Source: Chitinivibrio alkaliphilus ACht1 | Lineage (GTDB): Bacteria > Fibrobacterota > Chitinivibrionia > Chitinivibrionales > Chitinivibrionaceae | Assembly (NCBI RefSeq): GCF_000474745.1 | Contig: NZ_ASJR01000010.1 | Span: forward strand, 1 to 64,000 | DNA: 64,000 nt | Direction of reading: 5' to 3' | Part shown: in pieces, positions 1 to 64,000 of the stretch | Layout of the letters: the number at the start of each line of letters is the position of its first letter | How positions within the stretch are numbered: the stretch's first letter is position 1 | Translations under genes and position numbers: made by a program | Notes under the pieces: generated by a model | What the model saw: only the letters and a program-made list of their open reading frames with translations | What the model was told of the DNA's origin: nothing | The model's database searches: none

Positions 1-7
1 TAACTTC

Positions 8-309
8 GTTTCAATCCACACCCCCCGCGAAGGGGGCGACTAGCGGAATATCAGAGCAGGTGCGGGGGCTAATTGTTTCAATCCACACCCCCCGCGAAGG
101 GGGCGACTTGCGTGGCTATACAGAGCCCTGCGAGACGGCAGAGTTTCAATCCACACCCCCGCGAAGGGGGCGACCCGTGAGTCACTCGGATTTTCCCGGG
201 CGGTTTTGATGTTTCAATCCACACCCCCGCGAAGGGGGCGACGCCGTAGTATACAAACGCTTGATCTTCGGGGTTCCGTTTCAATCCACACCCCCGCGAA
301 GGGGGCGAC
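8..309 (-). CRISPR. Type I-C CRISPR array (5 repeats visible, continues past the left edge)
   Basis: Five near-identical repeats lie at 8-40, 75-107, 143-174, 211-242 and 278-309, separated by unrelated spacers of 34, 35, 36 and 35 bp. Read on the minus strand the repeat begins GTCGCCCCCTTCGCGGGGG and ends GGATTGAAAC, the form typical of type I-C arrays, with a CCCCC/GGGGG stem able to form the crRNA hairpin. The leader-proximal end is at 309, next to cas2, so the newest spacer is 243-277. The three leader-proximal repeats are 32 bp. The two distal ones are 33 bp, with one extra C in the C-run. Base 1 falls inside a further spacer, so the array continues outside the window. The open reading frame across the array is an artefact of the repeats. 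Confidence 0.97.
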
Positions 310-485
310 TGTCTCCTTCAAATCACTCTCAGGGAGTGACAAAAAGAAGCTCTATTCGCTAATATACATTTGTTCCAATTAAATAAAAAAATTCATTTAT
401 CAGTGTATGTTCTATCGCAAAGAATATCATAGCTTTTCAAAGAGCGCTACCCTCCCGGTAGTTAGATGTAATCTACACGTTAGCG
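310..485 (-). promoter_or_regulatory. CRISPR leader region
   Basis: This AT-rich, gene-free stretch lies between the cas2 stop codon and the first repeat, where a type I-C leader is expected. It should hold the array promoter and the integration signals. Just outside the first repeat is a small hairpin (323-328 pairing with 334-339). On the minus strand its flanks begin GTCACTCCCT and end near ATTTGAAGG, which loosely copies the layout of the real repeat. No promoter boxes are assigned with confidence. Confidence 0.7.
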
Positions 486-776
486 TTATAATATTATCGC
501 ATCATCCAGATCAATCTCTTTTTTAGCACCAAAATGTTCTACACGACGCTTCCAATTTGCGCCAAGATAATAAAAACGAAGAGAATCCACGGAGGGTTTA
601 TATATTTTCAATAAACGAGCCTTGAGATTTTCCCATTGTGCCGGCTCAACATCACACTCAAATACAGAGTATTGCACCCGCTGTCCAAAATCTTCGCATG
701 TTTTGGCTATTTTTCTCAAACGCCGGGATCCCACAAGGCTTTCGGTCTGTACATCATAGGTCACCACCACCAACAT
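486..776 (-). CDS. cas2: CRISPR-associated endonuclease Cas2
   Basis: This 96-residue protein is the structural partner of Cas1 in the spacer-integration complex. It starts MLVVVTYDVQTE, with the ferredoxin-fold first strand and conserved Asp of Cas2, and continues with the expected RRLRKIAKTCEDFGQRVQYS segment. The ATG at 776 is preferred over an in-frame codon further upstream because it follows a GGAGAAG ribosome site and starts one base after the cas1 stop. Its length is normal for type I-C Cas2. It is the last cas gene before the leader and array. Confidence 0.96.
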   Translation of the reverse strand: MLVVVTYDVQTESLVGSRRLRKIAKTCEDFGQRVQYSVFECDVEPAQWENLKARLLKIYKPSVDSLRFYYLGANWKRRVEHFGAKKEIDLDDAIIL

Positions 777-777
777 A

Positions 778-1812
778 TCAGCTTCTCCATATAAAGGGTG
801 GATAAAACTCAATATCACCCCGCAAAAATCGGCTCATCAACTGCGCCTGCAGATGAAAAAACAATCCCAATGGAGCCTTTTCTTTTAAGAAAGGGTGTAT
901 TACTTCCTCTTTTTTTCGATCCTGATAGGCTGCTAAAACAGTTTTTCTGGCATCACCCTTTAAAGAATACGCCCCAACCTCCGACACAATAAAATCTTTC
1001 GGTGTAATTTGCTGTCGATTTATAAGAGAAAGGGTGAGTCTGTCGGCTATATAACAGCGAAACTCCTCACATAAATCCAAGGCAAGGCTGTTTCTTCCTG
1101 GACGATCGCGGTGAAGAAACCCTACGGCGGGGTCAAGCCCCACTCCCTCGCATGCGGAGACACAATCCTGTGTTATGAGGGTGTAAAAAAGGGAAAGAAG
1201 TGAGTTGACTGCATCTCGGGGCGGACGTCGGTTTCTTCCGGCAAGATAGAAATACTCTTTGTTTTTTGTAATACATGAATCAAAAACAGAGAAATACTGA
1301 AGAGCCCCTTCCCCTTCATATCCGCGAACACTATCTATATCGCAACAATCCCGTATCCGATGAAGAATCTGCTTTTTCCGCTGAATAACCGCTTCTATAT
1401 TTTCCCGGTTTTGATGGTCGGGATAATTGCGCAACAAACGCTGAAGAGATGTCCGTGATGAATGAATTTTTGCCCCCACACTGTTCTTTGCAATTTCCAA
1501 AACAGCCTGTGGATCTTCACTGGTTCGATACTGCGCCTTGCGTAAAAGGACATTCCCGGAAACTGCCCCCTGTACACGGGCAAGAAATTTTCCATACCAT
1601 GTAAAAAAGGCCAACCCCACTCCCCGTTCCCCGCAAAACCCCATCAATGCCGGGGATACCATCACCCTGCCGAAACAATAAATATTTGCAATGGTATGTA
1701 TGGGCAGTTGCGCCGCCTTCTCCCCTTCTATTTCAATAATAATTGTCTCACGCTGTTTATGAATATAGGTGCCATCTGTGGTCAGGTACAATGTGTTCAG
1801 ATATTTTTTCAT
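778..1812 (-). CDS. cas1: CRISPR-associated integrase Cas1 (type I-C)
   Basis: Cas1 catalyses integration of new spacers. The 344-residue product starts MKKYLNTLYLTTDGTYI and contains the Cas1 active-site region: Glu in SACEGVGLDPAVGFLH, the following His, and Asp/Glu in LALDLCEEFR. The ATG at 1812 is chosen because GGGAG lies about 8 nt upstream and because this ATG overlaps the stop codon of the upstream transposase gene as ATGA. In ordinary type I-C operons cas4 directly precedes cas1. Here a RAYT-type transposase separates them, so cas1 translation is probably coupled to transposase translation. Confidence 0.96.
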   Translation of the reverse strand: MKKYLNTLYLTTDGTYIHKQRETIIIEIEGEKAAQLPIHTIANIYCFGRVMVSPALMGFCGERGVGLAFFTWYGKFLARVQGAVSGNVLLRKAQYRTSEDPQAVLEIAKNSVGAKIHSSRTSLQRLLRNYPDHQNRENIEAVIQRKKQILHRIRDCCDIDSVRGYEGEGALQYFSVFDSCITKNKEYFYLAGRNRRPPRDAVNSLLSLFYTLITQDCVSACEGVGLDPAVGFLHRDRPGRNSLALDLCEEFRCYIADRLTLSLINRQQITPKDFIVSEVGAYSLKGDARKTVLAAYQDRKKEEVIHPFLKEKAPLGLFFHLQAQLMSRFLRGDIEFYPPFIWRS

Positions 1813-2734
1813 GTTCGGTCTCCCGTAAAACAATCATCCTTCCATTTTTCAGGGTTTGATTGTATATATTGTTGAATCCTGAAATATTCATTTCTGTTGC
1901 GGATAATATGATCATGATATCGTGGTTGCCATTTAAAATCAATATTATTTATACGCGCATATTTTGTTACACCGATTTTGTATCCGCGGATTATTGATGC
2001 CAGATTTTGTGATTGCGGTCCAAATCGATTTTGGTTCATATGATTCCACGCGGGGGATTTGTTCGCCGAAACCGTCATATCCGTCATATCCGTCATATCC
2101 GTCATATCCGTCATATCCGTCATATCCGTCATATCCGTCATATCCGTCATATCCGTAGAGACGCAAAATTTTGCGTCTCTACGTTGGTTACGTTGGTTAC
2201 GTTGGTTACGTTGGTTACGTTGGTTACGTTGGTCACGTTGGTCACGTTGGTCACGTTGGTCACGTTGGTCACGTTGGTCACGTTGGTCACGTTGGTCACG
2301 TTGGTCACGTTGGTCACGTTGGTCACGTTGGTCACGTTGGTCACGTTGGTCACGTTGGTCACGTTGGTCACGTTGGTTATGGTGGTTATGGTGGTTATGG
2401 TGGTTATGGTGGTTATGGTGGTCATGGTCATCGCGTTGGTCGCGGTCGTCGTTATTACGGTGATTTTTGTTAATAATTATAATTCCGTGAACGTGATTGG
2501 GCATTACCACAAATGCGCCCAATTCGACAAATGGAAAATGGATCGGAATTTCGTTCCAACAGGATTGGGCGGCATACCCCAGGCCATTACAAACCATTTT
2601 TTTATTTCAATTTCGCCAAAATAATGGATCCTGTTGTGGGTACAAATGGTTATGAAATAACATCCGTTTCTCCCATAATCATACCCCGGCAATCGTGCTG
2701 ATTCTATGCGATATCTGTTTTTGAATAATGACAT
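1809..2734 (-). CDS. REP-associated Y1 (HUH) transposase inside the cas operon; one frame break
   Basis: This is a RAYT-family single-strand transposase. The first part, from ATG 2734, begins MSLFKNRYRIESARLPGYDY and continues GRNGCYFITICTHNR, the family N-terminus. The second part carries the HUH motif (MPNHVHGIIII) and the conserved C-terminus (LASIIRGYKIGVTKYAR, WQPRYHDHIIRNRNEYF). The two parts are in different frames and join at a run of seven A on the coding strand (2597-2603), read as A_AAA_AAA, a canonical -1 slippery heptamer. One more A, or a -1 slip, gives a protein of about 308 residues. Between the HUH motif and the C-terminus, the linker that is short in relatives is expanded by tandem 9-bp repeats (HHN, QRD, QRN and DMT tripeptides). 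The stop overlaps the cas1 ATG. Whether the gene is functional, programmed to frameshift or decaying cannot be settled here. Confidence 0.85.
2074..2154. repeat. 9-bp minisatellite, nine exact copies of GTCATATCC
   Basis: Nine uninterrupted copies of the 9-bp unit lie inside the transposase reading frame, where they encode nine Asp-Met-Thr tripeptides. Because the unit is a multiple of three and has no stop in any frame, copy-number changes would alter linker length without breaking the frame. The array ends exactly at the palindrome that follows. Confidence 0.97.
2154..2183. repeat. Perfect 30-bp palindrome (REP-like) within the transposase gene
   Basis: The top strand reads CGTAGAGACGCAAAA and then its exact reverse complement; the core without the outer C/G pair is 28 bp and begins with GTAG. 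Enterobacterial REP elements, the substrates of RAYT transposases, have a GTAG tetranucleotide at the 5' foot of a palindrome (established knowledge). This palindrome lies in frame in the RAYT linker, between two different minisatellites that abut it exactly. Confidence 0.9.
2183..2425. repeat. 9-bp minisatellite, 27 units of the GTTGGTNAC/GGTGGTTAT family
   Basis: Tandem 9-bp units in order: GTTGGTTAC x5 (2183-2227), GTTGGTCAC x16 (2228-2371), GTTGGTTAT x1, GGTGGTTAT x4 and GGTGGTCAT x1 (to 2425). On the minus strand they encode HHN, QRD and QRN tripeptides of the transposase linker. The block order shows local expansion of point variants. All six frames are open here, so the overlapping long open frames on the plus strand are not taken as genes. 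Confidence 0.97.
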
Positions 2735-2805
2735 AAATCATACCCCCCTATACCCGTGGGGCCGTAAAACCCCATTCCCCTATGGTATTATTATCACCCA
2801 TATTA

Positions 2806-3498
2806 TCACGGATTAAATATTGCATCGATGTAATCCGTTTTTCGACGATGTTCAAATTGTTTTGGCTGACACCGATCAATAAGAGAACACCTCCGGCATT
2901 TCTGACTGTACGCAGGCCGCGGGGTGTGCCCTGTTTCAAACAATCCATGGACTGCATCAATAACCTGCACAGTTTCCCCGCGCAGGGCCTCATCAAAACA
3001 GACATCCAGACGATGGTGCTGTTTTCCATAATAGATAGCCCCGGCATCAATATTACAATCCAGCATTTCCTCCAGGCAAAGCGCCTGGGCACACAATTGC
3101 ACCGTATCACAATTATCCTTCTTGGGTTTTCCCCGTTTGTATTCCACGGGGAAAGGGATCCACCATCCGGAACGATTGGGTAATTTTATCCCTGTTTTGG
3201 GAAACGCAAAATCGTGCGCCTTTACAACAGCATCTGCATCCACCCGGTGAAATTCCACCAGATCACACTGACCGGAAAGGGAGTGTTTTTTTGAAGAGAT
3301 ATACAACCCCCGTGATTTTATCACTCCGCCACGTTTTTCTGTACGATCGGAATGAATATCTTCATGCATCAGATGCCCCTGTGTGGTAAGATGGTTTTCT
3401 TCCCAATTTAGTTCAACATAGGCAAGGGCACATTGCCGTGGGCAAAAAATGTAATGCTGAAGAGCAGAGAGCTGTATTAAATCCATCTCTTTTTCCAT
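2806..3498 (-). CDS. cas4: CRISPR-associated exonuclease Cas4
   Basis: Cas4 is an Fe-S cluster RecB-type nuclease that trims prespacers and selects them by PAM. The 230-residue protein has the first cluster cysteines in the N-terminal FCPRQCALAYVE motif (about residues 18-29), nuclease motifs in HEDIHSD, GQCDLVEF and VEYKRGKPK, and the distal cysteines in KCRRCSLIDRCQP. The ATG at 3498 follows GGAGAC. It lies 58 bp after cas7, with a hairpin in that gap, and is followed after 71 bp by the transposase start rather than directly by cas1. Confidence 0.95.
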   Translation of the reverse strand: MEKEMDLIQLSALQHYIFCPRQCALAYVELNWEENHLTTQGHLMHEDIHSDRTEKRGGVIKSRGLYISSKKHSLSGQCDLVEFHRVDADAVVKAHDFAFPKTGIKLPNRSGWWIPFPVEYKRGKPKKDNCDTVQLCAQALCLEEMLDCNIDAGAIYYGKQHHRLDVCFDEALRGETVQVIDAVHGLFETGHTPRPAYSQKCRRCSLIDRCQPKQFEHRRKTDYIDAIFNP

Positions 3499-3517
3499 GT
3501 CTCCAACAATATATTAC

Positions 3518-3547
3518 GGTAGAGATGTACAACAATACATCTCTACC
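3518..3547. repeat. REP-like hairpin between cas7 and cas4
   Basis: A perfect 12-bp inverted repeat, GGTAGAGATGTA (3518-3529) pairing with 3536-3547 across the loop CAACAA. The stem shares the GTAGAGAYG...CTCTAC pattern with the 30-bp palindrome inside the nearby transposase gene, so both are probably the same REP-like family. It sits in the short gap ahead of cas4 and could also affect cas4-cas2 expression as an mRNA hairpin. Confidence 0.8.
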
Positions 3548-3556
3548 TATGGTGTA

Positions 3557-4426
3557 CTACAACATTTCAATAACCTCTACCCCTTCCGGAGCAGAATCGG
3601 TATCAACGGTAACCGTATAATCAGAAAAAGCGCGAGCCGGTGTTACATCATCACCATTGCGCTTCACAGAAACCAGATCAAAAAGTGTATGTGCCGGTGC
3701 ATTTCCGAGCATAGAATCATGCTTGAAAACAACCAGTTTACGTGCATTTACTTTGCCCCGCGAAGCAGAATGATCATGATCAAACATATTAATCAGCGCA
3801 TCCCAGAGAACTTCAAGGTCTTGTTCTGTAAAACCAGTATTTTTTGCAAAATGAGCAGAGACATATCCTTCCACCCGATATAAACCATAGGGGATTAAGG
3901 TTTTTTTACCAATAGTCCGGTTATCTCCCCCCTGTTTTTTTGCTTCCTGCGGTGTTTCCACGGCCATACGCGTGATACTCAGTTCTTCGGGCATCACCGG
4001 ATCAATGCTTTTTGCAAAATTAATCTGTACCGGCCCGCGTACCTGACCGCAGTTATTTTCCTTTGTTGACATTACGGCCCCAAAGGTACGAACATCAAAA
4101 AAGTTATCACACATCCACTGCCGTGCATTTTTTATCTTTGTACCGGTATCCTTTTCATCTTTTACACGGGGATCTTCATAAGCAGGAGCCCGGTTTTCTG
4201 AAAGAACTGATTTTTCTCGGATGTAAATATTGTAATATTCTTTACCCTCACAGGCAATATCCACATAATTGCGAATCTTTCGTTTCAGGCACACATCTGT
4301 CACAATCCCCTGAGAAGTTTCCGCATCAATGCGGGGCATATTTCCTGCGTCCGGATCGCCGTTGGGGTTCCCGTTTTCCACATCAAAAAACAGGGTGAAT
4401 TCATAGCGGTTTTTCAGTGTTTCCAT
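3557..4426 (-). CDS. cas7: Type I-C Cascade backbone Cas7 (Csd2)
   Basis: Cas7 polymerises along the crRNA spacer to form the Cascade backbone. The 289-residue protein begins METLKNRYEFTLFFDVENG and continues NPNGDPDAGNMPRIDAETS, the signature start of Csd2, followed by GIVTDVCLKRKIRNYV. Its ATG shares one base with the cas8c stop (TAATG), so the two genes are translationally coupled. Its length is typical of the family. No break is seen. Confidence 0.96.
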   Translation of the reverse strand: METLKNRYEFTLFFDVENGNPNGDPDAGNMPRIDAETSQGIVTDVCLKRKIRNYVDIACEGKEYYNIYIREKSVLSENRAPAYEDPRVKDEKDTGTKIKNARQWMCDNFFDVRTFGAVMSTKENNCGQVRGPVQINFAKSIDPVMPEELSITRMAVETPQEAKKQGGDNRTIGKKTLIPYGLYRVEGYVSAHFAKNTGFTEQDLEVLWDALINMFDHDHSASRGKVNARKLVVFKHDSMLGNAPAHTLFDLVSVKRNGDDVTPARAFSDYTVTVDTDSAPEGVEVIEML

Positions 4427-6216
4427 TACATCTCTCCTTCTGTTTCAGTTATTTTTTTCTGTTTTTTCTTAAAAAAATCCTGCCGCTGGTGATAATAGCC
4501 GATAGCAAACTCCCCTTGATCTTCAAGTTTAAGAGATTTAGGAAAATCCGAAATATCTTCCATAATTTCACCAATCAGTTTTTCTTTATTCACTGCCAGG
4601 CCGGGTTTGGTGCTTTTAATTTTTTTCAGATGATTTTGTGCCAGCTTAATAATGACCGGAAAGACAACCCGCGGGGTTGCCGAAGCAGAGGCAAAATAAC
4701 GGTCTTTAATTGTTGCATTCAGACTACCCCCGGAGGCATCCTCCTGAGTTCGTTCAAGTACGGCAAACAAACGTCCTAAGCTGTAGGGCGCAGTTTTACG
4801 ATCTGCATCAAGTGCCACGGTAAGCTCCTTGTTAAAGTTTCTGTTTAATATTGCTTTGATAAAGGCGACTCGATAATAATTCAAACGCCGGTATTCCTGA
4901 TCCGTACGCATTCGTCCGATAAGAATGGATAAAAGATTAGAAGGGTATCGTGTTCCCGATAAAATACTTCGCATAACCGGTCCGGCAATATTCGGCGGAA
5001 TATTTGCACTCTTATGCTGCGATGCTGTCTCAATTAAAAGCTGCCAGATAGAAGGGGTTAAACTGTCTTTTTCCTTATTCTGAGGTATTATTTTCAGATC
5101 CTGATAATGACTTGCTACTTTTTTTCCCATTTTACTCACCGTATCAGTATGCCAGAAACGAACAGATATCCGGGCTGAGTTCGGTGCAAGACCCAATACA
5201 AAAAAACGGGAATCATCTGCAAGATCTGAGGGGAGTTTTCCTTTCTGCATCTCTTTGAGAAAGGTCTCCAATTCCTGACGGCGCTCTTCATCATCTGTAT
5301 CAGGTCTATCCATCAAACCACTGAAGAAATGTTCTGCCGACCGGTTGTTTTCCGCCCAGAAAAGGGTGAGTGTATCGGCTATTCTCAGATTGTGTTTATT
5401 TTCCATTGTAAGGTAATTCAATGCGTGAGTAAATTTACCCGCACTAAATCGGTTTATCTGAGCATTCTCATTACCACTAAGATTGTAGGATTCAAAAACT
5501 TTTTCATTGAATGAAATCAGAGGGATATCGTTTTTTCCGCCATTGCCGACACCTTTTTTTATTGTTGGCTGTAAACGATAGACTGGCGCTTTCTTACCGG
5601 TTACCAAACAATATCTTTGAGGAACATCCTGATCGACAACGGCATAGTAATCCCGCCAGATCTGTTTTATTTCTTCCTGCTCAAAAACAAATCCGTCATT
5701 TTCACTATCTTCGATTATAAATGAAAGATTTACACCAGTAAGGTTTTCTTCAACTGCAGTCTTCCATTCCTCAGAATTTAAGAGTTTTTCTTTCGCCTGT
5801 CCAGATTCGAGAAATTTCATAACAGCCGTAACATCTTTATTTGAAGCCTTTGTTTCCTCTAAAATCCTCTTCTGTTTGTCGACGAAAAATGAGTGACTCT
5901 GTGGCTTCGGTTTTGTCTTTTTGTTTTTAACCTCAACACCCAGGACAAACTGCGAATTATCCCAAAGGAAATACGGACTGTTTTCATTTGCTTTCCCCGC
6001 CCGTTTACCCTCTCGTTTTGGAACTACAAAAACCGATGGATGTAATTTACCATCACTCCCAATGGTTCTGTAATCGTCTAATCCTTTAAAATGTCCTTCC
6101 CTGTCTATAATAATGGCATAGTGAATGGATTCAGGGCTGAACCCAAGCTTCCAAATTTCTGTATCTTCACTGGTCTCTAACCGGTCATACAGATTTATTA
6201 ACTCCTGCAATATCAT
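4426..6216 (-). CDS. cas8c: Type I-C Cascade large subunit Cas8c (Csd1)
   Basis: Cas8c recognises the PAM and recruits Cas3. The 596-residue product begins MILQELINLYDRLE, as Csd1 proteins do, and carries recognisable family segments such as YCLVTGKKAPVYRLQP and SFNEKVFESYNLSGNENAQ, followed further on by GRLFAVLERTQEDA. Its length matches the family. The start overlaps the cas5 stop by four bases (ATGA). Type I-C systems often have an internal start producing Cas11c from the 3' part of this gene (established knowledge); such a start was not pinned down here. Confidence 0.95.
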   Translation of the reverse strand: MILQELINLYDRLETSEDTEIWKLGFSPESIHYAIIIDREGHFKGLDDYRTIGSDGKLHPSVFVVPKREGKRAGKANENSPYFLWDNSQFVLGVEVKNKKTKPKPQSHSFFVDKQKRILEETKASNKDVTAVMKFLESGQAKEKLLNSEEWKTAVEENLTGVNLSFIIEDSENDGFVFEQEEIKQIWRDYYAVVDQDVPQRYCLVTGKKAPVYRLQPTIKKGVGNGGKNDIPLISFNEKVFESYNLSGNENAQINRFSAGKFTHALNYLTMENKHNLRIADTLTLFWAENNRSAEHFFSGLMDRPDTDDEERRQELETFLKEMQKGKLPSDLADDSRFFVLGLAPNSARISVRFWHTDTVSKMGKKVASHYQDLKIIPQNKEKDSLTPSIWQLLIETASQHKSANIPPNIAGPVMRSILSGTRYPSNLLSILIGRMRTDQEYRRLNYYRVAFIKAILNRNFNKELTVALDADRKTAPYSLGRLFAVLERTQEDASGGSLNATIKDRYFASASATPRVVFPVIIKLAQNHLKKIKSTKPGLAVNKEKLIGEIMEDISDFPKSLKLEDQGEFAIGYYHQRQDFFKKKQKKITETEGEM

Positions 6217-6881
6217 TTCAGCACCTCCCCGGAATCAGGATGGGGAACAGCAATAACACCGTCCACCATCTTGGGACGATAAAACATGGGTTGAATATTC
6301 TTCTTGTCAGAAAAGTCTATATCAAAAAGCATAAACCCCAGATCACGCTCCCCCGTAAGCTGTGAAGCAGGGATATCTCCCTCAACCAGCTCAAAGGATG
6401 AGGAAAACTCACGGGTCCCCAGATAGGGTTGATAGAAACACTGCCCCTTTTTTGCCCGACGATTGAACATATCCAGGTGTTTCCCGATATTTTCCCCTTC
6501 GCTGTTTATCGGCTCAAAATGAGCCTCAATAATGTATTCAACATCACGAAGAACCATAGCCGCCCGTTGCCGACGGTGTTTTGAGTCATCTGCAAAAAGC
6601 TGTATTGCTTCATTATTTTCCATGGCAGTAGCTATCTTACCTGCGCTAATAGAAAGCTTACTGTCCACCTCATTCCGCCTGATATTATCAAATTTCACCG
6701 GTTTCATTACATGTATGCGGTCAATTACCCACCGAATTGCAGGTTTCCAGTAGATCGCTTCAATCACTGCCCGAGCCGCCGATGGCGTAATAACATCATA
6801 GCTGACACGCTCAACTTTCATCTCCGGTCGGGTAAAACATGCGTAATCCCCCCATACTTTCACTTTCACACCAAAACTCAT
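6213..6881 (-). CDS. cas5: Cas5d (Cas5c) crRNA-processing nuclease
   Basis: In type I-C systems Cas5 replaces Cas6 as the pre-crRNA endonuclease and then stays at the 5' handle of the crRNA. The product, about 222 residues, starts MSFGVKVKVWGDYACFTRPE, the characteristic first strand of Cas5d, and continues SYDVITPSAARAVIEAIYW. The ATG at 6881 is preferred because GGAGAGG lies just upstream; an in-frame GTG at 6902 has no ribosome site. No cas6 is present, which agrees with type I-C. Confidence 0.95.
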   Translation of the reverse strand: MSFGVKVKVWGDYACFTRPEMKVERVSYDVITPSAARAVIEAIYWKPAIRWVIDRIHVMKPVKFDNIRRNEVDSKLSISAGKIATAMENNEAIQLFADDSKHRRQRAAMVLRDVEYIIEAHFEPINSEGENIGKHLDMFNRRAKKGQCFYQPYLGTREFSSSFELVEGDIPASQLTGERDLGFMLFDIDFSDKKNIQPMFYRPKMVDGVIAVPHPDSGEVLK

Positions 6882-6911
6882 AGGCCTCTCCAATCCACGC
6901 ACATTGTGCGA

Positions 6912-9158
6912 CTAAAACATTAAACTATCTGTATTCATAAACTCCGGAATGTCCGGACACAAGCCGACATTCTCCGTGTAAATATCATTATTTGTAAGAA
7001 TCCAGTATTGACCATCATCAAAGAGATCTTCCAGAACTCCGTCCTTTGCCAGATTCTCAAACATTCTCTTTCGCAGCTGAACAGAAAAGCGCTGAGCCCG
7101 TTTCTGCATCTCCCGCGGCAGAAAAGCAGCATCCTTGCTGCAATATTTTACTTTTTCTGACCAATCACGCAACTCCTGTATTACCTCAGCACCGTCAGTA
7201 CCATAGGGTACAATAATTGATTGAGTTGCCTCTTCGATAATCCTGAATTTTTCTGCCATATCTTTAAACTGAATCTTATCGGGAGCTGCACTCAGTAATG
7301 CCATTATCTCTTTTTTATCCAGTTTATTACCACTGTTTTGCTTGTTATAAAAATTTTGGAAATAGGTGGAAACTGATTCGATTGAGAGAATATCATCGGT
7401 ATATCTTTTCAAAATTCGCTTACCGGACTCAGCAGCGTGCCGTAAATGCCCGGGCGGTGGCGGTGTTTCACCATTAAAAACAAATACCTCTCCCTGTTTC
7501 AGCTTACCATTTCGGTTGCATCGTCCGGCAGCCTGCGCAATGGAATCAATCCCGGCAACAGCCCGATACACAACAGGAAAATCCACATCAACACCGGCTT
7601 CAATAAGCTGTGTACTCACCACGCGACAGGGTAAACCATCATCAAGGCGATTGCGAACAGTTTGCAGAATATCTTTCCGATGTTCCGGACACATCATGGT
7701 GGAAAGATGGAAACATTCATTTTTTTCCACATTCGTATCCGCAAGAGACTCCATAATATTACGGGCATCTTTCCGGGTATTAACAATGGCAAGCACCTGT
7801 TCCTGTTGAGCTAATCTCCGGGCAAGATCATCAACATTTAATAATTCTTCAAGATAAGATAGTTGTACCCGTTTGAAATCATTATATAATTTTTGCGGTT
7901 CCGGCATTATTTCACGTACATTCTGCAAAGCATCATTTTTCAGAAGTCTGGTGTCTGACAGAGTCGGCTGTGTTGCCGTACACAACACCGCAGAGCATCC
8001 ATAGGACTCTACCAATTCACGAATAACAGTAATGGAAGGTCTCAGATATTCAGGAGGAAACATTTGTGCTTCATCGAAAATAATGACACTATCTGCCACG
8101 TTGTGAAGCTTCCGACAGGCACTGCTTCTGTTACTGTAAAAAGATTCAAAAAATTGTACATTGGTAGTTACCACAATGGGAGCATCCCAGTTTTGTGAAC
8201 TTAAACGGTTTAAAGCAGTTTCCTTTTCCGGCTCAAGGTTATTGTGGTGTTCCAGTACATTCTCATCACCAAAAACAGTACGAAATACCTCTGCATTTTG
8301 TGTAATGATTGACGTATAGGGAATTACATAGATAACACGACGCAGATTATGTTTTACCGCATGATCCAGTGCAAAGGCCATGGAGGAAACGGTCTTTCCC
8401 CCACCGGTAGGTACTGTAAGCGAAAATAATCCGGAATCTCTTTTTGCAGCATCACGACACCACTCAAGAATTTGCATCCGTTTTGCATTAATTGATGAGT
8501 CAGCTTTAAACGTACTACGGATATACTGATTAAGCTGATGCTGAAGTTCAGTAACTGAGGCTCTCCGTACCTGTCGTTCCTTATTCTTTTCGGGAGCCAT
8601 AAAACGCTCTGTATCCAAAAAATCAGCATCAACCAAGCATGAGTAAAGCATTCGAATAAGAAATGGAAGCTGCAGTTTTCCTCTTTTATTCTTTATAGGT
8701 GTAAAATCTGAAATATTCAGATTCTTTGGAAGAACCATGTGCGGGAGATTTTCCCGGTAAGGCTCCAAAGATTTTGTTAACCTGTGACGCAGATCAGAAT
8801 TGGTGGAATCATGCCCGTTGGGAAGCCCGCCGTGATGTCCGACAATAAGATATGCCAAAACCGTTCCAATATCTTTGCCGTACTTTTCCACAAGATACTG
8901 AGCCCCCGCTGTTGAGTGATCCACATGCAAGGTTACATGAGCTTCCGGATCGTACCCACTTTGACTGGCAATCTTATTCTGAAAAGCCTCTGACGCCTTA
9001 CCAAAATCATGTGTAATTCCAGCAAGGTATGCAACCTTTCGCAATCCAAAAGGGGCTGCACATTGCTCTGCGATCTCTGCCACTCCCGCAAGATGCTCAC
9101 CCAACTCATGAATCTCCCATTCACCACTTTCATCCTGTCGTACATGTGCTAAAAGCAT
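6912..9158 (-). CDS. cas3: CRISPR-associated helicase-nuclease Cas3 (HD + SF2)
   Basis: This is the effector nuclease-helicase that degrades DNA marked by Cascade. The protein of about 748 residues has an N-terminal HD nuclease domain (GITHDFGKASEAF near residue 50, later VGHHGG). It is followed by an SF2 helicase with Walker A TVPTGGGKT near 250, Walker B IIFDEAQMF near 362, motif III LCTATQPT, and motif VI region QAAGRCNRNG. The Walker B box is DEAQ rather than DEAH. The ATG at 9158 follows GGGAG; a TTG directly before it is in frame. It is the first gene of the cas operon, whose promoter should lie in the 36-bp tandem duplication upstream. Confidence 0.96.
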   Translation of the reverse strand: MLLAHVRQDESGEWEIHELGEHLAGVAEIAEQCAAPFGLRKVAYLAGITHDFGKASEAFQNKIASQSGYDPEAHVTLHVDHSTAGAQYLVEKYGKDIGTVLAYLIVGHHGGLPNGHDSTNSDLRHRLTKSLEPYRENLPHMVLPKNLNISDFTPIKNKRGKLQLPFLIRMLYSCLVDADFLDTERFMAPEKNKERQVRRASVTELQHQLNQYIRSTFKADSSINAKRMQILEWCRDAAKRDSGLFSLTVPTGGGKTVSSMAFALDHAVKHNLRRVIYVIPYTSIITQNAEVFRTVFGDENVLEHHNNLEPEKETALNRLSSQNWDAPIVVTTNVQFFESFYSNRSSACRKLHNVADSVIIFDEAQMFPPEYLRPSITVIRELVESYGCSAVLCTATQPTLSDTRLLKNDALQNVREIMPEPQKLYNDFKRVQLSYLEELLNVDDLARRLAQQEQVLAIVNTRKDARNIMESLADTNVEKNECFHLSTMMCPEHRKDILQTVRNRLDDGLPCRVVSTQLIEAGVDVDFPVVYRAVAGIDSIAQAAGRCNRNGKLKQGEVFVFNGETPPPPGHLRHAAESGKRILKRYTDDILSIESVSTYFQNFYNKQNSGNKLDKKEIMALLSAAPDKIQFKDMAEKFRIIEEATQSIIVPYGTDGAEVIQELRDWSEKVKYCSKDAAFLPREMQKRAQRFSVQLRKRMFENLAKDGVLEDLFDDGQYWILTNNDIYTENVGLCPDIPEFMNTDSLMF

Positions 9159-9188
9159 CAATCACTCCCAGAAAAAGATATCTTAAGT

Positions 9189-9260
9189 AAGTATATACAT
9201 CCTGTGTGCCATATGATGTCTCTTAAGTATATACATCCTGTGTGTCATATGATGTCTCTA
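9189..9260. repeat. Tandem duplication of a 36-bp unit upstream of cas3
   Basis: The unit at 9189-9224 is repeated at 9225-9260 with two base differences. Each copy contains the palindromes GTATATAC and CATATG. It sits 30-100 bp upstream of the cas3 start, so it covers the likely cas promoter region and may be a duplicated operator. The regulator is unknown. Confidence 0.85.
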
Positions 9261-9625
9261 AAGAAAAATGTGTAAAAGTATGTCCATATATTACAATATA
9301 TTGATTGGCTGAACAGTAAAGAAGAAATACCTCAAACCTCCATTTTTTTCAAGAAAACAATAGCACCTCGAGTGCAAAAGTCGGGTTTACAAAACCCCCA
9401 CAAATGCATCACACTTTCCTCAAAAGTCGTACATACACAATAATTTACTGCTCATTTGTTTTTGTTTATCCCGTGTTATGCCTACGAAAAAACAACACAA
9501 TCACGCTCACAGAGCCGGACAAAAGGATTATGCAAAGCCAGGAAGAGTTACGCAAAGAATGTTTCATATCGATAAATGGTTATATTACCACGACCAATCC
9601 TAGTTATGAAAGAACGAGGTATGCC
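9261..9625. promoter_or_regulatory. Divergent intergenic region between cas3 and the metal operon
   Basis: AT-rich non-coding stretch. A reading frame extends upstream of the permease start to 9404, but it lacks a ribosome site and is not counted as coding. A short hairpin GGGTTT-ACA-AAACCC lies at 9383-9397. No cobalamin riboswitch landmarks were recognised despite the metal context. It should contain the promoter of the plus-strand metal operon, but no boxes are assigned. Confidence 0.5.
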
Positions 9626-11035
9626 ATGAAACAAAGTGTTGTAACCGTACTCCTGCTTCTTATATCCAGTGTGTCAATCACATGGGGACATGCACAAAGC
9701 TGGAATAATTTTGATGTCCACCTTGGAGGTGACTCTCTTGTTATAGAACTTGGCATTGTAAAGGAGGATTTGGTAAGCACCCTCAATATATTCCACAGCG
9801 GGGATATTGCCTGGAAAGAGCATACTCATGAAATTATGGAGTATCTTGACAGCACCGTTACTATTCAGATAAATGACAGGGAATACTCCCTTCATACTCT
9901 TTCACCCCGTATGAAGGAGGATACATCGGATATTCTAGGGCTTTTGCCTGTAAAACTTATCTATTCACCTCCCCGTAAGATACAAACCATTACTGTTACA
10001 CCCGATATTTTTTCCACGGGCCATGCCGATGTCCGATGGATGGTATCTTTTCGAGACTATAATAGAGAGTCCGTATTGTATCAAAGCAGTGGCAATGAAG
10101 AAACCCTGGTATATGACGCAGAAAAGGCTCTTTTACGGGATAGTGAGGGCTCTGTGGTGCGTTATGCTCAGGATGATACCTTTCTTAACCAAATGATCCG
10201 TACGGTTCGCATGGGGTTCAGTCAGGCTGGTGTTGAGCGGATGTTTGCCCAAAGTACCCATGGAAACTACATCTACATTTATCTCTTCCTTGCAATTATT
10301 ATCGGTGCCCTGCACGCCCTTTCACCGGGCCACGGCAAAGCCCTTATCGGTGCCTATATTGTAGGAAGCAGAGGATCGGTGAAGGATGCGCTCCTCCTTG
10401 GGGTTGTCACCACGGTGAGTCATACCTCCAGCGTTATTCTTCTGGGAGTGGTGCTTCTCCTTGTCTTTGGCACTACGATTCCCGATGGGGTCATTCCCTA
10501 TATAAGTCTCTTTTCCGGAACCGTTATTATTTTTATCGGCTCCTATCTTCTGGGAAAACGGGTACAGGATCTTTCCACCGACGGGCACAGTCACGATCAT
10601 GGACATAGTCACGATCATGGACATAGTCACGATCATGGACATAGTCACGATCATGGACATAGTCACGATCACGGGCACAGTCATGATCATGGGCATGAAC
10701 ATATCTCCCTTGAGACGATTCATAAAAAGGGCTTTTGGTCCAGTATTGCCATGGGGATCTCCGGTGGGCTTGTCCCCTGTCCGGCGGCATTGGTTATACT
10801 TTTTGTTGCCATCTCGGTACAGGAGCTTACCTTCGGACTTCTTCTCCTGCTGTTTTTTAGTATCGGTCTGGCCATTTCCCTTTCCACCATCGGGATTATC
10901 TTTTCACGAGGTATGAAGTATGCTGAACGCTATGATAAAAGCAATGTTATAGAGAAACTGCCCCTTCTTAGTGCCGGAATCATTATGATTCTGGGTCTTA
11001 TTATTGCGGGAAATGCCCTTATTCACATTATCTGA
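9626..11035 (+). CDS. NicO/RcnA-type nickel-cobalt permease with His-rich loop
   Basis: A membrane transporter of the high-affinity nickel-transport (NicO) superfamily. From the ATG at 9626 (after GAGG) the 469-residue protein starts with signal peptide MKQSVVTVLLLLISSVSITW. It then has a soluble domain of roughly 200 residues and a membrane domain opening with ALHALSPGHGKALIGAYIVG, whose HxxxxGHxK-like metal motif defines the family. Between membrane segments lies a loop of six GHSHDH units, a probable metal buffer. Further helices follow, including MGISGGLVPCPAALVI. The family includes importers and exporters. The adjacent ABC importer and TonB receptors favour a role in uptake, but this is inference. 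Confidence 0.88.
   Translation: MKQSVVTVLLLLISSVSITWGHAQSWNNFDVHLGGDSLVIELGIVKEDLVSTLNIFHSGDIAWKEHTHEIMEYLDSTVTIQINDREYSLHTLSPRMKEDTSDILGLLPVKLIYSPPRKIQTITVTPDIFSTGHADVRWMVSFRDYNRESVLYQSSGNEETLVYDAEKALLRDSEGSVVRYAQDDTFLNQMIRTVRMGFSQAGVERMFAQSTHGNYIYIYLFLAIIIGALHALSPGHGKALIGAYIVGSRGSVKDALLLGVVTTVSHTSSVILLGVVLLLVFGTTIPDGVIPYISLFSGTVIIFIGSYLLGKRVQDLSTDGHSHDHGHSHDHGHSHDHGHSHDHGHSHDHGHSHDHGHEHISLETIHKKGFWSSIAMGISGGLVPCPAALVILFVAISVQELTFGLLLLLFFSIGLAISLSTIGIIFSRGMKYAERYDKSNVIEKLPLLSAGIIMILGLIIAGNALIHII
10583..10690 (+). repeat. Six tandem 18-bp units encoding GHSHDH
   Basis: Six 18-bp units, nearly identical at DNA level (mostly GGACATAGTCACGATCAT), encode the His-rich loop of the NicO-type permease. 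Because the near-identity is at codon level too, the loop probably grew by recent slippage and may vary in length between strains. Confidence 0.95.
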
Positions 11036-11044
11036 GAGGATGTT

Positions 11045-12148
11045 ATGAGACAATTGCTACTGCTTATATTGCTCTTTATTTATGCGTGTACTCCTTCCAA
11101 TGATACGGAAGATACGTCACGCCGTATGGTAACTGATGCTTTGGGACGGGAGGTGACTATTCCCGCAGAGGTAAATCATATTATCTGTTCCGGTGCCGGT
11201 GCCCTGCGCTATGCCACCTATCTGGAACTTCAGGATATGGTGGTGGCCGTGGACAATGCGGAAAAAAGTGCCAATCCCGCCCTGGAAACACGCCCATACT
11301 CCATTGCCACTCCGCACTACAGGGACTTACCCCTTTTTGGGGAGTTTCGCGGGGCAGACAATCCGGAGCTGATTCTCTCCCTTGATCCCGCACCGGATGT
11401 CATCTTCAAAACCTATTCCGACATGGGACATTCCGTGCAGCGTCTGCAGGAACAAACGGGAATTCCCGTGGTTGCTTTGGAATATGGAGACCTTATGAGC
11501 GACCGGGAGTCTATGTATCAGGCCTTTCGTATCATGGGTGAGGTGGCACATAGTACAGAGCGGGCCGGGGAAGTTATCGACTTTTTTGAACAGCATCGCA
11601 CGGCTTTGTCAAACATGGACCTTTCCCGTGAGATTACACCCTTTCTTGCAGGCCTTTCATCGCGGGGAACCCACGGTTTTGTATCCACCTCTCCCGTCTA
11701 CACACCGTTTCTCCTTCTCGGGGTGGATAATATGGCCCAGAAAGGTCCGGGGATCATGGAAAATACCCGCCATACCCTTCTCTCAAAAGAGACCATCGCC
11801 CATGAGGATCCGGAAATTATCTTCCTGGATATCGCCTCAACACGAAACCCAGAGGGCGAAGGTAATGCCCTCTACGAGATGCAGACAGACCCCCTCTTTC
11901 GAAATCTTACGGCCGTGCAGGAAAACCAGGTTTATACGGTGATTCCTCATAACTCCTACACAACAAATCACGGTTCTGTTTTGGCAAATGCCTATTATAT
12001 TGCCCATGTTCTTGGTACAGATGTTGAGTATGATCCTGCTGAAAAAGCAGATGAGATATACTCTTTTCTTGTGGGAAAACCTGTATTTGAAGAGCTTAAC
12101 GAGGGCTTTGACAATCGGGCCTTCCGGAGGCTGCATGTGTCACAGTAA
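11045..12148 (+). CDS. ABC importer periplasmic binding lipoprotein (FecB/BtuF-like)
   Basis: Substrate-binding protein of the iron-complex/cobalamin class (Peripla_BP_2). The 367-residue precursor has a lipoprotein signal peptide with lipobox IYAC at residues 12-15, then a binding domain beginning TDALGREVTIPAEVNHIICS. Typical family segments follow, such as PELILSLDPAPDVIFK and SKETIAHEDPEIIFLDIAS. It starts 9 bp after the permease gene with a GAGAGGAT ribosome site and overlaps the next gene by 14 bp. The cargo (siderophore, corrinoid or another metal chelate) cannot be read from the sequence; the neighbours suggest a metal complex. Confidence 0.9.
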   Translation: MRQLLLLILLFIYACTPSNDTEDTSRRMVTDALGREVTIPAEVNHIICSGAGALRYATYLELQDMVVAVDNAEKSANPALETRPYSIATPHYRDLPLFGEFRGADNPELILSLDPAPDVIFKTYSDMGHSVQRLQEQTGIPVVALEYGDLMSDRESMYQAFRIMGEVAHSTERAGEVIDFFEQHRTALSNMDLSREITPFLAGLSSRGTHGFVSTSPVYTPFLLLGVDNMAQKGPGIMENTRHTLLSKETIAHEDPEIIFLDIASTRNPEGEGNALYEMQTDPLFRNLTAVQENQVYTVIPHNSYTTNHGSVLANAYYIAHVLGTDVEYDPAEKADEIYSFLVGKPVFEELNEGFDNRAFRRLHVSQ

Positions 12149-13211
12149 CCAGAAAACGCCCTCTGTGGGAGATACGTACGAAAGTTTCATTCGTAAAAAA
12201 AGGGTGGTACTTCTTATGGGAGTCGCCCTTTTGGCTCTTGTGGCAATAGCTTCCTGCGGTGTTGGATCGGTGCAGATCGGCCTTATGAATATCCTCACGG
12301 GAAACCTCACCCCAGCGCAGGAACGCATACTGCTTTATTCGCGTCTGCCCCGGGTAATAACCGCCATCTTTGCCGGTATGGCCCTCTCCCTGAGCGGCGC
12401 TGCCATGCAGTCGATACTGCGAAACCCCCTGGGATCACCCTTTACCCTCGGTATCTCCCATGCTGCTGCCTTCGGTGCAGCCCTTTCGGTACTTGTCCTG
12501 GGAAATTTTGTGCAGGCTGCGTCCAGCAAAGGAGTGATGCAGTGGATTGCCCCCTATATTATCACGATTTCCGCCTTCGGGGGGGCCATGATTGCCACGG
12601 CGGTGATACTCTTTGTATCCAAGGTGAAACGGGCATCTCCGGAGGTGATTGTCTTAACAGGGGTTGCCATCAGTTCCCTCTTTACGGCAGGGACCTCCTT
12701 TATGCAGTATTTTGCCGATGATACGGAGCTGGGGGCAATTGTCTTCTGGACCTTCGGTGATGTGGGTCGCAGTTCATGGTATGAGCTTGTTGCCATTATT
12801 GTCATTACCTGCCTTTCCCTGGTGTTTTTCTGGTGGAATCGGTGGAATTTCAACGCCCTGGAATCGGGAGATGAGACGGCAAAAAGCCTGGGAGTATCCG
12901 TGGAACGGGTGCGTCTTACGGGGATGCTCATGGCATCCCTTCTTACGGCGGTGGTGATTTCCTTTCTCGGGATTATCGGTTTTGTGGGGCTGGTCTGCCC
13001 CCATATTTCACGCCGCCTTATTGGCGAAGACTACCGTCACCTCATACCTTTTTCATGTCTTGCGGGGGCATTGCTCCTGATTTTAGCTGATACGGTGGCC
13101 CGTACCATTCTTGCGCCCCATGTCATCCCCGTGGCGATTATTACATCCTTTCTCGGGGCCCCCGTGTTTATTTACCTGCTTGTACGGAGGAACAGTGGAT
13201 TTACAGGTTAA
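12135..13211 (+). CDS. ABC importer permease, FecCD/BtuC family
   Basis: Inner-membrane permease that forms the channel for the binding lipoprotein. The 358-residue protein starts at ATG 12135 after CGGAGG and overlaps the previous gene. It has multiple hydrophobic helices and the family landmarks RLPRVITAIFAGMALSLSGA, RNPLGSPFTLGISHAAAFGA and, near the C-terminus, GIIGFVGLVCPHISRRLIG, which contains the coupling helix. Length and motifs are normal for FecCD. Confidence 0.94.
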   Translation: MCHSNQKTPSVGDTYESFIRKKRVVLLMGVALLALVAIASCGVGSVQIGLMNILTGNLTPAQERILLYSRLPRVITAIFAGMALSLSGAAMQSILRNPLGSPFTLGISHAAAFGAALSVLVLGNFVQAASSKGVMQWIAPYIITISAFGGAMIATAVILFVSKVKRASPEVIVLTGVAISSLFTAGTSFMQYFADDTELGAIVFWTFGDVGRSSWYELVAIIVITCLSLVFFWWNRWNFNALESGDETAKSLGVSVERVRLTGMLMASLLTAVVISFLGIIGFVGLVCPHISRRLIGEDYRHLIPFSCLAGALLLILADTVARTILAPHVIPVAIITSFLGAPVFIYLLVRRNSGFTG

Positions 13212-13992
13212 AAATCTTCAGTTTTCATACGGAACAGCGGAGGTCTTAAAAAAGATTGATTTCTCCGTAAAAGCCCACGAAATTGTGGCAATTCTTGGCC
13301 CCAACGGGGTAGGGAAAACCACTCTTTTAAAATGCATAAACTCCATCCACACTCCCCGGGGAGGAGATGTGATTCTTGATGGGCGTAATATTCTGAATCT
13401 CTCCCCCCGGGAGATTGCAAAAAAAATAGGCTACGTGGCGCAAAAAACATCTACGGCACGGGTAACCGTCTATGATGCTATTCTTCTGGGGAGATATCCC
13501 TATATTACCTGGCGGGTAACTCCGCGGGACAGGGAGATTGTGGATTCCATCATTGATAAGCTGCACCTGCGGGAATTTACCATGCGGTATATTGATGAGC
13601 TCAGTGGCGGAGAGCTTCAGAAGGTTGCCACGGCGCGGGCACTCGTGCAGGAGCCGGAAGTGCTTCTCCTTGATGAGCCCACAAGTAATCTCGATTTAAA
13701 AAATCAGTTTGACCTGCTCTCCTTTATCCGCAGGGTGGTGCGTCACCACGATGTTTCAGCCATTATCACCATGCACGACCTCAATATAGCCCTGCGCTAT
13801 GCCGACACCTTTCTTTTTGTAAAGGATGGAGAGATTTATTGTCATTGTAGCAAAGATGAAGTGACTGAAGAGATCATCAGCACAACCTATGATATTGCTA
13901 TTTCCCTTCATTATATAGACGGATATCCACTCATAGTACCCAAAGGAGATGTATATGCAGAAGATACAGACTGTTGCCGTAGCCACAGTTGA
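13195..13992 (+). CDS. ABC importer ATPase, FecE/BtuD family
   Basis: ATPase subunit of the metal-chelate importer. The likely start is GTG 13195, with CGGAGG just upstream and a 17-bp overlap with the permease gene. The 265-residue protein has Walker A GPNGVGKTT, Q-loop YVAQKTST, signature LSGGELQK, Walker B EVLLLDEPTSNLDL and the switch His in ITMHDLNIALRYAD. Its C-terminal 40 bases or so overlap the start of the TsaA-FmdE gene, so the whole set is a tightly packed operon. Confidence 0.94.
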   Translation: MDLQVKNLQFSYGTAEVLKKIDFSVKAHEIVAILGPNGVGKTTLLKCINSIHTPRGGDVILDGRNILNLSPREIAKKIGYVAQKTSTARVTVYDAILLGRYPYITWRVTPRDREIVDSIIDKLHLREFTMRYIDELSGGELQKVATARALVQEPEVLLLDEPTSNLDLKNQFDLLSFIRRVVRHHDVSAIITMHDLNIALRYADTFLFVKDGEIYCHCSKDEVTEEIISTTYDIAISLHYIDGYPLIVPKGDVYAEDTDCCRSHS

Positions 13993-14983
13993 AAACAAAT
14001 GTTCCACCGTGGAAGAGCTGCGGTCTCAGGATCGAACGCGCCTTGTATCAACCCTTCATTTTGATGAAGAGGTTGCTCAGGGGCTTTATAAAATTGAAGA
14101 AAACAGCCACCTGCAGGTTTTATTTAATTTCAGTGAGTCCGAAGGATATACCCTGGTGGGTAAACGCCTCCGGGACAGGGAGCTGGGCGTTTTTGCCTGT
14201 CGCACACCCTTTCGACCTTCCCCAATCGGCTCCACCGTTGTGGAACTCCTTGAGCGTCATGAAAACCGTCTTATTGTGCGGGGCCTTGATTGCCTCAACG
14301 GCACCCCTGTTCTGGATGTTAAGCCCTTTACAGCAGGTTTTGATTCTGCCCTGCGGACGGAGGGGGAAGAAATTCTCCTGAAGAAAAATCCCCGCAGAGA
14401 TATTGAGATGGACCTTGCACAAAATAATCTCCATAGCCTGCTCCTGGGTGCCGGACAGATACACGGGCATTTTTGTGGAGGTGTTTCCAGCGGGGTCATG
14501 GCGTCGGCATATGGTCTTTCTGAGCTGAAAAAACTGCAAAAAAACGCCGGAGTTGACGGATTGGAAAATATCCTTGCCATTATTGAAACAAACAGCTGTT
14601 TTGCCGACGGTGTGCAGTATGCGGCGGGGTGTTCCATTGGAAATAACGGCCTTGTCTATCGCGATTTTGGAAAAACTGCCGTTACCTTCCTTGTTCGCGA
14701 TAAGCAAGAAGTCTGTGCTGCTGTGCGGGTATCATCACGGGGAAACAGGATGGGCATACAGGAGCGCTACCCGGAATTTTCCAACCTTTTTCAGGAGGTG
14801 ATCGTACAGAGCAATCGAACTCCTGAAAAGGTGGCGGAGTTTAAACGCCTTTCCTGCGCCGTGAGTTTTGATATGCTTGATACTCCCTTTGAAGAGATGT
14901 TTCATCTGAAAATAAACCCGGAGGTGTATATTCCCGGCTTTGCCCCTATTAAAGACAGTAAAACATGCAAAAAAATGCGGTGA
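13955..14983 (+). CDS. TsaA/TrmO-like domain fused to FmdE-like domain
   Basis: A two-domain protein of about 342 residues. The N-terminal part (roughly 20-130) resembles the TsaA/YaeB/TrmO family: LGVFACRTPFRPSPIGSTVV and LDCLNGTPVLDVKPF are its signature segments, and members use SAM to modify a tRNA adenine in some bacteria. The C-terminal part (roughly 150-320) resembles FmdE: HGHFCGGVSSGVMAS, NSCFADGVQYAAGCSIGNNG and a GKTAVTF segment hold conserved His and Cys that could bind a metal. ATG 13955 is 7 bases after AAAGGAG; ATG 13949 is possible. FmdE-like proteins are not well understood. The position inside a metal uptake operon suggests metal handling or sensing. Confidence 0.85.
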   Translation: MQKIQTVAVATVENKCSTVEELRSQDRTRLVSTLHFDEEVAQGLYKIEENSHLQVLFNFSESEGYTLVGKRLRDRELGVFACRTPFRPSPIGSTVVELLERHENRLIVRGLDCLNGTPVLDVKPFTAGFDSALRTEGEEILLKKNPRRDIEMDLAQNNLHSLLLGAGQIHGHFCGGVSSGVMASAYGLSELKKLQKNAGVDGLENILAIIETNSCFADGVQYAAGCSIGNNGLVYRDFGKTAVTFLVRDKQEVCAAVRVSSRGNRMGIQERYPEFSNLFQEVIVQSNRTPEKVAEFKRLSCAVSFDMLDTPFEEMFHLKINPEVYIPGFAPIKDSKTCKKMR

Positions 14984-14990
14984 GAGCTGT

Positions 14991-15104
14991 ATGGAAACAA
15001 AGGCTGATGAAATGGGAGATGCTTTTTACTGCAAAGCCTGTTCGGGGAAATCATTTTATCAGCTTGACGGCACGGGTATTGTGTGTATACGGGAGGCGGA
15101 ATAA
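14991..15104 (+). CDS. 37-residue zinc-ribbon-like protein next to FmdE
   Basis: A short open frame starts 7 bases after the FmdE stop and encodes METKADEMGDAFYCKACSGK and then SFYQLDGTGIVCIREAE. The pattern FYCKAC, then about 14 residues, then VC resembles the small zinc ribbon that ends many FmdE proteins. It may be that ribbon encoded as a separate peptide, or the remnant of a once longer FmdE C-terminus. No strong ribosome site is seen; coupling to the FmdE stop is possible. Confidence 0.5.
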   Translation: METKADEMGDAFYCKACSGKSFYQLDGTGIVCIREAE

Positions 15105-15127
15105 TGCATAGAAAAGGAGAATTGGCA

Positions 15128-17179
15128 ATGAAAAGATTCTTTCCTGTGGTGTTTACGTTGCTGTGTACTGTTATAACAGTTTTGTATTCACAGGAGTCTA
15201 AACCGGAGAAGCTGGATGATATGGTGATATCTGCGACCAGGAGTGAGATTCAGGCCGCAGATGCTCCACAGAATATTCGAGTGATTACCGCTGAAGAGAT
15301 ACAGGAATCACCCTATGAAACGGTTGAAGAGATCGTGCAGAATACACCGGGTATGTATAATTTCAGGCACCGTTTTTTAAATCAAAATGGCATTATCAGC
15401 CCACTTCAAATGAGAGGAACGGGAAAAAACAGAGTGCTCTTTCTTATTGATGGTATTCCGCAAAATGATAATTTTAACAATACCATTGCCTGGGTTGGCT
15501 GGGGCCATATCCCCAAAGAGGCTATCAAGCGTATAGAAGTGGTGCGCGGACCGAGTTCTGCTCTGTATGGTTCAGAAGGTTTGGGTGGTGCCATCCACAT
15601 TATAACCAAAGACGGTGCAGAAGAACGCAAAACAGCCCTGACGGGTAAAGCGGGAAGCGGGAGCACCCTCGGCGGAAGTTCTGTACATTCACAGCAGGCA
15701 GGCGATTTCTCTTTTGTTGCTTCAGCAAATTACTCACAAAGTGACGGTTTTTATGTTACCAAAGATCCCGGAGAAAATGACGAGAAGCGCTACAGAGATG
15801 ACATCCGTCTTTTTGGTAAACTTGGATATGATATATCTGAAGAAGCACATATCAGTGCTGCCGGCCTTTTCTATAACCAGGAAGGTGGTCAGGGGACGCC
15901 GGGAGAGTATACCGAAATTATGCTTGATCAATATTGGCTCAATTACTCCCATTCTCTGGATAAGCTGGATATATCAACTACCCTCTTTCTAAACAGAGCA
16001 GATAAAGAAACGCAAAAGGTGGATAGAAACTTTGATCCTCAATTTGTTGAAGATTTTGATGGTTCGTATACCTGGGGCGGAGATTTTCAAGCAACCTTTA
16101 CCGATCTTTCTCCCGTAACGCTTACAACCGGGGCGGCATACAAAAACTCCTTTATGGCGTATGATGTGACGTATCTCACCGATGATGAGCGTCGGGAGGG
16201 TGCAGAGGGAATGCAGCAGTTTGCCGCCCCTTTTGTTTCTGCCACAATGTCTACCCTTTATGGCCGTCTGATTTTTACAGTGGGGGGGCGGTATGACTGG
16301 ATACAAACCAAAGACGGCGCAAACTGGGATACGCATCGTGCCTGGGATATCGGTGAAACTGGTGGCTTTGACCGGGAATACGACGAGAGAACCGATGATA
16401 ATATCTCACCTTCCCTGGGTGTTGTCTGGCATACCACACCGAACACTACATTAAAGAGTTCAGCGGGTATCGGCTTTCGTGCTCCCAGTCTTTTTGAAAT
16501 GTACAAAGTGCATGTTCGCGGCCAGGGAAGTTCCTTTACCCGTTCAAACCCCGATCTTTCACCGGAAAAGATTTACTCCTATGATATTGGGGCTGAACAC
16601 TTCTTCATGGATAACCTTTTGGGGAAATTGACATTTTATCAATCCCGAGGAACAGATTACATCGGCTCAAAATTTATTGAAGAAGATACGGATGCAGGAA
16701 TACGGTACTCCCAACGGGATAATATCAGTGAGGTTGATATTTATGGTTTTGAGATTGAGCTTGACTGGCAGCCCTTTGAAGAACTCAGTATTCAAAGCGG
16801 GTATACCTATAACAACTCGAAAATTAAATCTGACGAAGATCAGCCCGATTTAGAAGGGAATTATCTGGAACATGATCCGCAGCACAAAGGTAATTTTCGG
16901 GTGTCCTATCACAATGACCGCATTGTTAATGCGACCCTCAACGCCGCAGTGTACGGAGATAAATATTATGATTTGGAAAACACAATGAAAAGTGATGCCT
17001 ATTGGAGTCTTGATGGGACCCTGTCCCGTACTTTTCTTGAAAGATTTACTGCACGACTCGCTGTGGAAAATATTCTTGATGAACAGAATGTTATTTTTCA
17101 AAGGATGCGTGCTGGAGAGATTCAGCAAACCGTAGATCCCGGCAGGATACTCACGGCATCACTTACCTATCAATTCTAA
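15128..17179 (+). CDS. TonB-dependent outer-membrane receptor 1 (BtuB/FepA-like)
   Basis: Outer-membrane active transporter, 683 residues from ATG 15128 (AGGAG upstream). It has a signal peptide MKRFFPVVFTLLCTVITVLY, a TonB-box-like DDMVISATRSE, and a plug domain (about 45-160) with TVEEIVQNTPGMYN, LFLIDGIPQND and IKRIEVVRGPSSALYGSEGL. The beta-barrel ends in the expected terminal Phe (SLTYQF). It follows the ABC importer and FmdE genes, so it probably feeds the same substrate. TonB/ExbBD are not in the window. Confidence 0.93.
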   Translation: MKRFFPVVFTLLCTVITVLYSQESKPEKLDDMVISATRSEIQAADAPQNIRVITAEEIQESPYETVEEIVQNTPGMYNFRHRFLNQNGIISPLQMRGTGKNRVLFLIDGIPQNDNFNNTIAWVGWGHIPKEAIKRIEVVRGPSSALYGSEGLGGAIHIITKDGAEERKTALTGKAGSGSTLGGSSVHSQQAGDFSFVASANYSQSDGFYVTKDPGENDEKRYRDDIRLFGKLGYDISEEAHISAAGLFYNQEGGQGTPGEYTEIMLDQYWLNYSHSLDKLDISTTLFLNRADKETQKVDRNFDPQFVEDFDGSYTWGGDFQATFTDLSPVTLTTGAAYKNSFMAYDVTYLTDDERREGAEGMQQFAAPFVSATMSTLYGRLIFTVGGRYDWIQTKDGANWDTHRAWDIGETGGFDREYDERTDDNISPSLGVVWHTTPNTTLKSSAGIGFRAPSLFEMYKVHVRGQGSSFTRSNPDLSPEKIYSYDIGAEHFFMDNLLGKLTFYQSRGTDYIGSKFIEEDTDAGIRYSQRDNISEVDIYGFEIELDWQPFEELSIQSGYTYNNSKIKSDEDQPDLEGNYLEHDPQHKGNFRVSYHNDRIVNATLNAAVYGDKYYDLENTMKSDAYWSLDGTLSRTFLERFTARLAVENILDEQNVIFQRMRAGEIQQTVDPGRILTASLTYQF

Positions 17180-17231
17180 CCAAAATGCGGGAAAATTTTT
17201 GTTTTTCCGCATTATTTTATAAGGAGAAATT

Positions 17232-17957
17232 ATGTATAGTCTTTTTAACCGTGTGACACTGGTATGCCTGATTTCAATATCTGTCTTGTATTCCCATCAT
17301 CTTTGGGTTTTTGAGAACGGTGTAGATACATTCACCGTTGCACGGGGGGGTATACCCGATGATGTTCATACCTACAATCCGGCACGAATAACTTCGGTAA
17401 CAGCTAAAAACAGCTCTAATAAAGAGGTGGAAGCAAGAACTGAAAAACGAGGTGACCATCTGAATATCATTTTCCATAAGGATACTCCCGACCTTATTAT
17501 GACAACAGCCCGCTGGGGAGATCGAGTGCAGACGGATGACGGAAAAAAGTTAATGCCAAAAGATGCCGCTGAAATTGAAGGATACACAGTACACTCAACG
17601 TTCTTTTCCACGCAATACAGCAAAACTTTTTTTTCGCCTTCAGAAGAGGTGTGGGGAAAGAATCATGCTCTGAAATTGGAGATAGTCCCCCGTAGCAACT
17701 ATTCTGATATAACCACCGGTGACACCTTACACATACAAGTACTCTTTGAAGACACTCCCCTAGCAGAGACTGATATTCGTGCTTCGGGTACACGGGATGT
17801 CCTAGCCCGTACTGACGAAAATGGAAATGCAAAGGTTGAGCTGCGGGAAGATGCCCTTCAGACTCTCTTCGTCCGTCACAGTATTCCCGATACCAAGGAA
17901 AGCTGGTACGATACACTCCAGTATATGAGTTTTTTAACTTTTCAGCTTCAAAAATGA
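17232..17957 (+). CDS. DUF4198 / NikM-like periplasmic protein
   Basis: A 241-residue exported protein with a signal sequence followed by SHHLWVFENG, matching the His-rich mature N-terminus of DUF4198 proteins, a family that includes nickel-uptake-linked NikM-type proteins. The C-terminal half (TGDTLHIQVLFEDTPLAETD, DENGNAKVELRED) looks like an Ig-like or carboxypeptidase-regulatory-like fold. It has an AAGGAG ribosome site and lies between two TonB receptor genes. The role as a metal-binding helper of the receptors is inferred from family and position. Confidence 0.75.
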   Translation: MYSLFNRVTLVCLISISVLYSHHLWVFENGVDTFTVARGGIPDDVHTYNPARITSVTAKNSSNKEVEARTEKRGDHLNIIFHKDTPDLIMTTARWGDRVQTDDGKKLMPKDAAEIEGYTVHSTFFSTQYSKTFFSPSEEVWGKNHALKLEIVPRSNYSDITTGDTLHIQVLFEDTPLAETDIRASGTRDVLARTDENGNAKVELREDALQTLFVRHSIPDTKESWYDTLQYMSFLTFQLQK

Positions 17958-17987
17958 GAGAAAGTACATACAAAAGGAGGATATACC

Positions 17988-20141
17988 ATGAAAAGACTAT
18001 TAGTGGCAACATCTATTTTGACTCTTTTTTTCTGCGTAGGAGCGCACGATCATGAATTGGACGCCCTTGAGATTCGGGAGACAGAGATACCCGAAGCAGG
18101 GAGCAGAGAACGGGAAACCATATATGTCCGTGAGGAGGACCACACCTCTGCGGCCCGTACCGTGGATGATCTTCTAACGGGTATTGCCGGAGTGGATGTA
18201 ACCCGTACAGCAGCCACAGGCAGTGATGGCCGGGGGAACGTACATATTCGCGGCCTTGATGACAACCGTATTACGGTAGCTCTCAACGGACGGGTGGTGA
18301 ATGGCTCCGGTGTCATGGGCGGTGTCTATGTGGACTGGTCCACCCTATCTATTGATGATGTTGAAAAAATAGAGGTGATTCGGGGATATAAGGATGCCCG
18401 GTATCCAAATGCCGTGGGCGGCGTGGTGAATATTATTACAGTGCGGGAAATAGAAGAGGATCGCACGCAGGTCTTTGGCTCTCTTTCGAGCATAGAGCCT
18501 GCGGCAGATGACCCCCTTCGCACCACAGCCTATACAGCAGGGGTGGCACACCAAAAAAGAATTGGTGATTTGGGTCATCTCTCCCTGTCCCTTTCAAATA
18601 CCTCGGCAGATGCCTTCCTGCGGAATAATTTTAACGACCAGATGGAGCTTTCCGGTGCTCTGAATCTCTATCTTATGGAGGATATGCACTTTTCCACCAG
18701 CCTAAAGCAGAGTATTCAAAACAGAGGAATGACCGTGGAAAACCGGCGGAATTCTGACTTTTTTGATTCCTCCTATCCCGAAGCAGGAGATGCAGGTACC
18801 GGCGGACCGGGAATCCCCTGGCGAGGTGGAGAGTACACCTGGGGAGATAGAAGCAGCGTGGAAAATATCCGTACCCAGTGGGATGTATCCCTGGAAAAGA
18901 AAATTAATGAAACCCTTTTGCGGGGAAGTTTTTTCATCACCGATCAGGATCGTCGGCAGCACTACTACGCCATAGACGACTCCACCAATCTTGTGTTGGA
19001 GCGGTTTGCCAAGCCCGAAGCGGGAACACGGGGCTGGAATATTTCCGCCGAAACTTCTTTGGGACGGCACGATCTTTCCTACGGGGCTGACGGACAGCTT
19101 CGCCGCAGTGAGTCCAATGTTATTTACACGGCGAATGAGGACTATTTTGCCCGCCCCATGGAAACCATAGCAGACCTTGACTCTCTTCCCGACCCCACCG
19201 ACCGTTCCCGGCGTATTGGCCTTTTTGTGCAGGATGATTTCACCTTGCAGGAAGACCTCTTAGAGCTCAGTCTTGGTACGCGCTTTGATTACTATAAGGG
19301 ATTTGAGGATACGGTTGGAGGTCGCCAAATTCAGGAAAACACTTACTCCAATATAAGTCCTACCACGGGTATTACCTATACTCCCACGGAGCAAACAGCC
19401 CTGAGTTTCTTTGCCTCCATTGCTACAAAACACCCCACAGAACCGGAGTATTCATGGTATCACAACGGTCATGATCCCGATACAAATCCCGATTTTGATA
19501 TCAGCCGCCCCGATTTTTCTCCTGAGCGGGCGTATCAGCTAGATCTATCCCTTGATCAATACCTCCTTGAGGGCAGTCTCAACTGGGGGGTTAACCTCTA
19601 CACCATGTCCATCGATGACTATATTACGGTTATTTTTGGCTATCCTCCCAGTCGGGTTGTCTATAATATTGACAATGTCACCCTGCGGGGGCTGGAGGTG
19701 TTTTACAGTCATCACGTGAGTGATCAGCTCAGCCTCTCGGCAAACACAAGCCTGCAGAATTCTGAAAAAAGTGGTGATATCCTTGATATGGGAAATGAGC
19801 TTTCAGATGAGCTTCTGGAACTTCCGCGGGTAAAGGCAAACGGGCGCGTATCCTACAGTTTTCGCAATGATATGCGTGCCACCCTTACCACACGTTTTGT
19901 AGGGGAGCGCGATTTTATCACGGGAAATCGGGCGCGGGAGGAGAGTCTTGCCCTGGAAACCCTGGACCCCTTTGCCACAACGGATATATCTGCGGCCGTC
20001 CCTCTTTTTCCACGTCGCACTGATATTACGGCAAAACTTACAATAACTGCCATGAATATTTTTGACACTGACTATGAGGAGGTTCTTGATTTTCCCATGC
20101 CGGGGCGTAGTGGTCGTGTGGGGTATACCATGGAATTTTAA
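17988..20141 (+). CDS. TonB-dependent outer-membrane receptor 2
   Basis: A 717-residue receptor with signal peptide MKRLLVATSILTLFFCVG and a mature start rich in His and acidic residues (AHDHELD). The plug domain has TVDDLLTGIAGVDVTR, VHIRGLDDNRITVALNGR and VEKIEVIRGYKDARYPNAVG. A long beta-barrel ends GRVGYTMEF. It starts 30 bp after the DUF4198 gene with an AAAGGAGG ribosome site. Sequence layout is closest to receptor 3 further downstream, so 2 and 3 are probably duplicates that diverged. Confidence 0.93.
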   Translation: MKRLLVATSILTLFFCVGAHDHELDALEIRETEIPEAGSRERETIYVREEDHTSAARTVDDLLTGIAGVDVTRTAATGSDGRGNVHIRGLDDNRITVALNGRVVNGSGVMGGVYVDWSTLSIDDVEKIEVIRGYKDARYPNAVGGVVNIITVREIEEDRTQVFGSLSSIEPAADDPLRTTAYTAGVAHQKRIGDLGHLSLSLSNTSADAFLRNNFNDQMELSGALNLYLMEDMHFSTSLKQSIQNRGMTVENRRNSDFFDSSYPEAGDAGTGGPGIPWRGGEYTWGDRSSVENIRTQWDVSLEKKINETLLRGSFFITDQDRRQHYYAIDDSTNLVLERFAKPEAGTRGWNISAETSLGRHDLSYGADGQLRRSESNVIYTANEDYFARPMETIADLDSLPDPTDRSRRIGLFVQDDFTLQEDLLELSLGTRFDYYKGFEDTVGGRQIQENTYSNISPTTGITYTPTEQTALSFFASIATKHPTEPEYSWYHNGHDPDTNPDFDISRPDFSPERAYQLDLSLDQYLLEGSLNWGVNLYTMSIDDYITVIFGYPPSRVVYNIDNVTLRGLEVFYSHHVSDQLSLSANTSLQNSEKSGDILDMGNELSDELLELPRVKANGRVSYSFRNDMRATLTTRFVGERDFITGNRAREESLALETLDPFATTDISAAVPLFPRRTDITAKLTITAMNIFDTDYEEVLDFPMPGRSGRVGYTMEF

Positions 20142-20241
20142 CGAATATTTTTCGCATACCCACGGGTACCTCGTATAATCATATGAGGTACCTCTTCCCC
20201 TTGTATTTGGTATAATGTATTTTTCTGCAAAAAGGATTATC

Positions 20242-22380
20242 ATGCGGATATATACATTCATCCTTCTTACCATTCTTGCCTACACGGGAGTCACGGGCCA
20301 TGAAGAAAAATACCATGAGATAGGTCCGATTACAGTTTTGGATACCTCTCTAAGCCCCCCATCTTTTATAGAAGCAACCATTCTCTCTGTTGACCATTCG
20401 AGAACCATATCTCCTGACAAGAGTGTCGCTCACCTCCTTACTGAAGAGACAGGAATAGACGCTTCACGCCCTTCCGTAACCGGTGATATGGGACGAAACA
20501 TGATTTATCTCCGTGGTCTGGACGATCGTCATAGCATGGTTACCATAAATGGACATCCTCAACGGGGAAGCGGGTTTAAAGGAGGTATACATACAAATTG
20601 GGCCGCCCTTACGAGTCATGCCATCGAAGAAATTGAAATTATCCGCGGCTATCGAGATGTTCGGTATGGCAATGCCCCCGCAGGGGTGGTGCATCTCTCT
20701 ATGCCGCAGGACATACCAGAGCGAAGTACTACCATTCGGGGCTCCTACGGCATACTTGATCTCACACGATCCCCACTCTTTTCCCCGAAAACATCACAAC
20801 TGCAGGTTCTTCATAAACACCCGATCTCTTCACAGCTCAGCCTTACGGCGGGCCTTGCAACACAGCACAGTGATGCCTTTTTAAGAAACACCCACGCCCA
20901 CCACCACTCTTTTATCACGCATCTTTCCTACCACACCCCAGAGGACCTATTCCTCTCCATCGGTCTTCAGGGAGGAGTCTTTGAACGTGGCATTACCCTC
21001 CACAACAGCCCCGAAGATCCGTGGTACGACTCCTCATATCCTGAAAGTAATGAAGCGGGAATTCCCGCCTCTGACATACGATGGCGTAGCACCATTCCGC
21101 GTAAGGACTCTCTTCAGTATGGAGAAGGAAGTCATATTACAACCACTTCTCTGTCCACCAGCATATCAGCGGAAAAAACATGGAACAACCTTACCGTACA
21201 GGGACACATAAATCGTCTCGATACAAAGCGTGAAGAGCAATATCAATCACGTAGAGACACGGCCTCAACAGTGTTCCAGAGAAGCCTTCTTCCCGAAGCC
21301 GGTACTACCACGGCAGATCTCTCAGCAGATATTGCTCTGAACCGATCCACTCTTACCGTAGGATTTGATGGCGAAGTCCGCCGCCACGAGATGGATCGAG
21401 TTCAAAAGATGGATACCACCTATGTCCTCAATCATCACACCTTCTCGTCGCTCAGTAGCACCCCTGAAAGAGAGACATCCGCCCGGCTTTGTGGGGCCTA
21501 TATTCAATATTCACACTGGCTGCGTTCCGGTAAAATCTATACTTCTGCAGGAACACGACTCGATCATTTCTCCGGAACGAATAGTGAAACCTCTGAACGG
21601 GAAGCGGTCACCTTGACCCATCTCAGCCCCACCGCTCACATAAGCGTTTTTCCTTGGGAGACAACCCGCCTTACCCTTGCTACTGCCCTGGCGACACGCT
21701 TTCCGAGCAATGGAGAACATCACTGGTTTTTCAACGGACACCAGGACAATGCACGGCCGGCACTTTCGGCAGAGCGGTCTCTACAGGTTGAGCTCTCCCT
21801 TGCGCATGACCTCCCTCCCGAAAACACTCGTTTCGGAGGCTCTCTCTACTCCATGTTCATCCACGACTATCTAGAACATCTTCCCAATTTCGAAAGAACC
21901 CATTATGTGTACAATATTGAACGAGCTGATATCTTTGGATCAGAATTTTTTGTCGCCGCGGAGCTCCCCTCTCATTTCTCCACAACCGGTACGATCACCC
22001 TCCAAAATTCTGCACGTACCAGCGATTCCACCTTCGACAAAGCCCCGGAAAATACCCTCTTCGGGCTTCCGGGAGTAAAGGGAAATATGGCCATTCTCTA
22101 TGACCAAAGCGAAGCATGGGGCGCACGCCTTACAGGAAGATTTATCGGAGAGAGAGAGTTTCTTCTCTCTGATTCCTCTGATGGCCCCCTCGTAAAGACA
22201 GTAGATCCTACCACCGTAGTTGATTTGGTTCTATTCCTCCATCTGTTACAAAACCATTCACGTCTTACCGGCAGCTTGACACTGGGCATATCAAACCTCT
22301 TTAATACTTCCTATGAAGAGGTCTACGGCTTTGAACATCCCGGTATCTCACCTCATCTCAGTACGTCAATCACTTTCTAA
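20242..22380 (+). CDS. TonB-dependent outer-membrane receptor 3
   Basis: A 712-residue receptor from ATG 20242. It has signal peptide MRIYTFILLTILAYTGVTG, a mature start with HEEKYHE, and a plug with SVAHLLTEETGIDASRP, IYLRGLDDRHSMVTINGHPQ and IEEIEIIRGYRDVRYGNAPA. The barrel ends STSITF. The plug and barrel segments parallel receptor 2 (RGLDD, RGYRDVRYGNA), showing paralogy. Its codon use and composition look a little different from receptor 2 (more ACC/CTC codons), perhaps reflecting separate history. It is the last gene of the plus-strand uptake region. Confidence 0.92.
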   Translation: MRIYTFILLTILAYTGVTGHEEKYHEIGPITVLDTSLSPPSFIEATILSVDHSRTISPDKSVAHLLTEETGIDASRPSVTGDMGRNMIYLRGLDDRHSMVTINGHPQRGSGFKGGIHTNWAALTSHAIEEIEIIRGYRDVRYGNAPAGVVHLSMPQDIPERSTTIRGSYGILDLTRSPLFSPKTSQLQVLHKHPISSQLSLTAGLATQHSDAFLRNTHAHHHSFITHLSYHTPEDLFLSIGLQGGVFERGITLHNSPEDPWYDSSYPESNEAGIPASDIRWRSTIPRKDSLQYGEGSHITTTSLSTSISAEKTWNNLTVQGHINRLDTKREEQYQSRRDTASTVFQRSLLPEAGTTTADLSADIALNRSTLTVGFDGEVRRHEMDRVQKMDTTYVLNHHTFSSLSSTPERETSARLCGAYIQYSHWLRSGKIYTSAGTRLDHFSGTNSETSEREAVTLTHLSPTAHISVFPWETTRLTLATALATRFPSNGEHHWFFNGHQDNARPALSAERSLQVELSLAHDLPPENTRFGGSLYSMFIHDYLEHLPNFERTHYVYNIERADIFGSEFFVAAELPSHFSTTGTITLQNSARTSDSTFDKAPENTLFGLPGVKGNMAILYDQSEAWGARLTGRFIGEREFLLSDSSDGPLVKTVDPTTVVDLVLFLHLLQNHSRLTGSLTLGISNLFNTSYEEVYGFEHPGISPHLSTSITF

Positions 22381-22460
22381 GACGCTCACTTTATCCTTGC
22401 CTGTCCCTTTCTTTTATGATACTCTGTGAATGAGTCCTTGAGTATATCCTTGGAGATACT

Positions 22461-25364
22461 ATGCACGCACACAGAGCACTCCTTTTGTTTCTTACCCTTT
22501 TGTTACTTTTCGGAGATATGTCAACAGCTTCTGCGGAGGATTCCCTTACCCTTGGGGTTGCGTGGATGGGAAGATCCAGAATGTCAAAGCGGTATCTTCA
22601 AGGAATAGAAAACAGTCTTGCACAGGCGCCTCTACCAATTCGTCTCAAGGTAAAAGGCAATCTTCCCCATGAAGATGCCCTCGACTCAGTTATTTCTCAG
22701 TTTGAAACAACTTGTGACGCCATGATCCTGTTACGAAGTAGTACCGTACGCAGTATTAAAAATCGCCCTCGCCCAATCCCCACATTTATTGGGGCAACAA
22801 CTCACCCGGTGAAACTGGGGGTTGCTCCCCGCCTCGATTCCCCGGAAACTAATCTTGCCGGAGTTTCCTACTACGTTCCCGCAGCGCTTCGCCTGAGTAT
22901 GTTTCGGGAAGTACTCCCCACTATTTCTCACTACATTCTGCTGGTTGAAAAAGGCCACCCCGCAGCAGAAATAGACGTAGAACAATCCCGCCGTGCCGCC
23001 CAAGAACTCTCCCTCACTATCAAACCACTCTATTGTGATACCCTTGCAACAGTTCTACAGAGTATAGACACCGTCCCGGAAGACTACGGTATATTACTTG
23101 GCTCTCAAGCTCTACTTATGGATAACGCTAAAAAAATTATTGAAGCTGCTCCCAACACTCCCTTTTTTTCCTATGCAGATCTCCCCGTAGAATATGGAGC
23201 CCTTGCAGGATTTTCTGCCAACGACATTCATATGGGACAGAAATTGGGTTCCATGGTAGTAGATGTTCTTACAGAAGCAGTTGATATGGACTCTCTCGGG
23301 ATTATCCTTTCAGAAACACCGGTTCTACACTTTAATCATGAAAGTCTTAAAAGATTCTCTGAGAACATCCCCCAGGTCATCAAGAATCTTGCGGAAACTC
23401 AAGAGTATTTGGACGGCATTCTTGCAGGGGCTCCCGTGGGGATTGGTGTTGTCTCAGAGGGAGTTATCAGCCACGTAAATACATATATTTTAGAGCATAC
23501 CGGCTACTCGCAAGAACATCTCATGGGAAAGCCTAAAAGTAGTCTCTATCCTACAAAAGAATCATACCGTACAGTTATGGATACCATTTCTTCCGCCATG
23601 AAACGGGGAGATCTGGCACGAGTTGAAACAAAATGGATTGATCGTACTGCCCAAGAGTCCGACATTCTTCTGTCAGTTACGCCAACCATGAGGAAAGATC
23701 CACATAAAAACTACATCTTTACCGCCCTTGATATTACCGCACGAAAAGAACAGGAAGCATTTTTCAAAAGTGTATTTGAAAATACCGAAGCAGTAACTCT
23801 TCTTATCTGCCCGGAAACCGGCATCATTCATGATGCGAATCCTGCGGCTGAATCGTTCTATGGCTGGCCCCTAGAAAGGCTGAGACAAAAACGAATACAG
23901 GATATCAACACCCTTTCTGATGAGGCGGTGAAACAGGAAATGGCACATGCACGGTCTCGAGAGCGTGTCTACTTTGAATTTACCCATCGGCTGCATGATG
24001 GTTCTCTCCGTGATGTTGCCGTATTCAGCAGTGATGTCCATCATAAAGGAGAAACGTACCTATTCTCAATTATCCATGATATTACGGAAGTACAAAACGC
24101 ACGCCACCTCTTGATACGAAGAACATACATATTTATCTTCGTTGCCATGCTCCTCTGCGTAGGTATGTGCTTGCTTTTACTTCGGTTTCTTCATACCATT
24201 GATAGACTACGAGAAACCGAGGGTGCTCTCAGGAAAAGTCAGCAGAAACTGTCAACCCTCTTTTCTTCCATGACCGAGATGGTCGTGCTTCATACACTAG
24301 TATATGACGCTCAGGGATCCCCCGTCGATTACCGTATAACCGATAGTAACGACGCCTTTATTGCCAATACGGGAATACCCCGGGAGAAATCTGTAGGACG
24401 CTATGCAAGTGAAGTCTATGGCACCACACCTCCCCCGTATCTACAGGAATATGCCGAGGTGGTAAAAACAAAAGAACCCCATGTCTATACACGACATTAT
24501 CAGCCTCTGGAGAAACATTTTGCAATCTCTGCAGTACCTCTGGAACAAGACGATTTTGCCACGGTCACAACTGACATTACAGCCATGAAAGAAGTTGAAG
24601 AGGTGATAAAGCGGAAGAACCGTGAGTTAGAAAACTACCTCTACGTTGCCTCGCACGATCTCCGCACGCCCTTGGTGAATATAGAAGGATTCAGCAGGCT
24701 CGTACACACCGATATAACAACCCTCAGTACACTGATACAAGACTCTTCCCCCAGAAAAGAAGATCTTCATACGGCCCGAACAATTATTACAGAAAGTCTA
24801 CCCAAAAATCTTGATTTTATTCATCGCAATGTGCAAAGTAGCAATGCCTTGATAAATGGGCTATTGCAAGTATCTCGTACGGGACGCCAGCCAATGAACA
24901 TCACGGAGATTGCCATGGATACGCTTGTTACAAACGTCTTTGTCGCACAGCAGTTTCAGCTTAATCAAGTAAATGCCACCTACTCGGTAGAGATCACCCA
25001 CTCCTGTTACGGCGACGAGACACTTCTCATGCAAATCTTTACAAACCTTATATCAAACTCAATAAAATACCGCTCAGAAGAACGCCCGCTTCATATTAGC
25101 GTGACCAGTAGTAACAGGTTTAAGAACAGCCTCTACACATACACCGATACCGGCCGTGGAATCTCTGAGAAACACCTCCAGCGCATATGGGATGTGTTTT
25201 ATCGCGGCGACGCGGGAACAGATATTCCCGGAGAAGGTCTTGGGTTGAGTATTATTAAGCGAATTATTGAAAAGCACCGTGGCTCGATCACTTGTTATCC
25301 CAATCCCGAAGGGGGTGTTCAATTTGACATGGAATTGCCCGGAGAAGAATTTACGGAAATTTAA
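22461..25364 (+). CDS. Sensor histidine kinase with ABC-substrate-binding-like sensor and three PAS domains
   Basis: A 967-residue hybrid sensor. In order: signal peptide (1-25); an ABC_sub_bind-like periplasmic domain (about 27-300, with LTLGVAWMGRSRMSKRYLQG and IPTFIGATTHPVKLGVAP); PAS (312-428, ending FTALDITARKEQE); PAS (433-545); a single membrane helix (555-577); PAS-like (590-708); HisKA with phospho-acceptor His732 in YVASHDLRTPLVN; and HATPase (NLISNSIKY, DTGRGISEKHL, GEGLGLSIIKRI). As drawn, the first two PAS domains are on the periplasmic side, which is unusual. No response regulator is adjacent. It has a GGAGATACT ribosome site and follows the TonB genes, so a role in sensing uptake substrates is possible but unproven. 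Confidence 0.9.
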   Translation: MHAHRALLLFLTLLLLFGDMSTASAEDSLTLGVAWMGRSRMSKRYLQGIENSLAQAPLPIRLKVKGNLPHEDALDSVISQFETTCDAMILLRSSTVRSIKNRPRPIPTFIGATTHPVKLGVAPRLDSPETNLAGVSYYVPAALRLSMFREVLPTISHYILLVEKGHPAAEIDVEQSRRAAQELSLTIKPLYCDTLATVLQSIDTVPEDYGILLGSQALLMDNAKKIIEAAPNTPFFSYADLPVEYGALAGFSANDIHMGQKLGSMVVDVLTEAVDMDSLGIILSETPVLHFNHESLKRFSENIPQVIKNLAETQEYLDGILAGAPVGIGVVSEGVISHVNTYILEHTGYSQEHLMGKPKSSLYPTKESYRTVMDTISSAMKRGDLARVETKWIDRTAQESDILLSVTPTMRKDPHKNYIFTALDITARKEQEAFFKSVFENTEAVTLLICPETGIIHDANPAAESFYGWPLERLRQKRIQDINTLSDEAVKQEMAHARSRERVYFEFTHRLHDGSLRDVAVFSSDVHHKGETYLFSIIHDITEVQNARHLLIRRTYIFIFVAMLLCVGMCLLLLRFLHTIDRLRETEGALRKSQQKLSTLFSSMTEMVVLHTLVYDAQGSPVDYRITDSNDAFIANTGIPREKSVGRYASEVYGTTPPPYLQEYAEVVKTKEPHVYTRHYQPLEKHFAISAVPLEQDDFATVTTDITAMKEVEEVIKRKNRELENYLYVASHDLRTPLVNIEGFSRLVHTDITTLSTLIQDSSPRKEDLHTARTIITESLPKNLDFIHRNVQSSNALINGLLQVSRTGRQPMNITEIAMDTLVTNVFVAQQFQLNQVNATYSVEITHSCYGDETLLMQIFTNLISNSIKYRSEERPLHISVTSSNRFKNSLYTYTDTGRGISEKHLQRIWDVFYRGDAGTDIPGEGLGLSIIKRIIEKHRGSITCYPNPEGGVQFDMELPGEEFTEI

Positions 25365-26277
25365 GAGAGTGGAACAATACGGAGGTTTCTAAAATAGGTT
25401 TCATACTCATGGGGAAGATCCGTCCCCTCCCACGTTGAGATATATTCACCCTGCAGCGTGGTAAACGCACTGCCACAATAGTAACAAACAGCCCAAAACG
25501 GCTGGGTTTCGGAAGGAAAATAGGTTCCATGAACACATCCAGGAAGATAAACCTCGTGCCATGGATCTACGGTGTCATAAATTGACTCCGTAGGAAGCCC
25601 ACAGTATGAACGTATCGAATCAAAGAGAGAAAGTGTGCCCACACGTGTATCAGGCAAGGCACTTTTGGTATGATACAGTACATCAAGGGAACACCATTTT
25701 CTTCCGCGTGCATCACTGCTGATACGTGGAGAGACTTCCGCAGTATTTTCCATAAAAAATCTGTTTCAAGATCTGCAAGACTGTATTTTTCAACCTGCCT
25801 GCTGGAAAAATAGATACAGCGCTGGTCTACGCGGGGAAGCTCTTCCAAGGCATTTGGAGAAATATTTTCCGGATTACGAGGATCACCATAGGGATCAAGC
25901 AACATAAAATCTCGACCACGATGCTTCTCATCATCGAATACAAAAAATACACCAAACCAGCTATCTTTATAGAGCGATTGGGGAAAATAGAAACTCCCCT
26001 GCCAGTGGCGACCGCGACGGAGATACTGTCCTACGGTGTATGTATTAAGGATCTCTAATTCTCTCTTGCCAAAAACACGGAAGAGCTCCCGAAAATCTAT
26101 GAGAAAGGGCTCTTGGTACAATCCCGATGAAAGCTCTGGATATGCCATATAAATATTCCAGTCACGGAGAGAAATACCCCGCGCCCTGGTACTATGCGGA
26201 ACGATTCGTGCATACCGAGGACGAATAAGAGAGGGAATATCCCTCCACACAGCTGGAATCATTTGCCACAGGCGCAT
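25361..26277 (-). CDS. Unknown protein, reading frame broken at a T6 run
   Basis: Not recognised. From ATG 26277 (GGGGAGG upstream) the first frame begins MRLWQMIPAVWRDIPSLIRP and reads well to LADLETDF. The sensible continuation, MENTAEVSPRISSDARGRKW to the stop at 25361, is in the -1 frame. The junction is GAT TTT TTA TGG on the coding strand (25753-25759). T_TTT_TTA is a canonical -1 slippery heptamer, and one extra T would also restore a protein of about 305 residues. The second part has CYYCGSAF, a possible metal-binding pair. No signal peptide. Its 3' end overlaps the convergent histidine kinase stop. Treat it as one gene with an unresolved frameshift. Confidence 0.6.
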
Positions 26278-26378
26278 ATACCCTCCCCGTATAATACCTT
26301 GCATATATAGTATAGGATATTAAAAAACAGGAAGCACTCTTTTTTTTATTTCTAATAAAAAGATCTCTCACTCAATAT

Positions 26379-27041
26379 TCAAGGGGCTGAACAATTTTTT
26401 TCACTCTGAAAGAGACGATCTGTTCCAACCACGGCCGCACAAGAAATAGCAAGCATGGAGACACCATAGAGAAGGAGAGTATGTTCAGGAAAAAAGAACT
26501 CATAGAACAGGTATAAAAAGGAGAGGGCAAAAAGAAGAAGCAAGGTGGCAAATTGTACCAACCGAGGACGTGTAAGAATGGTAGAAAAAAAACCGCCGGC
26601 GGAGACAAGAAGCACATTTGCGATACAGAGAAACGCAAACGCTGCACCAAAGGAAAGAGGAGGAGGTGAAGAAAAGATCATCCCGTGAATACCAAAAACG
26701 GCGCTTAAGGAAAGGGCCCCCACACTTGTTGCTGCAAGGCAGCAGAAAAGAAGTTTCCCCCCAAGAATCGCTCTCCGTGAAATCCCGGAGATACAGAGGA
26801 TCTCCATTGTACCGGCCATGCGTTCCCGTACAAAGCTTGGAGTTGTAAAATGAGCGGTAATAACAAAGGAGAAAAACAAGATCCATAAGACTCCTTCAAC
26901 AGCAAGGGAACTGCTCATACGTAAGGCAATAAAGCCGGACCAGACAAAGGCCGTAAACAAAAGAAGTATAGCACCGGTTTTTCCCCCTTTAAAAAACGAA
27001 GAGAGCTCTCGAGATAGAACAAGGAAAAGTTCATAGGTCAT
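26379..27041 (-). CDS. ABC transporter permease, CcmB-like
   Basis: A hydrophobic protein of 220 residues from ATG 27041, with about six membrane helices (for example VLWILFFSFVITAHFTTPSF and LVQFATLLLLFALSFLYLF). The segment TPSFVRERMAGTMEILCISG is typical of ABC-2/CcmB-type export permeases. The start overlaps the stop of the ATPase gene, so the pair forms one transporter. CcmB belongs to haem/cytochrome c maturation, but no other ccm gene is present, so a general ABC-2 exporter is equally likely. Confidence 0.75.
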   Translation of the reverse strand: MTYELFLVLSRELSSFFKGGKTGAILLLFTAFVWSGFIALRMSSSLAVEGVLWILFFSFVITAHFTTPSFVRERMAGTMEILCISGISRRAILGGKLLFCCLAATSVGALSLSAVFGIHGMIFSSPPPLSFGAAFAFLCIANVLLVSAGGFFSTILTRPRLVQFATLLLLFALSFLYLFYEFFFPEHTLLLYGVSMLAISCAAVVGTDRLFQSEKNCSAP

Positions 27042-27888
27042 GGGATAACTCCGCAAAAGAATCTTCACGACGCAGCTCATAGATGGCAACTCCCGCCTCT
27101 ACGAGAGCAACCACAAGATCTGCCACTTTCTTGGGGGGTTCATGAGAAAATACGACACCTGTTTCACGTCGAAAGGAAGAAACACCGGCACGATGCAAAA
27201 TATCTTGAGCTCCCCGTGGATCTGAACAAGAGAGATAAAGAGTATCTGCAGTCTCTACCCGTTTCTTCGTGACCTGTCCATCCGTAAGGTGCGCTATGGC
27301 GGAACAGTGAGGACGAATATCTTGTTGATTATGTGAACTAACAACCATGGTTGCACCCTGGGTACGATGTTTTTTTACCAATTCATGAAACCGCCTTTGT
27401 CCCTGCTGGTCGAGAGCCACTGTGGGCTCATCAAGAATAATAATGGAAGGATTTCCGAGAAAGGTACGAGCCAAACCACATAAAGAACGTTCTCCGCGGG
27501 AATACTGCTTCACCCCTTCCGGACGAGACCAGAGATCACTCCAAAATTCTTTGGCATAGAGGTCTGTCTCTGCGCGGCACATACGACGACAGCGTGCAAA
27601 AAAAAGGAGGTTTTCTGCAAAGGAAAGGTTCCCATTAAACCCATCATGTTCAAGAAGTACCGAAACAGAACGATACACCTCTGGGACACCGGGGCGATAC
27701 CCCATAAGAGAAATCTCACCGTGGTCGGGACGTAAGATTCCAGTCAAGAGACGAATGAGGGTGGTTTTTCCCGCTCCATTGAGCCCCACAAGGCCACAAA
27801 CCTCACCGGTTTCAACATGGAGAGAAAGGTTTTTTAAAACCTGCTTTGTTTTTCCAAAACTCTTATCTATATTTTTTATACTGATCAT
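27031..27888 (-). CDS. ABC transporter ATPase (CcmA/ABC-2 type)
   Basis: ATPase of the two-gene exporter. From ATG 27888 the protein starts MISIKNIDKSFGKTKQVLKN, with Walker A GLNGAGKTT, a signature region QYSRGERSLCGLART (a variant of LSGGQ), Walker B SIIILDEPTVALD and switch His in VVSSHNQQD. A C-terminal extension of about 80 residues follows the ATPase fold. The start is divergent from the nitroreductase gene with only 40 bp between them, so promoters there must overlap. Confidence 0.85.
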   Translation of the reverse strand: MISIKNIDKSFGKTKQVLKNLSLHVETGEVCGLVGLNGAGKTTLIRLLTGILRPDHGEISLMGYRPGVPEVYRSVSVLLEHDGFNGNLSFAENLLFFARCRRMCRAETDLYAKEFWSDLWSRPEGVKQYSRGERSLCGLARTFLGNPSIIILDEPTVALDQQGQRRFHELVKKHRTQGATMVVSSHNQQDIRPHCSAIAHLTDGQVTKKRVETADTLYLSCSDPRGAQDILHRAGVSSFRRETGVVFSHEPPKKVADLVVALVEAGVAIYELRREDSFAELSHDL

Positions 27889-27928
27889 AGGGATAAAATA
27901 ATCTATCCCTTTCCATAAAGGAGTAAAA

Positions 27929-28441
27929 ATGATAGAGCTCTTACGAAGACGACGTACCATACGAACCTATGCAAACACTCCCATTCCGGAAGAGACCATT
28001 GTAACGCTCAAAGAAGCAGCGCTCCGATCGCCCACGTCGCGAAACCGCATGGCATGGAAATTTTGGTTTGTCCAAGATTCAGAGCTACTTCACCAACTCA
28101 GTCATTCAAAAAACTCCGGCTCTGCCCCCGTGGGAAAAGCTCCTCTCGCCATTGTGATTGGTGCTGATGAATCCCAAACAGATGTATGGATTGAAGATTG
28201 TTCCATTGCGGCAATTCTTCTGCAACTCACTGCACAAAGCTGCAATCTCGGTAGTTGCTGGATACAGATTCGCAATCGTCAATGTGCCGAAGGCGACTCA
28301 GAAAGCTATGTAAAAAAAGTGCTGGGAATTACCGCCCCCACCCTGCGTATTGAAGCCCTTATTTCTCTCGGCTATCCAGCAGAAGAACGTCCCCCGGTTT
28401 CCTTTGAAGACCTTCCAACGCGAGCACTCTTTGATAAATAG
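27929..28441 (+). CDS. Nitroreductase-family flavoprotein
   Basis: A 170-residue FMN-dependent oxidoreductase-like protein. The N-terminus IELLRRRRTIRTYANTPIPE and the segment AALRSPTSRNRMAWKFWF are the FMN-phosphate-binding signatures of the family. The C-terminal IEALISLGYPAEERPP is also typical. The start has AAAGGAG. Substrate is unknown. The protein is at the short end of the family, and its gene is transcribed toward the helicase gene. Confidence 0.9.
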   Translation: MIELLRRRRTIRTYANTPIPEETIVTLKEAALRSPTSRNRMAWKFWFVQDSELLHQLSHSKNSGSAPVGKAPLAIVIGADESQTDVWIEDCSIAAILLQLTAQSCNLGSCWIQIRNRQCAEGDSESYVKKVLGITAPTLRIEALISLGYPAEERPPVSFEDLPTRALFDK

Positions 28442-28488
28442 ACTCCTTTTATTTTACCAGGGCGAATACTATTTTCCAGCCAAAAAGG

Positions 28489-30504
28489 ATGGTCATGGAT
28501 CTAAGCGGACTTGATACACATCAAAAAAAAGCGGTACTTCATACCGAAGGTCCTCTGCTTGTTCTTGCCGGAGCTGGATCAGGAAAAACAAGGGTTCTCA
28601 CCTATCGTATTTGCAGAATAGTAGAAAAGAAACTGGCAAAACCAGAGGAGATTCTTGCTCTTACCTTCACAAATAAAGCGGCAAAAGAAATGCGTACCCG
28701 CATTGGCCGTATTGTGGGAAGTACGGCAGCTCACCGCATGACCATTGCGACGTTTCACTCCCTCGGCGTGCGTATTCTTCGTGAGTACGGTCAATATATC
28801 GGGTTGAAAGGAGATTTTAAAATACTCTCTGACCATGAGCGAATTGCCCAGCTCAAGAAAGCAATGCGCCATAGTGGAAAAACAATTGCCCGAGGAAAAC
28901 CACAAGACTACGGTGTTGCCATATCTTTAGCCAAAAATGACCATCTTCACGCCCACACCTTCGACGCACTTACACCGGAAGAACGAAAAACTGCAAAGGT
29001 ATATACGAATTATACAAAACTACTGCAAAAACAGCAAACCGTCGATTTTGACGACCTTCTACTTCTTCCGCTTCGTCTATTTCATGAGCATCCCCATGTA
29101 CGCGACGCCTTTCGACAACGCTATCGGTATATCTCCATAGATGAATTTCAGGATACCAACACCGTTCAAATGAAATTGGCACGAATTATGGCAGAACCCC
29201 ACGGGAATATTATGGCAGTGGGAGATGACGATCAGGGAATCTACTCATGGCGAGGAGCAAAAATTACCAATATTCTTCGTTTTCCCTATCTCTTTGCCGG
29301 CTGCAACACCATCTATCTTACAACAAATTATCGTTCCAGCGAAGAAATTGTCCAAGGAGCACAAGGGGTTGTTCAGAAAAATCGCGAACGCAAGGCAAAA
29401 ACAATTATTTCCCATCGCGGAAGCCACGACCCCATTGTAACCTACCGCGGTGATGATGAAGATGATGAGGTACAATGGGTGGTTGATCAAGTATATGAAT
29501 TTCACCGTACCGGGCAGTATTGCTACGATCAACAGGCCCTCCTCTTTCGCACCAACGCACATATGCGACGCTTTGAAGAAGAGTTGCGTCTTCGGCGGAT
29601 CCCCTATCATATCCATGGCGGTACCAGTTTTTTTGATCGTAAGGAAGTGAAAGATATCCTGGCATATTTACATTTTTTTAATAATCAGGAAGATGAGCTG
29701 AGCCTTCAGCGCGTTCTAAAGGTACCTGATCGCGGAATTAGCGCAGCCTCACTAAAAGCAGCAGAAGAGCTCTGCATAGAACGGTCATGCTCTCTCTGGG
29801 AGACCTTCCTTCGACCGCGTGATATCCACGGGCTGCAAGGCATGCAGTGTGAGAAAATAGGGGAATTCGCCTCCTTTGCCCAACCATACATCACGGCATT
29901 TCAAAAAGGAGAAAATCTTGCGGGGCTTTTGGACAAACTTCTCAATCATATTCAATACCGAGAGACCGTTCGTAAAATCTATGGAAAAGAAAAATCTCTT
30001 GAACCCCGCCTTGCCAATATCGACGAGCTATGCCACGCCATGGACCAGTATGTCTATACAGCAAAAAAGAAAGGTAGCTCTCCGACCCTCGGAGAGTTCC
30101 TCCAACATTTTACTATCATTAAAGGACAAGAAACAGACCAGGGCAGCGGGCTTACCCTGCTTACGCTCCATAAGTCAAAGGGCCTTGAATTCCCCGTGGT
30201 GTTCATGGTGCTCCTTGATGATGCTGTTATTCCCAGCCCCAAAGCCCTTGAAGGCGGGGGACTTGAAGAGGAACGACGCTTATTTTATGTCGGCATGACC
30301 AGGGCCATGGAAAAACTATTTCTCACCTATCCAAAGAGTAAAGTCTTCCGAAATAAATCTCTTGAAGTGCGAGAATCTCGCTTTATTCATGAAATACCCC
30401 TTGAATATCTTGATGCGCCACCGGGAGAAAAGGAAGAAGAGGAGTTCCAAGAATTTTCTCAGAACTTTTTTAAAGAAATGCAGGAAAAATTCAGTACCCC
30501 CTAA
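28489..30504 (+). CDS. UvrD/Rep-type ATP-dependent DNA helicase
   Basis: Superfamily 1A 3'-5' DNA helicase of 671 residues acting in replication restart or repair. Motif I LVLAGAGSGKTRVLTYRI is near residue 30, followed by LTFTNKAAKEMRTRI, motif II ISIDEFQDTN, motif III VGDDDQGIYSWRGA, motif IV TTNYRSSEEIV, LTLHKSKGLEFPVVF and motif VI RRLFYVGMTRAMEKLFLTYP. Length and the short C-terminus are closer to Rep than to UvrD, which usually has a longer tail. ATG 28489 follows AAAAAGG; ATG 28495 is also possible. The stop is 28 bases before RNase P RNA. Confidence 0.94.
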   Translation: MVMDLSGLDTHQKKAVLHTEGPLLVLAGAGSGKTRVLTYRICRIVEKKLAKPEEILALTFTNKAAKEMRTRIGRIVGSTAAHRMTIATFHSLGVRILREYGQYIGLKGDFKILSDHERIAQLKKAMRHSGKTIARGKPQDYGVAISLAKNDHLHAHTFDALTPEERKTAKVYTNYTKLLQKQQTVDFDDLLLLPLRLFHEHPHVRDAFRQRYRYISIDEFQDTNTVQMKLARIMAEPHGNIMAVGDDDQGIYSWRGAKITNILRFPYLFAGCNTIYLTTNYRSSEEIVQGAQGVVQKNRERKAKTIISHRGSHDPIVTYRGDDEDDEVQWVVDQVYEFHRTGQYCYDQQALLFRTNAHMRRFEEELRLRRIPYHIHGGTSFFDRKEVKDILAYLHFFNNQEDELSLQRVLKVPDRGISAASLKAAEELCIERSCSLWETFLRPRDIHGLQGMQCEKIGEFASFAQPYITAFQKGENLAGLLDKLLNHIQYRETVRKIYGKEKSLEPRLANIDELCHAMDQYVYTAKKKGSSPTLGEFLQHFTIIKGQETDQGSGLTLLTLHKSKGLEFPVVFMVLLDDAVIPSPKALEGGGLEEERRLFYVGMTRAMEKLFLTYPKSKVFRNKSLEVRESRFIHEIPLEYLDAPPGEKEEEEFQEFSQNFFKEMQEKFSTP

Positions 30505-30532
30505 GGGAAGATGTATTTTCTTTCGTGAACAT

Positions 30533-30878
30533 GGAGAGAACAGTTTTGGCAGTCGCACCGTATACGGTGAGGAAAGTCCGGACACCACAGAACAGGGTAC
30601 CGGGAGAAGCCCCGGGGATACTTCGGTATTACGGAAAGTGCCGCAGATAAAAGTCGGCTCTGCTAGAGCGGAGTCAGAAGTGAAACGGAAGGATAAGATC
30701 TTCCATATGGTAAACCCTGCCCGGTGCAAGACCAAGCAGAGAATTTTCCCTCAGGGGAAAGGGAGTTGTTCGCTCCCCCGTTCTCAGGTGGGTCGCTCAA
30801 TGCCCCCTTTGGAGGCCAGATAAATGACTGCCCCAATGAACTATTGGAACAAAATCCGGCTTACGAACTGTTCTCTCC
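30533..30878 (+). ncRNA. rnpB: RNase P RNA (bacterial class A)
   Basis: Catalytic RNA that matures tRNA 5' ends. Universal elements are present in order: GAGGAAAGTCCGGAC (CR-I) at about 30570, ACAGAACAGGGTACCGG, GTGAAACGGA, the CR-IV-like GGTGCAAGACCAAG near 30724, AGATAAATGACTGCC near 30820 and ATCCGGCTTACGAACTG at the end. The 13-nt P1 strand at 30533-30545 (GGAGAGAACAGTT) is perfectly complementary to 30866-30878, which fixes both ends. An open protein frame that runs through the 3' part is a chance extension of the next gene. Confidence 0.97.
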
Positions 30879-30891
30879 CTTATTTACCGGG

Positions 30892-32151
30892 ATGGCTATG
30901 GCTTCGTGTCGTACCCATCCTTCTTTTTTTACTACCACTCCCCTCATTGGCCAGGAAGTCACACTTCATTTTGCAGACACTTCTCAGCTCTCACGTACCA
31001 TGGCTGAACTCACCCATGACGTGCCCGGAGAAACTGCACATACGTATATACAACGTATGAATCACTATCGTAAATATCACTACGAACAAAAGGGAGACAC
31101 GATATACTTCCACGGTATTCCAGAGCCAACAATCGTTCCCTTTGGCTTTGGAGGAGGGGCTGTCTCAAAAAAACATGGAGAATCTATCCAGGCACGTCCT
31201 CTTATACAAGGTGGTGTACAGTACTATTCCCATGAACATCTCCGGCGGTACAGCCTCCATTTACGGGGATTCTGTATGAAACGTATTCTCTTGGAACTTC
31301 GACAGATACTCTCGCTCAAATCACACCTTCACATGTCCCTTGAATCAGGGAGTTTTTTTTCGCCCTTTGAAGAGTGGGATGCAACGTATTATTCTCGCTC
31401 TGCCCTACGCTTTGTTCGGTATCATACCCCATGGTTTGGCCTTGGCGGCGGAATACAACATGGATACTATCGCTATGAAAACCACACACCACCAGATACT
31501 GTTCGGTTTCACGAAGCCCATTTGCTCCTCCTGTATCGCCTCTCCCTCGGTCATGGTCGCCATACCATGCATGTAGATGGGGAACTTGCTGATAATACAT
31601 TGACAGCACCGCAGATACATGATTTTACCGCAGAGAATACGCAGTGGAAAAATCATATTACCGCAATCTATCATCTCTCCCCGCCCTCCATGATGCTCTC
31701 CGGCCGCATTGTATCAGACATAACCCTTCGCGGCTCTCGAACTCCCTACGAATATCTCTACCTTGGCTCCGAAGAGAGTCTTCGTGGCTATGCGCAAGGA
31801 GCATTGGGACAGAATGTAGGGGCGGAAAATAGACTCTTTGGCTCAGGAGAATTCACCTTTCCACTCATTCCCGTACAAACAATCTCTGTTGGAGCATTGG
31901 AAAAACGATTTTCCCGTGTTCTGCCCCTTTCTGTGTCTCTTGATGGCGCTCTCTTTATGGATGCCGGTCGTCTGTGGAATACAAATGGAACTACGGTTGA
32001 ATGGGGAATCGGTGCGGGAGGAGGTCTGCGTATTCGTAATCACACCGTAAATGTCACCGGCCATATTGATGTTGCCGCCCCTGTATCCTATACAGCATCT
32101 ACGCAAATGAGCGGTCCTGTCTTGCATATTTACGTGGGAACCCTCTTTTAA
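30892..32151 (+). CDS. Omp85/BamA-like outer-membrane barrel protein, start region unclear
   Basis: About 420 residues, mostly beta-barrel, with C-terminal family features GSEESLRGYAQGALGQ (the Omp85 GxxxxRGY element), SLDGALFMDAGRLW and WGIGAGGGLRIRN, ending in Phe. The frame given starts at ATG 30892 and lacks a signal peptide. The +2 frame just here reads VVPILLFLLPLPSLA, a textbook signal peptide. Joining it to the main frame at TTGGCCAGG (30947-30955) with one extra C gives PSLA followed by QEVTLHFADT, an ideal cleavage site. A one-base loss or sequencing error in this region is therefore likely. The signal-peptide frame has no clear start except ATGs inside rnpB (30824, 30836). Confidence 0.7.
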   Translation: MAMASCRTHPSFFTTTPLIGQEVTLHFADTSQLSRTMAELTHDVPGETAHTYIQRMNHYRKYHYEQKGDTIYFHGIPEPTIVPFGFGGGAVSKKHGESIQARPLIQGGVQYYSHEHLRRYSLHLRGFCMKRILLELRQILSLKSHLHMSLESGSFFSPFEEWDATYYSRSALRFVRYHTPWFGLGGGIQHGYYRYENHTPPDTVRFHEAHLLLLYRLSLGHGRHTMHVDGELADNTLTAPQIHDFTAENTQWKNHITAIYHLSPPSMMLSGRIVSDITLRGSRTPYEYLYLGSEESLRGYAQGALGQNVGAENRLFGSGEFTFPLIPVQTISVGALEKRFSRVLPLSVSLDGALFMDAGRLWNTNGTTVEWGIGAGGGLRIRNHTVNVTGHIDVAAPVSYTASTQMSGPVLHIYVGTLF

Positions 32152-32805
32152 TCATTCGACCCGTGCCACGGTACATGCCCGAATGTCCTGTGCCCCCTGA
32201 CTTGCGGCTGCTTCTGCACAACTTTCCAGGGTTGCTCCCGTGGTGAGTACATCATCGATAAGAATGAGACGAGCTTCCGGACAAAACAAACGGGGGTGTG
32301 GCGCGAAGACGTTTCTCATGGTGCGATACCGCTCACCCTTGGTTTTCCGTGTTTGGGTACGGGTATATCGCGAGCGAATCATACATGTACGAGTGCGAAC
32401 GCCCGTAATTTCTGAAAGAGCGCGACTCACCAGTTCTGCTTGATTATACCCGCGCTTTATCTGTCGATAGGGATGAAGGGGCAGTGGAACAAGGAAGTCG
32501 GCCTCTGCAAAAAAAGACCAGTCAATACGCGTTTCAACCTCACTCAGAAACCGCTCAATACATTTACGATCTCCCTTATATTTTAGCTGGTGAATGAGGG
32601 AGCGAATCTCGTCAGTGAAGGGGAAAAAATGATAGGAACGTACAATGGGCCCCCTTGTTTCAAGGCGCTCCCCATATAGGGAAGTGGTGTGAACCTGTTT
32701 ACTACAGTGATCACAAAAACAGCGTTCTTCCAATCGCATGGCACCACAGGCTGGACAAATAGGAGGGTACAGAAAGGAGATGAGCGGATTATAGAGATGC
32801 CTCAT
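32152..32805 (-). CDS. comF: ComF family phosphoribosyltransferase-like protein
   Basis: A 217-residue protein from ATG 32805. The N-terminal zinc-finger-like region (YPPICPACG, RCFCDHC) and the C-terminal phosphoribosyltransferase motif ILIDDVLTTGATLESCAE define ComF, a cytoplasmic protein needed for uptake of transforming DNA in some bacteria. PLPLHPYRQIKRGYNQAELVSRAL is the other family signature. It overlaps the end of fliJ by 17 bases and meets the Omp85-like gene stop to stop. Upstream in-frame Met codons lie inside fliJ and are less likely starts. Confidence 0.88.
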   Translation of the reverse strand: MRHLYNPLISFLYPPICPACGAMRLEERCFCDHCSKQVHTTSLYGERLETRGPIVRSYHFFPFTDEIRSLIHQLKYKGDRKCIERFLSEVETRIDWSFFAEADFLVPLPLHPYRQIKRGYNQAELVSRALSEITGVRTRTCMIRSRYTRTQTRKTKGERYRTMRNVFAPHPRLFCPEARLILIDDVLTTGATLESCAEAAASQGAQDIRACTVARVE

Positions 32806-33247
32806 CACGGTGTTGACGAAATTGATTTTGCGCAAGTTCATCAAGAAATTCCTGCTCTTTTCGAGCATATTTTCGTTTCCATTGATACTCCTTTTTCTCG
32901 CGTAATTTTTCAAGGATCTTCCGTTTTTGCGTAATTTCATTGAGTCGTTCCTGTGCTCGGCAAATATCCCGATGAATGTCAGCAAGCTCACGATCTTTTT
33001 CTCGTAAGGAGCTTTGTATATCCCGCCGCCAACTCACGGAGTGACGAAACGAGAGAGCACTTTGAGAGGCCCGTGCGTGACGCTGCTCTTGCAAAAAGGT
33101 AATGAGAGATTTCTCAAGGTGTGACCGTCCCTGCAGTGCCCGCTGATACTCTGCTTCCTTGGCAGCAACTTCATTCATGGCCTTCTCTTCTTCTTGAAGA
33201 CGAAGATTCAACACGGTCTGTAGGTCAAAGGAAAAACGCTCCACCAC
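32789..33247 (-). CDS. fliJ: Flagellar export chaperone FliJ
   Basis: A 152-residue protein predicted to be an almost continuous coiled coil (heptad-rich, high Glu/Arg/Gln), starting VERFSFDLQTVLNLRLQEEE, a FliJ-like start. FliJ couples the FliI ATPase ring to the export gate. The start is GTG directly after the fliI stop (TAG GTG GTG). Sequence conservation in this family is low, so the call rests on start motif, coiled-coil nature and position after fliI. Confidence 0.88.
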   Translation of the reverse strand: MVERFSFDLQTVLNLRLQEEEKAMNEVAAKEAEYQRALQGRSHLEKSLITFLQEQRHARASQSALSFRHSVSWRRDIQSSLREKDRELADIHRDICRAQERLNEITQKRKILEKLREKKEYQWKRKYARKEQEFLDELAQNQFRQHRDEASL

Positions 33248-34558
33248 CTACTCCAGAAGAGCAAGAAGATCGGAACGAGTAGCATCAAAACTGCTTTTTT
33301 CAGAGATACCCTGACGAAGGAAGGCGGTAATACGATCAATCATGGCAATAGCACGATCAACCTTCGGATCACTCCCCTTTTCATATGCCCCAATGGTAAT
33401 AAGGTCTTCATTCTTTGCATACACCGCAAGAAGATCGCGAACCTGCCCTAGAACAGAATCATGCTCCGCATCAATAATCTCTTTTTGACACCGAGAAATA
33501 CTGTGCAGTACATCCACGGCAGGATAATGATTTTTTCCCGCAAGCTCTCGTGAAAGAAGGATATGTCCATCTAAGATACCCCGCACAGCATCTGCCACAG
33601 GTTCATCCATATCGCCCCCCTCAACCAACACTGTATATAGCGCTGTAATTGAACCATCACGGGCATTACCGGCACGCTCAAGGAACTGAGGAAGCATGGC
33701 AAATACCGAGGGAGTATACCCCTTTGAAGCCGGTGGCTCTCCAATGGTAAGGCCAATCTCGCGTTGTGCCATGGCCAAACGGGTAACCGAATCACACATC
33801 AGCATTACCTGTTTTCCCTGATCTCGAAAATACTCAGCCATGGCGGCCCCAATCATCGTGGCCTTTACCCGTATGAGAGCCGGCTGATCGGAGGTTGCCA
33901 CAACAACCACGGAACGACGCAAGCCCTCTTCGCCTAAGTCGCGTTCAATAAATTCGCGGACTTCCCGCCCCCGCTCTCCCACCAGGATAATCACATTAAT
34001 ATGGGCCTGACAATTTCGCGCAAACATACCAAGCAGTACACTTTTACCGACCCCACTGCCGGCAAATATCCCCATACGCTGCCCTTCTCCCATGGTTAAG
34101 GCCCCATCAATCACTCTCACCCCGGTTTCAAAAATGGAACGGACCCGTTTTCGCTGTAAGGGCGGGGGAATCCGAGCAGTAATAGAGCGTTCTTCCCTGC
34201 ATAACAAAGGTCCCTTAGAATCGATGGGTTCACCAAGACCATTTACCACCCGTCCCAGTAATGAATCTCCTACGGGGGCAACCAAGGGTTTTCCCGTTGA
34301 AACAACCGTAAACCCCGGCATCAGTCCATGAATGGTTCCAAGGGGCATTAAGAGAGTGTCGTTGCGTCGAAATCCCACCACTTCAGCCCGACCGACAACC
34401 TGTCCAGACCGATCAAGAATGTGACACACTTCTCCAATGGATGCTCCGGGTCCACAAGAACGAATAAGCAACCCTATTACTTCTGTAATACGCCCACGAA
34501 TTACCACGGGGTCACACCCGCGTATGGTTCGTTCAATCTCCGAAAAAAGAGTTTTCAC
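33248..34558 (-). CDS. fliI: Flagellum-specific ATPase FliI
   Basis: Export ATPase, 436 residues. Walker A is FAGSGVGKSVLLG at about 165-177. RGREVREFIERDLG, Walker B region VMLMCDSVTRLAMAQREIGL and SKGYTPSVFAMLPQFLERAG are F1-beta/FliI hallmarks. The signature PVGDSLLGRVVNGLGEPID is also present. It lies between fliH and fliJ, in normal order. No break or missing catalytic residue was seen. Confidence 0.97.
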   Translation of the reverse strand: MKTLFSEIERTIRGCDPVVIRGRITEVIGLLIRSCGPGASIGEVCHILDRSGQVVGRAEVVGFRRNDTLLMPLGTIHGLMPGFTVVSTGKPLVAPVGDSLLGRVVNGLGEPIDSKGPLLCREERSITARIPPPLQRKRVRSIFETGVRVIDGALTMGEGQRMGIFAGSGVGKSVLLGMFARNCQAHINVIILVGERGREVREFIERDLGEEGLRRSVVVVATSDQPALIRVKATMIGAAMAEYFRDQGKQVMLMCDSVTRLAMAQREIGLTIGEPPASKGYTPSVFAMLPQFLERAGNARDGSITALYTVLVEGGDMDEPVADAVRGILDGHILLSRELAGKNHYPAVDVLHSISRCQKEIIDAEHDSVLGQVRDLLAVYAKNEDLITIGAYEKGSDPKVDRAIAMIDRITAFLRQGISEKSSFDATRSDLLALLE

Positions 34559-34603
34559 AAAGCGTTCTCCACCGATGCATCATCACTCTCTGCACTGTTC
34601 ATT

Positions 34604-35437
34604 TCAAGATAGGTCGCCTCTATGAGACCGGAGATTTTTTTCAAGACGCCCTTCAATCGTTGCATCGATTACTCCCGTATTTGTTTCCACAAGGCACCCA
34701 CCGGGAGAAATTTTCTCCGACGAAGAAACCACCACTGAGGTGATGTATTCAGATTTTTGAGAAAATTCATCGAGTTTCTCCCGCACCCGTTCATACTCCT
34801 GCGGAGAAACCTTTATCTCTACCCGACTGTTGCCACTCAGATATTTGAGGCTTTTTTTAATTGATGTATATACAAAGTCCGGGGTCTTTACAAGACTATC
34901 TTCGACGATTTTTTCTGCCATGAGGGTCGCCACATTCAAAATATCCCGCTGAAGCGAGCGAAGCTGTTTTTCCCGATCTTCCATCTGTTCTGTCAGAGCA
35001 TGAGCCATGTGCTGAGCGTGTTCCTCATTTATTCTGCCTACCCGCTCTGATAAATCATGGGAAAACTCTTCTTCAGCAGAGGCACGGCCCGCTGACACCC
35101 CTTCCTCATATGCCACTTTGCGCGTTTGTTCTACCGAATGTTGTAATTTTTCAATTTGATCCTGCAGTTCAAGAATTTGCTGTTCTTGACGAATAATCTC
35201 TTCCTCATCAGCATCAAAAAGAGAGTCTCGATCGGTGCTTGTATCTGAAGAAATACGGTAATCATCATCATCTCTCTGAAATTCTCCAAAAACTTCCGGT
35301 ACATGAGGAGCATAGGATGTTTCCGGTCGCTGTGCGCGCTTCTGCTTAAGAATCTTTTTCATCCCCACTAAGGCAGGGTCTTTTTTCTGCAGAAGCTCAT
35401 CAATGAGGCGACTGGTCTCCTTTCTATCATCACTCAT
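34604..35437 (-). CDS. fliH: Flagellar assembly protein FliH
   Basis: Regulator and stator-like partner of FliI. The 277-residue protein has a charged, low-complexity N-terminal half, a coiled-coil region (about 80-150; QQILELQDQIEKLQHSVEQT) and a FliH/HrpE C-terminal domain (LSGNSRVEIKVSPQEYERVR, ISPGGCLVETNTGVIDATIE). It starts 12 bp after fliG, and its stop is 45 bp before fliI. Confidence 0.92.
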   Translation of the reverse strand: MSDDRKETSRLIDELLQKKDPALVGMKKILKQKRAQRPETSYAPHVPEVFGEFQRDDDDYRISSDTSTDRDSLFDADEEEIIRQEQQILELQDQIEKLQHSVEQTRKVAYEEGVSAGRASAEEEFSHDLSERVGRINEEHAQHMAHALTEQMEDREKQLRSLQRDILNVATLMAEKIVEDSLVKTPDFVYTSIKKSLKYLSGNSRVEIKVSPQEYERVREKLDEFSQKSEYITSVVVSSSEKISPGGCLVETNTGVIDATIEGRLEKNLRSHRGDLS

Positions 35438-35449
35438 GACCCATACTCC

Positions 35450-36505
35450 TTAGACAATAATCTCATCTTCACCACCACGACCGCTAATAAATATTTCTCC
35501 CTCTTCTTCAAGCTGGCGAACCTTATCAACAATCTGTTGCTGTGCTTCTTCTACATCTTTGAGACGTACAGGCCCCATAAATTCAATTTCTTCACGAAGC
35601 ATATCTCCAGCACGACTCGACATATTATTAAAGAACTTCTCCTGGATCTCCTCAGAACCACCCTTTAAGGCCGTGGCAAGATTTTTAGAATCAATTTCTT
35701 TCATTAATCTACGCATGGAAGAATCATCCAGAAGAAGAATGTCCTCAAAAACAAACATGAGATTTTTGATTTCTGTTGCCAAATCGGGGCTCTCGCGTTC
35801 GAGATTTTCAAGAATATTTTTCTCCGCTGCACGGTCAACATTGTTAAGGATTTCTGCTACAGATTTAAAGCCGCCAATCTCTGAGACATCACCCCCAAAG
35901 AGGGTCTTAACTTGTTCTAACAGCACTTCTTCTACAAGATTAAGAGTACTGGGAGACACGCTTTCCATGGTGGCAATACGAGAAGCCACATCAACTTGTA
36001 CCTCCTGAGGAAGCTCGGAAAGAATCTTACCGGCCTGTTCAGACCCCATATGGGCAAGTAACAGAGAAATTGTCTGAGGATGTTCATTGCGCATGAAATT
36101 TACCAACTGCGATGGATCAACCTCTTCAAGGAGATTAAATCCAGTGGTACGAATCTGCTCGTACACCCGCTGCATGATTTCTTTTGCACGACGAGGCCCT
36201 AAGGCTTCTTCAAGAATTTTTCGTGCATAATCTGTCCCCCCCTGCGAGATATACTGGTACGCCACGGAGAGGGTGCTAAATTCATCCAGTACCGCTTCAC
36301 GTATTTCAGGGGACACGCTTTCAAGACGAGCTATTTCCGTGGTGAGACGCTCTACCTCATCTTCTTTTAGATGCTTAAGCACCATGGTGGAACTTTCGCT
36401 TCCCAGGGCAACCATCACGATGGCAGCTTTTTGTGCCCCCGTAACAGTTGCAAGAAGCTTACTGTAGCGTTCATTTCCTTCACCATCGGCAATATTATGC
36501 ACCAT
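35450..36505 (-). CDS. fliG: Flagellar motor switch protein FliG
   Basis: Rotor protein in contact with the stator. The 351-residue product has the FliG N-domain (AAIVMVALGSESSTMVLKHL), the middle-domain EHPQ motif in MRNEHPQTISLLLAHM and the C-terminal torque helix region (LMKEIDSKNLATALKGGSEE), followed by FNNMSSRAGDMLREEIEFMG. Length is normal; the last residues are acidic and glycine-rich. Gene order fliF-fliG-fliH is standard. Confidence 0.96.
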   Translation of the reverse strand: MVHNIADGEGNERYSKLLATVTGAQKAAIVMVALGSESSTMVLKHLKEDEVERLTTEIARLESVSPEIREAVLDEFSTLSVAYQYISQGGTDYARKILEEALGPRRAKEIMQRVYEQIRTTGFNLLEEVDPSQLVNFMRNEHPQTISLLLAHMGSEQAGKILSELPQEVQVDVASRIATMESVSPSTLNLVEEVLLEQVKTLFGGDVSEIGGFKSVAEILNNVDRAAEKNILENLERESPDLATEIKNLMFVFEDILLLDDSSMRRLMKEIDSKNLATALKGGSEEIQEKFFNNMSSRAGDMLREEIEFMGPVRLKDVEEAQQQIVDKVRQLEEEGEIFISGRGGEDEIIV

Positions 36506-36563
36506 ACATCTCCCGTAAAATAATAATCCTCAGTATACCATAAGGGAGGCATAGAATCAAGGA

Positions 36564-38105
36564 TTATTTCTCTTTACTCACAGCTGGTTCATTCAACCAA
36601 TCCTGAATAATCTTTGCAACATTGCCCGGATCATTCTCCGCCATAACCTCTGCTTTTTCAAGGAGTTCATTCGAACGGGCTATATTTTCAGGAATATCAA
36701 CAACCTCCTCTTCGCTTTGAATATCCTTGGGTAATTCTACCTCAGGCAAGGGTGGATTCATTGCATCTGACATTGCTTTGGCAATATTTACAATAACAAA
36801 GAGGGCTGCAAAAAGGAGGGCTGCTAAAATAAGGTACTGCACCATTTCCTGTACTTCAAACCCGCCAATGGTCGTCTTTTCATGGTAAAATTGCTCTTCA
36901 AAGGAGGTATCAAAGCGCATGGACGTAAGAGAAATCTGATCTCCCCGATCCATATTAAATCCAACGGCACTGCGAATTGACTCTTCAAGACTTGCCAACT
37001 CTTCATCAGACCGGGGAACAAACACACGTTCTCCCTCTTCGTTCTCCTCATATCTGCCATTTACCACCACAGCAACGGAGAGACGATTCACATTACCAAC
37101 CTCACGAATTACTTTCTCTAAGGTGCGATTTATTTCATAATTACTCACAATACTCTCACTGGACTGATCCCCATCGGGAGCATTCGTAACCGCACGCTCG
37201 TTTATCTCCTGAGATCGAAGTACACGGCTGTCTGGATCATATCGTTCAGAATTTTCTTCAATACGATCGAAATTAAGATCAGCACTCACCGTAACAGTGG
37301 CGTTATTACGACCAACAACCCGTGAAAGAAGCGTTTCTAATCGTTGAGTGAGGCGGTTTTCTACCTGCTGCTGAATTTCCATGTTTTGCGAACTCATTCC
37401 AAGGGCGGAGTCTTCTTCATAGGGTGAAGTTAACAGGCGTCCATGAGAATCGAGAATAGATACATTTTCCCGTTCCAACCCTTGCACACTGGACGCAACA
37501 AGAAAGGTAATACCACGAATTTGTTCACGGCTGGGCTCTCCCCCTCCGCGAAGATCCAGCGTAATAGATGCCTTTGCCTGCTTCTGATCACGTTGAAAGA
37601 GGGAAGATTCCATAAATACAAGATGTACCCGTGCCCGATTAACAATATCTAAGGCTTCAATGGTTCGGGTTAACTCACCCTCTAAGGCACGGCGCGCCTG
37701 AATATTTTGCTCAAAATCGGTGATACCAAAACTGTTCTGATCAAACAGCTCATACCCAAAATTACGTCCTGCGGGAACTCCTTCCCGTGCAAGAAGCATC
37801 CGAGCAGCGTAAAAATCCTGGTTTTGTACATAGATATCCCGTCCGTCATTGCGAAGCTCATAGTCGTATTGCCCCGCCGTGAGCTCATCGACAATATCAG
37901 CCATATCTTCCGAAGCTACATTGCGATGTAGTACACGATAATCACGCCCTGGAGCTGTTGCCCCCATACTTCCCCACAGTATTAGGGTAAACAACCCCAA
38001 AAACATAAATACCACAAGAGAGGAGAGTATTACCCTCTGTTGAAGAGAAAGCTTTGCCCAAATCAGGGCTATCTGCGAAATTAGTTCTTTAAAAAAATCA
38101 CCCAT
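36564..38105 (-). CDS. fliF: Flagellar MS-ring protein FliF
   Basis: Membrane ring protein, 513 residues. An N-terminal membrane helix (VILSSLVVFMFLGLFTLILW, about 25-45) is followed by the secretin-like ring-building domains (LAREGVPAGRNFGYELFDQN; GELTRTIEALDIVNRARVHL). A second helix (YLILAALLFAALFVIVNIAK, about 430-450) precedes a cytoplasmic tail ending NVAKIIQDWLNE, the FliG-binding segment. Confidence 0.96.
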   Translation of the reverse strand: MGDFFKELISQIALIWAKLSLQQRVILSSLVVFMFLGLFTLILWGSMGATAPGRDYRVLHRNVASEDMADIVDELTAGQYDYELRNDGRDIYVQNQDFYAARMLLAREGVPAGRNFGYELFDQNSFGITDFEQNIQARRALEGELTRTIEALDIVNRARVHLVFMESSLFQRDQKQAKASITLDLRGGGEPSREQIRGITFLVASSVQGLERENVSILDSHGRLLTSPYEEDSALGMSSQNMEIQQQVENRLTQRLETLLSRVVGRNNATVTVSADLNFDRIEENSERYDPDSRVLRSQEINERAVTNAPDGDQSSESIVSNYEINRTLEKVIREVGNVNRLSVAVVVNGRYEENEEGERVFVPRSDEELASLEESIRSAVGFNMDRGDQISLTSMRFDTSFEEQFYHEKTTIGGFEVQEMVQYLILAALLFAALFVIVNIAKAMSDAMNPPLPEVELPKDIQSEEEVVDIPENIARSNELLEKAEVMAENDPGNVAKIIQDWLNEPAVSKEK

Positions 38106-38123
38106 GATATATCCCCCGTTTTA

Positions 38124-38429
38124 CTATAGTCTCATCCGCATTAGTTCATTATACGCATCAAGGACCTTTCCCCGAATCTCCATCATCATGTTAAAGGCGA
38201 TTTTCGCCTCTTCCACCGTATTCATAACAGTATGAACATCAGATGTCTTTCCTGAAACAAGACGTTGTATCGAATCGTCGGCCTCATTCTGCATAGAATT
38301 TACATCGGAGACAAATCGATTTAAGGTATCCTTAAATCGTGGCCCTTCCCCTGTTCCACGAAGTTGTCCCGTTCCTTTCGGATGTACGGGAAGCCCCGAA
38401 TCAGCTCCGCCCACAGAATTCAGATTCAT
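38124..38429 (-). CDS. fliE: Flagellar hook-basal body protein FliE
   Basis: A 101-residue rod/MS-ring adaptor. The C-terminal segment TVEEAKIAFNMMMEIRGKVL with DAYNELMRMRL is diagnostic of FliE. It starts after AAGGAG and lies in the usual position ahead of fliF. A variable Gly-rich N-terminus is normal for the family. Confidence 0.95.
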   Translation of the reverse strand: MNLNSVGGADSGLPVHPKGTGQLRGTGEGPRFKDTLNRFVSDVNSMQNEADDSIQRLVSGKTSDVHTVMNTVEEAKIAFNMMMEIRGKVLDAYNELMRMRL

Positions 38430-38453
38430 CTCATGCTCCTTATGGCAAATTGT

Positions 38454-38714
38454 TTAAGCATACGTATCAAAATTACCCCCCAAAAGAACCTGTTTTTCTG
38501 CTCTACCGGAAGCGGACTGTGCCCCTGTTCCATAGAGTCGTTCATAGAGACTTCCCACGGAAGGTGCTGAAGAATAGCCTCGCGGAAGACGCGAATTAGT
38601 AGCTCCTGCCTGTTTTTTTTGTACAGAAGACGGAGATACGGGTTCTTCACGCTGACGCACCTGGTCTACCACAGAGTGAAACCGATCGATACTGTTTATT
38701 CCATCAATACGCAT
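38454..38714 (-). CDS. Unknown 86-residue protein between flgC and fliE
   Basis: A small protein with start ATG 38714 after GGGGGTAG, 11 bp behind flgC and 24 bp ahead of fliE, in the same direction. It begins MRIDGINSIDRFHSVVDQVR and ends LLGGNFDTYA; the middle is polar, rich in Ser, Gln, Gly and Arg, with no membrane helix or cysteine. Many flagellar operons go straight from flgC to fliE. The spacing and ribosome site support a real gene, perhaps a rod-associated or export-related accessory factor. It is not recognised as a known family. Confidence 0.7.
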   Translation of the reverse strand: MRIDGINSIDRFHSVVDQVRQREEPVSPSSVQKKQAGATNSRLPRGYSSAPSVGSLYERLYGTGAQSASGRAEKQVLLGGNFDTYA

Positions 38715-38725
38715 GAACTACCCCC

Positions 38726-39232
38726 TTAAATCTTTAATGCTTCAAGGAGCATGTTCTTCGTGGAATTAAAGGCTGTTACATTAGCCTCATAGGATCTACT
38801 TGCAGAAATCATATCAGCCATTTCTTCCACGATATTTATATTCGGCATAGCCACATAGCCTTCTTCATTTGCATCAGGGTGGGCTGGATTATGTACCATC
38901 CTCGGAGGACGTGAATCCTTACGAATTTCAGCAACTTCTACGCCCATACCGGTTTTTAAATTTTGCAAAGATTCGCGATAGTCGGCAATGCGGAAATGAT
39001 TTTCCTGTGTTGCCACACCGCCAAGACGTCCCTCCTTATAATACTCGTCGTGAGCCACTTCACCCTGCGCCTTAAATACAGGAAAAGAGCGTTTATACGG
39101 CCCTCCTTCAGGAGTACGAGTGGTCTCCGCATTGGCAAGATTTGAGGTAATGGTGTTTTGACGAACTCGCTGAGCACGCATACCAGATGCACTCACATGT
39201 AACCCTGAAAACATACCGCGTAATTCATTCAT
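38726..39232 (-). CDS. flgC: Flagellar basal-body rod protein FlgC
   Basis: Proximal rod protein, 168 residues. The N-terminal rod motif SGLHVSASGMRAQRVRQNTI with TSNLANAETTRTPEG, and the C-terminal VEEMADMISASRSYEANVTA with FNSTKNMLLEALKI, define FlgC. It follows flgB by 8 bp. No abnormal features. Confidence 0.97.
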   Translation of the reverse strand: MNELRGMFSGLHVSASGMRAQRVRQNTITSNLANAETTRTPEGGPYKRSFPVFKAQGEVAHDEYYKEGRLGGVATQENHFRIADYRESLQNLKTGMGVEVAEIRKDSRPPRMVHNPAHPDANEEGYVAMPNINIVEEMADMISASRSYEANVTAFNSTKNMLLEALKI

Positions 39233-39240
39233 AATTTAGC

Positions 39241-39672
39241 CTACCCTTGTACACTATTGCCCTGTATAGCAGCATTCATTTTTTGATGCCGCCCATTAAG
39301 AAAATTTACGGCATAACGAAAACCGATCTCATTTTCTGCCAATTCGGCCATTTCCGTATCAATATCGACATTATTAACACCGCTGGGAAGAGTGGGGTCA
39401 TTGGGGCGAACCACACGATGACTCACTTCTTCAGGGCGCGTAGAGCCTAAGGGAAGATGCTTCTTTTGTGTGGTACTACCGCGAAGAGCTCGACTATCGA
39501 GGGCACGACGCAAGTGATCCTCAAAACGCACCTCTTTGCGCTGAAAACCGGGCGTCTCCGCATTGGCAATATTATTTGCAATAACGGAATTTCTCTCAGC
39601 CCGAGCGCCTAAACTCTTTGTTAAAACCCGATTTACCGGATTTGAATGTACTACTCCATGTATCATAGTCAA
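39241..39672 (-). CDS. flgB: Flagellar basal-body rod protein FlgB
   Basis: Proximal rod protein, 143 residues and first gene of the flagellar operon in this window. The rod signature RNSVIANNIANAETPGFQRK, PSGVNNVDIDTEMAELAENE and the terminal NFLNGRHQKMNAAI segment are typical. The promoter should lie in 39673-39740, downstream of the terminator of the chemoreceptor gene. Confidence 0.96.
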   Translation of the reverse strand: MTMIHGVVHSNPVNRVLTKSLGARAERNSVIANNIANAETPGFQRKEVRFEDHLRRALDSRALRGSTTQKKHLPLGSTRPEEVSHRVVRPNDPTLPSGVNNVDIDTEMAELAENEIGFRYAVNFLNGRHQKMNAAIQGNSVQG

Positions 39673-39744
39673 CCTCCACGAACATTTTAAAGCAATAACA
39701 ATGCCAAAAAAAACATTGTGTCCCTGCGGTGGAGATACAAAAAA

Positions 39745-39782
39745 ACGGGAAAATTTTACCCCATGGAGTAAAATTTTCCCGT
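39745..39782 (-). terminator. Rho-independent terminator after the chemoreceptor gene
   Basis: A perfect 15-bp inverted repeat (39745-39759 with 39768-39782, loop of 8). On the minus strand the stem is followed by a run of seven T. It sits between the chemoreceptor stop (39810) and flgB (39672), so it separates the two transcription units. Confidence 0.9.
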
Positions 39783-39809
39783 ATAGAAAGATGAAAAGGG
39801 AAAAACTTC

Positions 39810-41825
39810 TTAAAACTTTTCGAAATCCTCATCATCCATGGGAAGCACCGTATCAGGGTGGACCTCACGAGACACCTGCTGTTTCTTCACCGGCGGGTGA
39901 TAAGAACCATGGTTAGAAGAACCATGATTTTGCCGATGTTCCACACGATGGCTGGGAGCTGCAGGACGATGATCTCTTCCACGAGACGACTGTGCTTGTT
40001 GAGCCCCAACACCATAAATAAGCTGCCCAAGGTCATCAACAATGGCCGAAAGGCTTTCAGCCTGACTAGCAAGCTCTTCAGAGGAAGAGGCTGACTCTTC
40101 TGCATTGGCAGCATTCTCCTGGGTAACCTGATCCAATTGAGAAACATTACTGTTAATCTCTTCAACCCCGCGTGTCTGCTCTTCACTTGACGCATTTACC
40201 TCATCAACCAAGGCAGAGACCTTACCGGCACTCTCCATAATTTCACTAATTGATTCACGGGTTTTAGTGGATAGAGACACCCCATTTTCCGCATACCCTT
40301 GGGATTGTTCAATCAAGGCTGCCGTGTTTTTTGCCGCTTCAGCTGCACGCTGAGACAAATTACGAACCTCTTCTGCCACAACGGCAAAGCCTTTCCCTGC
40401 ATCACCGGCACGGGCAGCTTCCACGGCGGCATTCAGAGCCAAGAGGTTTGTTTGAGAAGCAATATCATCAATACTCTTGATAATTTTTGCAGTCTCATCG
40501 GAAGATTTTTTAATCTGATCCATGGCAGAACTCAAATCGTTCATGGTTGAAGCACCCTTTTTACTTCGGCTTTCCACCTCTTTTGAAAGAGTATTGGCTT
40601 CCTGAGCATTTTGAGAATTCTGCTTACTCTGTGCAGAGATCTCTTCAAGACTGCTGGATACTTCCTCAATACTGGAAGCCTGCTCGCTTGCCCCCTGGGA
40701 AAGGGTCTGAGATGAAGAAGAGAGCTGTTCAGAGGCGGCAGCCACCTGTTCTGAACCACTGCCCAGTTCAGCAATTATTTTTTCAAGGGCTTTGCTAATC
40801 GTAAGAGCAAGGGTAAATCCGAGTATCAGAGCAATAACTGTTCCGGCAATCATCCCAAAAACAGCGAGAACGACGGCAATATTTGCATCCCGGCTTGCCG
40901 CAGCCATCGCTTCTTGGGCAACCCGGGAATTAACACGAACCGTTTCATTAATATACCCAAAGACCTCCTGCTGATATTCGTAGGAATCTTCCATGGTAAG
41001 CGCATAGAGTTCTTCATACAACACTTCTGCCTCTTGGGCCATTTCTATCATCTGGTTAAAATAGTCAAAGACGTCATCAGAGGCCGGCTGCATTTGGTTA
41101 ATAAAAATCTGTTGTGCACGATTAGTATTTCCTGCTTCAACAGCATGCTTTATGTCATGCACCGCCGCGTGAAATCTATCATGGGGCTCCGCCATACGGG
41201 TAATCAAACGCTGGAGATCCCGATTGTTTGTCTCAAACTCCGGTATCCAGCGGCCGAAGTTACACGCCGTGGGGTCTTCCCCCCCTTGAAACTCTTCCCC
41301 TGCAGAGATAAGATTTGCCACCTGCACTTCTAGGGCGTAGTGATCTCCGCGAAACTCCTGTAAATCACTCACAAGCTCTTGTGGGTTCGTAATACCCATA
41401 CCATCAAAATCACGGTGGAGATCCAATATATTATCATTTACTTCTGCCCAACGGGGAAATTCTCGTTCAAACTGCTCCCACACCCGTGCTTCTTCATCAG
41501 TCTGGGGAAGAGGCGCAAAAATATCATAGGCATCCTGATATCGACGGCGGGCATCGGCAATATCCGTATAATATTCACGACGTTGCTCCACGGTAAGACC
41601 GGGAATAAGAAGGCTTCGAAGATGGGTAGACAACTCCTCAAGGGAGGCCTCCATACGTAACACATTCTGTACAGAAGGAAGGCGTACTTCCCCCACTTCT
41701 TCAAGACGGCCATCAAGGGTATTCACACTCCACAACCCCACAGCCCCCACGATAAGAGTGATGGCGGCAACAATACCAAACCCGCCGATCAACTTCATTT
41801 TAAGGCTCATATTTTTCACTGACAT
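39810..41825 (-). CDS. Methyl-accepting chemotaxis protein with CZB-like segment
   Basis: A 671-residue membrane chemoreceptor from ATG 41825 (AAGGAG). Membrane helix about 10-32; periplasmic region 33-312; second helix about 314-343; then a signalling domain with the hairpin tip [20 protein letters not shown] and [20 protein letters not shown]. The periplasmic part contains DHYALEVQ (His162), CNFGRW (Cys188) and EPHDRFH (His215, His219), the residue pattern of the zinc-binding CZB domain. The C-terminus DEDFEKF fits the aromatic-x-x-aromatic pentapeptide that tethers CheR/CheB. It is followed by its own terminator and preceded by cheW. Confidence 0.93.
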
Positions 41826-41835
41826 ACAACACTCC

Positions 41836-42345
41836 TTACTCTGTGATGTTTGAAACAGTTTCAATCTCTTTTGATGAGAGTACCTTGTCAATATCCAAAA
41901 GCATCACTACCTTCTCCTGTAGCTTTGCCACACCAAGAATAAAGGCAGTGTCAACGGCAGTGCCAAAGGCAGGGGTTTTCTCAATATGGTCTGAAGAAAC
42001 CTCCAGAACTTCACGCACCCCATCTACAATAACCCCCATGATAAGGGTGTCTTCCTCCCGTTCTACTTGGACAACAATAATCACCGTATCATCGGTATAC
42101 GCAATGGTTTCCATGTCAAACTTCCGGCGTAACTCAACCACGGGAATAACTTTTCCACGAAGATTGATTACCCCGGCAATGAAATCCGGTGTTTTCGGAA
42201 CAGCCGTAATATCCTGCATGTGAATAATCTGCTGTACTTTCAAAATTCCTAAACCGTATGACTCATCTCCCAAATGAAATGTGAGATATTTGCCCGCAAG
42301 CTTTTCCCCAATCTCTGAGTCAACCCGCTGTGCATCTTCCGGCAT
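41836..42345 (-). CDS. cheW: Chemotaxis coupling protein CheW (copy 1)
   Basis: A 169-residue coupling protein linking receptors to CheA. Family landmarks are [40 protein letters not shown] and [20 protein letters not shown]. It lies 10 bp ahead of the chemoreceptor gene, so both are probably one transcript. A 7-bp inverted repeat AAGAAAC/GTTTCTT (42357-42377) sits just upstream. CheA is not in the window. Confidence 0.95.
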
Positions 42346-42480
42346 AAAACCTCCTCAAGAAACAAATGATGTTTCTTACATTCTACCCCGACAACACGGA
42401 GGATGCAATCTTTTTCAGAAAGATTTCGTGGCGTATGTAAAAGAATAGAAAGGAAGTTGTTGATTATAAATGTGATAGAA

Positions 42481-42502
42481 GGGAGAAGAAATTACTTCTC
42501 CC
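42481..42502 (-). terminator. Possible terminator of the trp operon
   Basis: An 8-bp perfect stem GGGAGAAG/CTTCTCCC with a 6-base loop lies 9 bases after the trpA stop. On the minus strand it is followed by TTCTATC rather than a clean T-run, so it may be a weak terminator or an mRNA 3'-end hairpin. Confidence 0.55.
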
Positions 42503-42511
42503 GCAAAGAAA

Positions 42512-43288
42512 TTATGAAAGAATAGATCGAACAAAGGAAGCAGCCTCCCCTGGCCCCCTCTTTCCAAGTTCCCGAATAAAGGCAGAGCCGATAATCGCCC
42601 CCTCAGCATAAGAGCAGGCTGTTGCAAAAGTATCTTTATCTGAAATACCAAAACCAATCAACTTTGGAGTATCACCAGCATGTTTTGCAACGCTCTGGAA
42701 ATACGCTATTTGCTCAGGGCTGATACCTCCAGTACCTCCCGTTATGGCAGAACTGGAGACAACATATAGAAAGGCTGAACTCAGATTGGCAAGCATGGAA
42801 ATTCGTTCCGAAGATGTTTGAGGCGTAACCAAAAAAGAAATTCCAAGATTTGCACGAGTAAAAAGATCATGGTACTCTTCTCGATACACTTCTGCCGGAA
42901 GATCTGGGATAATAAGGCCATCAACCCCACTCTCTACACAGGCAGCCACAAATGCTTCAATACCATACTGCATTACCTGGTTTACATAGCCCATTAAGAC
43001 AAGAGGGACCTCTGACTCTCGGCGAATAGCACGCACCATATCAAAGATATTGTGTAAGGTAAGCCCCTGCTTCAGAGCATGGCGGGAGCTCTCTTGAATC
43101 GTCTCACCATCTGCAAGGGGGTCAGAGTAGGGCATACCAAGCTCCACAATATCAGCCCCGGCCCGGGCAATGTCTGTCACCACACGCACCGTATCCTCCC
43201 CACGGGGGTAACCAGCGGTAACATAGATATTGAGGATATCCTGCTTCTTTGTTGCAAAGAGGCTTGTCAGTCTGTTTGTTCTATTCAT
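42512..43288 (-). CDS. trpA: Tryptophan synthase alpha subunit
   Basis: Cleaves indole-3-glycerol phosphate to indole and glyceraldehyde 3-phosphate. The 258-residue TIM-barrel has the catalytic pair Glu49 (IVELGMPYSDP) and Asp60 (PLADGETIQ), and the phosphate-binding SSSAITGGTGG segment. It is last in the operon and overlaps the trpB stop by four bases (ATGA), allowing balanced synthesis with its partner. Confidence 0.97.
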   Translation of the reverse strand: MNRTNRLTSLFATKKQDILNIYVTAGYPRGEDTVRVVTDIARAGADIVELGMPYSDPLADGETIQESSRHALKQGLTLHNIFDMVRAIRRESEVPLVLMGYVNQVMQYGIEAFVAACVESGVDGLIIPDLPAEVYREEYHDLFTRANLGISFLVTPQTSSERISMLANLSSAFLYVVSSSAITGGTGGISPEQIAYFQSVAKHAGDTPKLIGFGISDKDTFATACSYAEGAIIGSAFIRELGKRGPGEAASFVRSILS

Positions 43289-44475
43289 TTTGTTTCCTCC
43301 ATGGCAGAAATATACGTAGCCATATCTTTATCCCCACGTCCTGAAACATTTACCACAATACCGTCTCCTGAAGCAAAAGAACAGATGTCAAGAATCGCCA
43401 AGGCATGGGCAGACTCCAAGGCTGGAATAATTCCTTCCTGTTTTGTGAGTAAAAATGCAGCCTGCAGAGCAGCAGCATCAGTTACTGGATACACCTCTGC
43501 CCGACCTGTTGAAATAAGATGTGCATGGAGCGGCCCAATTCCAGGGTAATCAAGTCCCGCTGAAAGAGAATAAGGCTCAATAATCTGCCCATCATCATCC
43601 TGCATTAAAAGGGTTCGGCATCCATGAATTACTCCCTCCTTGCCCAGAATTGAGGTTGCAGCAGACGCACCAGAGTCGATCCCTTTTCCTGCAGCTTCCG
43701 CTTCAATAATTCGAACAGAGGGTTCATCAAGAAAAGGATAAAATGCACCGGCGGCATTACTTCCCCCCCCTACACAAGCAATAATAGCCGTGGGCAACGC
43801 GCCCTCTTTCTCTATATATTGAGATCGTATCTCCTCACCGGTAATTGCCTGAAGGCGGGCCACCATATCCGGATAGGGATGTGGGCCAATGACAGAACCA
43901 ATTAAATAGTATGTATCTTCAGGATGAGCAATCCAATCACGAATAGCCTCATTTGTAGCATCTTTTAAGGTTCTGCTTCCCGACTTTGCCGGACGCACCT
44001 CCGCTCCAAGCATCTGCATACGTTTCACATTGGGTTCTTGGCGAGCCATGTCAACTTCTCCCATGTATACAACACAGGAAAGCCCCCGCATGGCACACAC
44101 CGTTGCCGTAGCAACCCCATGCTGCCCGGCTCCTGTCTCTGCGATAATACGGGTTTTTCCCATACGTTCAGCAAGAAGTATTTGCCCAACGGTATTATTA
44201 AGTTTATGCGCCCCGGTATGATTAAGATCTTCCCGTTTCAAATAGATCGTATATCCGTACAATTCTGAAAGACGGGCGGCGTAAGTAAGAGGGGTTGGAC
44301 GTCCACAATATTCCTGCAAAATTGTGTGAAACTCACGCTGAAAAGACGCACTATTTAAAATTTCTGAATAACAACAACGTAACTCCTCCACATTTGCATG
44401 AAGCATCTCTGGTATCCACGCGCCACCAAACCGGCCATAATAGCCCTGTGAAGATACAGCATATTTTTTAGTCAT
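43285..44475 (-). CDS. trpB: Tryptophan synthase beta subunit
   Basis: PLP enzyme that joins indole and serine. It has 396 residues with PLP Lys91 in NHTGAHKLNNTVGQILLA, the tetra-Gly phosphate loop CVGGGSNAAG and the GLDYPGIGP segment that marks the standard TrpB1 type. It starts within the trpF end (8-bp overlap) and is coupled to trpA. Confidence 0.98.
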   Translation of the reverse strand: MTKKYAVSSQGYYGRFGGAWIPEMLHANVEELRCCYSEILNSASFQREFHTILQEYCGRPTPLTYAARLSELYGYTIYLKREDLNHTGAHKLNNTVGQILLAERMGKTRIIAETGAGQHGVATATVCAMRGLSCVVYMGEVDMARQEPNVKRMQMLGAEVRPAKSGSRTLKDATNEAIRDWIAHPEDTYYLIGSVIGPHPYPDMVARLQAITGEEIRSQYIEKEGALPTAIIACVGGGSNAAGAFYPFLDEPSVRIIEAEAAGKGIDSGASAATSILGKEGVIHGCRTLLMQDDDGQIIEPYSLSAGLDYPGIGPLHAHLISTGRAEVYPVTDAAALQAAFLLTKQEGIIPALESAHALAILDICSFASGDGIVVNVSGRGDKDMATYISAMEETK

Positions 44476-45100
44476 AACCCTTATATTCCTTACAGAAAAA
44501 TTCTACCTGTTCCATATTTTTGTCTCCAGGAGCCCGTTCAAAACGGCTGTTAATATCTACTCCCATCAAAGCGGGATGAGAAAAGTCACGTATCGCTGAA
44601 AGGGTGTGCGGCCCAATTCCTCCAGAGAGAAGAAACGGTGTGTCACCGCCATAGGCATGCAAGATATCCCAGTCGAAGGAACGACCACTTCCCCCGTGAC
44701 CGCTACATTTGGTATCAAAAACAAAGAAATCAACCACATCTTCATAGGCAGCCACCTCGGAGAAGGAAAAAAAAGCATCAACACCGAAGGCCTTAACCAC
44801 TGTAAAGGAGCGACGAAGACTCCGGCACTGTTCCGGTGTTTCTGTACCGTGTAGCTGCACCGTTGAAAAAGGGAATCGTTCACTCATGGCATAGATTTTG
44901 TCAGAAGAAGCATTCACAAATACTCCAAGGGTATTCTTTTCTTGTGCAACCTGGGAAAAGGCCGCAGAAAACCCCGGTATATCAGCGGCATAGCGCGGAG
45001 ATTTTTCATAAAAAATAGCCCCCACGTAGTCTACCTTAAGAGAGCGTACCGCGTGCAGCTGTGCGGGAATCATCATGCCGCATAGTTTTATACAGCGCAT
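44468..45100 (-). CDS. trpF: Phosphoribosylanthranilate isomerase
   Basis: Catalyses the Amadori rearrangement in tryptophan synthesis. The 210-residue TIM barrel has the catalytic Cys7 in IKLCGM, the general-acid Asp in FVFDTKCSGHGGSGRSFDW, and LLSGGIGPHTLSAIRDF with the final ALMGVDINSRFE. It overlaps trpC by 13 bases. It is a separate gene, not fused to trpC as in enterobacteria. Confidence 0.96.
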   Translation of the reverse strand: MRCIKLCGMMIPAQLHAVRSLKVDYVGAIFYEKSPRYAADIPGFSAAFSQVAQEKNTLGVFVNASSDKIYAMSERFPFSTVQLHGTETPEQCRSLRRSFTVVKAFGVDAFFSFSEVAAYEDVVDFFVFDTKCSGHGGSGRSFDWDILHAYGGDTPFLLSGGIGPHTLSAIRDFSHPALMGVDINSRFERAPGDKNMEQVEFFCKEYKGYD

Positions 45101-45879
45101 TGTACTGCCCGTACAAAATCACCACACACTTTGTCGGGTCTGCTTTGTTTCATAAAGTATTCCCCCATTAAGAACCCTTGAAACCCACGAGAACGTAAGG
45201 CATCTACCGTATCCGGTGTATCAATTCCCGACTCTGCAACCACAACTGAATCCCGCGGTAATTGTTCTATCATTCTGCACGATGCGTCAAGATCAACGGT
45301 AAAAGTGGTAAGATCGCGATTGTTAATTCCGATGAGATCAACCTCGTCAGAAATTTTGTTAATCTGCTCTTCACTATGCAGCTCAAGAAGAACTTCCATG
45401 CCAAGAGTATGAGCACACTGCGTAAAACGACGAATTTCTTCAGCAGTGAGAATCTCACAGATAAGGAGAATAAAGTCTGCTCCAAGAGCCTTTGCTTCAA
45501 TAATCTGATATTCATCAATAATAAACTCTTTCCGTAATACCGGAATGGTCAAACTATTTGCAATAAGGCAGAGAAATTCCGCACTGCCGCCAAAATAGCG
45601 GCTATTGGTCAGTACCGACACGGCCGCTGCACCACTCGCTTCATACCCCAAGGCTGTCTCCAGAGGATCAGCCGTCGTATTAATATCTCCTTTGCTGGGA
45701 GAACGACGTTTAAACTCGGCAATTATCCCGGAACTCCCCCGTTTTTCGAGGGCATCCCGGGCAGAAATACACTTTTTTGAAAAAAAACAGCTTTTTTCTA
45801 AGACAGATGGAGAGACAAGATTCCGACGTCGCTCCACAACTGTATACATATGTTTTGCAATATTTTGTAACACATTCAT
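45088..45879 (-). CDS. trpC: Indole-3-glycerol phosphate synthase
   Basis: Ring-closure enzyme of the tryptophan pathway, 263 residues. GIIAEFKRRSPSKGDI (Glu55, Lys57), the LRKEFIIDEYQIIEAKALGA segment with catalytic Lys, LIGINNRDLTTF and VVAESGIDTPDTVDALRSRG are all present. It overlaps the trpD stop by four bases (ATGA). Confidence 0.97.
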   Translation of the reverse strand: MNVLQNIAKHMYTVVERRRNLVSPSVLEKSCFFSKKCISARDALEKRGSSGIIAEFKRRSPSKGDINTTADPLETALGYEASGAAAVSVLTNSRYFGGSAEFLCLIANSLTIPVLRKEFIIDEYQIIEAKALGADFILLICEILTAEEIRRFTQCAHTLGMEVLLELHSEEQINKISDEVDLIGINNRDLTTFTVDLDASCRMIEQLPRDSVVVAESGIDTPDTVDALRSRGFQGFLMGEYFMKQSRPDKVCGDFVRAVQCAV

Positions 45880-46871
45880 GATGACTCTCCTACCACGGCA
45901 GCTAATACTCGTCGTGCTGCTCCAGAATCAAGGGAGTGCGCCGCTTTTTCCATGGCCTGTGGAAGAGAGAGGGCGCTATTAATTGTTTGAATCGCAAGGG
46001 CCGCATTGACCCGAACAACCTCCTGTTGCTCTCGACTCCCCTTGTTTTCTAAAATGCGTAAAAAAAGATCACGGGCATCAGATAGATCGGTTTCACCATG
46101 TAATTTATCAGGAGTAATTACCTGCGCCCCCAGCTCTGATGGAGTATATTCGCCAAAACCATCCGTACCGGTAAGACGCACGGTATCAGTAAGAGAGCAC
46201 TCATCATATCCATCATATGAATGGACTATGGTATATCGTGTTCTACAGGATTGTAAAATCTCATTATAGATATCACCGACAAAGGGGGCAAATACACCAA
46301 CATATTGATATACAGGCTGTACCGGATTTACCAAGGGGCCAATCATATTAAAAAAAGTTTTAAAACCCAACTCCTTACGAATCGGTCCAACACTTTTCAT
46401 GGAGGGGTGAAATAGGGGCGCATGGAGATAGCAGAAATTATGCTCCCGTAACTGCTCTCGTAATCGTGCCGCATCACTGGTAGGCGTATATCCACACGCC
46501 TCCAAAATTGTCGTACTTCCGCACGAACTGGACACACCGTAATTTCCATGTTTGATGACAGGATAGCCTGCTCCGGCAACAACTAAAGAAGCAAGGGTTG
46601 ATATGTTAAAAGTGTTCTTCCCATCTCCCCCGGTACCACACATATCAATAGCATCACGGGTTCCAAGATCAGGTATAACAGCTTTTTCAAGCAGGGCACG
46701 GCGAAACCCATCGAGCTCTGCCGGAGTTATCTGCCGCATGGAAAACAAGGCAAGAAGAGCACCAATCTGGGCAGAGGTGTGTTTTCCCTCAGTAATCTCA
46801 ATGAGAAGAGTATGAGCTTCCCCGGTAGTCAGCTCTTCTCCTTGGGTAAGACGGCGTAAAAGATCTTTCAT
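45876..46871 (-). CDS. trpD: Anthranilate phosphoribosyltransferase
   Basis: Transfers phosphoribose to anthranilate. The 331-residue protein carries the PRPP loop DMCGTGGDGKNTFNIST (about 78-94), KHGNYGVSSSCGSTTILEAC and the metal-binding YDGYDECSLT region. As a stand-alone trpD it differs from the trpGD fusion of enterobacteria. It starts 9 bases after trpG. Confidence 0.97.
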   Translation of the reverse strand: MKDLLRRLTQGEELTTGEAHTLLIEITEGKHTSAQIGALLALFSMRQITPAELDGFRRALLEKAVIPDLGTRDAIDMCGTGGDGKNTFNISTLASLVVAGAGYPVIKHGNYGVSSSCGSTTILEACGYTPTSDAARLREQLREHNFCYLHAPLFHPSMKSVGPIRKELGFKTFFNMIGPLVNPVQPVYQYVGVFAPFVGDIYNEILQSCRTRYTIVHSYDGYDECSLTDTVRLTGTDGFGEYTPSELGAQVITPDKLHGETDLSDARDLFLRILENKGSREQQEVVRVNAALAIQTINSALSLPQAMEKAAHSLDSGAARRVLAAVVGESS

Positions 46872-46880
46872 AGGAGCTCC

Positions 46881-47456
46881 TTATATCTCAGTACTTATTC
46901 GTAAAAAATTCTCTATTATAGCATCTCCATGAGGAGTCAGTATTGACTCAGGATGAAACTGTACACCACGAAGATTATATTCTTTATGAGAAATACCCAT
47001 AACCTGACCGGCCTCATCTTCGCACGTGCAAATTAACTCTTCCGGCAGCGTCTTCGGATCTATCACCCATGAATGGTACCTGCCAGCGGAAAAGGGACGA
47101 GGAATTCCGTGAAAGATACTATCCTCGTGAATAACATTCATCTGTGTTGCCACGCCGTGATACACCGTATCAAGATTAATGATTTTTCCTCCCAATACTT
47201 CGTTAATGGCTTGATATCCAAGACAAACGCCAAAGATATTCTTTGTCCGATAATATTTTTCTATAAGAGGCTTTAAAATGCCCGCTTCATCAGGTATACC
47301 TGGACCGGGAGAAAGGATGATTGTATCGTATGCTTCCACCTCAGCAAGTTCAATTTCATCATTACGGAAAATAGAAACTTGGCGCCCCGTAATCTCCCGT
47401 ATACTGTGTGCAAGATTATAGGTAAATGAATCATAGTTATCAAGTAGTAGAATCAT
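46881..47456 (-). CDS. trpG: Anthranilate synthase glutamine amidotransferase subunit
   Basis: Supplies ammonia to TrpE. 191 residues with the amidotransferase triad Cys78 (GVCLGYQAI), His168 and Glu170 (VQFHPESILT). It overlaps the trpE stop by four bases. A second role in folate synthesis (PabA) is common for such proteins and cannot be excluded, but the operon context is tryptophan. Confidence 0.96.
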   Translation of the reverse strand: MILLLDNYDSFTYNLAHSIREITGRQVSIFRNDEIELAEVEAYDTIILSPGPGIPDEAGILKPLIEKYYRTKNIFGVCLGYQAINEVLGGKIINLDTVYHGVATQMNVIHEDSIFHGIPRPFSAGRYHSWVIDPKTLPEELICTCEDEAGQVMGISHKEYNLRGVQFHPESILTPHGDAIIENFLRISTEI

Positions 47457-48832
47457 GGCAACTCCTCCGCAATCATAATGGCTCGTTTCAGTGCAGCTAG
47501 TTTATTGTTAACTTCATCCAATTCGCCCTCTTCACGAGAAGAAATAACCACCCCCGCGCCGGCCTGATACTCCAAAACATTCTTTGAACTCAAAAATGAG
47601 CGAATAGTTATGGCGTGATTTACATCTCCCGAAAATGAAATATACCCCAAGGCGCCACCGTAATACCCTCTCCGGTGTGGCTCATACTGATCAATCAATT
47701 CTACGGCACGATATTTCGGTGCCCCAGAAAGTGTTCCTGCAGGAAAGGTATCCCCCAAAACAGAAACTGCTGAATGAGGAGTGTTCAGAGTGCCACAAAC
47801 ACGGGATACTAAATGAATAACGTGACTAAAATATTGTATTTCCTTAAAACGGCGCACCGTCACATTTTTACAGTGTCTACTCATGTCATTGCGGGCTAAA
47901 TCAACAAGCATCACATGTTCAGAACTCTCTTTGGGATCAGCGGAAAGTTCTAAGGCACGCTGTTTATCATATTCATCATCGCCGCTACGGCGATATGTTC
48001 CTGCAATGGGATGCAACTCCGCCTCTTGATCTTTCACAAGCACCTCAGCCTCAGGGGAAGAACCCATAATACGAAAATCTCCAAAATCAAAATAAAAGAG
48101 GTAGGGAGATGGGTTGACAGAGCGGAGCGCTCGATATACCTGAAAATCGTCCCCCGTAAAGGGCTGAGAAAAACGACGGGAAAGGACAATTTGGAATACA
48201 TCACCCCGTTGACAGTGCTCTTTTCCTTTGGTAACAAGGTCCATAAACTCCGTATCGGTCATGGTTGAGTATTCCTGCCCCCTTCGTGAAAACTGACCAG
48301 AATACACTGATGCCCCATGAAGGTATTCACTTATCTCATCTATGCGAGAAGCCTCTGCCTCGGGACAATTCTCTACAAGGATACACTCATTATCAAAGGG
48401 GTTAATAGACAGGATATACCGAAAAAAAGTATAGTGCATTTCTGGAATCTGATCTCGCGAATCTCCTTGTAAGATATGCGTATCAAAATATGAGACTGAG
48501 TCAAAACCGCAATAGCCGAAGATACCATTGCACTGCTCTTCTGCTCCGGAAATATGAAAACAGTTCATAAAATCATGAATTTTTTCCGAAATATCATTCT
48601 GCACCGACCACTGCTCTTTTTTTCCATTGAAAGTTACTGAAGCAACGCCATCTTCAAGAGAAAATTCTCCCAACACATCAAAGCAGATGAGCGTTGTAGA
48701 ATTTTCCCGCGCATGGTAATCTGAACTTTCTAAAAGGAACACTCGGGAAAAACGCTCCCGCAAGGCTGCAGTGCAATTAATAATGTTTATTCGGTCTCCG
48801 AGAAACCGTTTAGTTTTACAGGCTATGCGCAT
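47453..48832 (-). CDS. trpE: Anthranilate synthase component I
   Basis: First committed enzyme of tryptophan synthesis, 459 residues. The N-terminal FLLESSDYH holds the LLES feedback site (residues 33-36) used for tryptophan inhibition. Catalytic-domain motifs are ELHPIAGTYRRSGDDEYDKQ, MLVDLARNDMSRHCK and PAGTLSGAPKYRAVELI, ending AGAGVVISSREEGELDE. It is first in the trp operon with ribosome site GGAGAG. A 20-bp palindrome lies in its upstream region. Confidence 0.97.
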   Translation of the reverse strand: MRIACKTKRFLGDRINIINCTAALRERFSRVFLLESSDYHARENSTTLICFDVLGEFSLEDGVASVTFNGKKEQWSVQNDISEKIHDFMNCFHISGAEEQCNGIFGYCGFDSVSYFDTHILQGDSRDQIPEMHYTFFRYILSINPFDNECILVENCPEAEASRIDEISEYLHGASVYSGQFSRRGQEYSTMTDTEFMDLVTKGKEHCQRGDVFQIVLSRRFSQPFTGDDFQVYRALRSVNPSPYLFYFDFGDFRIMGSSPEAEVLVKDQEAELHPIAGTYRRSGDDEYDKQRALELSADPKESSEHVMLVDLARNDMSRHCKNVTVRRFKEIQYFSHVIHLVSRVCGTLNTPHSAVSVLGDTFPAGTLSGAPKYRAVELIDQYEPHRRGYYGGALGYISFSGDVNHAITIRSFLSSKNVLEYQAGAGVVISSREEGELDEVNNKLAALKRAIMIAEELP

Positions 48833-48857
48833 TGTACACTCTCCAAATAAGAAGTCA

Positions 48858-48877
48858 TGTTTCTACACGTAGAAACA
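48858..48877. promoter_or_regulatory. 20-bp inverted repeat upstream of trpE (possible operator)
   Basis: TGTTTCTAC and its reverse complement GTAGAAACA flank a 2-base centre, 26 bp upstream of the trpE start. The symmetry fits a dimeric repressor site; there is no T-run for a terminator. It does not resemble the E. coli TrpR box. No tryptophan-rich leader peptide or T-box landmarks were seen in the 91-bp gap. Confidence 0.5.
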
Positions 48878-48923
48878 AATATATATCAACGTCACGGGGG
48901 AATACTTAAAAATAATGAAAGGA

Positions 48924-50690
48924 TTAATCGTGTGAAACTGTATCGATCTGATATCGCTCAAAAATGTCGCTTAACAACTCCTCATTTTTCTTCTCAATCC
49001 AATCAGCAATATTGTCTATTTCAGTAACAGAGAGTAGATGCGACAATTCTTCCTGTATTTCAAGGAAGTTTATCTTGGAGACAATCTCCTTTACAATAGG
49101 AACCATGGCTGGTATAACGGAAAAACGCGTAAGCCCTAAGCCTAAAAGAATAATAGTGTACATGGGATCACCGGCCATTTCACCGCAAATTGAGATCGGA
49201 ATACCCTTATCGGTACAGGCATCAATTGCCTTGTCAACAATACGAAGAAACGCCGGCTCAGCTGGATTATATAAATAGTTTACTTTACTGTTATTACGAT
49301 CTGCTGCACTCAGGTATTGAATAAGGTCATTTGTCCCAATAGAGGCGAAGTCAATATCTTCCAAAAATGAATCTATTTCAAGGATTGCTAATGGCACTTC
49401 AAAGAGGATTCCCAAGGGCGGACAGGGAAGTCCAAGCTCATCAGCCACAACATGGGTAAATTGCTTTATTTCACGCCACTCGGAAAGAGAAGTGACCATG
49501 GGGTACATAATCTTATAGTTTGACCCCTGACCAGCACGAATAATTGCGCGAAGTTGCGTACGAAACAGCTCTTTGCGCTCCAGAAGAATTCTGACGGCGC
49601 GCCACCCCATGAAGGGATTACCTTCCTTTGGCATTTTCAAAAATTTCGCGGCCTTATCACCACCGATATCCATAACCCGTATTACTATTTCACGGCTATT
49701 CTGTTCTGAAATAATGTGTGAGTAGTAGGCAAACTGCTCTTCTTCATCGGGAAAGGTTTCACGTTCAGAAAGAAGATATTCCGTACGGACGAGCCCAATA
49801 CCGTCAGCACCGTTGTCCTGTGCCATGTGTACATCATCCTTAAAGGAAATATTTGCCAACACAGAAATGTGTACCCCATCAGGAGTGTAGGCCGGTGCAT
49901 GCCACCGTTTTGCCCCAACCTCTCGTGCCTGCAGGTAGCGCTCTCTATACGCGGTATATTCAGCACACTCATCTGAAGAAGGATGTATTATAATTTGATC
50001 TTCATAGGCATTAATAAGGACAGGTTCATGGGGGTTAATTCTGCTTTTTATATCCTCAACCCCTGTAATTACCGGTATAGAATAAGACCGGGCAAGTATT
50101 GCTGCGTGAGAAGTTCGCCCCGCACTTTTACTCACAACTCCCTTAATTTTATTTACATTATAATTGACAATATCTGAAGGGGTAAAACTGCGGTCAATAA
50201 CTAGCACGACATCTTCAGAAAAGGTATATTTTTCATTTCCCCCATTATTGAGAAAGTTGATGAGGGTTTCACAAATTTCTACCATATCGCTACTTCGATC
50301 ACGAAAGTAGCTGGTGCCTGCCGAATTAAATTTATCAATAAACTCTTTTGAAACCGAACGAACAGCGCTTTCAACGGTATAATTTTTTCGTGAGATATAC
50401 TCCGTCACCTGCCCCTTAAAAGCAGGATCATCCATAATATGTTCATAAATTTTCATGATCGTACCTTCTCCAGACTCATCATGTCCTTCGGAGGTATCCA
50501 TATTATAATTACGGTAATACTGCTTTACCTTGGTGCGAACCTCTTCAAAGGTATCAAGTTCTTCAACAACCTTATGATGAGGAATAGTCTCTACGGTAAA
50601 ATCCTGTACAGCCCGGCCGATAAAATATGCTTTACCAAGTCCTTTTCCACGCACAATTGCTGTGCCTTGAATCACCTTACGCGTAGCCAT
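48924..50690 (-). CDS. ptsI: PTS enzyme I-like phosphoenolpyruvate-protein phosphotransferase
   Basis: Enzyme I passes phosphate from PEP to HPr. The 588-residue protein has the HPr-binding helical region, the phospho-His motif SAGRTSHAAILARS (His195), and the PEP-binding barrel with LVRTEYLLSERE, VIRVMDIGGDKAAKF, SIGTNDLIQYLSAADR and catalytic Cys in ISICGEMAGDP. There is no N-terminal GAF domain, so it is PtsI rather than PtsP. Its ATG follows the upstream stop codon directly (TGAATG), so it is coupled to the phosphorylase-like gene. HPr and sugar permeases are not in the window, so the protein may act in regulation rather than sugar uptake; this is inference. Confidence 0.93.
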   Translation of the reverse strand: MATRKVIQGTAIVRGKGLGKAYFIGRAVQDFTVETIPHHKVVEELDTFEEVRTKVKQYYRNYNMDTSEGHDESGEGTIMKIYEHIMDDPAFKGQVTEYISRKNYTVESAVRSVSKEFIDKFNSAGTSYFRDRSSDMVEICETLINFLNNGGNEKYTFSEDVVLVIDRSFTPSDIVNYNVNKIKGVVSKSAGRTSHAAILARSYSIPVITGVEDIKSRINPHEPVLINAYEDQIIIHPSSDECAEYTAYRERYLQAREVGAKRWHAPAYTPDGVHISVLANISFKDDVHMAQDNGADGIGLVRTEYLLSERETFPDEEEQFAYYSHIISEQNSREIVIRVMDIGGDKAAKFLKMPKEGNPFMGWRAVRILLERKELFRTQLRAIIRAGQGSNYKIMYPMVTSLSEWREIKQFTHVVADELGLPCPPLGILFEVPLAILEIDSFLEDIDFASIGTNDLIQYLSAADRNNSKVNYLYNPAEPAFLRIVDKAIDACTDKGIPISICGEMAGDPMYTIILLGLGLTRFSVIPAMVPIVKEIVSKINFLEIQEELSHLLSVTEIDNIADWIEKKNEELLSDIFERYQIDTVSHD

Positions 50691-53069
50691 TCATTTTCCC
50701 CATACGTTATTATAAAATTCCAAAATAAGGTCGTCTAAGGAGGCCAAACCAGCTCGTCCCAAGTTCCGTATTACTCGCGACATCCAGTCGCTGCTATCCA
50801 CAAAGGCAGCATCAATACGATCCTGCATAGCACAATAATCCTTAAAATATTGGAGTGTTGCCAATTCGTCATTATATCGCAGTGATGAGAGAAGCGGGTA
50901 AATACGTTTTCCTCCCTCAAAATCAGGTATGCGTTTATCAAGAAACTCAAAGACAAGATTCAACACGTTATCTTCGTCTTCAATAATTTTCAAGGGGTCA
51001 TAGGATGTTTCTTCTTCAGAACCATATAAAAAGACTGAATTGCGGCCCAGGATATCAGCAATTTCACGATCGGGAGGATTGATCCCCACTGCCGGTATAG
51101 CGCCATTTACCACATAACGCATTAAGTTCAGTCCGTAGGCAACACCATTTCGTGCAGAGGGCTGTTCCACCAAATCCACCGCCGGGAGAAGACGTTCATC
51201 CTGCGAAGCATTACAATTAGGAATAAAGACCAACTGCAAACGATCACTCGTGTCCTGATTGCTATTTACAATATGAGAGACAAGATGGATTAATTTGATG
51301 ATCTGTTTGCTGAGAAAGTCTGAAGGAGCGGCATACCCACCAATTATATAAGTACGGGGACAAAAATCTTTCCCTTCTTTGAGCAACAAATAGCGATACA
51401 GTATATACAAAACCTGTACGGTTTGGCCACTCGTGGGATGAATTCTTCGGTTATGCATAACCACCATACTTCGCGGATCAATCCTGCACGAAAACTCTTG
51501 CAGAAGATAAGTGGCCAACCACTCTTTTGCACGGTATTTCAGAGTAACCAAATCTTTGTGAAAATTAGGATCATTAGCCTTGTTTTCAAGGGTGAGCAGT
51601 TCACGGTTATTTCCAATCCACCGCTGGCCGATGTACTTACTGACCACTTCCGCTAAATCCGGGTTGGGGATAATAAGCCATCGGCGAAGAGATATTCCAT
51701 TTAACCCTGAGAAAAAGTTTTTATTAAAATAGGTATTAAATTCACTAAAAAGATTTTTACGCAAATACTGAGTCTGATAGTCAGAAATGCCCGAAACAAA
51801 TTGCGAAATAAGAACACAGATGTTTCCCATTCGTACTTTCTTGACAAGCCCTTCCTCGATAAGGGAGAGATTTCGAGCAGCATCGTCGGGGAGCTGTTTT
51901 TCCCGACGAAGAAGATCAAGAAATTGCTGATTCAACTCTTTAATCAGAAGAGCATGGTACGGCAAGACCTTCTCTACCATGTACAGCGGCCACTTTTCCA
52001 CTTGAGAATGATCCATGGCGGTGCTTGAAAAGATAAAAACCTTTTCTGCAATTACCACGCTCTCCTGAAGCGTAAACCCTTCCTGCTGAATAAGAATTGA
52101 GATGAACTCAATAACAGCAATCGCACACTTTGAATCTGAAATATGGATAACAATATTGTCGCCAATATCGCGTAAGGTATCACTACTATTCTTATACCGA
52201 CGGATGATATCACGCAGGGAAGATGCGGCTAGAAAATACTGCTGCTTGATACGCACTTCCGTCACCTTACGTACTGAATCGTCGGGAAACAAAAACAGCG
52301 TCACATCGGTAGAGGCATGTTTTTCCTCACAGGCCCTACTGTAATCTCCGTGATTTGCATACTCAGGATGGAACTCCCCTGTTGAAAGGCCTTCCCAGAA
52401 ACGAACCGTATTGACAACACCATTTTTATACCCGACAACCGGATAATCTACGGGAGATGCCGTAACAAATTGATCGGGAATCCATCGACCATGCACGGGA
52501 AGATCTTCATCATGGGCAACAACATGTCCGCCAAAACCAATCTCCTCAGTATACTCGGTACGTTTAACGACCCATGGGTAATCTACGGCCCGCCAATTAT
52601 AGGGAATTTCCTTTTGTTGCCCCGCTTCTATCTTCTGTTTAAAGCCGGCAAAGTTATACCATAATCCATACCCCATAGCAGCAAGCCCTTGACTGGCAAG
52701 GGTCTCCATAATGCAGTGAGCAATCTCTCCCTTGGGAGCATTGCCAAAATCAAACTCATATTCACAGGAATAGATTTCTTCCATGGTTGCGCCAATATTT
52801 GATGCCATCTTCTCAACATCATTTTCAATACCCGCATCAACAATGTAGCGTTTCAGACTTCGACCAAAGGAGTAATCTAAGGAAAGATAATAAACGCGTT
52901 TTACTTGTTTATTGCGATACACATACTGTGTTGCTATCCACTGATCTGCCACATGAGTTCGCACCGCGTAGCTCAAGGCCATGTATTTATCATACAACGT
53001 AGCAGTTTCTTCATCCTTAGATAAGAAGTTACGCAAGTAAAGATTATAGAAATTCTTAAAATCTTCCAT
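50691..53069 (-). CDS. Glycogen phosphorylase homologue lacking catalytic residues
   Basis: The 792-residue protein aligns along its full length with glycogen/maltodextrin phosphorylase (RVYYLSLDYSFGRSL, GYGLWYNFAGFKQKIEAG, GVVNTVRFWEG, IKQQYFLAASSLRDIIRRYK, ISLRRWLIIPNPDL, PRTYIIGGYAAPSDFLSKQI). Key sites are lost. The PLP lysine segment usually reads GTGNMKF, but here it reads GLNLMRY, with Arg651 in place of Lys. The GNGGLGRLAACF glycine loop is GNAPKGEIAHCI. The EKRIHEYKRQ phosphate site is MHNRRIHPTSGQ. The NDTHPxLAI segment is ISDSKCAIAV. It cannot form the PLP Schiff base, so it is probably a pseudoenzyme. E. coli HPr binds and regulates glycogen phosphorylase (known), so coupling to enzyme I suggests a regulatory or glycogen-sensing role. 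Confidence 0.85.
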   Translation of the reverse strand: MEDFKNFYNLYLRNFLSKDEETATLYDKYMALSYAVRTHVADQWIATQYVYRNKQVKRVYYLSLDYSFGRSLKRYIVDAGIENDVEKMASNIGATMEEIYSCEYEFDFGNAPKGEIAHCIMETLASQGLAAMGYGLWYNFAGFKQKIEAGQQKEIPYNWRAVDYPWVVKRTEYTEEIGFGGHVVAHDEDLPVHGRWIPDQFVTASPVDYPVVGYKNGVVNTVRFWEGLSTGEFHPEYANHGDYSRACEEKHASTDVTLFLFPDDSVRKVTEVRIKQQYFLAASSLRDIIRRYKNSSDTLRDIGDNIVIHISDSKCAIAVIEFISILIQQEGFTLQESVVIAEKVFIFSSTAMDHSQVEKWPLYMVEKVLPYHALLIKELNQQFLDLLRREKQLPDDAARNLSLIEEGLVKKVRMGNICVLISQFVSGISDYQTQYLRKNLFSEFNTYFNKNFFSGLNGISLRRWLIIPNPDLAEVVSKYIGQRWIGNNRELLTLENKANDPNFHKDLVTLKYRAKEWLATYLLQEFSCRIDPRSMVVMHNRRIHPTSGQTVQVLYILYRYLLLKEGKDFCPRTYIIGGYAAPSDFLSKQIIKLIHLVSHIVNSNQDTSDRLQLVFIPNCNASQDERLLPAVDLVEQPSARNGVAYGLNLMRYVVNGAIPAVGINPPDREIADILGRNSVFLYGSEEETSYDPLKIIEDEDNVLNLVFEFLDKRIPDFEGGKRIYPLLSSLRYNDELATLQYFKDYCAMQDRIDAAFVDSSDWMSRVIRNLGRAGLASLDDLILEFYNNVWGK

Positions 53070-53151
53070 TAAGCCGGCCGAACTGTCGTAAAGGTTGCAA
53101 TTTCATAATATACGTAATAGTCAAAAGTGTATACAAAAAGATTCAACGATT

Positions 53152-53655
53152 TTACTCATTTTCATCTTGATACAAAAGTTTATGTGTATTAAGAATCATA
53201 ACCGTTTTCTCTTTGAGTCGCGAAATTCCTTCCATGTAGTCATCCCGCGGGGTATTTGATATTTTGGGAGGAGAAGAGATCTGCTCTTCCGTAATGGTAA
53301 ACACCTCATCAACGGTGTCAACAATAATACCCACGGAAACATCATCTTGAGAAACGACCACAGTACAGGTTTCTTCATCATAGTCACGTGCGGACATATG
53401 CATACGTAAACGCGCATCAATAACCGGTATCACCTGACCACGTAAATTTACCACACCCTTCACATAATAAGGAGTATCCGGCACTGGGGTTATACGCTGC
53501 ACCCCTACAATCTCAATAATATCTTCAATAGCCATGGCGTATAACTCTGTCCCCAGCCAGAAAGTGAGATATCTATCTGCAAGAGTATTCTCTTCATCGC
53601 TCCCAATATCCAAGCGCTCATCCTCATACGCGGTCATATCTTGCTGTGCGTCCAT
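53152..53655 (-). CDS. cheW: Chemotaxis coupling protein CheW (copy 2)
   Basis: A 167-residue CheW with RYLTFWLGTELYAMAIEDII, YVKGVVNLRGQVIPVIDARL and VGIIVDTVDEVFTITEEQIS. It is clearly diverged from copy 1 at 41836-42345 and stands alone, upstream of the phosphorylase-like gene on the same strand. An acidic N-terminal tail of about 25 residues precedes the fold. It may serve a different receptor array. Confidence 0.95.
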   Translation of the reverse strand: MDAQQDMTAYEDERLDIGSDEENTLADRYLTFWLGTELYAMAIEDIIEIVGVQRITPVPDTPYYVKGVVNLRGQVIPVIDARLRMHMSARDYDEETCTVVVSQDDVSVGIIVDTVDEVFTITEEQISSPPKISNTPRDDYMEGISRLKEKTVMILNTHKLLYQDENE

Positions 53656-53777
53656 ACAAACTCCTTGTAAGATGTAACATCCATAGTATGAAATAGTTGG
53701 AACAGGATGTCAAATATAAAACAAAAAGATGTGGACAAAACGTAATATGTCGATACACTATGTATATGGAGGTAGCC

Positions 53778-53951
53778 ATGGACAGAATTGAACGACTTCG
53801 AAAAATGAAGCTGCACGCAGCACAGATACAGCGAAAACAAAGCCTACAGATGCAATACGGAAAAAAACAAAAAGGAGCCCGTCGAGGTCTTTCAGAAGAA
53901 GGAGCCCGTGCTATTGCACAAGCACTAAGCTCCCTCATGAAGGAAAAATAA
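53778..53951 (+). CDS. Unknown 57-residue basic protein
   Basis: Short protein starting MDRIERLRKMKLHAAQIQRK, strongly basic with Lys/Arg/Gln-rich helix-like sequence in the middle (QYGKKQKGARRG), ending EGARAIAQALSSLMKEK. The ATG at 53778 follows a perfect GGAGG at 6 bases. It lies alone on the plus strand between cheW2 and proC, ending 1 base before the proC stop. No known family recognised; nucleic-acid binding is possible from charge only. Confidence 0.7.
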   Translation: MDRIERLRKMKLHAAQIQRKQSLQMQYGKKQKGARRGLSEEGARAIAQALSSLMKEK

Positions 53952-53952
53952 T

Positions 53953-54744
53953 TTACCCGAGACGAGCAGCCTGCTGTGCAGAAGCATTGACGGCACGAAT
54001 TAAGGCTGCGCGAAGACCGTCCTCTTCAAGAGACTTTACCGCTGCAGCGGTAGCCCCACCAGCAGACATCACATGTGAACGCAACACAGCGGGAACCTCA
54101 CCTGTTTCATCTACCATAGCAGCAGCCCCTCGTACCGTTTGTATAGCACAGCTCAGTGCATCGGAGTAGGAAAGACCCGCAGCAACACCGCCATCAGCTA
54201 GGGCTTCAATTACCATGTACACATAGGCGGGGCCGCTTCCCGATAAACCAGTCACTGCATTCAGCATAGATTCAGGTACAAAGAGATACTTCCCCATACT
54301 TTCCAAAATAACTTCTGCATTAGTACGATCTTTCTCGGTACACCTCGCATTCATGGTACACCCACTCATCCCCTTTCCGATAAGAGATGGGGTATTGGGC
54401 ATAACCCGACAGATCTTCGATGATGTGGGAAGAACCTCTTCCAGGGAGGCAATCGTGATTCCCGCAGCAATGGAAACCCACAACACTGACGACTGTACCG
54501 AGGCAAAGACCGCACATGCTTCACGGAGATACTGTGGCTTTACCGCAAGAAGGACAACATCGGGAGTTTTCTCCGGTGAAGAAAACCACTCCTGAGCAGC
54601 ACAGGGAGTTCCCACATGAGAAAGAGCGTCAAGCGCTTTGTGAGAAGGGTCGCTGAGTAATATTTCTATGGTCGGGTGTTTTTTAGCTATACCGCGCACA
54701 ATAGCCCCTCCCATATTGCCACAGCCTAATACACCTATCTTCAT
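53953..54744 (-). CDS. proC: Pyrroline-5-carboxylate reductase
   Basis: Last step of proline synthesis, NAD(P)H dependent. From ATG 54744 (AAGGAG) the 263-residue protein has the Rossmann start MKIGVLGCGNMGGAIVRGI, VVLLAVKPQYL, RVMPNTPSLIGKGMSG and the C-terminal signature TGLSGSGPAYVYMVIEALAD with VMSAGGATAAAV. Length and motifs are normal. Confidence 0.96.
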   Translation of the reverse strand: MKIGVLGCGNMGGAIVRGIAKKHPTIEILLSDPSHKALDALSHVGTPCAAQEWFSSPEKTPDVVLLAVKPQYLREACAVFASVQSSVLWVSIAAGITIASLEEVLPTSSKICRVMPNTPSLIGKGMSGCTMNARCTEKDRTNAEVILESMGKYLFVPESMLNAVTGLSGSGPAYVYMVIEALADGGVAAGLSYSDALSCAIQTVRGAAAMVDETGEVPAVLRSHVMSAGGATAAAVKSLEEDGLRAALIRAVNASAQQAARLG

Positions 54745-54760
54745 GTCATTCTCCTTATTT

Positions 54761-55285
54761 CTATACAACAATTAACTGCTCATGCACTTTTTCAACTTCG
54801 ATACTCCGTAGTATACCGCCGCCATATTGAAAAATATCAATGGCACAACGATTCTCCTCTAAGGAAAGCATCGCATAACTTGCGGTATTACCCCGATCTA
54901 CCGCGGCTTTTAAGTGACCAGGGTTCACATACAACACATTATTAACCAACTCAAGATTTGGGGTGTGGGTGTGTCCATACATGATAATATCTGAAATAAT
55001 CCTGTTTTCTGGAGTAACATCACTGAGATCATGCACTAAGAGTACCTCAAACCCCATGGTAGAAACGCCAAGCACCCCGTCAAGGATACCGCTCTTATAC
55101 CCTTCATGGTAAATCCCGGGAACACGGTAGACGTAGGTATCACCCCGATCTATTTGTAAGGGGTCTTCAAAAAAATCCCCCAAATGATAAAGACACTCCA
55201 CGTCATACTCACTCAGAACGCTATTCATAACCTCCTGCAGAAACGCCGTATTTCCATGTGTGTCGCTTACCAATAAAATATTCAT
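54761..55285 (-). CDS. YfcE/MJ0936-type metallophosphodiesterase
   Basis: A 174-residue calcineurin-like phosphoesterase. Metal-binding motifs appear in order: SDTHGN (Asp8, His10), YHLGDFFED, the VHDLSD segment and GHTHTPN. The family hydrolyses phosphodiesters in vitro; the natural substrate is unclear. The gene ends 16 bp before the proC start and probably shares its transcript. Confidence 0.9.
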   Translation of the reverse strand: MNILLVSDTHGNTAFLQEVMNSVLSEYDVECLYHLGDFFEDPLQIDRGDTYVYRVPGIYHEGYKSGILDGVLGVSTMGFEVLLVHDLSDVTPENRIISDIIMYGHTHTPNLELVNNVLYVNPGHLKAAVDRGNTASYAMLSLEENRCAIDIFQYGGGILRSIEVEKVHEQLIVV

Positions 55286-55301
55286 ACACTCCCCTCCCGT
55301 A

Positions 55302-55323
55302 CAGAGCGGGTTTCCCCGCTCTG
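55302..55323 (-). terminator. GC-rich hairpin after the transketolase gene
   Basis: CAGAGCGGG and CCCGCTCTG form a 9-bp perfect stem with a 4-base loop, 6 bases after the transketolase stop. No T-run follows on the minus strand, so it may be a weak terminator, an RNA-stabilising hairpin or an attenuator between this gene and the phosphodiesterase gene. Confidence 0.5.
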
Positions 55324-55328
55324 GTGAA

Positions 55329-57392
55329 TCATTGTCCGATCTTGTTACACAGCTCCCGATATTCTTGTAGGTACGCTTCTACATGAGGCACAACCTGATC
55401 GCAGGTGTAGCCAAATTTTTCATCCAGTACAGAGAATGGAGCTGATCTGCCAAAACCATCCCGACCCATGGTCATCCCCAAGGGGCCAACCATACCGTCG
55501 AAGACAGTTTTCAGTCCGGCTGTCAAGGCAAAAACAGGTACACCGAAGGGTAAAACAGAGTCACGATACGATGTGGATTGCTCGTCCCACAAGCCCTCGC
55601 AAGGAGCTGATACAACACGCACTCCCACCCCTTTTTCTTCCAAGGCGCGGGCAACCTCAACGAGAAGATACACCTCTGACCCGTTAGCAAGAAGAACCAC
55701 ATCAAGAGATGTAGTTTTCTCAGGATACACCGTATAGGCTCCATGAGAAAGCTGGAACCCTTCTGTAAGACGCTCCTTCTGCTTAGGAAGATCTGCGACA
55801 TTCTGCCGTGTGAGTATGAGTATCGTTGGGTGCGCATCATTATAATATGCATAGCTCCACGCCGCCAGTGTTTCAGCACTGTCTGCGGGACGAAACACCG
55901 TTATGGAACGTTCCTCTTCAAGATTCTTCATTTTCTCAAGCAATCTGATTTGCGCCTCTTGCTCTACCGGTTGGTGTGTTGGTCCATCTTCACCAACTCG
56001 AAAAGAATCATGGGTAAATATATATCGCACTGGAAGCCCCATAAGTGCAGCCAGACGGATTGCAGGTTTCATATAATCGGAAAACACAAAAAAGGTGGCA
56101 CAGACAGGTATCATACCTCCGTGCAAGGCAAGACCGTTCATAATCGCAGCCATGGTAAGCTCTGATACACCGGCCTGTAGAAATGCTCCGGAAAAATCGT
56201 CACGGGTAAACTCGCCACCACAATTGTCCAGAAACCCCGATGTTTTATCACTATTTGAAAGATCCGCCGAAGAAACAATCATATTGTTTATGGTACCAGC
56301 AAGATGAGCCAGGATTTCTCCGGATGTATTCCGTGTCGCACTGTTTGGGCTAACGGAAATAGTTGAAAAATCAATCTCAATTTTTTCTCCAGCAAGATAT
56401 CGGGTAAGACGTTGTGCGAGAACAGGATTTGCCTCTTCCCACTCTTTTTGGCGCAGAGAAAAATCTTTTACAGACCTACGTTTATTCTCAAGAACGCTCT
56501 CAAAATACGTCTGCACCTCAGGAAAAATCGCAAAGGGGTCTGCAGGGTCAGCACCAAGGTTCTGCAGGGTTTTATTAATATCTGCACCAGCCTTAGAAAG
56601 TGGCTGCCCATGGGAAGAGACCTGCTTTTCAAAGGAATTACCCGCTGCATCAACAGCCTTTTTTCCCATAACTGTCTTACCAATAATTAATACGGGCTTT
56701 GTGCTTTTCTGAGCAGAATCAAGGGCACCACGAATGGCAGAGTAATCGTGTCCATCGATAACAAAAACGTCCCATCCCCAGCTCTCATATTTTGCCTGAG
56801 TATCTTCACTATACGTTTTATCTGTTGTGTGAGAAAGCTGAATATCGTTAGAATCAAAGAACATGACAAGGTTTGACATTCCAAGATGCCCCGCTATACG
56901 CCCAACCCCTTGAGAAATTTCTTCTTGAATAGCCCCATCGGAAACATAGGTATACACGGTATGCCCCATCCACTCTCCAAAGCGAGCACGCAGGAATCGT
57001 TCTGCCACAGCAGAACCGAGAGCCATGGCATGCCCCATACCAAGGGGGCCGGAGCTATTTTCTATACCGTGAGCAACATCCAGCTCTGGATGCCCGGGAG
57101 TATTGCTCCCCCACTGGCGGAAAGATTCGAGATCTTCTTTTTCAAAATGCCCCGTGAGATACAAGGTGGAGTACAGCATGGGGGACATATGGCCTGGATC
57201 AAGGAAAAAGCGATCGCGGAATTCCCAGTGTGGATTATCTGGATCGAAACGGAGATATTCCGAAAAAAGGATCGACATAAAATCAGCACCACCCATGGCT
57301 CCACCGGGATGGCCCGATGATGCTTTTTCAACCATTGCAACAGTTAAGGCCCGAATATTATCTGCGGCTCTCTCAACCATACGATTCGACAT
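55329..57392 (-). CDS. tkt: Transketolase
   Basis: TPP-dependent enzyme of the pentose phosphate pathway, 687 residues. N-terminal SSGHPGGAMGGADFMSILFS, GPLGMGHAMALGSAVAERFL and the TPP motif YVSDGAIQEEISQGVGRIAG ending DSNDIQLS are present. The pyrimidine-binding domain (FVFSDYMKPAIRLAALMGLP; THDSFRVGEDGPTHQPVEQE) and the C-terminal domain (LLANGSEVYLLVEVARALEE) follow. The TPP loop has SDG in place of GDG. It is divergent from the acetate-kinase fusion gene, with a 200-bp gap in between. Confidence 0.96.
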   Translation of the reverse strand: MSNRMVERAADNIRALTVAMVEKASSGHPGGAMGGADFMSILFSEYLRFDPDNPHWEFRDRFFLDPGHMSPMLYSTLYLTGHFEKEDLESFRQWGSNTPGHPELDVAHGIENSSGPLGMGHAMALGSAVAERFLRARFGEWMGHTVYTYVSDGAIQEEISQGVGRIAGHLGMSNLVMFFDSNDIQLSHTTDKTYSEDTQAKYESWGWDVFVIDGHDYSAIRGALDSAQKSTKPVLIIGKTVMGKKAVDAAGNSFEKQVSSHGQPLSKAGADINKTLQNLGADPADPFAIFPEVQTYFESVLENKRRSVKDFSLRQKEWEEANPVLAQRLTRYLAGEKIEIDFSTISVSPNSATRNTSGEILAHLAGTINNMIVSSADLSNSDKTSGFLDNCGGEFTRDDFSGAFLQAGVSELTMAAIMNGLALHGGMIPVCATFFVFSDYMKPAIRLAALMGLPVRYIFTHDSFRVGEDGPTHQPVEQEAQIRLLEKMKNLEEERSITVFRPADSAETLAAWSYAYYNDAHPTILILTRQNVADLPKQKERLTEGFQLSHGAYTVYPEKTTSLDVVLLANGSEVYLLVEVARALEEKGVGVRVVSAPCEGLWDEQSTSYRDSVLPFGVPVFALTAGLKTVFDGMVGPLGMTMGRDGFGRSAPFSVLDEKFGYTCDQVVPHVEAYLQEYRELCNKIGQ

Positions 57393-57592
57393 TAGTACTC
57401 CAGGGAGTTATATTTTTCGTTATGCCTAAATATACTTGATGATTTTTATTTATTAAAGTACTAAGATGGAAAAACAGATGTGTTTTTTTTCACAATAACA
57501 GTGGTGGTATTTTTTTTCTCCCTATGCCAACACGAAGAAAAATGAAGTATATTCCCAAAGCAGAGTTTTATCAATAAAAGGGTTATGGTTGT

Positions 57593-59299
57593 ATGGATAA
57601 AAATGAAATTATCGGGCTTCTCAAAGAGCAGTGTAAACTTGCCTCAATTCTTTCAGAAGATGTTCTGGAAGATATTGTAGAAGAATCACAATTGGAAACC
57701 TTTGAAAAAGGTGAGTACATACTCGAATTTGAAGAAAAAACCCCCGCCGTATTCATCCTTCTTCGGGGAAGTGTTCGGGTGAGTCTGATCTCCGATGACG
57801 GAAAAGAAAAAATCTTCGACCATTTCCATGCCGGTTCTCTCATGGGTGAAGTGAGCACAATTACCCGGGCCACCGCCTATGCAACAATCACGGCCGAAGA
57901 TGTCTGTCTTGCCCTGGAAATTCCCATCCCCGTGTTCAAGAAAAAAATCCTCTCTGACATTAAGGCATTCAACCATCTTGTTGAGGTAATGTCTAACAAA
58001 CTTGGGAAAGTTATTCCGGGCATAGAGAAACACACATCGTGTCAAGAAAAAAACGACCCCTATGGCTTCAAGCTTACTACAAAAACCCCGCAAAAAATAT
58101 TGGTCATAAACTGTGGATCTTCATCACTTAAATATACGTTTTTTAATACAGAAGACATGGAAAACAGTGTGGATGGGCAGGTTGACCGTATTGGGACTGC
58201 TGTCCCCATGGGACTTGAATACAATGCCGGGAAAACAGAGATTGAACGAGAACTTGAACCGGGTACCCATAAAGACGCTTTTGATGCCATCATTCAGATT
58301 CTCACATCGAAGGAATTTGGCATAATCTCATCTCCTCAAGAGATAACTGCCGTGGGGCATCGCGTGGTACATGGAGGAGATAAATTCAGCCACCCCACTC
58401 TCATTACGGATGATGTATTACGCGGTATTGAAGAAGTATCCAGCTTGGCTCCCCTTCATAACCCTGTAAACCTTGTGGGGATACATGAGTCAATGCGCGT
58501 ATTTCCCTCGGCAGCACAAGTGGCGATATTTGATACCGCCTTCCACCAGACAATCCCCCCTCATGCATACCTATACGGGCTTCCCTACGAATACTATGAG
58601 AAAAAGCGTATCCGCCGATACGGATTCCACGGCACATCTCACTACTATGTATCCCTTATGGCAGCCGATTACCTTAAACGTTCCTACACAGATCTTAAGC
58701 TTATCACCTGCCATCTTGGTAACGGCGGTTCCGTATGTGCTATTGAACACGGGAAATCAGTTGACACCTCCATGGGTATGACCCCCGCCGAAGGAATTAT
58801 CATGGGGACCCGCTCTGGGAGTATCGACCCTGCGGTTATTCTCCATCTGATGGACTCCGAAAAAATGACTTCCGGCGAAGTGAATCAGCTCATCAACAAG
58901 CAAAGCGGACTCCTCGGCCTCTCGGGGATCTCTAACGATATGCGGGATATTGAGCACGCTGTGAAACAGGGAAAAAATCGGGCTGTCCTTGCATATAAAA
59001 CCTTCTGTTACTCTATTAAAAAGTACATTGGTGCCTACAGCGCTACCCTCGGTAATGTTGATGCGCTTATCTTCACCGGAGGCATTGGGCTGTATAACTC
59101 CTTTGCTCGGGAAGAGGTTTGTAAAGGCTTGGGCGCTCTGGGGATGTTTATCGACCAAGAAAAAAGCAAAGATCTGAACGGAGCGAAGAAAGTCGTTGAT
59201 ATCGCAACGGTGGACTCTCCTGTTCGTATTCTGGTTATCCCCACGAACGAAGAGTTAATGATTGCCCGAGAGACCCTCAGCGTAATCTGTGCAGACTAA
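57593..59299 (+). CDS. ackA: Cyclic-nucleotide-binding domain fused to acetate kinase
   Basis: A 568-residue fusion. Residues about 15-140 are a cNMP-binding (Crp-like) domain: FEKGEYILEFEEKTPAVFIL, LRGSVRVSLIS and the phosphate-binding cassette GSLMGEVSTITRATAYATI (Glu86, Arg92). There is no DNA-binding helix-turn-helix. From about 166 the protein is a complete acetate kinase: ILVINCGSSSLKYTFFN, VGHRVVHGGDKFSHP, FDTAFHQTIPPHAYLYGLP, RRYGFHGTSHYYV, CHLGNGGSVCAI and MGTRSGSIDPA. It should convert acetyl phosphate and ADP to acetate and ATP; ligand control by cAMP, c-di-GMP or another small molecule is inferred. No pta is adjacent. Confidence 0.93.
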   Translation: MDKNEIIGLLKEQCKLASILSEDVLEDIVEESQLETFEKGEYILEFEEKTPAVFILLRGSVRVSLISDDGKEKIFDHFHAGSLMGEVSTITRATAYATITAEDVCLALEIPIPVFKKKILSDIKAFNHLVEVMSNKLGKVIPGIEKHTSCQEKNDPYGFKLTTKTPQKILVINCGSSSLKYTFFNTEDMENSVDGQVDRIGTAVPMGLEYNAGKTEIERELEPGTHKDAFDAIIQILTSKEFGIISSPQEITAVGHRVVHGGDKFSHPTLITDDVLRGIEEVSSLAPLHNPVNLVGIHESMRVFPSAAQVAIFDTAFHQTIPPHAYLYGLPYEYYEKKRIRRYGFHGTSHYYVSLMAADYLKRSYTDLKLITCHLGNGGSVCAIEHGKSVDTSMGMTPAEGIIMGTRSGSIDPAVILHLMDSEKMTSGEVNQLINKQSGLLGLSGISNDMRDIEHAVKQGKNRAVLAYKTFCYSIKKYIGAYSATLGNVDALIFTGGIGLYNSFAREEVCKGLGALGMFIDQEKSKDLNGAKKVVDIATVDSPVRILVIPTNEELMIARETLSVICAD

Positions 59300-61762
59300 G
59301 AGCTCTATCCTCATTTCAGGTAGGGGAAGATACCCCCTACCACCCCTGTCACACTTCATCCAGGTACTCACATGGTTTCTCTTCCTATTGTGCCTCTCCC
59401 CCCTGCATGGAGAAGACACCCTCTCCTACCAAGCAGACAGCATTCACTACGGTCTCAAAGAAGCACGCATCGAACTGCACGGCAATGGTCGTCTCTCCCA
59501 TGGCTCTGTACACCTCTTTGCTGAACAGATACACTACAATCTGGAAACGGAAATCCTTAAAGCCTACGGAACCCCCGTACTGATTGACTCCGGCGACACT
59601 CTGTACGGTGAATATATTGAATATCATATCCGTGAAAACCGAGGCAGAATTGGACAAGCACGCTTTTCTGATATACAGGATAGTGCCCTCTATAGAGGCG
59701 ATGAAATGGCACGAGATTCCACAGGCACAATCTATATATCCGGTGGACGATATACAACCAGCTTTACCCGTCCGCCACAATACACTCTCTTTTCACCGCA
59801 GTTTAAGCTTATCCCCGATGAAAAAGCCCTTGCACGCCCTGTGGTTTTAGAAGTACAGCGGTCTCCCGTGGTAAGCCTTCCCTTTTTCATATACCCCCTT
59901 GATGATGATCGCAGATCAGGTTGGCTCACCCCTCGATGGGGTGTTGGTATTGCAGGCACTGGGTATGTTGATAATATTGGGTACTATTGGGGAGAAAACC
60001 CGTATATTGACTTTACCATGGCAGGGAGAATAAATGACTTTGAGCACTATCAGTTAAGAGGGGAAACACGATACCATTTAAGAAATCGCCTCCGAGGAAA
60101 CCTTTCTGCCGATATGTCATTCGATGATTATTACGGTGGAAGTTCCCAAAGATGGTCTCTTTCATATGAACACTCACAACACTTCCTTCCTGACCACAGT
60201 CTTTCTCTCCGGGGAAGCGGAGAGCTTGTCTCTGACAACCGCTACTACAGCGACTACTTTCGTGATACCACCGATTTTCTGCGCCAAACAACACGCTCTC
60301 AGCTTACATTGCAAAAACGCATGCACCGCCTCTCCGGCCACACCAGTGCGTCTTGGGAGCGCCGTGAGGACTTCTACCGACAAGAGCGCACCCAAACCTT
60401 ACCGCATCTGCGTTTTTCCACGGGAAACTATCCCCTTCTCCCCTTTTTAGAAGAGAGTAGCCTTACTTGGTCATATTCGGCACAAGGACTTTCACGGACC
60501 ACGGAAATATATCGTGAAGAGGAGGAAGAAGAAACAACTGAAGCAGGAATACATCATACTCTGCCGGTGCAAGGACAACTCACCCTATTTAACAATCTTC
60601 ATGCCTCCCCCGTTTTACGGTACAGCAATCAACCTTTTCATCATACTGGGACACCACAACCATGGTGCAAAAAGATACACTCATAGCCCTGTGGGATACC
60701 CTGTCCAGTGAAGAATATTTCAACTCACCATCTCTACATACTCCCGACGACAGTCTCATTACCAGGGACGATTCTACATTTTATAAAGTGAGTCGGGGCG
60801 ATTCGTTGGCTGTGGTAGAACGCTATGATACACTTTTCCTGGGAGAGGACGCCTATGATGTGCAAGATGCTACCACAACGTGGTGGACTGCCGGTATTGA
60901 TTTTCATACCAATATCTATGGCATTTTTCCGCTCAAGGTAGGACCTATCACAGGAATTCGTCACACCATAACTCCGCGAGTTGGATACACAATTGTACCT
61001 GAAGAGATCAATACCTTCCGTTATCCAGGCATTTTACCCTCTGCAAGAGCAACAGATCGACAACAAAACCTCACCTTTTCCCTCGACAACAATTTTGACG
61101 CCCGCATTCAACAAAACAAAGATCAATCTCCACGCAGGGCCACCCTTCTTAACACCTCTCTTCGGGGGCAGTATAATTTAGAAGCAGAGGAAGAAAAATT
61201 CAGCCCCATTGATTTTCGAGCAACCATACCACATTCGCACCTATCCCTAACATACCGCGGTAGATACACACCGTACAACACGTCCCAAGAGCTGATTTTT
61301 CCCGAAGCTCTCTCCCACGATATCTCCTTTACCCCCTCTGTTCCGGGCGTATCAGGAGATATATGGAGTGGCGATCTATTCACATTTCATGATGCCCTTT
61401 TTCCCGCCTACCTTGGAGGAGCCCACGCCACTGACACAGACTGGTCCTTAGACATATCTCCCACGTATCGGATCAGCCTCCGTCGTGATGACATAGACCG
61501 CCCCTTTCAGCAAGAACAAACCTATACCCTTTCAACACGGGCACGGTTTCGCTTTTCCCATCGGTGGCAAATGCAGTGGAGTGGACGTTGGTCGTTTCAG
61601 GAAAATAACTTTATAAATCAAGAAGTATCACTTCTTGCAGACCTCAACAGCTGGGACCTTCGGGTTCAGTGGAATCCCACAGGCGTAAACAGCGGCCACA
61701 TTAACATGATTGTTGCAGTGAAACGACATAGGGAGATAAAGTGGGAACATGACCGCATCTAA
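59289..61762 (+). CDS. lptD: LPS-assembly protein LptD, frame broken at 60635-60638
   Basis: Outer-membrane translocon for lipopolysaccharide. The first frame (GTG 59289, overlapping the kinase stop) has a signal-like N-terminus, an OstA beta-jellyroll domain (DTLSYQADSIHYGLKEARIE; AYGTPVLIDSGDTLYGEYIE) and the start of the barrel (RSGWLTPRWGVGIAGTGYVD), then ends at 60686. The continuing barrel (SSYWDTTTMVQKDTLIALWD; GIRHTITPRVGYTIVPEEIN) is in the -1 frame to 61762. One extra T in the TTTT at 60635-60638 restores one protein of about 825 residues. LptD is usually essential in LPS-bearing cells, so a sequencing error is more likely than true loss. Confidence 0.82.
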
Positions 61763-61823
61763 ATATCTCCTCCGCGAAGCAACAAAATAGTATTTTCTGT
61801 ATAGACTAAAAAACGAGGTGGTA

Positions 61824-62687
61824 ATGAATATAATTGTCGCAAAAACAGCAGGTTTCTGCATGGGAGTTGAGCGAGCGGTACGTCTTGCCCTCACCCACTC
61901 TGACAACGGGGAAAAACGACTTTACACTCCTGGTCCCCTAATACATAATACGCAGGCCATTACAATGCTGGAGCAGAATAATATAAAAAGTCTTACCGAT
62001 GATACTTCTCCAGAGGACAAAAGCATTCTTATTCGTGCCCACGGAATTCCTCCCGAAAAAGAAGCAGAATTTGCCCGTCAGGGCTGTACGATAATAGATG
62101 GAACCTGCCCGATGGTTAAAAAAGTACATCGAGTTATTCAGAAATATATTGATCGTGACTTTACGATCGTTATCACTGGAGACAAGGACCACGCAGAAAC
62201 ACGAGGTCTCATGGGGTATGCAAAGGAGCGGGGCATCTTAATTAACTCTCCTCAAGAAGTTGCGAAGATACCTTCTCATAGCCATCGCCTCTGTATTGTA
62301 TCACAAACCACTTTCAGTGTTGCCGACTTTGATGCCATTGTGGAAGAGATTTTTCAGACCTTCCCCGAGAGAGAAATAGCCGTTGAAAAAACAATATGTA
62401 AAGCCACAAGTGAACGTCAGAACGAGGTAATCAGTTTACGTGATATTACCGATATGATGATTGTGGTTGGAGGAAAGCATAGTGCAAACACCCTCCGTCT
62501 GGCAGAAATCGCCGGGGAGAAAAACAAGCGTGTCCTTCATATTGAAGATGCAGATGAACTGAACCCCCTAGAGCTCAAGGGGGTAGAAAACCTCGGCATC
62601 ACAGCCGGTGCATCTACCCCCGGATGGGTTATTCAAGATATTGTTGAAAAAATTGAGAAAGAATTTGAACAAGGAGAGAGCTCATGA
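61824..62687 (+). CDS. ispH: 4-hydroxy-3-methylbut-2-enyl diphosphate reductase
   Basis: Final enzyme of the MEP isoprenoid pathway, a [4Fe-4S] protein of 287 residues. The three cluster cysteines are in AKTAGFCMGVERAV, DGTCPMVKKVH and EKTICKATSERQNEV. LIHNTQAITMLEQ, RAHGIPPE and TAGASTPGWVI are also family motifs. ATG 61824 follows CGAGG. It is coupled to the HIT gene by an ATGA overlap. Confidence 0.96.
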   Translation: MNIIVAKTAGFCMGVERAVRLALTHSDNGEKRLYTPGPLIHNTQAITMLEQNNIKSLTDDTSPEDKSILIRAHGIPPEKEAEFARQGCTIIDGTCPMVKKVHRVIQKYIDRDFTIVITGDKDHAETRGLMGYAKERGILINSPQEVAKIPSHSHRLCIVSQTTFSVADFDAIVEEIFQTFPEREIAVEKTICKATSERQNEVISLRDITDMMIVVGGKHSANTLRLAEIAGEKNKRVLHIEDADELNPLELKGVENLGITAGASTPGWVIQDIVEKIEKEFEQGESS

Positions 62688-63028
62688 ATGACTGTCTTTT
62701 CTGCAAAATAGCGGCGGGAAATATTCCCGCAAAGATTGTTTATGAAACAGACCTCTGTTGCGCCTTTGAAGACATAACCCCAGTTGCCCCTCTCCATATA
62801 CTCATTATTCCTAAAAAACATATGGAAAATCTGCACTCCATGGATGAAAATGATTCGCCCATTCGTGAGGCCCTCTTTTCAGCCATATCTCATCTAGTTG
62901 AAAAAAATCATCTTACCCAGAGCGGCTACCGCCTGGTAATAAACTCTGGTGATGATGGACAGCAAAGTGTACCCCATCTCCATATTCATCTTATTGGAAA
63001 ACGATCACTGCAATGGCCCCCGGGCTAA
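62684..63028 (+). CDS. HIT-family nucleotide-binding hydrolase (HinT-like)
   Basis: A 114-residue purine-nucleoside phosphoramidase-like protein. CLFCKIAAGNIPAKIVYETD starts the fold, and the His triad is in QQSVPHLHIHLIGKR. The start overlaps the ispH stop by four bases. The length is that of a compact HinT. A metal-binding CxxC near the N-terminus is present as in many bacterial members. Confidence 0.95.
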   Translation: MNDCLFCKIAAGNIPAKIVYETDLCCAFEDITPVAPLHILIIPKKHMENLHSMDENDSPIREALFSAISHLVEKNHLTQSGYRLVINSGDDGQQSVPHLHIHLIGKRSLQWPPG

Positions 63029-63049
63029 GAAAAACAAAGGATGGTACTC

Positions 63050-63370
63050 ATGAATCTTGATGAACGAGAACAGGCACTTATCGCAGAAGCCCTCTCTCTG
63101 TACACACAGTTTGCCGCGCAGCAAATGCCTCCACAAGCTGTGGAAGAACTTTCTGCCATGGTTCAAGAAATTACAGAAAAGCTTCCCCACCTTGGGCAAA
63201 CAACCACGGGAGAAAAAAATATTCCTCCAGGAATTACAGAGGAATGGTTTGATGCTGTTTGCGTAGACTGTGAATCTTACTCCCCAGCAAAGGGATGCAG
63301 TGAACCGGTTACAAAAAAGTTTCCCGGAAAATGTGACCCCATTCTACACTACGAAATGGCGAAAAAATAG
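63050..63370 (+). CDS. Unknown protein with four clustered cysteines
   Basis: A 106-residue protein from ATG 63050 (AAAGGA upstream), 21 bases behind the HIT gene. The first half is helical and acidic (LDEREQALIAEALSLYTQFA). The second half has CVDCESYSPAKGC and then KKFPGKCDP, so Cys-x2-Cys-x8-Cys-x14-Cys, which could bind zinc or an Fe-S cluster. No known family is recognised. Its location after ispH, an Fe-S enzyme, is suggestive only. Confidence 0.75.
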   Translation: MNLDEREQALIAEALSLYTQFAAQQMPPQAVEELSAMVQEITEKLPHLGQTTTGEKNIPPGITEEWFDAVCVDCESYSPAKGCSEPVTKKFPGKCDPILHYEMAKK

Positions 63371-63375
63371 CAGTT

Positions 63376-63406
63376 CCCCCACACTCTGAAAACCAGGGTG
63401 CGGGGG
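63376..63406. terminator. Bidirectional terminator-like hairpin
   Basis: CCCCCACACTCTG (63376-63388) pairs with CAGGGTGCGGGGG (63394-63406) with one mismatch and one G-T pair, loop AAAAC. It lies in the 42-bp gap between convergent genes (four-cysteine protein and ferritin) and can stop transcription from either side. Confidence 0.8.
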
Positions 63407-63412
63407 TGCGTA

Positions 63413-63919
63413 TTATTCTTCTTCGCCGGAAAAGGTGCGCGCCGCATACTCTTCGTCAAGCATGAGTATACCGTGCCCATCACCTTTCACCAGTTTCAGT
63501 TTGTTTAGCACAGTGGAAAAGAGATCTTCCTCTTCAACCTGCTCATCCACAAACCAATTTAAGAAACTTCGTGTTGCGTGGTCTTTCTCTTCTATTGCGA
63601 GATCAACCAGTTCATTAATTGATTTACTAACAAACTCTTCATGAGAAAGTGCTATTTCAAAAGCTTCAATAAGAGAAGAAAACTCATTTTGCGGTTTTTC
63701 CAAGGGACGCAAAGAAACCTTGCCTCCACGATCAAGAATATACCGATAGATTTTCATTGCATGAAAGCGTTCTTCCTGAGTATGTACCATGAAGAAATTC
63801 TCAAACCCTGCAAGATCTTCATCTGCACAATAAGCAGCCATGGCAAGGTATTGATATTCTGAGAAAAGTTCTTTCTGTATTTGTTCATTAAGGGCTGTTT
63901 CAATCTTTTTGGAAAGCAT
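63413..63919 (-). CDS. ftnA: Ferritin (non-haem, FtnA-like)
   Basis: Iron-storage protein of 168 residues. The first helix has Glu17 in NEQIQKELFSEYQYLAMAAY; the HTQEERFHAMKIYRYILDRG segment supplies ferroxidase Glu50 and His53; EEKDHATRSFLNWFVDEQVE closes the site. It has an AAGGAG ribosome site. A second ferritin-like gene lies directly upstream, so the two are tandem paralogues. Confidence 0.95.
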   Translation of the reverse strand: MLSKKIETALNEQIQKELFSEYQYLAMAAYCADEDLAGFENFFMVHTQEERFHAMKIYRYILDRGGKVSLRPLEKPQNEFSSLIEAFEIALSHEEFVSKSINELVDLAIEEKDHATRSFLNWFVDEQVEEEDLFSTVLNKLKLVKGDGHGILMLDEEYAARTFSGEEE

Positions 63920-63931
63920 ATTATCTCCTTG

Positions 63932-64000
63932 TTATTGTGTCGGTGGGGTAAAAGTTCGCTGGGCAAACTCCTTGTCAAGCTGCAACAGTCCATGCCCCTG
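63932..64000 (-). CDS. Second ferritin, C-terminal end only (cut by window)
   Basis: Minus-strand reading ends QGHGLLQLDKEFAQRTFTPP with TQ and a TAA at 63932-63934. This matches the last part of the neighbouring ferritin (GDGHGILMLDEEYAARTF), so it is a paralogue whose start lies outside the window. It ends 13 bp before the ferritin start at 63919. Confidence 0.8.
   Translation of the reverse strand, partial: QGHGLLQLDKEFAQRTFTPPTQ

Follow-up and report, generated by a model that had tools for sequence, protein, structure and literature searches.

A gene of Chitinivibrio alkaliphilus ACht1 encodes, in a single unbroken frame, a 568-residue acetate kinase (AckA) that carries an N-terminal CNB domain, and we consider it probable that this protein descends from a three-domain CNB-AckA-PduL fusion, its CNB being no canonical switch and having come under weaker constraint after PduL was lost. 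The gene lies within a stretch of 64,000 nucleotides, which we refer to as the window; its parts are collected in Table 1.

Table 1. Positions of the CNB-acetate kinase gene and its parts, numbered along the window
Feature	Position	Strand	Basis and remarks
CNB-acetate kinase fusion gene	57593..59299	+	open frame, including stop codon; Pfam PF00027 and PF00871
Possible ribosome-binding stretch aaaaggg	57576..57583, approximate	+	about 10 bases before the ATG; putative, read from the sequence
N-terminal CNB domain and helices, residues ~3-147	57599..58033	+	Pfam core 35-119; AlphaFold2 C-helix 123-147
Degenerate phosphate-binding cassette GEVSTITRATAYATITA, residues 85-101	57845..57895	+	aligned against 42 fused CNBs and 60 others
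Linker, residues 148-166, with family-conserved DPYGFKL	58034..58090	+	kept in relatives; low pLDDT at 146-154
Acetate kinase domain, residues 168-559	58094..59269	+	PF00871 full length; active-site residues; Foldseek TM 0.9 to AckA structures

Both Pfam matches far exceed chance, with cNMP_binding scoring 54.8 bits against a cut-off of 27.5 (E 9.7e-15) and Acetate_kinase covering 392 of its 392 profile positions at 487.9 bits (E 2.3e-146). The NCBIfam model for ackA (TIGR00016), whose cut-off is 293 bits, scores the protein at 492. The original prediction had placed a cNMP domain and an acetate kinase in one frame and had called the pairing unusual for an acetate kinase, and both statements are borne out. 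Its recognition of the acetate kinase motifs is also confirmed, since every active-site residue checked (N173, R257, H289, D314, H346, N377, R407 and E553) is identical to its counterpart in M. thermophila (in order N7, R91, H123, D148, H180, N211, R241 and E384), residues with roles in catalysis. The protein would be expected to interconvert acetyl phosphate and ADP with acetate and ATP. An AlphaFold2 model (mean pLDDT 85) contains the CNB beta-roll, a long C-helix and the AckA fold, with pLDDT below 50 in the linker at residues 146-154. The nearest solved structures are acetate kinases. Foldseek against the PDB likewise matched acetate kinases, followed more weakly by PKG, PKA-R and CRP-like proteins. 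Stand-alone AckA (TIGR00016/PF00871; M. thermophila 1g99/1tuu, T. maritima 2iir) shares the catalytic domain, the active site and the predicted fold, whereas the protein from the window adds a CNB and linker of ~166 residues. A search of its own genome with the 568-residue sequence at E 0.001 returned no match besides itself.

In CNB domains the cassette Glu binds ribose and the cassette Arg binds the cyclic phosphate. The cassette was originally described as complete, with Glu86 and Arg92 as these residues, and only the first half of that description stands. Residues 85-101 (GEVSTITRATAYATITA) pair without gaps with the PKA-RIa reference cassette, GELALIYGTPRAATVKA, and with 60 other CNBs; in this register Glu86 corresponds to the cassette Glu, and E+9, where the phosphate-binding Arg belongs, falls on Ala95. 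Arg92 sits three residues out of register at E+6, which rules it out as the cassette Arg. Loss of the Arg is a trait of the whole AckA-fused CNB family: of 60 CNBs whose proteins have no AckA, 59 carry it at E+9, against none among 43 AckA-fused CNBs (42 relatives and the protein from the window), with a Fisher p of 2e-28 that overstates independence because the CNB rows share descent. The comparison CNBs came from the same searches as the fused set and were mostly gathered by the pattern [FY]GE[IM]S[LM]MT, which makes no demand on the Arg position. Among the 42 fused relatives the E+9 residue is Thr in 32, Ala in three, Asn and Leu in two each, and Ser, Met and Val in one each, and 35 of them have Asp or Glu at E+12, where the usual residue is Thr or Ser. 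The cassette Glu is invariant in the AckA-fused CNBs and the cassette Gly is likewise kept in all of them; loss of cassette residues in homologues, which the original prediction had named as evidence against itself, is thus seen for the Arg and not for the Glu. The domain belongs to PF00027 by fold, profile score and ribose-binding Glu, and shares the Gly-Glu and C-helix of the CRP and PKA-R CNBs, but differs from these ligand-binding members in that the cyclic-phosphate Arg is replaced, here by Ala95 and in relatives mostly by Thr.

These observations bear most directly on the proposal of direct kinase control by a cyclic nucleotide bound to the CNB, which we now regard as highly improbable. 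The CNB fold and the cassette Glu are present and the genome holds three matches to the cyclase-like family PF00211, but the absence of the phosphate-binding Arg, here and in every fused relative, makes canonical cAMP or cGMP control unlikely, and the CNB presumably does not bind cyclic nucleotides. Co-occurrence with cyclases is uninformative in this respect because cyclase-like genes are found in 32 of 40 genomes of the order. The CNB would instead be a CRP/PKA-R-fold domain with a role in regulation or assembly, lacking the cyclic-phosphate Arg family-wide, and would respond to an effector that is no cyclic nucleotide or to none at all.

The search for the domain pair across genomes, as the original prediction had proposed, showed that the fusion is shared by 11 further genomes of the order (phylum search; open frames of ~760-890 codons) and occurs in many phyla, and added a feature that the prediction had not foreseen. 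These relatives, of ~775 residues, consist of a CNB, an AckA and then a PduL-type phosphotransacetylase (PF06130), a third domain that was probably lost in the lineage of the window gene; in the five three-domain proteins scanned with Pfam, the PTAC domain matched with E values of 7e-63 to 3e-78. A scan across genomes with the CNB-linker region as query found the same architecture under the labels Spirochaetales, Hydrogenedentes, Planctomycetota, Verrucomicrobiota, Aminicenantes, Fischerbacteria, Desulfobacteraceae, Nitrospirae, Elusimicrobia and Deltaproteobacteria, single ones of which may be wrong because the genomes are mostly MAGs. In the ancestral fusion PduL would make acetyl phosphate from acetyl-CoA and AckA would convert it to acetate and ATP on one chain, possibly with channelling of the intermediate. 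Erbilgin et al. (2016; PMC4784909) drew attention to fusions of AckA with PduL and suggested channelling and replacement of Pta. Their passage on these fusions mentions no CNB (PMC4784909). The three-domain relatives likewise join AckA to PF06130, whereas the protein from the window lacks PduL in a genome that uses Pta.

Across 392 Planctomycetota genomes the acetate kinases are mostly single-domain, and the three-domain fusion occurs in about a dozen. Three large genomes of this set encode AckA-PduL proteins without a CNB (L131 in G338, L132 in G367 and L133 in G323), and these branch just outside the CNB-bearing clade in a midpoint-rooted tree, which suggests that AckA-PduL may have come first and that the CNB was added later. 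Two fused copies each were seen in three Nitrospirota genomes, those of L047 (Magnetominusculus), L051 (a Nitrospirae MAG) and L059 (Magnetobacterium), and in one of the Magnetobacterium copies PduL is missing and the CNB has diverged strongly. In L032 (2094-4187(+) and downstream) the PduL part lies in another frame than CNB-AckA, reflecting either a frameshift or an assembly error.

The AckA tree, built by quick search and rooted at the midpoint, groups the protein from the window with the AckAs of its family that have no CNB (SH-aLRT 99), and the family clade lies inside a 31-row set (SH-aLRT 98) that is otherwise made of fused proteins. Because its AckA nests inside the three-domain clade, we read the protein as a reduced form. 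Alignment and tree show that it shares with the CNB-AckA-PduL fusions the CNB, the conserved linker and an AckA of the same clade; the C-terminal PF06130 domain is missing, and since PduL is absent from protein and genome alike, it is better described as a reduced descendant than as a full member. Further steps of reduction are visible in its family. In L002, the nearest member, MDSNEML is followed by TTDDPYGFKL, so that the CNB is gone and the linker is kept, and lptD is the next gene downstream, as it is for the window gene; in L010 and L011 both CNB and linker are missing. The domains would appear to have been lost in the order PduL, then CNB.

PF06130 was found neither in the protein nor in any of the five family genomes, its own included, and all five encode a stand-alone Pta (PF01515; in the C. 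alkaliphilus genome at G000:C38:2356-3357). Pta is absent from 10 of the 11 genomes of the order that have the three-domain protein. With PduL missing and Pta present in the family, Pta stands in PduL's place, and the job of the lost domain would now be held by this enzyme encoded elsewhere in the genome. Absence of Pta is not a rule for three-domain genomes across phyla, since PF01515 scores above the cut-off in 13 of 22 named genomes; four of these matches are almost full-length, and several are weak or short. Two further proteins, L059 and L130, have CNB-AckA without PduL; the genome of the former also has a three-domain copy, and that of the latter (G520, 3.9 Mb), which may be incomplete, gave no match to PF06130 or PF01515.

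When CNB distance was regressed on AckA distance for 29 fused proteins, the two outliers were the protein from the window (residual 0.74) and L059 (0.88), with the next at 0.35, and both lack PduL. The window CNB is the second most divergent of the 29, and of the conserved positions the protein retains 16 of 26 in its N-terminal part against 141 of 158 in AckA. Between the close three-domain relatives L118 and L119 the dN/dS of the CNB is ~0.15, and the domain is therefore maintained where PduL is present. The unusual divergence of the window CNB fits relaxed constraint, and the domain is probably on its way out; weaker constraint after the loss of PduL would have left it degenerate here and deleted in sister genera. 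That CNB decay is tied to the loss of PduL rests on two to three lineages. Against it, L130, close kin of three-domain proteins, shows little CNB acceleration despite lacking PduL, in a genome without PduL and Pta matches. PduL loss does not, then, always speed CNB change, and any such effect must either take time to build up or stem from something else. Also against decay, the window CNB, which is well above the Pfam cut-off and confidently folded in silico, may be functional.

The CNB could be a live allosteric sensor with an altered pocket that still gates acetate/ATP flux in response to a non-cyclic effector, such as a nucleoside or central metabolite. The best precedent for a CNB with Thr in place of Arg is the PKA-R of trypanosomatids, in which Thr or Asn replaces the cassette Arg and purine nucleosides are bound (PMC10959531). 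A polar residue at this position is common to most of the three-domain relatives, and the trypanosomatid structure 6h4g is among the Foldseek matches. The nucleoside-binding cassette also has a critical ribose-binding Glu at E+2 (PMC10959531), however, whereas E+2 is Ser or Ala in nearly all fused CNBs. Just half of the signature is therefore present in the family, and the window protein, with Ala95 at E+9 and Ser88 rather than Glu at E+2, does not belong to the trypanosomatid type. Retention of the cassette Gly and Glu in every fused CNB, the low dN/dS and the Pfam score would all suit a working sensor, but the Ala at E+9, the marked divergence of the window CNB and the fact that sister genera manage without the domain lead us to consider this explanation unlikely.

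It could also be argued that the CNB and its C-helix form a structural domain, dimerising or binding a partner and needing no ligand. CRP has a dimerisation helix, and the long helix that follows the beta-roll, at 123-147 in the window protein and 123-153 in the three-domain relative L003, is comparable to it; loss of the phosphate-binding Arg would also fit a ligand-free domain. Against this, AckA dimerises on its own. PduL also dimerises without a CNB (PMC4784909), and an invariant Gly-Glu would be needless in a purely structural role. We consequently think this explanation improbable, and continue to favour descent from the three-domain fusion with weakened constraint on the CNB.

Viewed more broadly, these proteins matter because of the metabolite they handle: acetyl phosphate serves as an energy currency and also donates phosphoryl and acetyl groups in signalling. 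We found no paper in the open-access literature that deals with an acetate kinase and a CNB domain together, and protein databases may list the architecture. Fusion of AckA with PduL having been published already in 2016, it is the addition of the CNB of which we found no account in that literature. As a tentative proposal, to which we give rather less than even chances, CNB-AckA-PduL proteins may constitute a widespread undescribed class that takes acetyl-CoA by way of acetyl phosphate to acetate and ATP on one chain, controlled by a CNB remodelled to sense an effector other than cyclic nucleotides, the sensor eroding once Pta replaces PduL. If this is true, a single-chain acetyl-CoA-to-acetate enzyme with a built-in sensor, present in genomes labelled with about ten phyla, would give fermentative ATP formation a new control point. 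The three-, two- and one-domain forms offer a natural series for asking what the CNB is for, and the label 'cyclic nucleotide-binding' is probably misleading for AckA-fused CNBs, which are a clear case of this kind.

Immediately 3' of the fusion gene lies an lptD-like gene (59289-61762(+)), which starts with GTG and shares its first 11 bases with the end of ackA. Its reading is split between two frames with an overlap at 60662-60686, whereas the lptD homologue beside L002 is open over its first part, and the break is due either to a frameshift in the gene or to a sequencing error.
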